DNA from: Hydra vulgaris
Taxonomy: Eukaryota > Cnidaria > Hydrozoa > Anthoathecata > Hydridae
Direction: 5' to 3'
Length of the DNA stretch: 64,000 nucleotides
Assembly (NCBI RefSeq): GCF_038396675.1
Contig: NC_088932.1
Span: forward strand, 23,994,501 to 24,058,500
This document shows, piece after piece, positions 1-64,000 of this stretch. The notes beneath the pieces were generated by a model. The model was not told where the DNA came from. It made no database searches and saw nothing but the letters and a program-made list of their open reading frames with translations. Numbering within the stretch: position 1 is the stretch's first letter; every line of letters starts with the position of its first letter. The position numbers and the translations under genes were made by a program.

Positions 1-1665
1 AAAAAGTTGTTGATTTGAAGGCAAGCAAATACTACTCAATTATTGTTGACTGTACTCCAGATATTTCCCAAACTCAACAGGTGACAATAGTTCTACGTTT
101 TGTGTCAATACTGCCCACTCCAGATGAAAAGGAAAGCTACGTTAATATAAGAGAGCATTTTTTAAGCTTTATTGACATTTTTGGTACTACAGGCGTTGGA
201 ATGACTGAAAAAATATTAGAAACTTTGGGTTATCATGGAATTTCTATGCAAGATTTAAGAGGAGAAGGGTATGATAATGGATCGAACATGCGAGGCAAAC
301 AAAACGAAGTTCAAGCCAAGATCCTTCATCTTTTTATTTAACGAGCCCTTTATGTTCCTTGCTCATCAATTTCACTGAATTTAGTTGTCAATGATGCTGT
401 TGGAAGCTGTTTAGACGCAATAACATTTTTTGACATTGTGCAACAATTGTTTGTATTTTTCTCATATTCAACTCAGCGATGGAATGTTTTACGTCAATTT
501 GTCAAAGGTTTAACTTTGAAAGGACTTTGTGAAACCAGATGGGAAAGTAGAATTAATGCATTAAGACATCAACTGAGAGAGATAATACAAGCTTTAGACA
601 GCTTCTAGAATATCGAATTACCTGTACCATCAGTAACAGCAACCAAAAACAAATCTGAGTCCAGAGCACTACTGCAGAAAATTGGCTTTTAATTTGTTTG
701 TTGCCTTACCACTTGGTATGATGTGCTGAGTCAGATTGAGATAACAAGCAAATCTCTTCAAGAAGTCAATGTAAACATTCCTCAGGTTGTTTCATTAATT
801 TCTAACACTTTGGAGTATATTAAAGATTATAGAACTGATGAACAACATCAAAAGATGTTAGAAACTGCAAGGAAATTGTCTTTTGAGCTAGATATTGAGC
901 CCGAATTTGAAAAAAAAGCGTGGTCGTACCAAAAAAAGAATGTTTGCTTATGAAAGTCAAGAGGAATCAATAACTGAAGAAGACAATTTTAAGATTAACT
1001 TCTTCAACAGCATTTTAGATAACGCTATTGCATCTTTGCAGGATCGGTTTGAAATGCTTATGCAGCATAATAATCAGTTCAACTTTCTTTACAGTTTAAA
1101 TGCCAAGGACATTACTGAAGATGAATTACTAAAAAGATGCATGGATTTAGAAAAATTATTATCTTGCAATGAGTTGAAAGATGTTTCTGGATTGGATGTT
1201 ACTTGTTTGAAGAGATGAAATATTTGCGAAATCATTATGAGGGAAACTACTCTCCAAGAAATATTTTAGACTTTATTTGTTCAAACAATTTGAATGCAGC
1301 TTTGGGAAACTTATTTGTCTCTCTCAGAATACTTTTAACTCTACCTGTATCTGTTGCAACAGCAGAGAGTAGCTTTTCCAAAATGAAGTTAATCAAAACG
1401 TATATTCTCTCAACAATGAAGCAGGATAGAATGGATGATCTGGCAATGTTATCAATAGAACAAGCAATTGCAAAAGAAGAAGATATGATTAAATCATTTG
1501 CTATTGTAAAAGCAAGAAAGGTTAAATTGTAAATAAATATTGAAAGTTCACCACGAATGTCCATAATACGATTTATCTTTTTTATACGGAGGAAAGGAGG
1601 GAGGGAGGGGGCGGGCGCCAATTGAAAAATGGCCACAGTCACCATATACTCTTGCGCCGGCCCTG
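1..1665 (+). pseudogene. ZMYM1-like hAT transposase relic (5' end outside window)
   Basis: Degenerate hAT-superfamily transposase of the ZMYM1/DUF4371 type. Readable pieces lie in successive frames: 15-341 (DUF4371-like part with a DGSNMRG-type motif), about 360-640 (SLNLVVNDAVG, then WESRINALR), 723-1218, and 1203-1532, which carries the C-terminal dimerisation signature (LTLPVSVATAESSFSKMKLI) typical of hAT proteins. Stops after 341 and 606 and a frame change near 1210 show it is dead. The 3' end is probably 1651-1665, where the strand reads CGCCGGCCCTG, the complement of a CAGGGCCGGCG hAT terminus. The same protein family recurs at 3595-5060 in opposite orientation. The 5' end lies left of the window. 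Confidence 0.85.
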
Positions 1666-2439
1666 AATCAGATAATTCTGCGCCAACTCTTTTACATCTT
1701 GAATAAACTGACTTTTCTAAATTTAATAAGCAAATAAACCAACCAACAACAGAATAAGCTTTTAGCATTTTATTCAAATTTTCAAGTGGCTCTAAAACTT
1801 TGGGTATTTGAGATCTTGCTGATTTTGATTTCTTAAAGTGGACTAGATTTTAAGACCAGGCTTTGATATTTTCAGGTTTTCCAGATATCTGCGAGCTTAT
1901 TCTTGACATTTCTAAAAAATAAAGTATACCTTAATTATGATTGTAAGTTACATATGACGCTTAAAATTAAATCTGTTTTACATTTTAAGCACACATAAAT
2001 AACTTATTTTAATTATTTTAATTGTAGATTTTAGTAAATACAAAATAATCACCTTGATTTGAACACGCTTATTGTGACAGTAAATGACAATTAAAGATGA
2101 CACTTGCAGAAGCAAGTTTCATCTTTAATTGTCGTTTTATACATAAAATTATATATATATTATCATTATTCGTATCGTGCAAAACAATAAAAAATGCATA
2201 AAAAACGTAAAAAAAGGTTACCTTTTTAGCTTGTTTAAAAAAAAATTTTAAAAAAAAAACGTTTTTACGGGGGATGTTTTTGCAACCAAAGATCTAAAAG
2301 CATGCATTAATATAAACATATTTAATGATGTCAGGTTTTAAAAATATACCCATTCATTTTTAAGTGAAAAAATTGAAAAGTCAACCCCCTACTATAGAAT
2401 CGTAGGTCATATGCATATAGTTTACATATATGTCATTGG
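1666..2439. other. AT-rich intergenic or intronic DNA with one hairpin
   Basis: I see no coding signal. The only structure is an inverted repeat: 2086-2107 and 2112-2133 are 22-bp arms with one mismatch and a 4-nt loop. Confidence 0.6.
2086..2133. repeat. Hairpin, 22-bp arms
   Basis: The left arm begins GACAATTAAAGATGA and the right arm is its reverse complement with one mismatch. The loop is AGAA. No element boundaries are apparent around it. Confidence 0.8.
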
Positions 2440-3350
2440 ACCGCTTTTTTTCTTATTTTATCGATGATATTTCAAAGCTTATCGGAAATTATTGGAAATT
2501 GTTTGCTGATGATAGTCAACTAAATGCCAAATTAAAAAGTATTCATGATTTCGTCCATGTCCAGACTGACTTGGATTCTTTAAATGAGTGTTCTAGACTG
2601 TGACGTTTGGGTTTCAGTATCAGCAAGTGTAAAATTTAAAAACTCATGGAAAAACATTCATTGTATCTCAATGACTCTCTTTACATAATGGATGATGCTG
2701 CAAAATCTTATTCAATTAGAGAATGTCTGTATTGAAAAAACACTCGGAATCTATATAAACACCAAGCTCAAACAGACCGACCAAATAAATCAAGCAACAC
2801 TAAAGGCTAATATAGTTTTAAGAATGTTTAAGAAAACCTTTAAAAAATGGAATGTGTGTATGTTTCTCAAACTCTACACAGCTTATGTTCGTCCTCTGCT
2901 TGAATACTATCCACCGGTTTGAAATACATTTATTAGGAAAGATATTACAAAGCTTGAACAGGTACAGAAGTGTCTACTAAGTTACTGCCGCAGTTGCGGA
3001 ACCTGAGTTATAAATCACGTCTGGCTAAGTTGGGTTTAACAACTTTATATGAAAGCAAAATCAGAGGTGGCTTAATCCAATATTTTAAAATTTCCAAGTA
3101 CTTTAATATAGTTATATGGCAAAATCCTACACTCAGCCCATTAACAGCCAATGGCCTAGTTAGTGGTTTGCAAGGTACGGAGTGCAGACTCCATAGAAAG
3201 ATTATTAAGAATTCAGCCAGGAATAAAATTTTAAGCAATCGTGTAGTGCCCTATTGGAACAGTCTGTAAGATTTCTTTGTTATTTTAAAGTCGGTTAATC
3301 ACTTCAAAAATAACATTGATAAATGGTTTAATTGCTGGTCGGTCTACTAA
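2440..3350 (+). mobile_element. LINE reverse-transcriptase relic, 3' half
   Basis: A 5'-truncated non-LTR retrotransposon fragment. Around 2500-2520 it encodes KLFADDSQL, the conserved catalytic FADD box of the reverse transcriptase. This is followed by the thumb and C-terminal part: 2692-2922 has LGIYINTKL and AYVRPLLEY, and 2970-3269 has LRNLSYKSRLAKLGL and NRVVPYWNSL, which is the usual end of CR1/Jockey-group ORF2 proteins. Stops and frame changes interrupt it. It ends directly at a (TA)n tract, an arrangement seen again at 31546 and 43845. Confidence 0.8.
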
Positions 3351-3358
3351 AGCTGGGT

Positions 3359-5060
<1,702 letters not shown>

Positions 5061-6019
5061 TTTTTTACCTTTCATATTGTATATAAAATGCAGGGACGCC
5101 CAAAGCATTTTTTGGTCTTTGAGATAGATAACTTCCAGACATAGAACAAACTCCAAACATTAATATGTTTATACTAATGTCAAATAAGGATGCTTTGCAA
5201 AAAATTGCGATGATTGGAGCTTGGGAACAAAAAAGCCCCAAAATTTTGCCCCCCCCCCTCCTGCCCCAAACGTGAGAGCAACAAGTTGATGAAAAATATT
5301 TTGTACTATTTTCAACTAGACTTATATTCATCGATAAATTTTAAATTTCATAGTAAAATATTTTAGTGTTCAAAAATTATGACCATATAAAGTTTAAACA
5401 CCCCTCAATTTGAGGGGGTTGCAAGTTCTATATTGTCATAATTTTTGAACGCTGAGAGATAATACTATACAACTAAAAATATAACAATAAGAAAAGTATA
5501 AGTGCTGTTTTGCCTTATAAAATAATATATAAATTATTAGTTTGACAATTTGATAAATTTTTTTGTCATTTTTTATCGCATAGAATATAATGTTGGTGTA
5601 AAGAAATGCTTGCATGAAAAATATGCGTGGGCAACCGTGGTTAGAGTAAATAATTAATTACAAAAAATCATCTAAAAGTATGTAATGTTCAAACTTTACG
5701 GTAACTTAACAAAAGTTTTTTTAAAATTGTTTTTTTAAGTTTGAAATATTTGTGCTCCTGTTTTCCATATACCGGGTTTTTTATAAACAACTTCTAAATA
5801 ATCAAATGGTATGACACACCCTAATACGCACCCAATACGCCATAAATACAAAGCACAACAAAATTCACTACAGTAAAAATAACTGGCATGAGGCCTAAAG
5901 CTAATAAAAAGATGTAACTTGAAAAATTGTAATAAAATGTTCATCAAAATTTACAATAACTCAAAATGTCACAAAATCATATCTTTTATAAATAGAAGTT
6001 TCTTTTTTTGTTTAATTAG
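5061..6019. other. Non-coding AT-rich DNA with a small inverted repeat
   Basis: No coding signal is recognisable. A C-rich tract lies near 5250-5270, and a stem structure at 5368-5450 has 16-bp outer arms (GTTCAAAAATTATGAC and its complement) enclosing a second short stem (CCCCTCAA / TTGAGGGG). Confidence 0.55.
5368..5450. repeat. Short fold-back repeat
   Basis: Outer arms 5368-5383 and 5435-5450 are perfect reverse complements. An inner C-rich/G-rich stem is centred near 5410. It may be a small MITE, but no target duplication could be assigned. Confidence 0.65.
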
Positions 6020-6135
6020 TTATTAAGGTGCTCCAAGAGTTAGATCTTAACGTAAAACACCGCGGAAATGAATTTAAACAGGAGGTTCGTACCTACTTCC
6101 TTACCAATGTCACTTATATATCCAGAGCCTTGTTT
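6020..6135 (-). repeat. SINE-like repeat, body fragment
   Basis: On the minus strand this shares a body with 7437-7620: ATTGGTAAGGAAG in this copy corresponds to ATTGGTAAAGATG in the other, followed in both by a match around GTTTAAAT/GTTAAAT and an ending GAGCACC/CAGCACC. The tRNA-like head present in the other copy is missing here. It lies just 3' of the laminin-type exon on the same strand. Confidence 0.55.
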
Positions 6136-6222
6136 AATCTATCAAGCTTTACAAAAGTCTATAAAGCCTAGTTATTAATATTCAAATCAAATAAACTAAA
6201 AAATATCTATAAATTTTCTTAC

Positions 6223-6546
6223 CTTATCTATGTCAATTGTAATATAAGCCATGTCAATGTTGTTTCGTGACTGCCAAGAGGTGTATAAGTCTCCATCTAA
6301 CATTAACGACGGAGGTCTTGCATAAAGAGGGTTGACGGAATCACATAGAGAAAGTTGCCTTTCACGCGGCGATATATAACCTTCTGTAGTGTTAAAGTAT
6401 TGTTCTGCAGGAGACCCACAAGTAACATTGGCACGTATTTTCTGCTTATAAAATGCATTAAAACCAAAAGCTCTAGATTCTGCTTTGCTTATACCAAAAT
6501 AGTTTAATAGTATGTGAGAAACTAAGATCAAACGTAAAATAATCAT
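6223..6546 (-). CDS. Laminin N-terminal (domain VI) protein, first coding exon
   Basis: A single 108-codon exon reading leftwards from an ATG at 6546. Residues 1-22 form a signal peptide (hydrophobic core LRLILVSHILLNYFG, likely cleavage after SKA). Residues about 37-108 match the start of a laminin N-terminal domain: NVTCGSPAEQY, a Cys in LSLCD, then ARPPSLMLDG, TSWQS and YITIDID in the order seen in laminins and netrins. The exon ends in AAG followed by the donor GTAAGA (6222-6217), at phase 0. Laminin N domains build basement-membrane polymers outside the cell. Which chain (gamma, alpha or a netrin-like protein) cannot be settled from one exon. Later exons would lie to the left; none was found between here and position 1, which holds transposon relics, so the first intron is probably long. 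Confidence 0.75.
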
Positions 6547-7111
6547 TCCAGTCGAGGAATGTTGAAAATAATTGTTTGCTGGTTGTTTTCAATAGCTCTT
6601 AGGTAAACGCACTTATTTGAATTATTTTTTAAACTTTATTCATAACATTTCTTTTAATTTAAATATCAATTTCAAATAGTTTTAAACAGTATTTAATTTT
6701 TTTTTCCTCGGTTGAAAAATAAAAACCAAAAACTTTCCAAATAATAGCTGCTGTTAAAATCAAGCATGCACAATCGTGAGACGCTTATGCGCGGATGTTT
6801 ATGTTGAATGGGTGTTTCAAAACTGCCAATAAATTTTTTAATGCGCTATATACACTAAAAAATACGACGCTTTTTTTGCTTAGCGCATTTTTGTGCTTAC
6901 GTGTGCAAATAAGTATTTTAATAATATGAAATAAAATTTATATTGTTTCTACTGTTTTTTTGTTTTTACAAATTATATACAGTTTTACGAAACAATAAAA
7001 ATTCTCTTAAAAATTTATCTAACTAAAGACCTTTTAACACTGTGTTTTCGCAATTTTTACGACTGAAGTAAAAACAAACAAGGCGGTCAAAAACGATTGA
7101 AATAGCGAAAT
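6547..7111. promoter_or_regulatory. Region upstream of the laminin-type exon
   Basis: This is the 5' flank of the minus-strand exon and should contain its 5' UTR and promoter. It is AT-rich and holds no coding signal. I could not pick a convincing TATA box or transcription start, so this is a positional call only. Confidence 0.3.
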
Positions 7112-7250
7112 AATTATGTTTAAAATAATTATGTTTAAAAATAATTATGTTTAAAATAATTATGTTTAAAAATAACTATGTTTAAAATAATTATGTTTTA
7201 AAATAACTATGTTTAAAATAATTATGTTTAAAAATAATTATGTTTAAAAA
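7112..7250. repeat. Short-period tandem repeat
   Basis: About nine or ten copies of a 14-16 bp unit of the form AATAATTATGTTTAAA, with small length changes in the A run and an AACTATG variant. Confidence 0.9.
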
Positions 7251-7436
7251 AACTTCTTTTAAAACTATTATTTGCAAAAATCAAAACTTTATTATTATGC
7301 AAAACAAATTATTATTTTCTTTTTTTATTTTATGTTTTATTTGCTCTTTAGACCTAAAAATGCAATAATATTTTGAATTAATAACAAATACAAATACGCG
7401 CATCTCAAGATAGCCAGCGTCAAAAATCAAATGAAT

Positions 7437-7620
7437 AAATTTTTATTTTTGGTGCTGTTTAAGATGCTTTAAGAAGTCCTTTCGGCCTTATTACAGAGCG
7501 AAGAAGCATTTAACTAGGAAGTTTACGCCTCCATCTTTACCAATATTGTTTATTTGACACCGAGCTGGCATCGAACCTCATGGTTCTGAGCCTAAACTCT
7601 AACCGCAACGTCATGGCAGA
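7437..7620 (-). repeat. tRNA-derived SINE-like repeat
   Basis: On the minus strand, starting near 7618, the sequence reads GCGGTTAGAGTTTAGG and about 25 nt later GGTTCGATGCC. These fit a degenerate tRNA A box and a good B box (GGTTCRANNCC). The downstream body, ATTGGTAAAGATGGAGG to CAGCACC, is shared with 6020-6135, which supports an interspersed family and not a true tRNA. The surrounding sequence does not fold into a complete tRNA that I can recognise. Confidence 0.6.
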
Positions 7621-7916
7621 TAAATTGTCAAGGTATACAAGGGTTTCATAACTAAATGGAAAAATGTATACTTATTTCAAATCAAAATGTAGAAGTTAAT
7701 ATTGAATTGGAAAGAGTATAACAAATGACAGAAAACAAAATTTTTAAAGCATAGTTTACAAGATTTTGGCCCTTCGAAACCAATCAGACATTCACAATTT
7801 CTACATGGTTTTAATTTAATTTATCTTTAATCGAGTTCTTGAACGAGTAATCTTGCAACTATTTCCAAAGTTATCAAAATGGAAGCAATATATTGAGTAA
7901 TTATGTTTTAAAAGAT

Positions 7917-7990
7917 AAAAGTTCATTATTGTGGTTATTTGCGTTTTTTTTTCAAAAAAAAAACGCAAATAACCACAATAATGAACTTTT
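7917..7990. repeat. Near-perfect hairpin, about 36-bp arms
   Basis: The left arm 7917-7952 and the right arm 7955-7990 are reverse complements centred on a single C within T9/A10 runs. The arms include GTGGTTATTTGCG and CGCAAATAACCAC. No transposon features flank it. Confidence 0.9.
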
Positions 7991-8027
7991 GTTCCTAAAT
8001 AAAAAAGCCAAAAAAGGCATAAAGCTA

Positions 8028-8030
<3 letters not shown>

Positions 8031-8107
<77 letters not shown>
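8031..8107. repeat. (TA)n microsatellite, about 77 bp
   Basis: A pure alternating AT tract. Confidence 0.97.
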
Positions 8108-8111
<4 letters not shown>

Positions 8112-8699
8112 TACGGGATCTTTCAACTTTAAGTTTCATGCTACTGCAATCATTAGGTGAAATAAAAATAACACACCGCAAATTTATAGACATTTCTCGC
8201 AGGAATATGGGTGGATTAAATATTTAAAAAATGTGATAAGAGAAACTTTAATAAATTATTTCAATCAGAATTATTTTATATTTATTTGCGGAGCTGCCGA
8301 AAGGGGGGTCAAAAGGAGCACACATGCCACGGGCGCCAAGATAATAAGGGCGCCAGAAGATGGAAGAAAAAAAAAATCTTAATGAGATTTTAAGTACAAA
8401 AAAGTAAAAAAATTGTTGATGAGGTAAAAAAATAAATTTACTTGGTAATGTGCATATCAATTAACTTTGCTTTATTTATATTACCAAAGAATCATAGTTT
8501 AAAATAATTTTTTTTATATCGACGACATTGATGCAGACACTAGATTTTATCCAAATAAAACATTTTATTTTTAAAGATAAACTTTGTCAGATTATTTCAG
8601 AAAAAAATAATCTCCAAATACTTTTATAATTATTCTGAAAGTAAATTCAATTCTGATTTTAAATTGTAAAATAAAAAAAAACGAAATAAAATTTATTTG

Positions 8700-9720
8700 C
8701 TAAAATTTAACGACTCCCGAAGGAATGTTAATATCTAAACACAAGTTAAATGTCACGCCTACCCTCAAAAAAGGAAACAAAGTCAAGTCTTATAACTACA
8801 AGCATGTGTCTCTCACCTATACCATGCAATGTGACAAAGAGAATTATTATACATAGGATTATGAAACACAATTGTGCACAAACTAATATCAAAGTCTAAA
8901 CATGGATTTGTACATCACAAAGGCTACCTTACAAACCTGATTGAATTGTGTAACACTTTAATGGAAGCAGTTTACCGTGGACACCAAGGTAAAAAACTTT
9001 TTACCAACTTTGCCAAATCATTAAAGTGTTACGCAATTCAATCAGGTTTGTAAAGCAGCCACATTTTCACACAACGACTTCTTAATAAGATTCTTATTTA
9101 TTCATGCTAATGGTATTTTAGGTCAGCTAATTAACTGGATCACAAGTTAGCTAGCTAATAGACATCCGAGTGCATTAGGGCGACAAGTGGCGTCTATCAA
9201 GGAACAGTTCTTGCATCACTGCTATTCGTGTTCTTCATCAATGACTTACCAGACTACAGTTAAAGTTATACCAAATTATACGCCAATAATGGCAAGATTA
9301 TATGAGTTAATAATGCCAATCAATTTTTCCTTGATTATAAACTACAAGCGGACATCAATAGCGTTGTAAATTGGTTGCGCAACTGTTTTGTGAATTTCAA
9401 CTTTGAGAAGTGCACAGTAATGCAACTTTGTTGTCGGAGAAACTAATTATTAATATCATGGCTGACATTGATAGTCGGGTTGGCAATTAAATCCTTGGTT
9501 GTTCTCAAGAAGACATTTAAATGTTGGAGTTTTTCAGCTACAAAATATTTTTACCAGCTGTTCATTAAACTACATCTTGTGGACAAGTCTTTGGTCATTC
9601 CTTCTCAAACCAGAATTGCTCTTGTCCAACAACGCGCAATATTGTTCAATATTGTTCAATTTATTTTACAACTACATCCTTTTTTTACGCTTTCTCGTCA
9701 AACTCAGCATATAATTAAAA
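8700..9720 (+). mobile_element. Eroded LINE reverse-transcriptase relic
   Basis: Broken in all frames, but the order of reverse-transcriptase motifs is readable: near 8890-8970 SKHGFVHHKGYLTNLI and ELCNTLMEAV, then FTNFAKSF near 9000, a piece resembling GQLINWI near 9125, a VYQGTVL-like piece with FFINDLP near 9200-9255, and LQADINSVVNWLRNC near 9345-9390. The active-site FADD is not preserved (the strand reads LYANNGK there). It is of the Jockey/CR1 type and distinct from the families at 12155 and 60755. An inverted copy of its own sequence is inserted at 9018-9060. Confidence 0.7.
8922..9060. repeat. Inverted 42-bp duplication inside the LINE relic
   Basis: 8922-8963 and 9019-9060 are reverse complements with about three mismatches (both contain the core ACAAACCTGATTGAATTG or its complement). 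The right arm sits where reverse-transcriptase sequence would be expected, so it looks like an inserted inverted copy of the left arm. Confidence 0.85.
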
Positions 9721-9939
9721 AAATGACCTATTTTTTAAAAACAAAATTTTTTTGTTGCAAGCCGTTGGAGGTTTGGAGGAGCAGGATATAGTTGATGTAC
9801 CTACATCAACTCTTTTAAAAGTATTTTTATAAAACTAATTTGGCTGATGCAATTGTCAGTATATGAAATCCTGGTGTGAAACGACCACGGAAAATTACCG
9901 CTGCTGTAAAGCCGAACTTTTAGCTAGAACCAAAATATT

Positions 9940-10156
9940 GAACTATGGTGAGCAGATGACTTGTCTTGGTGAACTATGGTGAGCAGATGACTTGTCTTGG
10001 TGAACTATTGACGAGCAGATGACTTGTCTTGGTGAGCTATGGTGAGTAGATGTCTTGTCTTGGTGAGCTATGGTGAGTAGATGTCTTGTCTTGGTGAACT
10101 ATGGTGAGCAGATGACTTGTCTTGGTAAGCTATGGTGAGCAGATGACTTGTCTTGG
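9940..10156 (+). repeat. 31-bp minisatellite, seven copies
   Basis: A tandem array with a period of about 31 bp; each unit contains TGAGCAGATGACTTGTCTTG or a variant. Two copies share the change to GAGTAGATGTCTTG, so higher-order duplication has occurred. Confidence 0.95.
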
Positions 10157-11186
10157 GGATAAAACAGAATTTTTTGCAAAGAAACTGATGATAGAAAAAT
10201 TGGAATGAACTTGGATATGCAGTTTTTCTTCAAAATATGAATTTAAAGTAACGTTATTAGAAATAAGAACGCAATCATTAACTTGTATATCTATACATTC
10301 CTTTAGTAAAACTATGTATGCTCATAGGGGCGCCCAGGTGTCATGAAAACGCTTTGTAGCCCTGTTTATTTGATTACATTGGTTAAACGATGTAAAAAAA
10401 CTCACATTTTTACTTTGCATTCTTCACAAACATTTCTGAAAGGGTCTATCAATAATGATCCTTCAGATGCTTTTCACAGCCATGTATGTCTAGTTTCATC
10501 TAGTCAGATGAGGCCGGATATTCTGAAGCTTCCATTTTTCTTCAACAGTTTCTGCTGTTAAATATGATCAAGCTGTCTTGTTTCACATTGCTTAGCATTA
10601 CACAAAAGTAACTTGTGATAACGGTTTTTATGTGTAATTGTTCTTTTCTTCCAAGGCAGCATCATTGGTGGCGGCTTAATAAATGGCATGCACACTTTTG
10701 ATGTGGAGGAAGCTGGTACTCAAAATTATTATCGTTTTTCAGGATATTAAATGTGTTTAGGTATTCAGATGTAGACTCTTATCAATAATCTTGTTCTAAT
10801 CCCAAACCTTCTTCCTGAGTTTGACTTTTCTCGCCAAAATCATGAAACACCTTAATGAAGTTTGAGCCGCCGTCTATTGTGGTTCTTACTACTTTTCCCC
10901 TAATTCTTTATTAGAATGATTGCTATTAAAGTGCCAGCTAGGGCATTAAAGGCGTGTAAACATCTCAATTTCAAGCAACATACCTGACTTTCCTGAGATG
11001 TATGAGGTGTGTTTATTAACATTCGTGGTTAATAGGTTTTTTACAGGTATTACATTTTGTTCCTACAGCAGATATAGGTAGCTACAGGATCCTGGAGTTG
11101 CTTACAACAATTATGCAAACCAACTAATGGCAAAATAATATTATAAAAGTATACAGTTAATGTTAAACTACCTCAACATTTTACAC

Positions 11187-11187
<1 letters not shown>
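10157..11187. other. Unassigned region, possible eroded transposon
   Basis: No intact gene. The minus strand near 10660-10560 and a plus-strand piece KRPRKITAAV near 9885 are faintly reminiscent of Tc1-like helix-turn-helix regions, but motif order is not convincing and the two lie on opposite strands. I would not name a family. Confidence 0.25.

Positions 11188-11275
<88 letters not shown>
11188..11275. repeat. (TA)n microsatellite, about 88 bp
   Basis: A pure alternating TA tract. Confidence 0.97.
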
Positions 11276-11276
<1 letters not shown>

Positions 11277-11916
11277 CGGTTTAGATTTTTATTAAAACAC
11301 AAAATTCATAATCTTCAGGTAATAATACAAATGTTAATTTTAACTTTCCAGGCCTGCATTTTATCAAAAAATTTCAATCTTTTTTTGAATCATCCAAATA
11401 TTTCAAAATGCAAAAAAATATAACGCGCAAAGGATTTCAGTTATGGAGGTGGCGCCTCTGATCTATAACAATATATTAATGTAAATCTATTAATATGCCC
11501 TTGGTGACAAAATTTTGTGCCAACTTGTTTGCTCTGAACCATTAACTAAGGAACTTTAAATATAGTCTTAGAAAACCAAAATATTTCTTTTTTGTAATAA
11601 TTGTATTAAACATAAATACCAATAAAAGTGGAAAACTGTCTTTTTTGAATTGAAAATAAAACATTTATAACAACATTATAATAAATTCAAACTCATTTTG
11701 TGTAAAAAAAACAACTCTACATCAAACCTAGTCCTTATTGTTATAATCACATCATCATAACCTTTGTTGCAATGTTTATAACCGCTTGATCGAAAACATC
11801 TCTTACCCATGTGTTCATGTGACTGATCACTTCTAATGGTGTTCATTCCTTGACATGAGAATTATGCTGTTTCTTTACATTAGAATAAAGATAAATTTGT
11901 TTAAGTTTTGATATAT
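11276..11916. other. AT-rich DNA without recognisable features
   Basis: I see no coding signal and no clear repeat structure here. Confidence 0.5.
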
Positions 11917-12150
11917 TTAAGGTTTGATATATTTGATATATTTGATATATTTGATATATTTGATAGGTTTGATATATTTAGATATATTTGGTATATTTAT
12001 TTGATATATTATGATATATTATGATTTATTATGATATATTATGATATATTATGATATATTATGATATATTATGATATATTATGATATATTTATTTGATAT
12101 ACTATGATAGGTTTGATATATTTGATATATATTAAGTTTTGATATATTTA
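11917..12150 (+). repeat. (GATATATTT)n and (GATATATTAT)n tandem array
   Basis: Two related short-period arrays: first GATATATTT units, then GATATATTAT units from about 12004, then the first type again. It directly precedes the 5' part of LINE family A copy 1. Confidence 0.92.
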
Positions 12151-12570
12151 AGGGGTAAACAGACTTTATCTGTTGACCAGCTTCGCACCCCTTCTTCATC
12201 TATTAGGCTGGCGCAAATGTATTTTTAATACAATGTTTCCAGTTTAGAGTGTTAAATGCTGGATCTTTTTGACTCAATGCATGGGTTTTGCTAGTGTCTC
12301 TGTTTTTATGACTAGGCAACTCATTCTATTATCTCCTAATGAGGGTACAGCTCTAAAACTCAGTTTTATGGTTCTGAGGCCGGCCGGTAGTCAGGTTTCC
12401 TAAAATCTGTGGTAGCTCTCAGAGAGGCTGATTCCATCAACAGCTGAAAAATATCCAAGTATTAACAGTGCCATGTTGCGCATGGATGGTGTCCCTATTT
12501 GTACTTCTGATGTACATTATGGGGGCCACATTTGGAGCCCTTTGTTACGGCTTAGGGTTTATTAGTAGTA

Positions 12571-13500
12571 ATGATGCAATTGCTTGGGCTATTAAACAGT
12601 GTTCTGAGTACTATCTATGCTTTAAGTCAAGTTCATCAATCTAATTTTAAAATGAATAAAGTACCAAAAACTATAAAACACAAAAAACCATCATCATCAC
12701 CAAGTTTTCTCAACCAATCATTCACTAATATTCGTGGTCTTCGAAGTAACTTTTCTTCTGTTGAGTCTTATCTCTTGCGAATTTCACCAAACCTACTTGC
12801 TCTTTGTGAGACTAATTTGAGTTCAGCTGTCTCATCTTGCGATCTTAGTGTTGATGGTTATCTTTCTTTAATTTGTAAAGACTCCAATAGTAACATGCTT
12901 GGCCTGGGCATTTACATTCGTAAGAATTCACCCATTGGTTGTGAAACTAGGTTTGAATCCACAGACAATTCTTTCATGTGCTTTCGTTTAGCACCACTTC
13001 ACTTTATTGCCTTTCTATTTGTTCTATATCGATCTCCTTTATCTCAAGACTGCACTCTTTTTGATGTTATTTCTGATCATATTGACCAAGCCCTCTCTCT
13101 TTATCCATCAGCTAATATAGTTGTCGGTGACTTTAATGCTCACCACTCTGAATGGCTTGACTCTAATGTCAGTGACTTTGCAGGCTTTAAAGCCCACAAC
13201 TTTTGCCATTCACAATCCCTAACTCAAATAGTCAACTTTCCAACTCGCTTTCCTGACAACCCGAATCATTTACCTTCTCTATTCGACTTGTCTTGTTTCT
13301 GATCCTAGTCAGTGCTCAGTTTCTCCACATTTACCCTTAGGTGCTTCTGATCACAGTTTGATCTCTCTAAAACTAATATCTCATTCTTCTTCATCACCTG
13401 AATCCCCCTATTATCGTACCTCTTACAACTACAGTAAAGCTGACTGGGACTCTTTCCGTGATTTTCTTCGTGATGGCCCTTGGGTAGAAATCTCACTCTC
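12571..13500 (+). pseudogene. LINE family A endonuclease domain, frameshifted
   Basis: The open stretch 12571-13302 encodes an exonuclease-endonuclease-phosphatase domain: NIRGLRSNF at the start, LLALCETNL with the catalytic Glu, LYRSPLSQD, then VVGDFNAHHSEWL with the Asp and Asn. A frameshift near 13300 moves the last motif, GASDHSLISL (Asp-His), into the next frame at 13341-13370. This domain nicks target DNA to prime reverse transcription. Compared with copy 2, about 90 bp are missing after GPWVEI (near 13493). Confidence 0.85.
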
Positions 13501-13789
13501 CTCCATGGATTTCTTCACACTGTGCTGCTGCGATTGCCAATCGAAACCGTTACTTCCATATTTATCAGCAAAACAATTCTCCAGAAAACAGACATCTGTT
13601 TATTACAGCTAGAAACCATTGTAAAAAGGTTTTGTCTAACGCCAAAGCCCGCTATTCTCAGGTCATAAAACCTTGTATCTCATCTCAAAAATTAGGCTCT
13701 CGTGACTTCTGGAGAATCTTTAATAGTATCAATAATAAGGGCAAATCTTTAATTCCACTTCTCTTGTAAACTTTTTATCAATATCATCC

Positions 13790-15357
13790 CTTGATTCCAC
13801 TAGTTGCGTTCTACCTGATATTGCCAACAAACAGGTTGATCCATTGCTTGACATTCGTATCGCTCCAGCTTCTGTATATAAAGTGATTTCTTGCCTAGAA
13901 TCTTCTACTGCTTGTGGCCCGGACAACATACCTGTTATTATCTTGCAGAAGTGTTCTCCGGAGCTGTCGTCTATACTCTCAAAACTATTTAACAAGTGTT
14001 TATCAGAGTCTTGTTTTCCAGCCTGCTGGAAAGCGGCATCCGTTATCTCTATCTTCAAAATTTCTAATGAGCGATCTGATTCGTCTAACTACCGTCCCAT
14101 TAGTCTTCTTCCTATCATAAGCAAGGTTTTTGAATCTTTAATTAACACTTAATTTCTCATCTTGAACCTAATAACTTACTTTCTGACCATCAATATGATC
14201 TTCTCGTTCTCCAGCCGATTTGCTAACAGTAATAATTGATAGGTTTTATCGTGCATTAGATAAAGGTGAAGAGGTTAAGGCCATCGCTCTTGACATTTCA
14301 AAAACATTTGATAAAGTTTGGCATGCTGATCTTCTCCATAAGCTTTCTTCTTATGGTGTATCTGGCAACATCTTTAAGATTATTGAATCCTTTTTCAATC
14401 GTAGCATAAAAGTTGTCCTCGGTGGACAGCACTCTTCTTCTTATTCTGTAACTTCAGGGGTTCCTCAAGGTTCTATCCTTGGCCCTATACTCTTTTTAAT
14501 TTACATTAACAAATCTTCCAGATATTCTCACATCTAAGGTGGCATTGTTTGCAGATGATACTCCCATTTATTCTTGTCGTGATAACCAGCACTCTCTGAT
14601 TGCTTGGAGGGGGCATTTGAGATTGAAAAGGATCTCACTTTTGCTACAGCATGGGGCTCACAGTGGCTGGTGAACTTCAATACAGATAAAACTCAATTTT
14701 TTTTAGCTAATCGTTATCGCAATAATTTAGATCTTCCTATATTTATGAACGGTGATGTACTCGATGAGTTGTCTACTCTTTATCTTCTAGGACTAACTCT
14801 TATTTCCAATCTTCCTTGGAAACCATATATCAAATCAGTTGCAAAATTAGCATCTGCTAAGGTTGCATCTCTTTATTGAGCTCGTCACTTACTTACTTCG
14901 GATTCTACTCTCTATCTCTATAAATCTCAAATCCGATCTTGTATGGAATACTGTTGCCATATATGGGGCGGATCTTCTAGGGATGCCCTTTCTCTTTTAT
15001 ACAAGGTGCAAAAACGCATTGTAAACATAGTTGGACCTGCAGCCAAGGCTCCAACCATTATCACATCGTTGTAATGTTGCTCCTCTTTCTTTTTTCTAGA
15101 AATGCTATAATGGGCACTGCTCTAAAGAGCTAGCGTCTCTTGTGCTATCTACTGAAATTCATTCTCGTGTTACTCGTCATTCAACTAAGTTTCATCCTTT
15201 TTCTGTGACTGTTCCTAAGTGCTCTAAAAACGATCATTCGTCTAGTTTTATTCCTCGAACATCAGCTCTTTGGAATTCGCTTCCTTCATCTTGTTTTCCT
15301 GAATCATATACTTTGCAATCCTTTAAGTCGTCCGTCAACCGTTATCTTGCTCTATAA
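13790..15357 (+). pseudogene. LINE family A reverse transcriptase and C-terminus, broken
   Basis: Recognisable reverse-transcriptase blocks: CGPDNIPVIILQKC near 13910, SNYRPISLLPIISKVFE near 14090, ALDISKTFDKVWH near 14290 (Asp of block A), SGVPQGSILGPILFLIYIN near 14455-14515, and FADDTPIYSC near 14550 (the catalytic pair). A C-terminal piece at 15142-15357 reads [16 protein letters not shown]. Stops or frameshifts occur near 13765, 14150, 14535 and 14877, so it cannot make an intact protein. Confidence 0.87.
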
Positions 15358-15458
15358 TTTTCATCTTTTCTCTTTCAGTAACTTCCAACTTTAATTAGTG
15401 GCTGCTTGCAGCCTTGTTTGAAGCGAAGATGTTTATAAAAATAAAAATAAAATAAAAA

Positions 15459-15764
15459 TATAATATCACTTCTGAGACACCATGCAAATAAATGTTTTTT
15501 GCTTAACTTGTAAACAGCAGCCTTTATGCTATTAACAAATAACTTTCAAAAACAAAAAATTTTTCGTAAATCAATTGTCTAATCGTCACCTAAACTTTGA
15601 TAGTTCATACGTCAAACATAAACAAACATTTTTCAAAATTTTTTTCATACAGACAATTTTATTGTAAAAATAACAATTATATAGTAAATAAACACAAGCA
15701 TTTTATATTTTATTTCAAATGAGAAAATAGTAATAACAAAAATATAATAAAAACAACATAATAT
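15459..15764. other. AT-rich DNA without recognisable features
   Basis: I see nothing assignable here. Confidence 0.5.
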
Positions 15765-15930
15765 CAGGCTCGTAGCAACCCGCTGGGTAGCAGGGGCATT
15801 TTCCCACCCAATAATTTTTCAAATAAATAATTTTGAAGAAATTGACTGAAAAATGACTAAAAAAAAAGGTCCTTAAAACTATTTCGGGGTAGTACTGCCC
15901 CAAAATATAATTTTTGTTCCTACGGCCCTG
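15765..15930. mobile_element. Small hAT-type MITE, about 166 bp
   Basis: The left end reads CAGGCTCGTAGCAACCCGC and the reverse complement of the right end reads CAGGGCCGTAGGAAC. These are imperfect terminal inverted repeats of the CAGGG hAT type. The interior is short and non-coding. The flanks (AATAT / AATCT) give at best a degenerate target duplication, so the assignment rests on the ends. Confidence 0.55.
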
Positions 15931-17100
15931 AATCTATAACAAGGTCCAATATAACAAATTTAACGTAAATCTACTTGTTTTTGAATAAGCACTTTATATT
16001 TTTTTACATTCTCAAACATACTGTTGACTAAAGTAAAACACTAAAGATCCACACAACAAATCATACTGCGAAATCATACAACCATTTGTAGAAATTTCAA
16101 ACCAATGTAACTTGTAATCTGCATATAAAAGCAGGGCCGTCCTATATAGCTTTTATTTATTTGCTTTTATATAAACAATATTTAAACGGGGCTCGGTGAT
16201 AAGACAGTTTATGTCTTCTTCTTATTCCGGCCTTAATTTCTATAAATAGTATGTATTTGTTGTAAATTTATCAAACAGTAAACTTCAAAAAAAAAAAATT
16301 AAAAATAAAGATACAATTTTTTTGAAATCAATAATGAATAACTGGTTACTAGCTGAATCATTTTAAATATTCCTGCCTGTGAGTGTGCTAATGAGTCTAG
16401 TACTACAGCAAATTACTAGATGACAGTGTGACTCCAGGTATAGCTTAATAGCTGTATTACCTTGTTCATAATCACATAATCATAATTTAAAAACGAGGTA
16501 GTTTAAAGTAGTAGCAAATAAATATATTGCTCAATTTTTATTACAAAATCTATGCAAAACAAAGGATACTTGGTACAAAAAGCAGCGTTGATCGCACCCA
16601 CCAACCCCACCTGCAGTACGGGCTTGTAATATTTTGTGAACGTTTTAACGATGATGGTAATAATTGTCAAGAGAGGAAATAAAGGAAGATTATTTGCTTT
16701 TTTTAAGCCAAAAATTTAAGACAAAATAGAAGATTTGTGGAAGGACTGATTGCAATGGCTCCAATTTAAATGTAGCTAAAACTCGAATAACACTTATCCG
16801 AATTACATAACACTTAAATTCTTTTTAAGATTCTTTTTTTTTTTTAATTTTTTTTTAATTTTTAATTTTTTTTTCTTTTTTAACACTAATCTTATTAACT
16901 GGTCTTTAATTTAAATTTTCCTTAAATTATCCTATTAACTTATTTTTAGTTTTTAGGTGTAATTATTATTTTTTTAATCTTTTTTTACGATTTTCTTTTG
17001 ATTATAGATTAGTGACTGATTTTAACATACTTGTAAAATTTATATTTATTTTTTATATGGTACAAAGTAACTTTATGTTTACATTTTAATGATTGTACAC
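15931..17100. other. Intergenic or intronic AT-rich DNA
   Basis: No gene is recognisable. A possible hAT-like end (CAGGGCCGTCC near 16133) has no partner that I could find. T-rich runs lie at 16840-16880. Confidence 0.4.
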
Positions 17101-17102
17101 GC

Positions 17103-17430
17103 TTGCTGATGAAAGCACGTCGGGGCGTAGTCATAAGGCAAATATTGTCTTCTTTTAGCCCCGGTCATGTAGACTTTATTTATATAAAACGGCATTGTAT
17201 TCTTTTTCAATCAGAAAGCATTTCTTTGGATGACGAGGCAAAGTTTTTAAAGACTCTAATCGATGATACTGACCAACTACGTTCTTCTTGGCCCCAAATT
17301 CTATAAGAAGCGAAACTGGTTGCATCTGAGTTAGATTCGTTTTGGTTTCAAAAAGATTTTGTTAAGAAAAGGAAAAGGAAAATACTTCACGGCGAGTCGA
17401 TAAGTGATGTTTTATGTATGATAAAATAGT
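17103..17430 (+). pseudogene. Unrecognised coding-like relic, possibly hAT
   Basis: A 67-codon open stretch (17103-17306) is followed after one stop by AKLVASELDSFWFQKDFV and a basic KKRKRKILHGES. The basic run after an ELD-type helix resembles the equivalent place in the ZMYM1-like hAT relics at 1-1665 and 3595-5060 (KKRGRTKKR and RKRARKRKR). The match is weak and no other hAT motif is seen, so this is a guess. Confidence 0.25.
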
Positions 17431-17873
17431 GTAACCTGATATCTGTTCATTATAAAGCAGCTTTTAAAAGATTTACTGGCTAAAGCATGTACAAACATAA
17501 AATGTCTGTTGATGGTCATTACGACCTGAAAAATAAGAATCGTTCTTTTTGATTTTTATTGTTCCACTTTAAATTTACAAACTATGTTAGAAAAGCTCTA
17601 ACTGTTGGTTGGAGAAACTCAAAACGTTTTTTTACTTTATATTGTCGAACTTAATCATTTAAATTTGAGAAAAAAATAACTAATTTATTACTCATTGACT
17701 AAATTTGGAAGAAATCTCTAATCTTAAAAAACTTGTGTTGAATTATGCAATAGCAGATCCGTTTCAATCAAGTTACTTTGATAGATAGCAAAGTCCATAC
17801 AGCCTTATCGAATGTAACAAGTTTATTCAATGTTATTGTGTATGTAATGTTTATCAACATTGACAAACTTATA

Positions 17874-19166
17874 ACGGGTCCGCCATCTAACTTTTTTTTT
17901 TCAACTAGTGCTTATTTCGTGAATGGTAACACTTAGCTCATGTCTGATTTGACAGATAATTAGTTTTATCTTTCCGCTGAACGAATATGGTTGTGTATAC
18001 GCTTGAACAACGCTAGGAAATATTGCGACATTACTTTGAAAATCATGGTAATGTTGCAGAATGTGTGCGAAAATTGCGTACGGATTTTGGAAGAAGAGAA
18101 GCACCGTCAGCTCCCTATGTTCGTTATCTTGTGAAAAAAGTGAAAGAAACTGGCATCCTCATCGATAAACCAAAGCGTGAAAAGCCAAAAACAGTGCGTA
18201 TACCCGAGAATATTGCTGCTGTGGCAGAAAGTGTGCGTGAAGCGCCATCAACATCAATTCACCGTCGTTCTCAACAATTGAACATTTCGGAGAAATCATT
18301 GAGACGAATTTTGCATAAAGACCTTGGTATGACGCCATACAAAGTCTAATTGGTTCAGGAGTTGAAGCCAACTGACCATCCGATGCGTTTTCGCTTCGCT
18401 AAGTGGGCCTGCGATCGACTTACAGAAGATGCCGATTTTGCCAAAAAAAATCATCTTTTCAGATGAAGCTCATTTTGATCTTGGCGGTATGTAAACAAGC
18501 AAAATTGTCGCATTTGGGGCACAGAAAACCCGCACGCATACATTGAAAAGCCGATGCACCCAAAACGAGTCACTGTTTGGTGCGGATTTTGGTCCAGAGG
18601 CATAACTGGGCCATTTTTCTTCGAAAATGAGCAAGGAGTGGCCGTTACAGTAAATGGCGATCGTTATCGGGCCATGTTGACCGAATTTTTGTTCACAAAA
18701 ATTAAAGAGGAGGATATTGGCAACATTTGGTTTCAACAGGACGGCGCTACGTGCCACACAGCCGAAGCTACACTCGATGTTTTGCGCCCTGTTTTTGAAG
18801 ATCGCATTATCAGCCGCAGAGCTGATGTCGTTTGGCCACCTCGGAGCTGCAATTTGACACCGTTGGACTATTATTTGTGGGGTGCCCTCAAAGATAAGTG
18901 TTACGCCGACAAGCCAGAGACAATTGACGCTTTAAAGGGCAATATTCGTGAAGCCATTGGTGAAATACAATCGATAATGTGCTTAAAAATTGGACCGATC
19001 GTGTAGGCTACTGCATGGCCAGCCGAGGCAGCCATTTGAATGAAATTTTTTTACATTATTAACCGGAAGGATTGTACTTTCAAATAAAAAAAGATATTTG
19101 AGAAAATATTCAGTAGTTTTTTTTATAGCATTTTCAAAAAAAAAAAAAGTTATTTGGCGGACCCGT
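17874..19166 (+). mobile_element. Complete mariner element (DD41D type), 1293 bp
   Basis: Both termini are present: the left end is ACGGGTCCGCCATCTAACTT and the reverse complement of the right end is ACGGGTCCGCCAAATAACTT. The element is flanked by TA at 17872-17873 and 19167-19168, the standard mariner target duplication. The 1.3-kb length is normal for the family. One transposase gene fills the interior. Its codons are clearly richer in G and C than the surrounding DNA, which suggests a recent arrival. Confidence 0.95.
17987..19062 (+). pseudogene. mariner transposase, DD41D, inactivated
   Basis: The natural start is ATG at 17987 (MVVYTLEQR, then an in-frame TAG at 18014). An N-terminal helix-turn-helix region (HGNVAECVRKLR) and HRRSQQLNISEKSLRRIL precede the catalytic core. 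Catalytic residues: Asp in FSDEAHFDLGG, Asp in QQDGATCHT (codon 18740-18742) and Asp in TPLDYYLWG (codon 18866-18868), leaving 41 residues between the second and third. Damage: TAG at 18014, TAA at 18347 (a Gln codon in the family as I infer it), an extra A in the run near 18446, a missing base near 18490, and a small deletion near 18970. The end is readable in another frame (RVGYCMASRGSHLNEI) to a stop at 19060-19062. All three Asp codons survive. Confidence 0.93.
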
Positions 19167-19295
19167 TAATTTTTCTTTATTACTTTTTATCTACTCTTCA
19201 TGCGCGGATAAAAGTTTTTGTATCCCTCATTCTTATTTCATACGAGATACCAATCGAAAAATGGAATACATGAATAAACTAGTTGTAAAGTTAAT

Positions 19296-19436
19296 CCTAA
19301 TATGTAATCATAATCTTAATATGTAATCATAATCTTAATATGTAATCATAATCCGAATATGTAATCGAGCGGATGTGAAATATCCATAACCTTAATATGT
19401 AATCAGGCGGATGTGAAATATCCATAAGTTTCGTTT
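19296..19436 (+). repeat. 19-bp and longer tandem repeats
   Basis: Three to four copies of TAATATGTAATCATAATCT, then two copies of a longer unit containing GCGGATGTGAAATATCCATAA. It lies between the mariner and the 3' end of GLMP. Confidence 0.85.
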
Positions 19437-19964
19437 ACTTAGTCTGGAAACTGCAATGATCTACTCATGCATGTTCCACTGGTATTACATGCCTCAGGAC
19501 CTCTTCTGCCACCCCCCCTTCCAAAAAAACAACAAAAAAAGGAAGAAAAAAAAACACCACTTTTCATATAAAAATATTTTTCAAAATAAGAAAATTTATA
19601 TACATTTTATTGTACTAAGTTTATTTCTTATAAAACTAATGAAAAATAAAAAACAAAAAAAAAATAGAAATATGTTAAAATTGTTTTAACACTTTTTTAA
19701 CTCTATAAAATCTAAAGAATTAATATAACAGCTTATTATAAATACAGCTTAAATATAACAGCTATTGGGTTTTAACACACAACGTTAAAACAAATTTTTA
19801 ATATTATAAACCTCTATTTTCCATGGCATAATTTGAATACTGGATCGTTTTACAAAGTTTTGCTATACTAATGCAGATATAAATTTACAACAATCTTTAC
19901 ATAACTAAGGAAATACAAAAAGTGATTTTTATTAATAAATCTAAATATAAAATTTGATAGCGTT

Positions 19965-20136
19965 TCAGTTAATAGCCTTGTAATTATTGCGGCCAAATTT
20001 AACTTGCCTTATTAGTAATGTGAATATTCCAACAAGCATAAGAACAATTGGTGAACCAAGACAAATGGATATGATTATGTAAACCTTAGTTGAAACACTG
20101 TCTGTTGGAGGTTCGCCAACACCAACCATACCAGTC
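19965..20136 (-). CDS. GLMP: GLMP last coding exon
   Basis: Acceptor ...ATATTTAG precedes 20136. The exon completes a Trp codon (TG from the previous exon plus G), then encodes the juxtamembrane segment, the transmembrane helix and the 14-residue tail, with stop TGA at 19965-19967. Confidence 0.92.
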
Positions 20137-23100
20137 CTAAATATGTAAAAAATTCTTTAAAAAAAAGTTTAATATTTAAAAGGGGAGAAAAATCTGAATT
20201 ACACTATAGAAAACTGAGTCCATAACTACCATTTTACAGCAGGTAGAAAACAGTCCATAACTACCATTTTACAGCAGGTTGGAAATAGACGCAGCAGTCA
20301 ATATGAGTAGATGGAATATTCTTATGGATAATTTTCCCACTGTATCATCAAACCATTAAATTATATATTTACAAAAATTGTAACTTTTAGAACTTTAGGA
20401 AATTAAAATTGTAATACAATGGTGATTACAATGTAGTAAGAATACAATGGTGATGACAATGTAGTAAGAATTCAATGGTGATTACAATGTAGTAAGAATA
20501 ATAACTTTAAGAATAATTAAAGAAAAAAAATATATTATAAATCAAAACTATATCTTTATGTTTAAAAGAAAAAATTATAAATATTTTTACATTATAAATG
20601 CTAGTAAAGAAATGACAGTTCGGAAAAAAAAAAAAGGAGAAAAAAACTGGAGGTGTAATCAATTGAAAATTGATCAGGTTGTTATAAAATTACATCTGCC
20701 CTCCAAAGAAAGAAGAATTACAATCACTAGTAAAAGAAATGGATTATTATTTCCTCTGGAATTAAACTATACTTTGAATTGTTCTCAAGATCTGTGACAA
20801 TGGTGAAAAGACGATTGATTGAAGCAGGGCTTGGCAAGGAAACCTTTCCTTTGTGAACAATGTGTGTTGCCAACTGTGAAACATAGTGGGTATAATGTTA
20901 TGGTTTGGAGCTGTTTCAGTGGGAATACCACAGGTGACATTATTAAAATGTGTATTTAGATATTTTAAAGAAGTGTATTTAGATATTTTAAAAAGCCATG
21001 CTTTATCTTCCAATTACAATATATGCTATACCTTGCCATTCATTTTTTTAAAAAAATAACGATCTAAAGCATTTTTAAAAACTTTGTAGAAACTAGTTGA
21101 GTTAGAGAATGATTAAGGGTTGAATAGAATGATTTGGCCTCCTCAATCATCAGTCCTCACAAACCTTATGAACTTTTATATATCTCCTAATTATACTTTT
21201 ATAAACTAAAAAAAAAAAGTTAAAAAAGTAATTCCTAATGGTGCAAAAGATATGCTGAAAAAACCTTATAGTGATTGGCATAAAATTGACTTCAATAAAG
21301 TAAAGAAGTTATGTAAAACACCAAAAATATGCAAAGCAGTTTTTGCCTAGGCTGGATGCATGGAGTAATAGGCTGGATGCATGGAGTAATAGGCTGGATG
21401 CATGGAGTAATAGGCTGGATGCATGGAGTAATAGGCTGGATGCATAAGAGTAAATTATAACGTAATTTAATTTGATTTTGTATTTTTTTATCATATAAAC
21501 TTAATCGATAATAAAAGAATTTATAATTATTATTATCTATAATTAAAACTATAATCAAAAATTAAATAGAAAATAATCAACAGATCATCTATTATGTTAT
21601 GATAAAATAACATAATAGATGATCTAAATAAATTTTACTTTTAACAATGACATTCAATATTGCATGTTACTTTTTAACAATGACATTCAATATTGCATGT
21701 TACTTTTAACAATGACATTCAATATTGCATGTTACTTTTAACAATGACATTCAATATTGCATGTTACTTTTAACAATGACATTCAATATTGCATGTTACT
21801 TTTAACAATGACATTCAATATTGCATGTTACTTTTAACAATGACATTCAATATTGCATTCAATATTGCATGTTACTTTGGTGAATATAAAGGGCAAAAGA
21901 AATGTTTCAGCAGTTTGGGAATATTTTACTGTATGCCAATGGGCATTAGTGACTTGATGCCATTATTTTTACAGTCACTGAAATAAATGGACTCATGATA
22001 ATGCAGATTAATTTATAGCGGAACAATTTTTATATATTAACTTTGTGACGCCCCTAAAACCATATAAAACCATTTAAAATCATATAAAACCATATAAATT
22101 CATATAAAACCATAAGTTATGTATAAGTATGATAACATTTTAAAATTTATAAACTTTAAAAATACTATTAATAAAAAAAAATTAAAACAATGCTGATTCT
22201 TAACATCAACCAGAGTCCAACATGCAGCAAAGTCAATACTAAATGCTAAATTAGAACCGGCTAACAACCCACGCTAATACTATTTTCAACTCTCCACCAC
22301 ATTCCTGGTAGTACCACGCTCAACTTGTTTTTCCGCGCAGCAGCCTTATTTGTCAAGGTTTGTGTTTGAAATTATAGAGTTGAGAGAGGGTTATAACCAC
22401 AATTAAGTAGCCTCCTTGTCTGTAGTGGCCTACTCAGCCGTTGGGAGGTGAATGAACATTAAAAAAAAAATTTAAAAATCGAAAGTTGAAAAAATCCTCT
22501 GTTAAATATCTTATATATATTATTATGGCATTATTTATGTATTTTATTACGTTTACAAAAAAATAGATACTAAAAGTAATTATTAACTAATTTTTAGAAC
22601 ATTCAATTAAAAAGAGTCATACCAACTTGAATAATTTGTTTCTTGGTACCAACCATCTTTAGACACCCCAAAAGTAACATTTGTGGAGTAAAACATAATA
22701 CTTGGTATCCCAGCAACAATACTCCAGTCAATATAAGATTTAGAGTTTAACTTTCCTTTACTTGACAGTTCATTGCCAGAATCATCAAATTGGTACAATA
22801 ATGACTGAGTTTGCCTTGAAAACACCTCAGAATTATAAGCAACGGGTTTCCAAGATGCAAATGTACTAATTGGAAATGTAATTGTCCAATATTTAAATAT
22901 ACCTGGAGTATATTCATCATCGATAGATTTAAAAGTTTTGTATTTTCCAGAATCTTCACTATTATTTGTACTAAAAAAAGTAACCTCAACAGCATATCGC
23001 AAATATTTTTCAGCATACAATTTATTTAAAGTAAGTCTGAACTCTGTAACATTTTCATTGACACTGTCATGTGGAAGATCAGTAGAACGGTAGGTTTCAG

Positions 23101-23660
23101 AATATGTTTTAGTCTTTAAAATAAAATGCAAACATTAAAACAAAACTTTACTACAACAAAACAAAACAAATGTAACACTCAAATAAAAGCATAATATTAT
23201 AAATAGTTTTTAATAAACATACCATTAAAGTAAGCTGACTCGATGAGTTATGCGTGGTGCCACTAAATAATGTCATAACTGATTTGTCAGAATTGTCAGG
23301 GCTATTAGATAACAACCATTCATAGTGTGAGATTATATTTGGACCTATTTTTGAAGCCTTCTTTAAAGATACTGTATCCGAAGAATCATTATAAGAGAAA
23401 ATACGAGTTATGATCACTCCAGATAATTCTTTATTGTTGTCTGAAAAAGTAAATGCTTCACCATTTCTGTTGCAGATGTTGTCATTATTTATGGTCACAG
23501 TTGTTTTTTTTAAAACATGTTTAACAACAATGGTAGGTAAATTAATCGTAGATATCAAATAATGAATTTCATTTTCTAAATTGCTTTTACTTGTACTTTT
23601 TATATGAACCAGTTTATGTGATATATTTCCACATTTGACATCGTATACATTCTTGGTAAC
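19965..23660 (-). CDS. GLMP: GLMP, glycosylated lysosomal membrane protein (3 exons seen, first missing)
   Basis: Exons in coding order: 23660-23223, 23113-22623, 20136-19965, all with GT/AG introns. The product is a type I lysosomal membrane protein that in mammals partners and stabilises the transporter MFSD1. Family-defining stretches: SIDDEYTPGIF followed by FASWKPVAYNSEV, NVTFGVSKDGWYQE, NYSSW joined over the last intron to TGMVGVGEPP, one membrane helix (VYIIISICLGSPIVLMLVGI), and a short tail ending NNYKAIN. The tail resembles the YxxΦ-like lysosomal sorting end of the human protein. About 367 residues are encoded here; the human protein is about 406, so only the signal-peptide exon and a few residues are absent. 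Many Asn-X-Ser/Thr sites are visible. No frame damage is seen. The first exon must lie right of 23663 and was not found; family A LINE copy 2 and other elements lie there. Confidence 0.92.
20218..20510 (+). repeat. Short local duplications in the GLMP last intron
   Basis: GTCCATAACTACCATTTTAC occurs twice within 20218-20280, and a 28-bp unit containing AATGGTGATTACAATGTAG occurs three times within about 20418-20500. Confidence 0.85.
20780..21060 (+). pseudogene. Tc1-like transposase fragment in GLMP intron
   Basis: Frames switch, but VKRRLIEAGL (about 20802-20831) and then TVKHSGYNVMVWSCFSGN-like coding (about 20875-20930: VKHSGYNVMVWSCF, one frame change) match the middle of Tc1-like transposases, ahead of the second catalytic Asp. 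Both ends are missing. A 23-bp duplication (GTGTATTTAGATATTTTAAA twice) follows at 20949-20994. It is antisense to GLMP. Confidence 0.6.
21347..21447 (+). repeat. 21-bp minisatellite, about five copies
   Basis: Near-identical units AGGCTGGATGCATGGAGTAAT. Open frames through it (CIQPITP repeats on the minus strand) are by-products of the repeat. Confidence 0.97.
21582..21625. repeat. Hairpin, perfect 19-bp arms
   Basis: Arms 21582-21600 and 21607-21625 (AGATCATCTATTATGTTAT and its complement) with the 6-nt loop GATAAA. It sits between two minisatellites in the GLMP intron. Confidence 0.92.
21636..21872 (+). repeat. 32-bp minisatellite, about seven copies
   Basis: Tandem units containing TTTTAACAATGACATTCAAT followed by ATTGCATGTTAC. 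Units are nearly identical, so the array is young. Confidence 0.96.
22240..22455 (-). repeat. Interspersed repeat shared with 30700-30850
   Basis: The reverse complement shares an ordered series of blocks with 30700-30850: TTCACCTCCCAA / TTCACCTTCCCAA, GGAGGCTACTT, ACCCTCTC, TCAAACACAAA / TGAAACACAAA, and GCGTGGTACTACCAGG. The repeat is about 200 bp and non-coding, so a SINE or short MITE is plausible. I did not recognise a Pol III promoter in it. Confidence 0.7.
22623..23113 (-). CDS. GLMP: GLMP middle exon
   Basis: Acceptor TTTTAAAG precedes 23113; donor GTATGA follows 22623. It encodes TKTYSETYRSTDL to NYSSW, including the SIDDEY and WKPVAY signature. The upstream junction is phase 0 and the downstream junction splits the Trp codon after two bases. 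Confidence 0.93.
23223..23660 (-). CDS. GLMP: GLMP upstream exon
   Basis: Acceptor TTAATTACAG precedes 23660; donor GTATGT follows 23223. It encodes VTKNVYDVKCGN to SSSQLTLM, the luminal N-terminal half. LVHIKSTSKSN and the SGVIITRIFSYND stretch align in order with the mammalian protein. Confidence 0.9.
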
Positions 23661-23789
23661 CTGTAATTAAAAGTGCATTTATAAAATTAATAATAAAAAT
23701 ATTATGATACAATCATAAAACTGCTTGTAATTATTAATAACTAAATAAATAACTTAACTAAAAATTTTTTATACAAAAAAATTTATAAA

Positions 23790-24130
23790 TAAAAATGTCT
23801 TGCACAGATTGTGAAATTGAACAATACACCAAATATGCAATTTTTTGCTCATCTTGTGAAACAGATAGCACTATTGCATGGATTGTTGAAATGTTGAACT
23901 TTTATTGTTGTTTTTTAAATTTTTATTATATATAATAAGTTATACTTATTATATATAATAAAAATAACTGTTATTTAAACTTAATAAATACAATTAATAT
24001 TTACTAATATGATTATATATTAAAAAACAACAATAAAATTCAACATTTTGCAATCTGTGCAATAACGCTATCCAATTCATAAAAAATTGCACATTTTACA
24101 AAAAATGCAATTTGATGATCTGGGCATAAC
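23790..24130. repeat. Fold-back (MITE-like) repeat
   Basis: The left half 23868-23930 and right half 24008-24080 are inverted copies (GATAGCACTATTGCATGGAT / GATAGCGTTATTGCACAGAT, then a 30-bp stretch ATGTTGAACTTTTATTG / ATGTTGAATTTTATTG). The centre, around 23950, is itself a palindrome of TTATTATATATAATAA. Outer parts match more weakly. No target duplication was assigned. Confidence 0.7.
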
Positions 24131-24344
24131 ATCTTCGTTATTTAATTTTTTAGCTGTTTATTTTTATTTAGCTTATTATATTACTGAATTTATTGGCACA
24201 TTAAATTGTTAAATAAAGTCTGTACACAAAATAAATGTGAAAGGAGAAAAACAACTAAAAAAAAGTACTGCTCAATTTTTATTTCGAACCAAGTAATAAT
24301 TTTAATACAATAATATAAGAAGATCAAACATTAAAAAAAAAAAA

Positions 24345-25335
24345 TTATTCCTGTGGGAATCTAACAAAATTTCGAGCTTTTGCTTTAATGGTACCCATAA
24401 GCTTGCGCACAGAATAAGAATCAAAACTATTTGATGCTTTTTTAAATGATATTTTAATATCTTTAATGTTTTTGCAAAGCTTTTTTGTTTTTTTCATTTC
24501 TCTTTTAATAATAGCCCAGTACTTTTCAATAACTCTCAATTCTGGCCAGTTCGGAGGATTTTCTGTTTTAGGCACAAATTTCACATTATTCTTTTTATAC
24601 CATTCCATAGCTAGTTTACAATGATGAATTGAAGCTAAATTAGGCCAGAATGTTTTGTAAACATTCTTTAACTAATATTTGACCAGAAAGTGTGGACTGA
24701 GAAATATAAGATGCTGATTTTTTGCCACAACCGCAAATAGCTTGCCAAATCAAAGCTTTTTTAGCAAACTTGTCATGTTTTCTGTATTTAAATTTCTTAT
24801 CTGCTTTTCCTCTATATTTGGCGATATAATAAACAGCACCAGGAATTTGTTGATGATGGTATTTGATATAAGTTTCATCATCTTCAATAATTCAGAAATT
24901 TTTAGAAATAAAATTGTCATACAACTTTCTGCCGTGGGTTCTTGCACTTTTTTGTTAAGTTTCAGAACAGTTGGGCACTTTTTGTGCTTTGGAAGAATGA
25001 AAACCATGTTTGTTTCTAACTTTTTCAACAAAACCATGAGAAAATCCATATATTTTTGGGCATTCCCTTAGTGAAAGGTTTGGGTTATTCTTAAAACTGT
25101 TAACCAATTTTCTAACTAGTTTTATATCTTTAAAACCTTCCTTTCTTCCATGACCAGATTTGCGTTTAATTGGTTTTGTTTGAGAAAAACGTTGAATAAC
25201 ACGACTAACAGTGTATGGATGTATTTGCAACGATTTTGCTATCGAATTGTAGCTGCTATTAGGATTTTGTAAATATTTGTGCATAATTTTTTCTCTTACG
25301 TCTTCTTCTTTTATCATTTTTAAAACAAATTTCAA
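24345..25335 (-). pseudogene. Tc1/mariner-type transposase relic, DD37E spacing
   Basis: Reading leftwards from ATG at 25335: a helix-turn-helix region (SYNSIAKSLQIHPYTVSRVI, then RKSGHGRKEG), QKSARTHGRKLYDNF, the first catalytic Asp region EDDETYIKYHHQQIPGA, a KALIWQAICGCGKKS block, then FWPNLASIHHCKLAMEWY and PPNWPELRVIEKYWA with the final Glu. Spacing from the FWPN position to that Glu is 37 residues, as in maT/DD37E-like members. Asp has become Asn in FWPN. There are stops near 24955 and 24895 and a one-base shift near 24665. The inverted termini were not located. Confidence 0.85.
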
Positions 25336-25580
25336 ATTAAATCTAAAAAACTAATATATTTTTTTGAAACCACAAATTTACATAAAGGCAAACATTGTCT
25401 ATAGGAATAATAATAATCATTAAGGAATAATAATTTGGTATCTGAATCGGAAACTAAAATAAATTTATGAACGTTGTATTTAATGTTTTCAGAAATCCAA
25501 ATGGTGACAAAGGAATCATAACTATTAAAATTTGTAACAACAAGATCTTCAAGATCTTCTTTCACATAATAATTTAGCAT
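25332..25580 (-). CDS. Unrecognised 82-codon open frame
   Basis: MLNYYVKEDLEDLVV to KKYISFLDLI, ending four bases into the Tc1-type relic's start region. No motif is recognised. It might be non-coding DNA or an exon; nothing in its surroundings decides. Confidence 0.2.
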   Translation of the reverse strand: MLNYYVKEDLEDLVVTNFNSYDSFVTIWISENIKYNVHKFILVSDSDTKLLFLNDYYYSYRQCLPLCKFVVSKKYISFLDLI

Positions 25581-25724
25581 TATTAATTGTTTTTTTTTTT
25601 TAATTATTATTAAAAATATTAAATATTAAATTGCTTCAATTAATGTTTTTAAAGTTTAAAAAAAAAAAAAAAATGGATTTTAAACTTATAAATGACGGTT
25701 ACATGTCATTTAATAAACGGTTGA

Positions 25725-28560
25725 ATGTCAACAGCCCTAATGACTCAGCTACTCATTTTATTCTCCTAATGGGGGTACAGCTCTAAACCTCAGTTTTATG
25801 GTACTGAGGCCTGCTGGTAGTCAGATTTGCTGAACTTTGTGGTAGCTCTCAGAGAGACTGATTCCATCAACAGCTGTAAAGTATGGATGGTGCCCCTGTT
25901 TGTACTTTTGGTGTGCATTTTCAAGGTCGCATTTGTAGCTCTTTGTTAGGGCTTAGGGTTTGTTAATAGCAATGAGGCAATTGGTTGAAATATTAGATAG
26001 TGTACTGAGTACTATCTGTGCTTTGTGTCAAGATCTTTAACAAATCGAAAATTGACTAAAGCATTAAAAACTAAAAAACACAAAAAAACTTTTGTCATGA
26101 CCAAGTTCTCTAAATCTATCATTCACTAATATTCATGGACTTAGAAGTAACTTTTCTTCTGTTGAGTCTTGTCTCTTGCAAAGTTTACCAGACCTACTTG
26201 CTCTTTGTGAGACTAATTTGAGTTCAGCTCTCTCATCTTCTGATCTTAGTGTTAATGGTTCAGCCTAATCTTGTGATTTTAGTGTTGTAATCTTAGTGTT
26301 GTAATCTTAGTGTTAATCTTCCTTTAATTCATAAAGACTGAATTATCACAAGCTTAGCCTGGGCATTTACATTAGTAAGAACTCACCCATTTGTCAGGAA
26401 ACTAAGTTTGAATCCATAGACTACTTTTATATGCTTTCATTTAACAACACATCACTCTATCAACTTTCTCTTTGTTCTATATCGCTCTCCTTTATCTCAA
26501 GACTACTTTTCTATGTTATTTATAATCAAATTGATCAAGCTCTCACACTCTTTATCCTTCAGCCAATATCGTTGTTGTTGGTGAACTTAATACTCATCAC
26601 ACTGAATGACTTCACTCTAGTGTCAGTGACTTTGCAGGCATTAAGGTTTACAACTTTTGTCTTTCTCAACTCTAACACAAATAGTCAACTTTCCAACTGG
26701 TTTTCCAGATAATCTGAATCATTCACCTTCTTTACTGAACTTATATCTTGTTCTGATCCTAGTCAGTGCTCAGTTTCTCCACGTTTATCCTTAGGCACTT
26801 CTGATCACGGTTTGATCTCTCTAAAACTATTATCTCATTCTTCTTTATCATCTTATGATAATATATTCCCCCTATCATCATACTTTTTACAACTAACTTA
26901 AAGCTGACTGAAACTTTTTCCATGATTATCTTCATGATGGCCCTGGAGTAGAAATCTTTCACCTTCCTGCTGATAAATGAGCTTCTTATGCAACTTCTTG
27001 AACTCAGGCTGGCATGGAATCTTTTATTCCTTTTCAACGATTTCAAGTAAAGCTTCACTCTTCAGTATGATTTCCTCTGATAGTGCTATTGCAATTTCCA
27101 ATCATAACCATTACTTCCATAACTATTACCAAAACAATTCTCCAGAAAACAGACGTCTGTTTACTATTGCTAGAAGCCATTGTAGAAAAGGTTTTGTCAA
27201 ACACCATAGCCTGCTATTCTCAGGTCACAAAATCTTGTATTTAATCTCAAAAACTAGACTTCTGAGGTTTTGGAGAATCTATAACAGTGTCTATAATAAA
27301 GACAAATCTGTTATTCTACCCTCTTACATGGTTTAGATTTTGTTACCTCACCTAAAAACAAAGGTAAATTCTTTTCTAAGAATTTTTCATGAATCTCATC
27401 TCTTGATTCCACTTATCACATACTACCTGATATAGCTGGCAAACAGGTTGATCCATTGCTTGATATTTCTTAGGGTCTAAAGAATTCTTCCTTACCAATA
27501 GTAGAATAAATGTTGTTCTCGATGGACAGCACTCTTCTTCATTTCCTGTAACTTCAGGGGTTCCTCAAGTTTCTATTCTTGGCCCTATACTTTTTTTAAT
27601 TTACATTACCATCTCCTAGAAATTCTCACATCTAAGGTGACATTGTTTGCTGATGATACTAAATACAAGACATAAATACAAGACATAAATAAATGATGAT
27701 ACAAGACATAAATAATGATACAAGACATAACTACATGATACAAGACATAAATAAATGATGATACAAGACATAAATAAATGATGATACAAGACATAAATAA
27801 ATTTATTTATGTCTTGAGAAGAAGCCAATTTCAAAAGAAGCCATTCTCTGATTGCTTGGAGAGAGCGTTTAAGTTTGAAAAGGATCTCATTTCTGCTATA
27901 GCATGGGGTTTTCAGTGGCTGGTGAACTTCAACTCAGATAAAACTCAGATTTTTTCAGCTAACCATTATCACAATAATCTAGATCTTTCTATATTTATAA
28001 ACAGTAATGTACTTGGTGAGTAATCTACCCTTTTCTTCTAGGATGGTCTTTTTTGTCTTCTTCATTTTACTTCTGATTTTTCTTGAAAACTGTATATCAA
28101 ATCCATTGCAAAAATAGCATCTGCTAAGGTTACTCTTTGATCCGTCCTTAATTGGAACACTGTTGCCATATCTGGAGCAGATCTTTGAATAATGCCTTTT
28201 CTCTTTTAGACAAGGTACAAAAACGCATTGCAAACATAGTTGGACCTGTTCTTGCAGTCAATCTTTAATTATTGTCACATCGTCACAATATTGCTTTTCA
28301 TTTTTTTTATAATACATAAATACTATAATGGGTGCTGCTCTAAAGTGCTATCTACTAAAATTCAATCTCCTGTTACTCATCATTTAATCATGTCTCATCT
28401 GTTTACTATAACTGTGCTCTTAAAAATTTTTATTTATCTAATTTTATTCCCTCAAACATCAGTTTTTTGCAATTTGTTGCCTAAATCTTGTTTTCCTGAT
28501 TCATATATATTGTAATTTTTCACGGCGTCTGTTAATCGTTAAAGTTCCTTATGAACATCT
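25725..28560 (+). mobile_element. LINE family A, copy 2, heavily eroded
   Basis: It follows copy 1 block by block: leader (GGGGGTACAGCTCTAAA, CTCTCAGAGAGACTGATTCC), endonuclease (NIHGLRSNFSS, LLALCETNL, YRSPLSQD, SDHGLISL), SPENRRLF, then an abrupt jump near 27475-27505 from the QVDPLLDI block to VVLDGQHSSS, dropping about 600 bp of reverse transcriptase. The PQVSILGPILF and LFADDT region survives near 27560-27655, followed by a minisatellite and the C-terminal region to about 28560. Every domain carries stops and shifts; it is older than copy 1. Confidence 0.85.
27657..27800 (+). repeat. Minisatellite inserted in LINE copy 2
   Basis: Repeated ATACAAGACATAAATAAATG units with length variants, located immediately after the FADDT codons. 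Near 27790 the last unit is mirrored (ACATAAATAAATTTATTTATGT), forming a palindrome at the right edge. Confidence 0.92.
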
Positions 28561-28714
28561 TCTTGTGAAACTAAAGAGAAATTTCTGTAAAAATCAGACA
28601 ACATTGAAAAAAAAAAAAAAAACTAAATGTCAACAAGTTTGCTGTATTTTATGTATTCGCTTTATATAACAGATGAAATGATAAATACATAAAATTTTAA
28701 TCTAAACAGTTGTT

Positions 28715-29155
28715 TGTCCATGGTGGTACTTTGAAAATTGGACTAATTTTAGTCAAATTTTAATTGCTTATTTTGCATCATGACAAATTAAGAAGCTTTA
28801 ACTGGAGCATAGCATATTGTATACTAGTATAATCACAAAGATAAAACTTTTTGGTGTCTTCTGGAACTTAAACATCTTAGGTTTAAACATTGTTTTATTT
28901 CAAATATAGTTGTTCAATTTAGTGATTATTTAAAAATAAACAAATCCATGTTAGGCTATGATTTCTAGACAACAATCTACTTTTAATTTGTTTCTTCTAA
29001 TAAAACTTTTATCTGGATAGCTGTTATAAACAAATTAACAAGAGTTATTAAAATAAATAATATTCCAGTTATAGCTTCTTAAAGTATGACATAATGTGAA
29101 AATAAGCAAATAGACTAAAATTCATCTGATTTTCAAAGTACCGCAATGCACCAAC
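28715..29155. mobile_element. MITE with about 100-bp inverted ends
   Basis: The left end GTGGTACTTTGAAAATTGGA and the reverse-complemented right end GCGGTACTTTGAAAATCAGA continue as imperfect inverted copies for about 100 bp (shared blocks AATTTTAGTC, TTGCTTATTTT, AAGAAGCT, TAACTGGA). The interior is non-coding. Target duplication is unclear, so the superfamily is not assigned. Confidence 0.7.
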
Positions 29156-30259
29156 TTTAAATATTAGGACCAAAATATTTTGTATTTATCATTGTAAATA
29201 AGTTGAATAAATGAAGAACTTCAGTTTCTTTCTTTTTTGTTTAAAAAAAAATGGAACTCAAGCAACTTCAATTTAAAATTTTAAATATTGTCTGGAATTA
29301 TTTTTTATTATTATATTTTTTGAATTTATATTATTATATTATTTGAATAGTGATGCAGGGTTTGAAAAAGTTATCAGATACTAGCACCCCTCTCTGCCTG
29401 TTCAAAGAGAGCAACCAACCATTTATTACTTTATCCAACAAAATAATTGATAATTGGTTGCCTATCTCTGATAGGTCAGTATATGGGTTGGAGGTGGGCT
29501 CTGGTGTTGAAATCTATTTTAAGCCTGATATACGATTTCCATAAAAAAATATATATACCTGGTATACAAAAACTTTTACCAAAAATATACAAACTTTTTA
29601 TTAGATTTTTATTTTTATAAGTTTAGCTTTGACCTTTAATACCAACTTCTTTTTTTTACTTTTTACAAGTTGGTAAATATAATAGCAAACAGCTTGATTG
29701 CTTTCTCATAATAAAACAACGATTTTAAATACACTATGTTGTTTTTAAAAAGAAGAAATTTAAACTAACCTAAAATATGGGTACAAAAATGAAATTTCAA
29801 CAGATATTGTTAACTTTTATTTCAAATATAAAATAAAATAATAAAAAAAATATTCTTAAATAATTTCTTAACTTGCTCTTGTATATAGTTTTTAAATTTT
29901 CAAAAACAGTTTTAAACAAAATCTTTTTTGAAAAAAAATAATTTAGATTATTAAAATTATTAAAAACTAAACAAATAAAAATTTAAAATAATTATTAATA
30001 CATTGCGCTTCTCATGATCACTATTAGTGGATACCAGCTGCAATATTGCATAAAGGACAAACAGAGAGATATAGATCTTTTTATCCATTTTTTACACAAA
30101 CCTAATTTAAAAAAAACTTTTAAACTTTAAGTATAACATAATTCATACAATATTTGGTAACCCTATTGTACTATATTGTAGGAACACTCAATATAAAAGA
30201 TTACATATAGTATATAAAATTATTAGTTTATATATAGTATATAAATTATTGGTTTATAT
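29156..30259. other. AT-rich DNA without recognisable features
   Basis: No gene or repeat boundary is recognised. A 64-codon open frame at 29350 shows no motif and is not called. Confidence 0.5.
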
Positions 30260-31343
30260 TAGTGATGTACGGATTAATCAGCATCAGTATCGGCATTGGC
30301 TTAATCGACCACTTTTTGCACAATCTGTATCGGTATCGGCCTCATTTTCCGATTTTCCAACCGATGGCATTTTATTATTTTCATCCTGCATTATGATAAT
30401 AATTAAATAATAAATAAAATAAACTTTATGCATTACTTAGAATTTTTTCAATAAGTTTTTATTTTGACTTTGTTTATAGGCAATATTATTTATTCTTAAG
30501 ATGATGTTTATAAGCTTTAATTTAACAGCTGAATGTACTTATACTTTTACTACCATTGTGTTGTTTTTAGAATAATTTTATTTGGTATTGTTCTATTGTT
30601 ATACTTAAAAGTAACTTATTTAAGCATTGTTATCTATATGTGTTCAAGTATAAGCTACTATATTTCTATATTTTTATTTGTTATTTATGTTTTATTTCAA
30701 TTCACCTTCCCAAGGCCACTGCGATCGAGGAGGCTACTTTAGATTTGGTTACAACCCTCTCAACTTTATAACTCTGAAACACAAATTTTGACAATAAAGG
30801 CCACTGCATCGAGAAACCAGTTTAGCGTGGTACTACCAGGGATATGGTAGGGATAGAACATCATAAAATAAAATAATTATAAAAACAACTTAATTATCTA
30901 AAAGTAGTTTAGTTACCTAAACAACACATAATTGTTGTTTAGATATCTAAATTCCTATTAAATTAATAAAGAATTCTAAGTAAACTGCTTATGATAGTAC
31001 CATTTTCTTTATAAAAATCAAATGAAAAGGGTTCCTTGAAAATTGTGTTTATTTTTTGCAAGTTTACTTTTCATAGTAAAAAAAAAACAAAAAATGTATA
31101 TTTTTTAACTGAGTTTTTCATATATCTTTTAAAATAATGGTTTGACTCTAATTTGAGTCCAAGTATTTGTTTACCAGTACTGATTCCATTAAAAAAATTA
31201 CACGATTTAAAGTTGTATTGTTTTATATTTTCAAAATTTTAATAGTTAGTTAATTCATCGGTATCGGCATCGATATCGGCCTTTTCCTATCCATCGGCAT
31301 CAGTATCGCCATCGGCCAAAAAAGTGCTATCAGTACATCACTA
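30260..31343. mobile_element. Non-autonomous hAT element, 1084 bp, with 8-bp target duplication
   Basis: The termini read TAGTGATGTACGGATT on the left and TAGTGATGTACTGATAG as the reverse complement on the right, followed on both sides by repeats of ATCGGTATCGGC type. It is flanked by an exact 8-bp duplication GTTTATAT at 30252-30259 and 31344-31351, standard for hAT. No transposase is encoded. The interspersed repeat at 30700-30850 sits inside it. Confidence 0.93.
30700..30850 (+). repeat. Interspersed repeat shared with 22240-22455
   Basis: Blocks TTCACCTTCCCAA, GAGGAGGCTACTT, ACCCTCTCAACTTTATAAC and GCGTGGTACTACCAGG recur in inverted orientation in the GLMP intron. It is nested within the non-autonomous hAT. 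Confidence 0.7.
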
Positions 31344-31369
31344 GTTTATATATAGTATATAATATTAAT

Positions 31370-31745
<376 letters not shown>

Positions 31746-32500
31746 TTAACAATAATAACTAAACTTTTGTTGCAGAAACAAAAATTTATGCAATTATTAT
31801 CAACTCATAACAAAATATATATTAATAGCATATATAATAGTAATAATAGCCTTTTAATGTATGAACTTTGTATTTAAAAAATAAGAACAAAATATTAAAT
31901 TTCTTCATAAAATGCTTCAATAAATATAGGTTTTTTGCAAAAAATCAATTATCCTATATAATAACATGGAATTACTAATTCAAGTATGTATTCTATACGT
32001 GTAAATACTAATTCATGAGCAAAATAATAAAATTCTTCATAAAAAGCTTCAATAAATAAAGTTTTATATAGTAATTATATAATTATATTAATACTATATA
32101 ATTACATGTAATTATATAGGATGTTTGATTTTTGCAACAAAAAAATATATATATATATTTGATGAAGCTTTTTATGAAAAAGTTTAATACTTTGTTCATA
32201 TTTTTAACATGAATTATTTACAATTAGTAATGAACTATTATTTATATGTATTAAATACATACTTGAATTAGTAATTACTAAAAATCAAACATCCTATATA
32301 ATTACATGTAATTATATAGGATGTTTAATGGATGTTTATTGAAGCTTTTTACGAAGAAATTTAATATTTTGTTCTTATTTTTAAAATGGATTAGTACAAT
32401 TAGTAATTGTTGTATACAAAAAATATTGTTGTACTCAATTATTGATTTATTAAAAGCTACTTTGTTACAAAGTAACTTTTAACAGATCAATAATTATATT
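31746..32500. repeat. Palindrome-rich AT-rich region
   Basis: Several inverted copies of a block containing CATCCTATATAATTACATG and the phrase CTTCATAAAAAGCTTCAATA are scattered in both orientations here, suggesting a rearranged fold-back element. The clearest unit is the perfect palindrome at 32287-32326. Confidence 0.55.
32287..32326. repeat. Perfect 40-bp palindrome without loop
   Basis: The left half AAACATCCTATATAATTACA is followed directly by its exact reverse complement. A second, slightly shorter version occurs near 32090-32130. Confidence 0.93.
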
Positions 32501-33060
32501 TGCATATTATATTAATTACATGTAACTGAAAAATTTGCTTGAACATTCGCAAAGTAAAAATACAAACTACTGCAAATGTTAAAAAGAAATATATTTTTAT
32601 GTGATTTCATCAAGAAATATAACTTCATGTGAATTCTATCAATCAAATACTGGTAAAGTATCTGGACTGCTAACTGCCGTCATTCTCACTGATTTATTTA
32701 ATTTTTGATTTTTAAGCCTATTTTATATCCAGATTTATAAGCCTAATTTAATAAGAAAAATATCACTGGAAAATTGCCGAAGTTTTAGAAATACGGCATT
32801 TTTCAGGTCCTTGTTCTTAACCAATTTGAATCAGAATTCTGAGTAAATAGTCATTAGTAATATCAAGTCTAAGACAATTTAAATTAAAATAACAATTAGT
32901 TAATTATAAACTTTATAAAATTATAAAAAATAAAATTGAAATAAATCAACTGTAAACCTCACGTATCAAGATGAAAAAACGATCTATAGAGGATCCAAAA
33001 GTTTTTTATCAACCCAACAATTGTTTTATCTGCATAAAAAGAAAAAGCAATATGAAATAA

Positions 33061-35452
<2,392 letters not shown>

Positions 35453-35479
35453 TATAATATATAATGGTTAGATGTTGTT

Positions 35480-36780
35480 TTATATATATTAAACGATAAG
35501 TATTATTTGTTAAGTGAATAGTATTACACGCTAAAAGAACAGCACTATTCGTTACACGAAGTTAAAGTAAGTAATAATATAAAGTAATATTTGTTTAACA
35601 AATAATAATAGTATTTTTTTTTCAATTAGTAATAAATTTTTTTTTCAATCATGCAACTAGATACTTAAAAACTTGTCAACGAAATCTTCAGAACCAGCTT
35701 AAAAGTTAAAAAATAAGTTGTTTGACACAATTTTTAAATTCTGCTTTGAATATATAAATATTACATAATGTATAGCAAAATTCTAAAAGTGATACTAAAA
35801 AAATTGATACATGAAAAACAATAATAGCAGTCTAATCATAAAATAATAGTTAATAATAAAATGTAAAAGTAAAAATAAAATGCGAATAAAAATAATTGTA
35901 ATAGTTATAAGAGATTGACGTCACTTATATAAAAATATGATCAAATGAGAGACACCAAAACTTTATTAATAATAAAATGATATGAAAAAAACAACAAAAA
36001 ACTAATAAGTATCTCTTTCATAATTTATTTGTTTATACTGCTTATTGTATTATTTTGTATTATCTGATTTTTACGTTTAGAGGCCATTCCATAAAGTACA
36101 TAAAATAAACTATTATTTTAGGACCCTTTCCCCCTCCTTGTGCGCACCTGATGCTTTCAACAATTTCCAACCCACCCCCTCACCTCACATTACTTCCCCA
36201 CCCCACCTGACCCCCATGCATACATACGCATTTTTTATTACAAAATCAACCCATCTCCAACGCATAAATTTTTCAAAACATTATAAAAGAAAATTTATAA
36301 AGTAAGTTTGACATTTCTCAGTTACTTAACATAATATTGATTTTTAATACTCGTGTTATTAAAAATAAATCAATTGTTTGAAGAAATATAGAATGAGAGA
36401 TTGTCAAATTGGGTATTTTTTAAAAACCCCTCCCCTTCCTTGTATGCGTTCGTACGCTTTTCTACCTCCCTTATACCTACATACTTTATGGAAGATCTCT
36501 TAGCGCTACTAATTTTACCGGCGTTCTTGCAAACTCCTTCATTTTGTTAAACGATTAGTACTCTTCTTTAAGCAAATAATATTATTCGTTAAACGAATAT
36601 TCGTTAATATTCATTGAACAAACAATATTATTTGTTAAACGAATCATATTATTTGTTTAACAAATTTTACTGTTCGTTAAGGAAATAGTTTTATTCGTTA
36701 AGCGAATAATACTATTCGTTAAACATCGGTTACGAAGTTTAACGAACGTTCGTTATTCGACTTTTAAAGGCGAGGTTAAA
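35480..36780. repeat. Clustered ATTCGTTAAACGAAT-type palindromic motifs
   Basis: Two clusters (35490-35620 and 36545-36770) contain at least a dozen copies or half-copies of ATTCGTT / AACGAAT and TTTGTTTAACAAAT, often joined as palindromes with AATAATACT-type spacers. They bracket the MITE at 36085-36502. They may be sub-terminal repeats of one element. Confidence 0.65.
36085..36502. mobile_element. MITE with CCATAAAGTA inverted ends, about 418 bp
   Basis: The left end AGAGGCCATTCCATAAAGTA and the reverse-complemented right end AGAGATCTTCCATAAAGTAT pair up; inside are C-rich stretches on both sides (CCCCCTCCTTGTGCGC and CCCCTTCCTTGTATGC). TTA occurs at both edges, compatible with a 3-bp target duplication of the Harbinger kind, but this is weak. 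Confidence 0.6.
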
Positions 36781-36869
36781 CGAACTTCTCCGGTGCTTAT
36801 AAAAAACCTACTTTGCCGTAGAAACAAAAAAGTCGAATTGATTTCCGTGGAGATTTTAATCGAAATCAA

Positions 36870-37125
36870 ATAGAAAGCATTCAAATCGTGTTAATAAGTT
36901 GAGCAACATCGGCCACACTAGAGCGCTCTTTTTCAATGGAGAGGAGGGTCTAAACGTGACTCAGATCAACAATAGCTCAAATAAGATATAAATCCTTGTC
37001 AGTGTTAAATACACACATTGTTATTGTTGATTGTCAATCTTTAGTAGAAGTAGCCAAACGATTTATTGCTGCAAAAGAGAAGCGCAGGGGTGAGTTTGGA
37101 ACATTTACTTTAAAAGACCTTAATT
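36870..37125 (+). pseudogene. hAT dimerisation-domain relic
   Basis: From 36904 the frame reads ATSATLERSFSMERRV, stop, T, stop, LRSTIAQIRYKSLSVLNTHI, the C-terminal dimerisation block of hAT transposases of the zf-TTF/ZMYM kind, followed by a basic AAKEKRR end. Only this C-terminal piece is visible; the upstream part was lost or lies beyond recognition. Confidence 0.75.
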
Positions 37126-37259
37126 AGTTTTTTTTATCACATTTTTGCAATTTTTTCAGTATTTGAAGAAAATTTCCTAACAAAATTATTACTTTCTAAA
37201 TTGGGGCAACAAAAGTTTTTTCGAAACCCCAAAAACATTTGAATTCAAGATAAATATTT

Positions 37260-38180
37260 CATTTCAGACCTCTCAGTTTTAATGCACGCCATAGCCCATG
37301 AGACTTATATTAATACTTTCTGTATTTTCTAAACTCTTTGAACGAGTAAAAGACTCTACTACTTCATTAAAAACAATTTTTTTACCCAAATCAACTTGGT
37401 TTTAAAAAAATATTTCGACTGAGCATGCAATCATTGAAATAGTAAACCAAATAACATATGGTTTTGAAAAAAATAAAATAAAAAAAATAATTTATTTTAA
37501 GAGTAATTCTTGATTTATCAAAAGCATTTTATTCAGTGGATCATTGCATCCTATTAAATAAACTAAGACATTAAAGGATAATTAATAAAATTAATTGTTG
37601 GATTGAATCTTAAAAACAGTAATAAATATGCGCGTAATGTCCAATCTAAAGTAATAAATATCATAGGTGAGTCCCACAAAGATCAATTCTCGGTCCTCTC
37701 TTGTTTTTAATTTATATAAATGACATTTGTAATGCATCTTTAAAACTGAATTAAGTTGTGTTTTCAAATGACACTAACTTATTTATTGATAACAATGATA
37801 TCAAAAAACTATATACGAATACGAATATTGAACTAAAAAAAGGAAACAATTGGTTTAGAGCTAATAAACTCATGCTCAATGCAGATAAAACAAACTATAT
37901 ACAATTTCATAAAAAAACACAAGCAGAAAATCTTCCTCTCAAGTTGCCGGCCCTATTCCTAAATGATAAACTAATTAAAAAGCAAACCAATAAAAATTTT
38001 TTGGAAATATTGTCGATGAAATGTTGTCTTGGCTTACACAAATAACATACATCTAGTCAAAAAAAAACCAAAACCATAGGTTTGATGTATCAAATCCGCT
38101 CTTACATCAATACACAAAGTCTTAAATTAATCTTCTTAGAACTAATTCATAGCTTCATTTGCTTAGGGTTATCCATTCTA
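37260..38180 (+). mobile_element. LINE reverse-transcriptase relic, same family as 60755-64000
   Basis: Frames alternate, but STEHAIIEIVNQI near 37420, VILDLSKAFYSVDH near 37505, then NDTNLFIDNNDIKKLYTN (37767-37820, replacing FADDSNLF) and ELKKGNNWFRANKLMLNADK (37830-37890) follow the reverse transcriptase of the minus-strand LINE at the right end of the window. Catalytic FADD has become FSND. Confidence 0.8.
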
Positions 38181-38960
38181 TTTAGATAATGAATTCTTAC
38201 ACAAACATGGTTTTACAAGCCTTGTAGTTTGACTAATTTGTTTTTCGTGAATTAGCACACTTTATATTAACATATGTGAGATGACTATGAATCAAACTAA
38301 AGTAAATTTTTTCTTGATCAAAAATCAAGCAATATTTGAGATTTATATAAAATACCTATTGCAGATGATATTTTTTATTAATTGTATACAATATGATTAC
38401 TCTATGATAAATTTTATTTTGAGTTACTTTACTAAATAAAAGTTTATAATTATAAAACTATCGACTACCAAAGACTTTGATAGTCTATAACTTTTTAAAG
38501 TTATTTGTCGACCTGAGGCTTTAGCCATTATGAAGTATCAAAAGTTGTGCTTATCGACTATAACTCCTATTTGAGTTTAATTTAAAGCCAAACAATCTTA
38601 ATTTATTATAAATATCTTTGTTTTTAGGTACTATACTAGATTAAGATTTATAATAGTTAAAAAAAATTAGGGGATACTTGCGGCTTTTATTATTATTTTA
38701 TCAATTTTTACGTACTTCTAAAGCATGATATTTAGACAGGCTATCATTTTTAGTTTTAAATTGCCAATAAGCAATAATCAGGTAAAATATCCATTGAAAA
38801 GTATATAGTTCCTTCTATTTTCAAGTTTAAAAATACATCCCTTAACCTTAATACATTAAATTACCGACATTTTTTTTACCATTGTTTAAGTATTGAAAAT
38901 ATTATTACTCGAAATTTGAGTACTATTTACTTCCTTTTCCCTCTTGTAACGAATTTTGGA
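38181..38960. other. AT-rich DNA without recognisable features
   Basis: I see no coding signal or clear repeats. Confidence 0.5.
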
Positions 38961-39317
38961 AAAAGTGTGAAAGATTAAGTGGCTATTCCACTTTTTTATG
39001 CACATTTAGCAGTTTGTGATGTCATAAGACAGCATTAGCAATGCAAAACAATTCAAAAGATCCGGAGAACTGTCCGAATGTTTTGTAAATCACCACTCAA
39101 AAATGAAATTTTACAAAAATACGTGAAAACTTAATACAATAAAGAACTCAAGTTAATGCTGGATGTAAAGACAAGGTGGAATATTCTTCTTGCAATGTTG
39201 GACCAATTTATTACATTAAAGGTATGTAAATTAAAACCATTTATGGATTTCAAACACAATTATATTAACAATATTTTGGAGGAGGAATATTTGTTGGTGC
39301 AAACTGTAGTAACGGCG
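38961..39317 (+). pseudogene. ZBED-type hAT relic, left part (split by Transib)
   Basis: Around 39140-39215 it encodes LKLMLDVKTRWNILLAML, the TRWN block of BED-finger hAT transposases, preceded by IRRTVRMFCKSPLKNEILQ. It continues (ILEEEYLLVQTVV) up to the Transib target site at 39313-39317 and resumes on the far side at 42814. Confidence 0.8.
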
Positions 39318-39609
39318 CACAGTGAATAGTTTCATACAATCTAGCTGGAAAAAAATATTTTGCTCACGAATTCCATTGTTCTAGTCTTGAAAGGTTGAAA
39401 TAAATAATATTTTGTTGTTTTATTGAAAAATTACCTTGGTTTTAATAACTTAAAAGTTTTTTAAGGAGGATAGGGGGAAAACCTCTTGCCTACAATCCCC
39501 CCATCCTCCCTCGTTGCAACAACCACTGTTATAATAAAAAAATGAAGTAAAAAAGAAAAAACATGTTCATGAAACAAGGATACATAATATTAAACAATAA
39601 ATTTTATAT

Positions 39610-42290
39610 TTAGTTATCAGAAAACTCGTCGTTTGTATCCACCAAACACTCATTACTTGAATCTTTAGATGACTCATTATTTGATTCATCGGACAAGTTA
39701 CAATTTCTTATTCTTGGAGCCGGATCAATCAAATTTAAAAGCTCTACTGGCAATTTTTTGCTTGTTTTTGCAGGCAGTTCTCTAAGTGAATTGATTACAG
39801 GGTCAGGTGTTATTAAGAGCATGTTCAGCAAATCTATATGTAGAAATACGTGACTTTTTCCAAGTATGATGTTCTCGAAATCTCCTACAATCTTCATTTC
39901 GTGCTTCTTTAGATTCTTATGAGAGCTGGCCAATGGGAAGAATACACGAATTTATAACTTCCGTGTTATGCATTAAAACTTTATGCACTGTAACAGGCAC
40001 GTAATACCACGAATATAAATGTAAATATAAAGTCTTTGTTTTAAAACAAAGTTTTTCAAATTTGACACGATCAATGTCATGGCCAGAAGATAGCGTTCTT
40101 AATAAAACACTAAATTTTTAAGTTAATTAGACGCCTAATCCTGTAATCTCTCCGCTCTTTTCTGGATTTAAAAAAAACCTGCGAGCTGTGTTGTCATCAT
40201 TTGTATTGCCATAATGAGGTTTCGGTCTATCCACAATAAGTCCTATTTGTTTTCTAAACTTTTGCCTAATCTCTTCCGAACGTTCTCTGATACGACATTT
40301 ATCCTCATTGCCTCTAACTTGTCACTTTTTAATGTCTAAACGGTAGCTAATATGTAGCAAGCATTCAAAAGTACGTATCCAAGCATGCAAGGTAGACAGA
40401 CCAAAATTGTAACTTTCTTTTTTATCAACCATACCTTTTAATTCACCATTCATCATTTTTAGAGTAGCACCACAAATCTAACATTTTTGTGTAGAGCGCG
40501 TATCGGTTAAATCGGGAAAAGTATGAAACTTTTCCGTCTGTCATTGTAAGTAAAAGATTGTGTTTCACAATAAATTTAAATTCACCAACAGTACACAGTG
40601 TTGAAAGAAGTTCAGATATTTCTTTTAAACTTTGTCAGTTTCTATTACAACAAATTCTTGTGTTTCTTTTGATAATATGAATTTAATTGGCCGGCAATAA
40701 AGTGTTGACGATGGCCGAGGATTTTGTCAAATAATAGTATTAGAGTCATCACTCAATCTCAACGGGACAAACGCAAACAAAAACAGCAACTCATCATTAG
40801 CATCGGAGTTCTCAAATCTTTGTTTATAGGTACTATGGCCAGAACTTCCGTCACATCCCCATTTGCTTATTAATGTAAGCGACAAATTAGAGGATGCATT
40901 TTTGGAAATTGACTTTGTTTCAGTGTTTCAACTAAAAGTTAAGTTGTTTTATTCAATATGGCTTGAAGTTTAATTTCAGCTTGTGTTTCTGAGATTGAAA
41001 TAAATTCTTATGGAGGGTAACACAACCTTTTGCATTTACATAAATTATAGTAAGACGGAAACACTTCAAGCCCTGCTTTCATTGACCACTTTCTTGTTTG
41101 TTTATAAGAGTGACTAGTACACTTGGAATCTACATAATAAGCAATTTACATCAGTAGATTTTCTTCGCTCTAAGGTTTCTGTACTTTTTCTAATAGAAGT
41201 AGCTAAGTTTCTTTGACCTGACAAACGATGTGCTATTTCAGCAGCTGTTGTTAATTCATTGGCACTCCGCGATTGCAATAACTCTTCAACTCTACGTCTT
41301 TCGGTTTCAAAGATGAGTCTTCAAAGTTTTTCTTTGGCCGACCTTGAGGCCGACTTCTTTCAGATGTTGTGGAAGTACAGGACCGAGGATAATCTATTTC
41401 GAATTCTAAATTACTGCCCTCTCACCAACTTTTATTTTTATTTAAAAAATGATCCATATTTCTATTGGCTGCATTCCACTTTTGGGCATATTTAGTGGAT
41501 ATTAGGGTGGCCCTAAAAACAATTTTTTTGAAAAAAATCTGCTCCCACCCTTTAAATGTGTTCTATATAATACAAAAACACTAGGTTTAAAATTTTGTTG
41601 AATAAAAAATATTTTTAGAGGTCCCCCAAAACCCTTTAATATTTAACGGGTCCTTAATATTTTAAAAAAAAAAGTTTCTCGAAAATAGGTCAACCTGGTA
41701 CTCAAATGAAGCGAAATTATATAAAAATTTCAAAAATAACATTCATTTTGAAATAATAAAGTTATTTTAGATTTTACTACGTAAAAATCTTGTTTTTTAC
41801 CAAAAAATGAAATAAGTGAATTTTTCATGATAATTGTGATAAATAAGTTTAAACTTCAAATTTATTTTTTAAAATGAATAATATTTTTGAAATTTTTATA
41901 TAATTGCGCTTCATTTGAGTACCAGGTTGACCTATTTTTGAGAAACTTTTTTTTCTAAAATATTAGGGACCCGTTAAATATTAAAGGGTCTTGGGGGACC
42001 TCTATAAATATGTTTTTTTCAAAAAAAATTTAAACCTAGTGTTTTCGTATTATATAGAACACATTTAAGGGGTTGGAGCAGATTTTTTTTAAAAAAGTTG
42101 TTTTAAGGACCACCCTAGTGGATATGCTTGCCATTTTTAACTTTATTTTTTTTCGAATTACTAATAACATCTTCTGTATTATAGTCTTTCAAAATAAAGT
42201 CGCACAGAAGAGAATTTCGTTCTTCCTTTGTATGTTTTTGCCATTCTTCAAATAACTTTGATTTCGTAATAAAATACACTCGGTCTAAAA
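39610..42290 (-). pseudogene. Transib (RAG1-core-related) transposase, inactivated
   Basis: Pieces in order, right to left: a likely N-terminal part at 42280-42130 (FEEWQKHTKEERNSLL) and MASISTKYAQKWNAANRN across the MITE insertion; GRPKKNFEDSSL near 41340; SKWGCDGSSGHSTYKQ near 40855 with the first catalytic Asp; LFLFAFVPLRLSDD, NPRPSSTLYCRPIKFIL near 40700; MTDGK near 40545 with the second Asp; ICGATLKMMNGELKG with the zinc-type cysteines near 40450; PHYGNTNDDNTARRFF near 40200; VHKVLMHNTEVIN and LPIGQLS near 39930. The codon after LPIGQLS is TAA (39917-39919) where Transib and RAG1 relatives have the catalytic Glu. After it ESKEARNEDCRRFREHH continues, then LLITPDPVINSL in another frame to the stop at 39610. 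Many stops and shifts; the 615-bp MITE lies near the N-terminus. Confidence 0.88.
41503..42117. mobile_element. MITE with long inverted repeats, 615 bp, 8-bp target duplication
   Basis: Ends TAGGGTGGCCCTAAAAACAA and, reverse complemented, TAGGGTGGTCCTTAAAACAA. Inverted similarity continues for over 200 bp on each side (for example AGGTCAACCTGGTACTCAAA matched by its complement), so the element is nearly one large fold-back. Flanked by an exact 8-bp duplication GTGGATAT at 41495-41502 and 42118-42125, as for hAT-type MITEs. It is inserted in the Transib transposase gene. Confidence 0.94.
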
Positions 42291-42813
42291 AAAATTAAAT
42301 AAAAATGAAACGGGCAGACGCGGGCAGCCAAATTTTTATATTTAGACGCCTTATTGTTGTGGTTATAATATATAAAAAAATCAGCCTGGATATATTTGGA
42401 TAAAATTAGTTACACGCTTTGAAAATAAAAAAATAAAAAAAAGTAACTTTAACAGTTTTTAAATCTACAGAAAATCATTTATGCCAATTATTTTAAATAA
42501 GTTTTCAATAAAATACAAAGTACATACCCTCTAATATAAAATTCATCACAGCAGAGTTAATTATTATTCACAATAAATTAGTTATACGTTATTGTTACAC
42601 AGCAAAAATGCAGCTATTTTTTTTACAAAATTATGTTTATCTTTAAGTGACACTTGAGCGCTAATGATTTTACACTTAAAAATGCGTGCACTAATTAATA
42701 TTTTGAAATTTTCTCTAGAGAGTATTCAGTAATATTATGCGAATATCTACTAATTGATTCCTTGAATTGACTTTTGTCCAGCTGGATTGTATGAGTCGGT
42801 TCACTGTGCGGCG

Positions 42814-43230
42814 TTACAAAGAAAATAACTAGGAGTTGAAAGACTTGGCCGATGCAACGCATCTCTACTTAATGCAGAGGGTGTGTTACAGTTTATATTA
42901 GATGTTTTGCGTAAAAATAAAGATTGCTTTTTGGTTAAAACGCTGCAGTATGACAAACAAAGAATTGTCGAAAGACGGAATAAAAATTGGCTTACTAAAA
43001 CATTTAAACAATCCATCAAATTATAAAAACAAATCAGTACTGCAAACTAAAAACTTGTTTTCTAAGTTATTTGTTAAAGATATTGGTGGTTCCTCTAATT
43101 TTGAAGAATTAGAATGCAGAAATGATGGGACTGAAACGTCGTTTATGGCCGAACCATTAATAAAAACATTTTATAAATTTTTTGTTTTGAGAGTCTTAGT
43201 TTCTCTGGTTCGCTTCCATTTAAGTTAATG
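42814..43230 (+). pseudogene. ZBED-type hAT relic, right part (split by Transib)
   Basis: Continues the relic at 38961-39317: LGVERLGRCNASLLNAEGVL and QFILDVLRKN, then IVERRN near 42965, and in another frame LLKHLNNPSNY. These correspond to the ExxKLGVExLSRxDATLLTAxxx and following helix region of BED-type hAT transposases. Stops interrupt it. The reading joins that of the left part if the Transib and one CGGCG are mentally removed. Confidence 0.78.
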
Positions 43231-43276
43231 AAGTTGTGAATATGAAAATGCACCCACTTTGCATTTTATACTACTA

Positions 43277-43644
43277 CCAATTAGTAAACGACCGGGGCTA
43301 TGGCCGGGGCCAGGTTTGATAACACATAGCCGCGACCGGGGATGAGTTTATGATCAGTGCTGCATTAATATTGATATGATATGAGTTATAATTAAAAACA
43401 ATACTTTTATAGGATCTATCAATATAAATGCAACCCCAGTTATAAACCCGGATCTGCATTAAAGTAGATAGATCCTATAAAAAATTGTTTTTAAATAAAA
43501 TTCATATCATAAATTTTAATTTAAAATTTTTAATTTTTAAACATTTTTATAGGATCTATCAATATTAATGCAGCCCTGATCATAAACCTAGCCCTGGTCA
43601 TAACTATGTGTTGTCAAACCTAGCCCCGGTCGCTTACTAATATA
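43277..43644. mobile_element. Fold-back MITE, about 368 bp
   Basis: The left end ATTAGTAAACGACCGGGGCT and the reverse-complemented right end ATTAGTAAGCGACCGGGGCT match, and inner blocks (AGGTTTGATAACACATAG, GGGATGAGTTTATGATCAG, TTTATAGGATCTATCAATAT) are mirrored around the centre near 43460. The GC-rich ends stand out from the AT-rich surroundings. Target duplication was not assigned. Confidence 0.88.
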
Positions 43645-43843
<199 letters not shown>

Positions 43844-43844
43844 T

Positions 43845-44072
43845 AAAACAAATTGACGAACTAAATTTTCTTAACCGAATTGAATATTTTAATACTAATT
43901 GTCGAGCAAGCGATCATAAATTAAAAATGCATAAGGAGTCAATAACACAATCAGACAAAAAAATTTCACTAATAGAGTTGTAAATGACTGGAATGTACTA
44001 ACACAAGAATTCATAGAGTCTCCAAACGTAAATCAATTTAAAAACAACTTTTATAAATACTTTAAATTTTAA
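43845..44072 (+). mobile_element. LINE 3' fragment
   Basis: Encodes [20 protein letters not shown] and, after a frame change, [20 protein letters not shown] with NQFKNNFYKYFKF before a stop near 44072. This is the typical C-terminal block of CR1/Jockey-like ORF2 proteins (FxNRVVxxWNxLP). It is truncated at the (TA)n tract. Confidence 0.78.
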
Positions 44073-46110
44073 CCTCAAATCTCAGACCTTATGTATTGTT
44101 TTTAATCCTTGTTAACTTTTTTGGCTGTTATAAACTATTGATATATCGATATTTTCATATAATTTGTAAGGCTGTTATATATTATATGAAAATATCTATT
44201 AATAATTTTAATTATTCAAAATTTTAATATATATATATACTACTAATAATAGTAGTTGTAATATTATAGTATTTTGATAAAGACATTGGTCATATCATAA
44301 TAGTTATTATGATGTTATTCTTTTTTTTATTTTTGTATCTATATGTATGTGTACGAGTTACACTTGTTACTCAGTTGTGAGTTTCATAAAGTTTTATATC
44401 AGATTTAAAATCAAGTAATCATTCTCATTGTACTACAAATGAGAAAATTGTTTGATTTACAAGTTGTAGTCAGTTTATGATAAATCTAGATATTTATGAT
44501 AAAGCTTGAAATTTAGGTTAAATAGTATTATTAGCTTAAAGAGTAGTATTAGTTTAAAATGTAGCATTAGCTTGAAAAGTAGAACTAGCTTAAAGAATAG
44601 CATTAGCTTGAAAAGTAGAACTAGCTTAAAGAATAGCATTAGTTTGAAGAGTTATTGTTCTTCTTCTTTATATTTATACTTATTTTGTCTATAATTTTGT
44701 TTATGCTAGAGCTTTATTTGGATTTATTATTATTTTTTTTTAAATTTATGCTTAGAGTTTGAAGAAGTTTTTTGTTATAAGGTTTCAAAGACTTGAAGTT
44801 TTTGATTTGTTTTTATTATTAAATAGTTATATTTAAAAAAAATGATTCTTTTTTATTCCTTTATTTCATTGATTTTAACTTTGCCATTATTTTATTTTAG
44901 TTTGCCTACTGTTGAAATATGGTTTTAATTTAGTAAACTTCCATGAATTTAAGTTTACTTTATTAATCATTCGCCAATAGTTAAGGAAAAATTGAATTTA
45001 ACTAAATAAAGGTAGGATTAGTTTAATTTTCAGGTAACATTGCAAAATATGATTTAACTGTAGTTAGATAATATCTTGTTGCTGTTTTGTACCATTATTT
45101 ATTTACATTTATTTTACATTTATTTATTCTACTATAATATGTCTGATGCACTATTTCTTAAACCCCACAAAGTATACCTTATCTAATTAAAAAAACATAT
45201 CATGGTTGCTTATGCAGTTGTGTTTCATTAATGGAATGGTTTATTTAATAGAATAGTGACAAACTAAAGCAGTTCCCAACTGCTTTAGCTTATTATTATT
45301 GTTGTTTAAAAATGAATACTATTTTTTTTTAGTTATAAAATTATCTTATCATTCTTGTGATTGTTTCGGTTGGTTATTTTATTTTTATCTTTGCTATTTG
45401 TATCATTAATATTATTAGCTGCTATTTACTTAAACTTTTCGTAGATAACCTACATTATTAGGTTTTTTTTGTCAAAATATATAATTTGGTTGACAAAGTC
45501 AACCAGTTTAGTAGATGCGATTTTTAAAAAAACTTACTTTAGTTTCTTAAATAAAATTGATGAAGTGAATGATGAAAAAGAAGAACAAGACTTTCTCGAT
45601 GTTAATATTTACTTAACTAAAGTGGTCTATCCCATTAGTTGTACTCCCAACGAAAAGAGAATATATGTTTTCCAGGTTTAGAATGGAAGGTAATCAATTA
45701 AAAAATATGACAAAGAAAGGTTTATGGGTTGAGAATATTTTTAAGAGCAGAGAAAGTAAACTATTTGTTCTTGTCATAGTAAACATCTTACTTATCACTT
45801 TGGAAAAACAAGCACTACAAGGTTTTAGAACGTTTTAACTGGCCTGGAAATCTTCGATAAAATTTTTTTTATCATTATGGCAGATCTAAGCAGTTAAAGC
45901 AAAAATAAAAAATCCATTTTTATTTAATATAATTGTTCAAAACTTAAAATATTATCATGAGTTTACTGTGATTCTGCTACAGTCCCTCGAGTGATTGTGG
46001 AAGAGTACACCCTGAAAATTTCAAGTTTTCATTTTCAATTTTATGTTTGTACAAGGTCAAAAAAAAAGAATTCTGTTTAAAACACATTTAAAAAATATAT
46101 GTTAGTAATA
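44073..46110. other. AT-rich DNA, one minisatellite, no recognised gene
   Basis: Apart from the array at 44520-44655 no structure is clear. A 70-codon open frame at 45469-45681 (with DEVNDEKEEQDFLDVNIYL) has no recognisable motif. Confidence 0.45.
44520..44655 (+). repeat. Tandem repeat of about 18 and 36 bp
   Basis: Alternating units AGTATTAGCTTAAAG, AGCATTAGCTTGAAAAG and AGAACTAGCTTAAAGAAT in a regular order. Confidence 0.9.
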
Positions 46111-46112
46111 TA

Positions 46113-46366
46113 TCGTCGCATGAGAATTATAGGGTTCTATCTGCATTTTTTTATGTTGTGAGAACTTAACTTTCGATATTTAATTTTAAAATGTTTTAAT
46201 TACAAGGGTTTTATGTTATTATGGTTTCATTATTAAAAATATATTATTATTCATAATATTTTTAAAGTTGTTTGTTTTTATTATCAATTATTAATTAAAA
46301 CTCTAATTGTTAGATTCTTTTAACATAAAAAAATGCAGATGAAACCCTGTAATTCTCATGCGACGA
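46113..46366. mobile_element. Tc1/mariner-type MITE, 254 bp
   Basis: Ends TCGTCGCATGAGAATTATAG and, reverse complemented, TCGTCGCATGAGAATTACAG, continuing as inverted copies for about 55 bp through CTGCATTTTTTTATGTT. TA flanks both sides (46111-46112 and 46367-46368). Confidence 0.92.
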
Positions 46367-46544
46367 TATGTGGCCAAAGTTAATTAGGTACTAAAAAATT
46401 TGAAATAAAGGTTGCAAAAACATAGGAGCTAAAAAATTCTTTATTCTTATAATATTGAATATTATATTCTAATAATATATTTCTTTATGCCGCAGAATAA
46501 TGCGCGAGTTCTCAAACCATCGTTTAAACAAACGCTAAAACATA

Positions 46545-46735
46545 ACGCTTGAGTGGTCCGAAGTAAATAATCCGCAAAAAAGTAAGACAGTTTACTCCAA
46601 CGAAGGACAGTTTCCTCCGGAGTAAATTATCCTAGACTGACGGATAGGACAAACTAGGACGTTCTACTACGGAGTAAAATGTCCGACCGGACAACTTATT
46701 CCGCGGACAGTTTTCTCCGTGACAGGGCACCTAAA
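46545..46735. repeat. Array of GGACAGTTTwCTCC and CGGAGTAAAATGTCC motifs
   Basis: About eight short related motifs in both orientations (GACAGTTTACTCC, GGACAGTTTCCTCCGGAG, CGGAGTAAAATGTCCG, GGACAGTTTTCTCCG) in a GC-richer block. GTGACAGGGCACC closes it on the right. It may be a small element's sub-terminal array. Confidence 0.65.
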
Positions 46736-46739
46736 TAAC

Positions 46740-47918
46740 AAAATAACAAAAGAAAAAAAAAAAACGCTGGGAAATATAACATTTTTGTCCCGGAATCCCG
46801 AAAATTGAATTTTTACAGGAAATGAGAAGCTTCAGTTTTATCTGATTTTAGTCCGAAACTTAATCGACTATTGTTCCTTAAGGTTCGCATAAATTTGCTG
46901 TGTAGATGTCGTTACATTTTGTAAAAAACTATTAGAGTGAAAATTTAACGTACTTATCCTTATGAGTTTTAATTATAAGTAAATACAAGTTTTTGAATAA
47001 TTAAATTTTAGTTAAAAGTACTAAAAAAATATTAATTTTTTTTCAATTTTAATGTCATTAAAAATTAAAAAAAATTGCTAAGATTGCTTTATCTTATTTT
47101 ATCTTTATCAACTTTTGAATGACATTAAGAATAAATCAAATTTAAAAAATTTTTAGCAAAATTTTTCTCACTAGAACTTGAGTCATTATCAAAGATCAAA
47201 AGTATTACCTAAAATACTAAATACTTCCTTATTTCTTTTCTTTTTTAAGTTGATGGTTTTATCTATGAAGCAATAAAATGAAAAAATTAGAAAAGTAAGA
47301 TGTTTAAAAAATTTTAGGTAATATTTATCTTTGACCATGTTAATTAGTTGTGCAAATTGCATTAAATTAACGAAATTATAGCAACAAAATACATGTTTGG
47401 GAATTATTTTTGTCTAGGGTCTTAGATAAAAAAAGTTCCCAAGCATGCATTTTATTTTTACAATAATACAATTTTTCTTTTAGCAAGAAAAATGTGTTGT
47501 TATGGTAAAAAAAGTTTTAGCACCTACATGCATGTTATAATAAAAAGCTTGCCCAAAATAAGTATGAATAATTGTGGCATGAGTATAACTGACTTTATTG
47601 CCGATATTTAATTAATTTTTCCTTGCCAAATAAATCATACTGTCAATAAATTAAAGCAATCTAAGCAAAGTTTCAATGTACTAGTTGTATGTCTACCAAT
47701 AAGTTTTTCCCTTTAAGTTAAAGGAGTACTAATACTTAAAAAATATACTTATAATATTAGTTTTATAAATTTTCACACTACAATTGTAGTGTAAAAAATG
47801 TAGTCCAAATCTTTTGTTAAGAATCTTACATAAGTACTTTAATAAACATGTAAAGAAATACTTCTTGTTTAAAAATTTTAACCCTATTTTTTTTAGAAAA
47901 AATTAAATAAACAGCATA
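46740..47918 (+). promoter_or_regulatory. Region upstream of PSMA1
   Basis: AT-rich 5' flank of PSMA1, which must include its promoter and 5' UTR close to 47919. Several imperfect inverted repeats (for example around 47395-47455, ACATGTTTGGGAA matched by TTCCCAAGCATGC) are visible. I cannot place a transcription start. Confidence 0.35.
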
Positions 47919-48274
<356 letters not shown>

Positions 48275-48298
48275 TAAATTGATTGTTTTTTAATTACA

Positions 48299-48556
<258 letters not shown>

Positions 48557-49508
48557 TCCCATATCACCGGATTTACCCGGAGATCTCCGGATTTTATGGC
48601 AAAAAATAAACCTCCGGGGGATTTCAGAAAAAAACATAAAATCTCCCCTTTTTGGAGATTTTTATTTAATTTTTATAAAAATTTCATTTTTATACTTAAA
48701 TTTTGAGTATATATAGAACTGAAAATGTAAAAACTATTAAATGTAAATTTTTTTTGTCATTCTACCAATTTATTGAAAATGCCCAAACAACACGTGTTCT
48801 CTTCTCTTCATTACACTATATTGAAAAATGCGCGCGCATCCAAACTTGCAAAAACGAAAGTTGCAACTGTTAAATTATATTAACCCTTAATGACCCCAGG
48901 TATCAGATCTGATACACACATTTTAAACCACAGTATTTTTCAGACAAAAAACAATTTTTATCTGAAAACACCTGTTGTTGCAATTATGAGAAGCAAGTTT
49001 TCGGTTCCGTATAAACACTTATTTTCATCCAGGTCAATTTTCATATAGTAATCATTTTAAAATAGCATATGTTAAAAGTGGTTTACATGGTGATTACCAA
49101 GTGTTGTTTCTGTATTTATTTCGCGTTGTTTATATTAATTTTTATGAGTTTTTTTGCTTTAATTTTTATAATAAAGGTAAAAGATAACTTTACTAACTTT
49201 TTCATGAGTTTTTGTTATCAAATATGCATAAATTTTGATTGCTGAATTTGTATGTATCAAATTTGATACAACGGGTTTTTTAGTATGAAACCTTATGAAA
49301 AGTTTTTTATTTATCAATATTTTTAAGTTTTAGTTATTTTTTTCTAGATAAATAGGAATAAAAAAATAACTATATCCGATGTTTTAAACTATGTGTTTGA
49401 TGGGGAGAGTGATTTTAATGATGAAAGTGATAACGAGTTTTATAATGAAAGATGAAAGTGATACAGATGAAAGTGATAACGAGTTTTATAATGAAAATGA
49501 TACAGCCA

Positions 49509-50453
49509 CAGGCCTTGTTACGAGATTTCGCTGCATAGCGAAAACGCGTAACGCATTTCTAAGTAACTCAACTCAGCAAATATATTTTGCATCGTTAGAA
49601 GATATATTGCGTCACTAGCGTCTTTTCAAGTACCGCATTGTAATTAAAGTTATTTTATTAATGCGTTAAAAATCATACAAACAGTTAGTTTTTTTCTCAC
49701 TAGAACAAAAGTTACAAATAAAATCTAAGTTCTTATTTAATAAATCATTTTTATTATTTTTTTCAAATATGAACTAAATTTTATTTTAAAAAAAATATTC
49801 TTTTCATGAAACGTAAAATAATGTTTGTTTATTTTCTTATGATTTTACAGTTGGTTTTTGATTATTTTACTAACTGTTAATAAATTTTTTCTTATTTAAT
49901 TTGTGAACTCTTTTTAATAATGTTTTTTAAAAATAGAGAGTTTTTTTTTGTTATTTATCAGTTACCCATAACATATTCGTGATCACAATTTATTTTCATA
50001 AATTAAACGAACGTCATTAAAACTTTACGTTATTGAATTAACAATACAAAATATCTTATTAATAAAATATTTACATTAAAATAAATCGTGCATTTTTTAA
50101 ACTATTATGACAAAAAATAATTTTTACATTTAAAAGGAATTTATATATTTAATTCCTTAAGATAAAACTTAAAACACTTAATCTTTTTTTAACTTATTTT
50201 TATCAACAATAAAAAAAATTATTAAACAATCTGTTTTTTTAACAAAAAATCTATTAGTTTACAATTGCGGTTAAATGCTTTTACTTACGACTTTATTTAT
50301 TCAGAATAAACGTCACATAAACGATATCAAAAGATAATTAAAAATATTCTAAAAGATATAAGTTTTTGCGTAACGCAAAACTGCTGAACGCGTAGGCAAA
50401 TCACCTTTTCGCAAGCAAAATGCGAGCTGCATAACGCTTCTTAACAAGGCCTG
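49509..50453. mobile_element. Non-autonomous DNA transposon, 945 bp, 6-bp target duplication
   Basis: The left end CAGGCCTTGTTACGAG and the reverse-complemented right end CAGGCCTTGTTAAGAAG share 12 bp, with looser sub-terminal similarity (GCTGCATAGCG / GTTATGCAGC, AACGCGTAACGCA / TGCGTTACGC). It is flanked by CAGCCA at 49503-49508 and 50454-50459. Removing the element and one copy restores the piggyBac reading DTANIGIVEEE. The interior has no coding signal. Confidence 0.93.
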
Positions 50454-51443
50454 CAGCCAACATTGGTATCGTAGAAGAAGAAAGTGACAAAGAACCTTTA
50501 GCAAACATAGCATCAAGACTATCTAAGAATCTTAAAGAGACAACTTATAACCCCTATAAGAAAATACCAATTAGTTACAAATGGAAAAGTAAGAACTTTA
50601 AACCCCTCGATGATGTAACTTTCAAAGAGCCTGAAATAAAAGCAGCACCAAATTCAGAAACAACACTCTTTAAATAATTTAAGTTGTTTGTGAGTGATAA
50701 TATGTTGAACAGCATTGCAAATGAAAGTAATATTTATATTCTGCAATCAAAAGGTTCAGAAAAAAATATCTCAAAAAAGGATATTGAGAAGTTTATAGGT
50801 GCTTATCTCAGAATGGGTTTGGTAAAGCTTCCAAGTCAAAGATTATATTGGGAAATATTTATGACCTACAACGGAGTTTTTTCTATTATGGGTAGATATA
50901 AATTTGAAACTATACTTCGAAATATTCATTTTGTAAACAACTTCGAAATATCTAAGAAAGAAAAAGCAGATGACTGTGTATAGAAGTTAAGAACATTACA
51001 ACAGAGCTATGCCTAAACGGAAGAGTTCCATGCTGTTGATGAGATTATGGTTCCTTTTAAAGGAAAGTCTCTCTTGCGTCAGTACTTGCCCAAAAAGCCC
51101 CACAAGTGAGGATTTAAGCTTTGGGGTCGATATGGCATTTCAGGCTTTTTGTATGACTTTGATATTTATCAAGGGAAGTCAAAAAACATTTCGGATACAA
51201 GTTTAGGTGTCAGTGCAGATGTTGTAATTAATATGACATCTTCACTTCCTGATAAACACAATTTCAAAGTCTTTGCTGACAACTACTTTACAAGCTTGCC
51301 CCTTATTGTTGAATTGAGGAAACGTAATATCTATTATGTAGGAACAATAAGAGATAAACGAATAAAGAAATGTCCATTATTGCTTGAAAAGGATTTGCAA
51401 AAGCAAGGCAGAGGAGCCTATGATTTTCGAGTCGAGCAAAAAT

Positions 51444-51549
51444 CAAATGTGGTTGCAGTTTGCTGGTATGATAACAAACCGTTACATACCAGCGAACTGC
51501 AACCACATTTGAAGAAACTAAATTAACAAACCGTTAATTTAGTTTCTTC
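51444..51549. repeat. 52-bp insertion made of two inverted copies of its flanks
   Basis: 51485-51511 is the inverted copy of 51444-51470 (one mismatch). 51511-51527 is the inverted copy of 51533-51549. AACAAACCGTTA flanks the insert as a direct repeat (51473-51484 and 51525-51536). The pattern fits template switching at a stalled fork. Confidence 0.9.
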
Positions 51550-52409
51550 ATATATAAGCATTGAGCCACTTCACACTGTTTGCAGATATGATCGTTTGTT
51601 AAAAAAAAGATTGATGTAAAACAGCCCAACATTCATGTATATAACCAATACATGGGTGGCATAGATAAGTTGGATATGATGTGTGCATTGTACAAGCCAA
51701 GATTAAGAACACGAAGATGGTACATACAGGCTTGGACGGGAATGGCGTGCGATCACGCGCTTGGTTTGACCACGCATATTATATATATTTTTGAAAATAT
51801 AACCACGGTTGCTTTTAAGTTTTAGAAATGAGTCGATAAAAAACTGTTTAAAATAGCGTTAGAAATAACTTTTTATTGTATTTCAAGTTGATCGTTGATC
51901 TTTTTAAAAACTTTTATATTACGTGAAGATTTTTAAATACTATTACTATTTTTTTAAACTATAATAATAAAATACGACATATAAAACATTTTTAAATAAA
52001 TCAATTAGTTACTTGCAATGATTCTTAAAAGTGGACACTTTGTATTTAAAATATCCAAGAATGTTATTTGAATTTTTTTTTATTGTATAAGAAGTCGACA
52101 AAAATAGGCGTCACGCTCAGTTGAACTAATTGGTAGAAGTTAAAAATTGTTTGCACTCTCGCGCAGTGATTTTAAAAGTATTATAGTGTTTTTTTTATAG
52201 TGTATTTTTTATAGTATTATAGTGTATTTTTGAATGAAAATATCCGCGGAAGAGAGTTAATGATCTTTTATTTATAATTAATATTTGTTGTGACAGCCTT
52301 TATGGACGAAATGCATGTATATTTTATGATAAATGTAAAAGCTCTGATTTTTTTAAATGTATTTTGTTGGATTAAAAAAAACGGAATTGAGAAGACAAAT
52401 ACAATAACT

Positions 52410-54919
52410 TTAATAGTCCGATTCAGATGTTGAGCTATATTCGTCGTCAATGGAGCTTTCGTCGGAACTATCGATTGTTTCTAGTGCAGCATCAGTGTCC
52501 TCCATTGATTCAAGGCGAACCCCCCTGCGTTTATTTAGGTATATATTGAGGGTACTATTCAAAATATCATCTCGTTCTTCTACGGTAAAATTTGGATCAT
52601 TCCCGCCTATCAATATTGCGTCTTCCATTGTCTGGTTGCTCATTTTTAAACGACGATCACTTAGTATCAGGGTTAGTATACTGAAAATCCGTTCCACAGA
52701 CGAGTTTGAGCAAGAAATGCACATTATTAGTTCAACAAGATAAAGAAGGTTTGGGAAAGTTTTTCTATAATCAACAAAAATTTTCTCCCATAGCAGCGCT
52801 GTTGTAACTCCTTTATACTTTGTGTTTATTAATAATTTAAAAGCATTCCATTCAGAGAGAACCATTTCAACTTTTAATCCTGCGTATTCTAAAGGAATTT
52901 TAAATTCCCTTATTAATAAAGAGATGCTAGCATCGCCGTACATATTGTCTGCTGTCCAAAATTGGGGATCCAACCAACTCATTGATTCAAAGACCGTGTT
53001 TGACAACGAATTAAATCTATCGTCAATTAATGGTTTAATGATGTTGGCTGCAGTTTTTCTAACTTCTATAGCAGCATTAATACTATCAAAGTTAATGTTA
53101 GTCATATCGTAAAGCTCAATGTCAACAAATTCTGCATTTGTTTTTTTTAACTCGTGGCCATCTTTGAAATAAGAAGAAACAAGAGTAGTTGTATCATCTT
53201 TGTACTTGATTCTAAATTTTAGTAAATATGAATCAAGTATATCGTCTATTGTTTCATTACTTAATTCAACCAAGTAATCCTTAGTTAGATCTATGGCTGG
53301 TTTTACCTCGTGCACCATCAACGCTTTTTTTTCGAAAACCAATGATAACGGGCTCAATTTCTCTAAGACGTCTAAGTAACCGCAAAACATGCATAACAGT
53401 CGGTAGTCATGCAAACGTTTGGAGATTCCGAAAAGTTTAGCGCGCATTTCTGCTGTGGTATTGCGATTGACAAGTGCGTTGTCAAAGCCTACAATAATTG
53501 CAGGCCAGTTATGTACCAATCTTGTCAATCCTCGTCTTCTGTGACTAACAAAGCGCGTTCCTGATATTTTGGGCAAGGTGTAATATGTAATATTTAGTGC
53601 CTCTGCTGCTTTTTTAACTTCACTTTTTAATTTTCCAGAATTGCGAAATAAATGGAATATGGTAGTATAAAATTGATCACAATCTCTATATTGAACAATA
53701 TTTCTTGCACTATCTTTAATTGCCAGTTCCAAACGGTGGTTCACGCAGTGCATTTTAACTAGCCATGTTCTGTTGTTTTTCATTTGAGTTAAGACCCCAT
53801 TATACATGTCTAAGTTATAGCTAGCTCCGTCAGAAGTAGCGCTGACAAGTTTATTTTTATATGCATCTGCAGTTAAAGGAATATTTCCTTATTCATTAAA
53901 AATGCTGTCAATAGCCTTTTTAATGACATTAGCGTTCACACCACCCAAACTGTTCATCTCTAGTAAAGGTACTACAAGATAAGCAGGTATGCCATCTCGT
54001 TCAACACGAACAAGAACCAACTCTTTCTCATCCTTTGTTTTTCGTGCTTGAGAGCCATCAGAAAGTATGGAGAAAAGTTTTTCTCTTTAACAATTTTAGC
54101 AATTTTTTCTTTAATGGCATTAGCAATGAAGGAGATAAATTGACGTGCTAAATATAAATGAAAATTAATTTGATCTTTGTTAATTTCTTAAATAATATCA
54201 AATTAATTTAAAAAATTAATTACCTGCTCGATTGTGGCCTTTTCCTTCTACAAGTTGCACACCATTAAGTCTTTGGCATTTGATAAGTACTTCAAAATGA
54301 CTATGGGGCATGCTTGGTTTTAAAGCCATTTCGTATGCTGTTTTTATCATCTTAAAATACCCTTCACGAATGTTTTGCTTATTATATAAAGATTTCTGGT
54401 TATCTGGATTTATAATGTGGCCTATTCCAGTTTCTTCAGTTGGGTTTCTCTTATCGATTTCCAGCGCCAGTTTATGAATATGACCTTCAAGATGACGATC
54501 AACCTATTTTAAAAATCAAAATTTAAAAATTAAAAACTTAATATAAAGACAAATTTATAAATTATCGCGGGAAAAATATTGTACTAAATATTTGTGAATT
54601 AAGTAAGTAAAAACTTAGTTGAAATTATTTACTGTATTTGCAAATTCAAATGAGCTTTTAATTTTAATCTTACATGATGTTTTGTTACCACACTAGTTCC
54701 CTCCATAAACGCCTTCAAAAAACCAACCATTACTCCTCTAACTGAATGATCACTTAAAATAGCAAACTTATTTCTTGCGCAAACCTTACACCATATTTTA
54801 ATAACTAATCCGTTTTCTTCAGTGTAACCGATAAATTCCTCTTTCCCCCACAACAGAAATGTTTTTAAGCTCTTTGATATTGGCTTATTAAATTTAGTTA
54901 TTTTTGCCGCCGATGCCAT
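52410..54919 (-). pseudogene. hAT transposase (KIAA1586/ZNF862-like), nearly intact
   Basis: Exon 1 (from MASAAK at 54919 to about 54632) carries a BED-like finger: WCKVCARNK, then VTKHHVRLKLKAH. A second exon (about 54506-54223, acceptor TTTAAAATAG, donor GTAATT) encodes VDRHLEGHIHKLALEIDK to KGHNRAG. The third (about 54156-52410, acceptor TTATATTTAG) holds the RNase-H-like core with TSDGASYN, MHCVNHRLELAIKDS, GTRFVSHRRRGL and the dimerisation block SSVERIFSILTLILSDRRLK. Two lesions are visible: a missing base near 54075-54085 and TAA at 53889-53891. 52410-53807 is open for 465 codons. Boundaries of exon 1 are the least certain. Confidence 0.9.
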
Positions 54920-55176
54920 TTTTAAAACCTTCAATACTTAAACTTATATTTAATTTTTAATCTGTACAAATCTTCCACTTGCTGCGAAACGCTTTAATAA
55001 CCTAATTTCTTTTGTTTATGAAATTATAATATTGCATTGTAATAATGTAATAATTGAAAGAATTCGCTTAGTAAGAACTATTTCTAATTGCTTTTTATTT
55101 TACTAATCATTGCTTGAAACGATTGAAAATTACTATTTTAAAAAGACTTTAAAATAGATTTAGTTATTAAATATTT

Positions 55177-55177
<1 letters not shown>

Positions 55178-55271
<94 letters not shown>

Positions 55272-55272
55272 T

Positions 55273-55347
<75 letters not shown>
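55178..55347. repeat. (TA)n microsatellite inside the hAT element
   Basis: TA repeats with a few GTA and TTTA interruptions. Confidence 0.97.
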
Positions 55348-55354
<7 letters not shown>

Positions 55355-56371
55355 TAATATATATACTCTTGTTTATTTATTAAATGGTCGTTAAAAGTGA
55401 TTTGTAAACGCGTTTCTGAAACTTTTATAAAACATCACAGAAGATAAAAGTTAATTATTTGAAACGTAAAAGCGTAACTTAAAATAACTATCGCCTCGAG
55501 TTCGATTTTTTTTAGTTTAGTTAAAGTTTTTTTTATCTTTTTCGTTAATATTCTTTTTTTTTTATATTTATTTAATGTTCCTTTTAATTTAGTTTAGTTA
55601 ATATTTTTTTAACGCATTCTCAACTGCTTTAAAAAAACCTAACTTCATATTGTCAAAAACGTCTAAGCAACCATGGTCAAATTATATAAATTTTTTTTTA
55701 TGTGTGTGGTCAAACAAAACGCGTAATTGCACGCCATTCCCGTCCAAGCCTGTACATATATATTTGGTTACATACGATTCAAATTGCTGTTGTTAATCAT
55801 GGTTTTTATACCGATGCGATTTAAAGAGTTGTAGACCCAATACTAAATTTATGCAATTGCAATGCTTTATTGCAGAAGTTGCAGAGAGTCTGATCAAAGT
55901 AACATCATCTCGTGGAAGACCATCTTTAGATAATATTGCACAACCTCCAAAAAAGAATGCTCGGGTTCAAGGAAATCCTTCTAATAATATAAGAAAGGAT
56001 GGCTTTGATCATATGTCATGTTACAATGAAAAAAGACCGAGGTGTCTGTCCTGTAAGTCAGGACTTTCATATATAAGCTGTAAAAAATGCAATGCATGGC
56101 TTTGTTTTAAGAAAGAAAGAAACTGTTTTGAAGTTTTTCATAACCTTTTTATGAATGTGCTAAAATGTTTATGTTATATGTATGTTTAATATAAATATTT
56201 TGATAAATAATTACCCGTTGTATCATATCTGATACAACTCAAAAAAGAGCCTAGTCATCATTTTTTTATCTCAAATTTTTTTCTCTAATCAACTAATGCC
56301 ATAAGGGTTACTTATATTAAAAATAAAATTTTTTGGAGTTTTTTAAAGTGTTTTGGGCATTTAAGGGTTAA

Positions 56372-57455
56372 GGTATTTTGGTTTCTACTACACAAGAAAT
56401 TATTCCTTGAATTTAAATTTGACATTAAAAGTAAAAAAATTACGACACTATCAATAATGTCGTCCAAAAAAAGCGTTTTCTAGTTTAAGAAAGGGAGAAA
56501 TGATTGTGAAGCCAAATTCAAAAAGGTCAGCTAGAACATATATTTTTGTTTCTCACAAAGATAAACAAATTTCCTTATGTTAATCTTATTTATTTAATGC
56601 ATTTTGCAATAATAAATAAGTCAAGATTACGCAATTTACATAACCTTTGACCTGTTATTAGTCCTAATACTAAGGGTTAAAATTTTTCATTTGGATGAAG
56701 CTTGACAGTATCTCTATATAGGATCAAGTTTGAGGCTTTATTTTATTTGTAAAAGAAAAAGCCTTTTTTAATGTTAATAAATCATTGTGCCGTGACCAAT
56801 TTTCCAATTTATGAGTTCAATAAGTATTTGTTATCAAACAAAGACTTATTAAAGAAGATGGTTTCAACAAAAATATATATTTGGTATGATTCATCTTCTC
56901 CTGTTTATAGTTCTTGCTCTGTTCCAACAAATGATTTGTCTATGACAGTGAAATTGATAACTTGTGCAAGTGATTAGTTAGATACAAGGAAATAATGGTT
57001 ACAAGATGACAATAGAAACAAGTTGTATAATGAAGATTTAATTCATGGCTTGCATTTATATAGTTTTAATCTTTCGTATATTATTTTGTATGTATATATT
57101 TTGTATGTATTTTGTAAATTATATTGTAAATGGTATATTTCAATATAGAATAACTTATTCTATATTAAAAAATACCGTTTTAAAAGATTTATTTAATCAA
57201 GACTCAATAATTGTAAGACAGTAATAAAATTGAATGTAATTATTTTGCAATTAATTAAATTTTAATTACAAATTCAGCAATTTGCACTAAAAAACGAATG
57301 ACTTTTTTTATTTTTTACGTGCTTTTTTTAAAAAAAAAGGGTTTTTATTTATTTAATTTTCTTACATGGATTCCACTTCTGGTACAACCTTGCTAAATAA
57401 TGGGGACTCCCCATTCATTTAACATGCTTCGTAAAATCTCCACTTTTTCTTTTTT
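56372..57455. other. PSMA1 intron or intergenic DNA without recognised features
   Basis: AT-rich, no coding signal that I recognise. A 68-codon open frame at 56771 shows no motif. Confidence 0.45.
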
Positions 57456-58908
57456 TATATATGTATATATATTATATATAACATATATATTATATATATA
57501 TCAGGGCTTGTGAAGAAGAAAATCATCAAGCGTGTTATATCGTGCTCGTAAAATTAGAATATGTTTTCATCGAGCGTGATTATGTGCGCTTGAGATAACG
57601 TCGGCGAGCGCGATTATGAAAATTGCTGAAAGCCATGCTCATAAAAAGTTTTTTATTTTTTATATCTTTTTTAATTTGTTACATAATTCTTTCAGCAAAA
57701 ATGTTTGAATTAGTATCACACTCATAAAACTACTTCAACGAAGTAGATTTTCATACTTTCAAGCTTCTTGTATATTGTCAGATCGCGATTTTATTTTTAA
57801 CTATTTATGTTATAAAAAAATAATATCAAACAAAAACGCAACTTCTTATTGGTTTAGTAATGAAGTATAATTTAGTGACTTTGTTTTGCTTCGTTGTTTT
57901 GATATATGTATTTTAAAATGTTACGCTGTAAACTTAATTAATGGTTAATGGTTTTTATGTTTCTTGATATTTTTTATTCAAATTAGTTATTTAATTTTTT
58001 TCAAAAATTTCTTTTTTAAATTACGTTTTTTTTATCTTAAAAAATAACACAAGAATAATTTGAAAATCTTCTTTTTAAAAAACTATTCATTATAAGTTAA
58101 ATAACAGATTTTCCCCTCAACTGTTGTCAATGGTGTTTCCTCTTCAACATTGTCGAAACTGAATGCACCTAATTCATCAGTCATGTCTTCATCAGCACTG
58201 TCTATTTCATCATCGTCATCAAAAATTTGATTTGTAATCAATGTTGTTGCTGTTTTCATATAGTCAACTGGATCATCATCAACTTGAACCACTCGTCTCT
58301 TATTCAAATAAATTTCTTTAGCTCTCTTTTTAATCACGATTATTTCTTCTTTTGACCATCTTCCATGGTTTCCTAATATCATAATGCTATCATTTAGAGT
58401 GTCGTGATTCATAGATCAACGTTGATCTGATAATATGCTAGTTACTGTGCTAAACATTCGCTCCACGCTTGAGTTTTATCCGAAAATAATCAATATAACT
58501 TTTAATAAAATAGGAAACTTTGACTTTTTGTACAAGAAAGTCAACCTCCAAATTTCTTTTGTCTGGCGATTGCGTACCATTGCTTCAAGATTGGTTCTTG
58601 AATGAATCAAAAATAGTTTCCATTCTTGGAAAACTTTTCATTAAAATTGGAATGTTCCAATGTTGTTTTAAAATGCGTGGACAAAAACTTTATTTCTTCC
58701 AAGCCAAACTCTTTGTTGTCAGTCCAGTTCTGCGGGTCGATGAGCCGCATGGCATGATAAATCTCAGACTCTTCCTTTATGGTTGTGAATCTGCTGTTTA
58801 ACGTATTTATAAGTCTTGGTATAACCTTTCTCTTAATATTTCTGACTAAGCATAATGCTTGATCTACGTCAACCAAAGTCATATCTAAGTTTACTATTAT
58901 ATACTAAA

Positions 58909-60587
58909 TTTTACTAATCTATTATAAATTTAACTTTAAATCGAAAAATATAATACATCATTTACGAAAAATGTTTAGGTAAAGAGCTGTAAGATCAATG
59001 GTGTTATAACGATCAAACGTAATGAAAATGGCGCTAGCGGGCATGAATTCGTAAAATACATTGCGATGGCTGTGAGTGAAAAATGTGTCAATATCCTGAA
59101 GGAAGCTCAATTCTTCTCAATTTTGTGCAATGCTAGCCAAGCTCAAAAAACAAAGAAAGAAAAACAGTTAGTTTTGGCAAGAATTGAAAGATGTGGTTCT
59201 CCTTTTTATATGGTTCTGGATCTAGTTGATATTGATAGGTTTGGCGGAGGAGAAGCAGACTCCTTTGTCAAGGAAATCAATAACATTTTTGAAACTGGGG
59301 AATTTAAACTAGACTCCAATGATTACAAAAATAAATTAGTCAGTATAACATCCGATCCGATTTAGTAAAAATATTACTGGGGTGTTTTTGTTTGTCGCCA
59401 AAAAAAAACACCCCAGTAATATTTTTACTAAACTGACCAGACAGTGTTTCAGGTAAGTTATGTTTGCCCTCAATAACCATGTAACGTGTGACATAGCTAT
59501 ATAAAAATTCTAAATCTGTATCGATTTCTTCGAGCTTCAACTCTAGTTCTAAATTTGTTCAGTTGATTGTAGCTAGAATATCATGCGGCAACAGTTCATT
59601 TGCTTCAAATACTTTCGATGCTGGCACAATGATAAACAGCAACAGTGCAAAGATAGTTATATGATTTGAATTTCTTTTTAACCCTTGAACCTTTGCTCTT
59701 GTAGTTATAGGGTTTTTCCGTTCATTTACGTAGTTCTCATAGGCCACTATATAAGCTGGCCAGGACTCCAATAAATTCTTAAAAGCTCTTATATGATGGC
59801 CAACAAACCTCGTTTCTGTTAGTTTTGGTAGAGTGTAATGCGTAGTACCTAAAATATCTAATCTAGTTTAATATTTAAAAATTGAATAATTTACATTTAT
59901 CTTAGAAAAATCCCAGATAATGTAAGAAAGGTAATTTTGTAATGTGTTTTCACTATGAGCCAAGTTCTTGGAAAATAAAATGATTAACTAAAATATAAAT
60001 TATGGTTTTAAGCCACAACATTTTACCGCAAACTTTGCGGTAAACTTTACCTAAAGCTGCAGATGTATTTATTACTTCTTGTTTTATTTTCTCCGAGTTT
60101 CGAAGCATATATTTTCCAAAGTTTACACTTGCACCATCGGATGTTATACTGACTAATTTATTTTTGTAATCATTGGAGTCTAGTTTAAATTCCCCAGTTT
60201 CAAAAATGTTATTGATTTCCTTGACAAAGGAGTCTGCTTCTCCTCCGCCAAACCTATCAATATCAACTAGATCCAGAACCATATAAAAAGGAGAACCACA
60301 TCTTTCAATTCTTGCCAAAACTAACTGTTTTTCTTTCTTTGTTTTTTGAGCTTGGCTAGCATTGCACAAAATTGAGAAGAATTGAGCTTCCTTCAGGATA
60401 TTGACACATTTTTCACTCACAGCCATCGCAATGTATTTTACGAATTCATGCCCGCTAGCGCCATTTTCATTACGTTTGATCGTTATAACACCATTGATCT
60501 TACAGCTCTTTACCTAAACATTTTTCGTAAATGATGTATTATATTTTTCGATTTAAAGTTAAATTTATAATAGATTAGTAAAATTTA
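58909..60587. repeat. Inverted duplication, about 447-bp arms
   Basis: 58909-59355 and 60141-60587 are inverted copies; the encoded 98 residues from MAVSEKCVNI to NKLVSITSD are identical in both. The spacer is about 785 bp. At the inner edge of the left arm lies a further hairpin (59361-59432). Confidence 0.95.
59361..59432. repeat. Hairpin at the inversion junction, 29-bp arms
   Basis: 59361-59389 (TTTAGTAAAAATATTACTGG then GGTGTTTTT) and 59404-59432 are exact reverse complements with a 14-nt loop. The right arm belongs to the transposase coding sequence, so the left arm is the copied one. Confidence 0.92.
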
Positions 60588-61034
60588 CAAAGTTGGAAAC
60601 ATACGAATCAACTATTTTTATTTGAACTAACTATTCAATACTTTATCTAATATATTTAAAATAGTCAACATATCGATAGTTACAATAACAGCAAAGTTTT
60701 TGTGTGGCATAGTTGGCAGAAGGGCCATTTCATAGACACAGTTTAGTTTACTAGTTTCTTTTTTTTTTTTTTTTTTTTTTTTTACTTTATTGCAATATTT
60801 ATTACAATTTAAATAAACAAAACTTTGTTACAATAATAAAAGTTAACAAGTCAAGATATTGTTAAGAAATAAATATTAAAAATAAATATAAAGAACGCGG
60901 ATTACTCAGAGAAGACCATCAGGTCTTGTCACAGAGAAACCGCTAATTGCTTGTGGATAAAAGAACAAACAAAAAAATAAATAAAAAAGAATATACATTA
61001 AATATATACATATACTAATATAAATAAGGGATTT

Positions 61035-62949
61035 TCAAAAAAATTTTAAAATTAAAAAGTAGATTAGTATATTATCAGTTGAAAAAATGAGTTTTTTAAG
61101 ATTTTGTTTAAAAGAATCAAAATTACATTCTTGAGAAAAATCTTTAGAAGTATTTAGAACTATACTATTCCATAAAAATGGTCCGCGAAATGAAATAAAA
61201 AATTTTCCAAAATTAGTTTGAAAAAATGGTTGTCGAATTATATTATCGTTCCTTAAAATATATTTATTTCTATCTCTTTGTAAACACAAGTTACAAAAAG
61301 AAACGAGTGATAGGTAGGTCTTGCATTTATAAATAAAACAAAGAATATTAAAAACATTTAACTCATATATATTGAGTGCTTTCATATCATATAAAAGAGG
61401 TTTGGTGTGAGCAAAACGGCCCTTGAAATTTATAAGGCGTGCTACATGTTTCTGTTGCCGATAGAAAGGTTTAAGTTTACTTTTATAAGTGCTACCCCAA
61501 GCAATGTTTGCATAATTAATATGGCAATGAGTTAACGAATAATATAACTGAATTAAGGTATGTTTATCTAGAAAGTTTCTTATTTTGTATAAAATGCCTA
61601 TACTCTTTGAAATTTTATTGCACAAGTTAGCAATGTGGCTTTTCCAATTAAGATTTTCATCGATATATACACCTAAAAATCTTGTCACTAGAACTCTTTT
61701 AATAATTATGTTATCGATAAAAAGAAAGGGTAAGTTGCTAGGCAGCTGGTGCTTTTTACTATAGGGATGAAAAAGAATCCATTTAGTTTTATCAATATTT
61801 AATGATAGTTTGTATAATCTAAACCATTCGGAAATTTTGGCTAGTTCAATGTTCATGTTGCTAAAAAGTGTAAAAATGTTTTTATGAGAAAGAAATAAGT
61901 TAGAATCATCAGCAAACATATTTGTCATTAGGTTAGAAGCTTTTGGTAGATCATTAATATATATTAGAAATAAGAGGGGTCCTAATATGGATCCTTGAGG
62001 AACTCTACATGAAATATTTAACAAATTAGATAATGCGTTATCATCTGCAAAAACAAATTGTTTCCGATTATATAGGTAACTTTTAAGCCAAATTAATATA
62101 TTTCCAGTAATCCCGTACCACTCCAACTTTTTAAAAAGAGTTTTGTGATCAATAGTATCAAAAGCTTTTGCCAAGTCAATGAAAACACCTTAAGTAAATT
62201 GAGAATTTTCAAATGAGTCAGATATATTTCTTGTAAATTGTAAAATGGCATGTTCAGTGGAATTGTCTTTTTGGGATCCATATTGATTGCTGTATAATAA
62301 ATTGTTTATGGTAAGAATGATTATAAATTTTATTGTACAAAATTCTTTCTAAAACTTTAGAGAATACAGAAAGTAGTGAAATTGGACAATAGTTACTTAT
62401 ATTCTCAACGTTACCACCTTTTAATATTGTTATTGCTAATTTTAGAGCTTGTGGAAAAATTCCCTGTTTAATTGATATCGAAAAAACCTTAAAGGTATAT
62501 CTTTTGAACATCAAATGAACTTATAATAATGTTACCGTTAAAACCATCAGAGCCTACTGCTTTGTTAGATTTCAATATTTTAAATGCAATTTCAAACTCT
62601 CCAAAAGATAATTCAAAAGAGTTCAAGTAAGAGTTTAGAGGGAAACATAGATCAATCATTAAGCTGTTTGCTATAGGAATGTTTTTTGCAAGATTTGGTC
62701 CTACAGACACAAATATTTATTAAACTCTTCCGTAATTTGTCTTTTATCATATAAAAATTCATTATTATGTTTAACCATGTTTGGCAAAGGGTGAGATGCA
62801 CTTTTTTTGCTTCCAGTAATTTCTCTTATTATAAACCAAGTGCGCTTAAAATTTAATTTATATTTATCTAGTAAATTTAAATAATTTTTTTTTTTTTTTG
62901 AGGCTTTCAAAAAGTTTAGCGTAATTTTTATATATAATGTTATTCTCAT
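61035..62949 (-). pseudogene. LINE family B reverse transcriptase, few breaks
   Basis: The open stretch 62174-61035 (379 codons) encodes the palm and thumb: AKAFDTIDHKTLFKKLEWYG, RVPQGSILGPLLFLIYINDL, FADDSNLFLSHKN with the catalytic Asp pair, LNIDKTKWILFHP, and a C-terminal end RGPFLWNSIVLNTSKDF. Upstream, in other frames, are ILKGGNVENISNYCPISLLS (62254-62514), LKSNKAVGSDGFNG (62489-62710) and a linker (62701-62949). Frame changes near 62180, 62270, 62500 and 62705 separate the parts, so the copy is dead but relatively young. Confidence 0.92.
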
Positions 62950-62969
62950 TAGTTTTACATTTTAAGTAA

Positions 62970-63910
62970 TTAATGTATAATTTTTGAAGACTTACACAAA
63001 CCCTTTGAAATCCTAGGCGATTTAATACTTTTAGCTTTAAGATTTAAATTAACTTCAGGGAAATTGGTGTCGTAAATATCATAGAAAGTTTTAAAAAATG
63101 AGTTATAAACTAAGTTTGTATTATCAGAGGCGTTAATAAAGTTCCAATCAATTAAAGATAATTGTTCTTTAAAAGATTCAAGGTTTTTATTTGTAAAAAT
63201 TCGCTTTTTGAAAACTTGTTTTTCATTAGGAAGTAATTTATTATCTATATTTATAGAAAAGAAAGCAGGAAAATGATCAGATATGTCATTTTTAATTATG
63301 CCTTTTTTTAAGGATACGTTAAAAACATCAGTGGTTAAAATATTATCAATTAAAGAAACATTTGATTGAGTAATTCTTGTCGGTTTGCTAATCAAAGTAA
63401 TTGCACCATTTTCGAGATTGCCATTATAAAACCTTTTAATGTTATTATTGACGTGGTATTGAAAACAATCTAAATTCAAATCACCCAATAAGTAGATAAA
63501 TTTATTTTCGCAGTTACTTTTTTTAATAACGTCATTACTTAAAAACGAATTAAAATTTTTAATTTCACCTGAAGGTGGGCGATAACACCAACTTTATTTT
63601 TTAATTTATCGGTTAAAATTTCAATCGTTAAAACCTCTTTATCAGCATCAGTGATGCCCATGTCATGCCGGCTAAAATATTGTAAGTTATTTTTAACATA
63701 AATAAGAACGTCTCCGCCACGCTTAATTGTTTTTTGTGCCAGTGAAATTACATTAAAACCCGGCAGTTCAAAATTGGTAAATTAATTTACGTCATCCAAA
63801 CTGCACCATATTTCTGCTAAGCAGATTATATTAAAAAGATTACTAGTTTCTTCAATAAAATTACTAAAGATTTCAAAAAAATTTTTCTTTGAATATTAAT
63901 GTGAATTGTG
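62970..63910 (-). pseudogene. LINE family B endonuclease domain
   Basis: Reading leftwards: IICLAEIWCSLDDVN near 63820 (catalytic Glu), GGDVLIYVKNNL near 63715, YRPPSGEIKNFNSFL near 63575, LGDLNLDCF near 63480 (Asp and Asn), SLIDNILTTDVF near 63345 and NDISDHFPAFFSINID near 63270 (Asp-His). This is the apurinic-type endonuclease order. A stop near 63782 and a frameshift near 63590 break it. 63911-64000 continues the element without clear motifs. Confidence 0.9.
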
Positions 63911-64000
63911 TTAATATTATTTTGATCAAGAAATCCTTTAATTTCATGTATAAAAGTATAAAAGTAGTTGCATTTGTTTTGCAAAGCATCAGAATCAGTA

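Follow-up and report, generated by a model that had tools for sequence, protein, structure and literature searches.

The element at 39313-42813 of the window, the 64,000-nt stretch of Hydra vulgaris DNA analysed here, is almost certainly the dead remnant of a Transib family that was once autonomous (RAG1-related DDE transposons of the cut-and-paste type) with bipartite ends. It is a fossil, its superfamily is known, and its kind of ends has likewise been described before: RSS-like and asymmetric Transib ends have been published, in a study that also covers Hydra Transibs (PMC9435367). By itself the window copy adds just one more fossil family; the surrounding genome is the better object, with two classes of end spacing, short and long ends joined in its most abundant families, and symmetric ends in others.

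From left to right, the element consists of CGGCG, CACAGTG-24-AAAAAAATA, about 3.4 kb of interior sequence, the inverted ACAAAAGTC-24-CACAGTG, and a second CGGCG (Table 1). Its inverted repeat is 46 nt long and 85% complementary, duplications counted in. The first-pass annotation had described CACAGTG heptamers, 24-bp spacers, an exact CGGCG duplication and A-rich nonamer blocks at both ends, and a check of the sequence recovered each of them in place. The spacers of the window family are symmetric (24/24) and do not form the 12 + 23 bp pair of a 12/23-type RSS. The nonamer-like block, in an AT-rich stretch, is identical to the RSS nonamer at 6 and 7 of 9 positions in the window copy, and at 5 to 7 of 9 among the families compared. 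Two things had been overlooked, a foreign insert in the interior and a broken coding frame: the copy in the window is dead, its gene broken by 18 stops as well as frameshifts and a hAT-like MITE nested inside it.

Table 1. Features of the Transib element and its nested insert (window coordinates).
Feature	Position	Strand	Basis
Left 5-bp target site duplication CGGCG	39313..39317	.	sequence; same as 42809-42813
Left heptamer CACAGTG	39318..39324	+	sequence
Left 24-bp spacer	39325..39348	+	sequence; kept across family copies
Left nonamer-like block AAAAAAATA; family majority ACAAAAATA	39349..39357	+	sequence, family copies
Broken Transib transposase gene	39610..42318	-	four tblastn pieces, different frames, 18 stops
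8-bp duplication GTGGATAT flanking nested MITE	41495..41502, second copy 42118-42125	.	sequence
Nested 615-bp MITE, presumed hAT-like, foreign to Transib	41503..42117	.	arms, copy comparison, relatives elsewhere
Right nonamer-like block ACAAAAGTC	42769..42777	-	sequence, family copies
Right 24-bp spacer	42778..42801	-	sequence
Right heptamer CACAGTG	42802..42808	-	sequence
Right 5-bp target site duplication CGGCG	42809..42813	.	sequence

We searched the whole genome (911.5 Mb, 15 contigs) for relatives of the element. At least 119 pieces match it, those of the nested MITE counted, a lower bound because 40 of 2931 candidates were scored; the Transib part is mostly 84-92% identical. Thirty-nine loci were fetched, of which 32 contain Transib sequence and seven the nested MITE alone, and together with the window this gave 33 family copies to read. 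That other copies would share the ends had been put forward as a check on the element, and they do: ends were located in 30 of the 32 fetched Transib copies, with majority sequences CACAGTGAATCGTTTCATACAATCTAGCTGG-ACAAAAATA and CACAGTGAATCGACTCATACAATCTAGCTGG-ACAAAAGTC (that is, CACAGTG-24-ACAAAAATA and CACAGTG-24-ACAAAAGTC). Genome-wide, the 31-bp family end is matched 117 times when 3 mismatches or fewer are allowed, and the same pattern read backwards 0 times, so the family end is not due to chance. The heptamer CACAGTG is present in 31 of the 49 family ends found, and a few relatives bear CACAATG or CACAAAG instead; the heptamer does therefore drift. None of the 32 fetched copies is intact, the longest open piece being 270 aa.

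Both ends are available in 18 copies (17 fetched plus the window), where the 5-bp duplication is exact in 8, has one mismatch in 4, and shows two or more differences in 6; the last group, with poorly matching flanks, includes copy L034, which has lost its left heptamer. The first-pass annotation had proposed checking whether the duplications are consistently CGNCG-like. This is borne out in part: all eight exact duplications of the window family fit C[AG]N[CT]G, and just four of the eight are CGNCG itself. Among 17 exact duplications of other families, CGNCG was seen in one and a fit to C[AG]N[CT]G in seven. At the sister-family loci L055/L057 and L054/L061 the outer 10-base flanks are shared pairwise (with the heptamer CACAAAG in L055/L057), which suggests duplicated blocks, not separate insertions.

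Ends of this construction are abundant well beyond the window family. The pattern CACAGTG-N(6 to 34)-TGGACAAAA has 1903 matches in the genome, compared with 6 when it is read backwards. With heptamer positions 4 and 5 left open there are 2287 matches against 239 in the control, and CACAGTG makes up about 93% of the excess. The canonical heptamer at both ends, previously singled out as a special data point, is thus not exceptional to the window copy, because some 1900 ends in the genome have it. By spacer length, 818 ends fall at 12-13 bp (control 0) and 1025 at 21-24 bp (control 3). In the first 69.3 Mb of the contig labelled C1, the two classes comprise 177 ends, with spacers of 12 bp (5), 13 bp (72), 22 bp (71), 23 bp (8) and 24 bp (21). 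Neither class includes one end from the first listing, whose spacer is 10 bp. Because CACAGTG and TGGACAAAA are fixed in the pattern, the census misses L079, L100 and L102, which carry TGGCCAAAA, and L101, which carries AAAAAA; where the two lists compared overlap, they agree in 99 of 99 cases. Literature searches, made in a partial collection of papers, listed no title or abstract devoted to counting spacers in a cnidarian genome.

The census bears on the alternative that survives best, namely that the nonamer resemblance is a by-product of AT-richness and that the heptamer alone is common to these ends and RSS. In its favour are the AT-rich surroundings, the AAAAAA of L101 where others have ACAAAA, and the ends of HzTransib, which are said to have little or no nonamer similarity (PMC8289069). 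Against it, TGG[AC]CAAAA recurs among families with different spacers, and of the 1903 ends whose CACAGTG and TGGACAAAA stand 9-37 bp apart, 1843 are spaced at 12-13 or 21-24 bp, the other 23 distances within that range totalling 60. Common ancestry of the families could partly explain both the recurring block and the spacing, and we consider this alternative unlikely, if still worth keeping in mind.

The blocks SKWGCDGSSG, MTDGK and CGAT, reported earlier, were found on the minus strand, though in readings split by stops and frameshifts; in this frame-broken remnant the catalytic motifs CDG, MTDGK and the E of EARN are still recognisable. For the 270-aa open piece, which comes from a sister copy, the HzTransib match has E 8.5e-66 over 212 residues, compared with E 0.52 for RAG1L. 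L079, an open relative from another family, gives 5.1e-119 for HzTransib and 6.6e-7 for RAG1L, and with a profile built from five relatives belonging to other Transib families the values are 1.3e-168 for HzTransib, 1e-8 for RAG1L and 4e-7 for RAG1. The protein searches that had been proposed as a possible refutation thus rank Transib first, followed by RAG1L and RAG1. In Pfam there was no match for six window pieces and four pieces of family copies, and a RAG1 match under the cut-off for two of the five relatives. All five relatives have the catalytic D, D and E motifs of a DDE transposase. This homology to known Transib transposases, the 5-bp duplications, and terminal inverted repeats that start with CAC and include an RSS-like heptamer are the marks of the Transib superfamily, and all were found here. 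The claim of a Transib with heptamer, spacer and nonamer-like ends therefore holds, on the HzTransib matches and the ends shared by the family.

A RAG-like transposon (ProtoRAG or RAG1L-RAG2L) would also combine such a heptamer with a RAG1-related protein, and RAGL transposons have been reported from cnidarians (PMC9435367). We nevertheless regard this origin as highly improbable, as HzTransib outscores RAG1L by 65 orders of magnitude with the family piece and by more than 100 with the relatives, and a single gene was noticed in the window element on inspection of its readings. Membership of the RAGL/ProtoRAG group was rejected, the protein being nearer to Transib than to RAG1 or RAG1L. Chapaev elements have CAC-type ends and a 4-bp duplication. 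A Chapaev-type element with CAC ends is just as hard to credit: Chapaev is a related clade (PMC4411706), but exact 5-bp duplications are present in 8 of the 18 two-ended copies and in 14 of 16 pairs of other families, and the protein is HzTransib-like, on which grounds we rejected Chapaev membership for the window family.

In our reading of the element as a Transib, the bipartite ends, the duplications and the Transib identity are directly observed. By this account, the transposase would bind each end at two sites, the heptamer, where it would cut, and the nonamer-like A-rich block, and the element would have inserted with a 5-bp duplication. By analogy with HzTransib and RAG, the A-rich block may be bound by an NBD-like GRP region, and cleavage may proceed through hairpins with synapsis of the two ends. 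In RAG1 the nonamer-binding domain is marked by GRP, and Transibs of both subgroups possess an equivalent, a GRP-bearing NBD (PMC9435367). Upstream of the core, four of five relatives carry a GRP-type motif (GRPL in L079, GRPP in L102, GRK in L078, GWP in L055), which was absent from the L101 reading; the window remnant has QGRPKK as its GRP-type motif. Because the AlphaFold model of one relative is poor (mean pLDDT 51), the NBD idea is without structural support here.

The foreign insert sits in the upstream part of the window transposase reading. It has arms of about 251 nt that are 92% complementary, ends in TAGGGTGG...CCACCCTA, and is flanked by an 8-bp duplication (GTGGATAT in the window; TTAAACAT for the copy in L041). 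We take it to be hAT-like from its end letters and duplication length alone, by general rules for such elements. Among the matches listed, Transib copies aligned across this position lack the insert, and relatives of the insert elsewhere are 96-98% identical. A hAT-like MITE that entered an older Transib recently would fit these observations. Six of the seven fetched loci of this MITE lie within TA-repeat arrays. Elsewhere in the window, 58905-59356 and 60136-60587 form a 452-nt inverted repeat, 100% complementary, with 779 nt between the arms.

When the flanks of the Transib itself (39135-39312 and 42814-43026) are joined with one copy of the duplication, a single reading frame runs across the insertion site with one stop. 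Judged by eye, this target sequence looks like a remnant of a hAT-type transposase. Pfam returned no hAT-type family for the target-site pieces or the joined reading, and a PDB search gave weak matches, the best at E 0.36.

How the two spacing classes are combined could be counted on C1 (0-69.3 Mb), where 51 pairs of neighbouring ends face inward within 8 kb: 46 are 13/22, three 13/24, one 24/24 and one 13/13. A short end is joined to a long one in 49 of the 51; four further close neighbours do not face inward. When spacer classes were shuffled among these pairs, the maximum number of short/long pairs in 100,000 trials was 41, compared with the 49 observed, a figure to be taken as a description and not a probability because copies of one family are not independent (most of the 13/22 pairs come from one or two related families). 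Most pairs are about 3.2-3.4 kb long, and a second class measures 1.7-1.9 kb. Flanks were read for 16 hand-picked pairs of the 51. The 5-bp duplication is exact in all eleven 13/22 pairs, in two of three 13/24 pairs (the third has one mismatch) and in the 24/24 pair; the 13/13 pair has no exact 5-bp duplication. The 13/24 pairs of L107-L112 (C1, 53.19, 63.37 and 64.45 Mb) have spacers exactly 11 bp apart and the short-end block ACAAAACCT. L094/L095 (C1:26877590-26877905) is a 316-bp MITE with 13/13 spacers, and in its flanks a 4-bp duplication, GATC, fits better than one of 5 bp.

Some of these families retain long open frames. The abundant 13/22 family is represented by L078 (G000:C9:36600808-36605412), with a 661-aa open frame and an exact duplication; L101, also 13/22 with an exact duplication, has AAAAAA instead of ACAAAA and a 568-aa open frame. 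Both elements have their short end on the upstream side of the transposase. Two others are 22/22 (L079, with one mismatch in its duplication, and L100, with an exact one), and in L102 one end was found, with a 22-bp spacer. A tree of eight proteins separates the families by spacing into three supported clades (24, 22 and 13/22 bp), in an alignment where the L018 row fills 40% of the columns and with a single known end for each of L055 and L102; spacing therefore follows the transposase clade in this small set. In the few families compared, 24 bp goes with the clade of the window element, 22 bp with a second clade and 13/22 with a third.

The two classes lie about one helix turn apart and are mostly found as short/long pairs, and therefore a physical rule resembling 12/23 may govern cnidarian Transib synapsis in the absence of RAG2, and the transposase clade may set the spacing; we put this forward tentatively, at somewhat less than even odds. 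The short/long pairing is counted at the level of the genome, and its enforcement by the transposase may be a candidate reading of those counts. The symmetric clades (22/22 and 24/24) in the same genome are natural controls for such a pairing rule. With both symmetric and asymmetric families, some with open frames of more than 600 codons, the rule becomes testable in a relative of RAG1 that is thought to work without RAG2. This touches an old question, the origin of the two-part signal and of the 12/23 rule of V(D)J recombination. The view of Transib ends as relatives of RSS reportedly originated with Kapitonov and Jurka in 2005.

The vertebrate RSS resembles the ends described here in its CACAGTG heptamer, its ACAAAA-type block, and its short and long spacers about one helix turn apart. 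It differs in spacer length, the spacers here being 13/22, 13/24, 22/22 or 24/24 and not 12/23, and in context, the ends here flanking a transposon in which no RAG2 gene was noticed on inspection. A review notes that the heptamers and nonamers of some Transib elements are the very sequences that RAG recognises, and that their spacers vary in length (PMC6941560). HzTransib (PDB 6pqn and others) belongs by sequence to the same transposase family as the window family and is described as likewise having RSS-like heptamer ends; little or no nonamer similarity is reported for them (PMC8289069), whereas the ends here bear an ACAAAA block.

Closest by host are the Transibs of Hydra vulgaris itself. 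Tao et al. (2022) included them in their tree and described the ends of Subgroup II as both symmetric and asymmetric (PMC9435367). Two of them, HvuTransib-7_HMp and HvuTransib-9_HMp, are of the same superfamily (Tao et al., 2022; PMC9435367); the window family, compared with the named Hydra Transibs by description, may or may not be one of them. CMC-Transib is listed among the expanded groups of the HydraT2T_AEP assembly (912 Mb, 15 chromosomes; PMC12220107). In insects, Transib5 of Drosophila and Transib2, N1, N2 and N3 of Anopheles are described as having a heptamer and a nonamer with 12/23 (+/-1) asymmetry (PMC8355894). The 13/22 and 13/24 families of Hydra resemble this asymmetry, whereas the window family differs in being 24/24 and in its cnidarian host.
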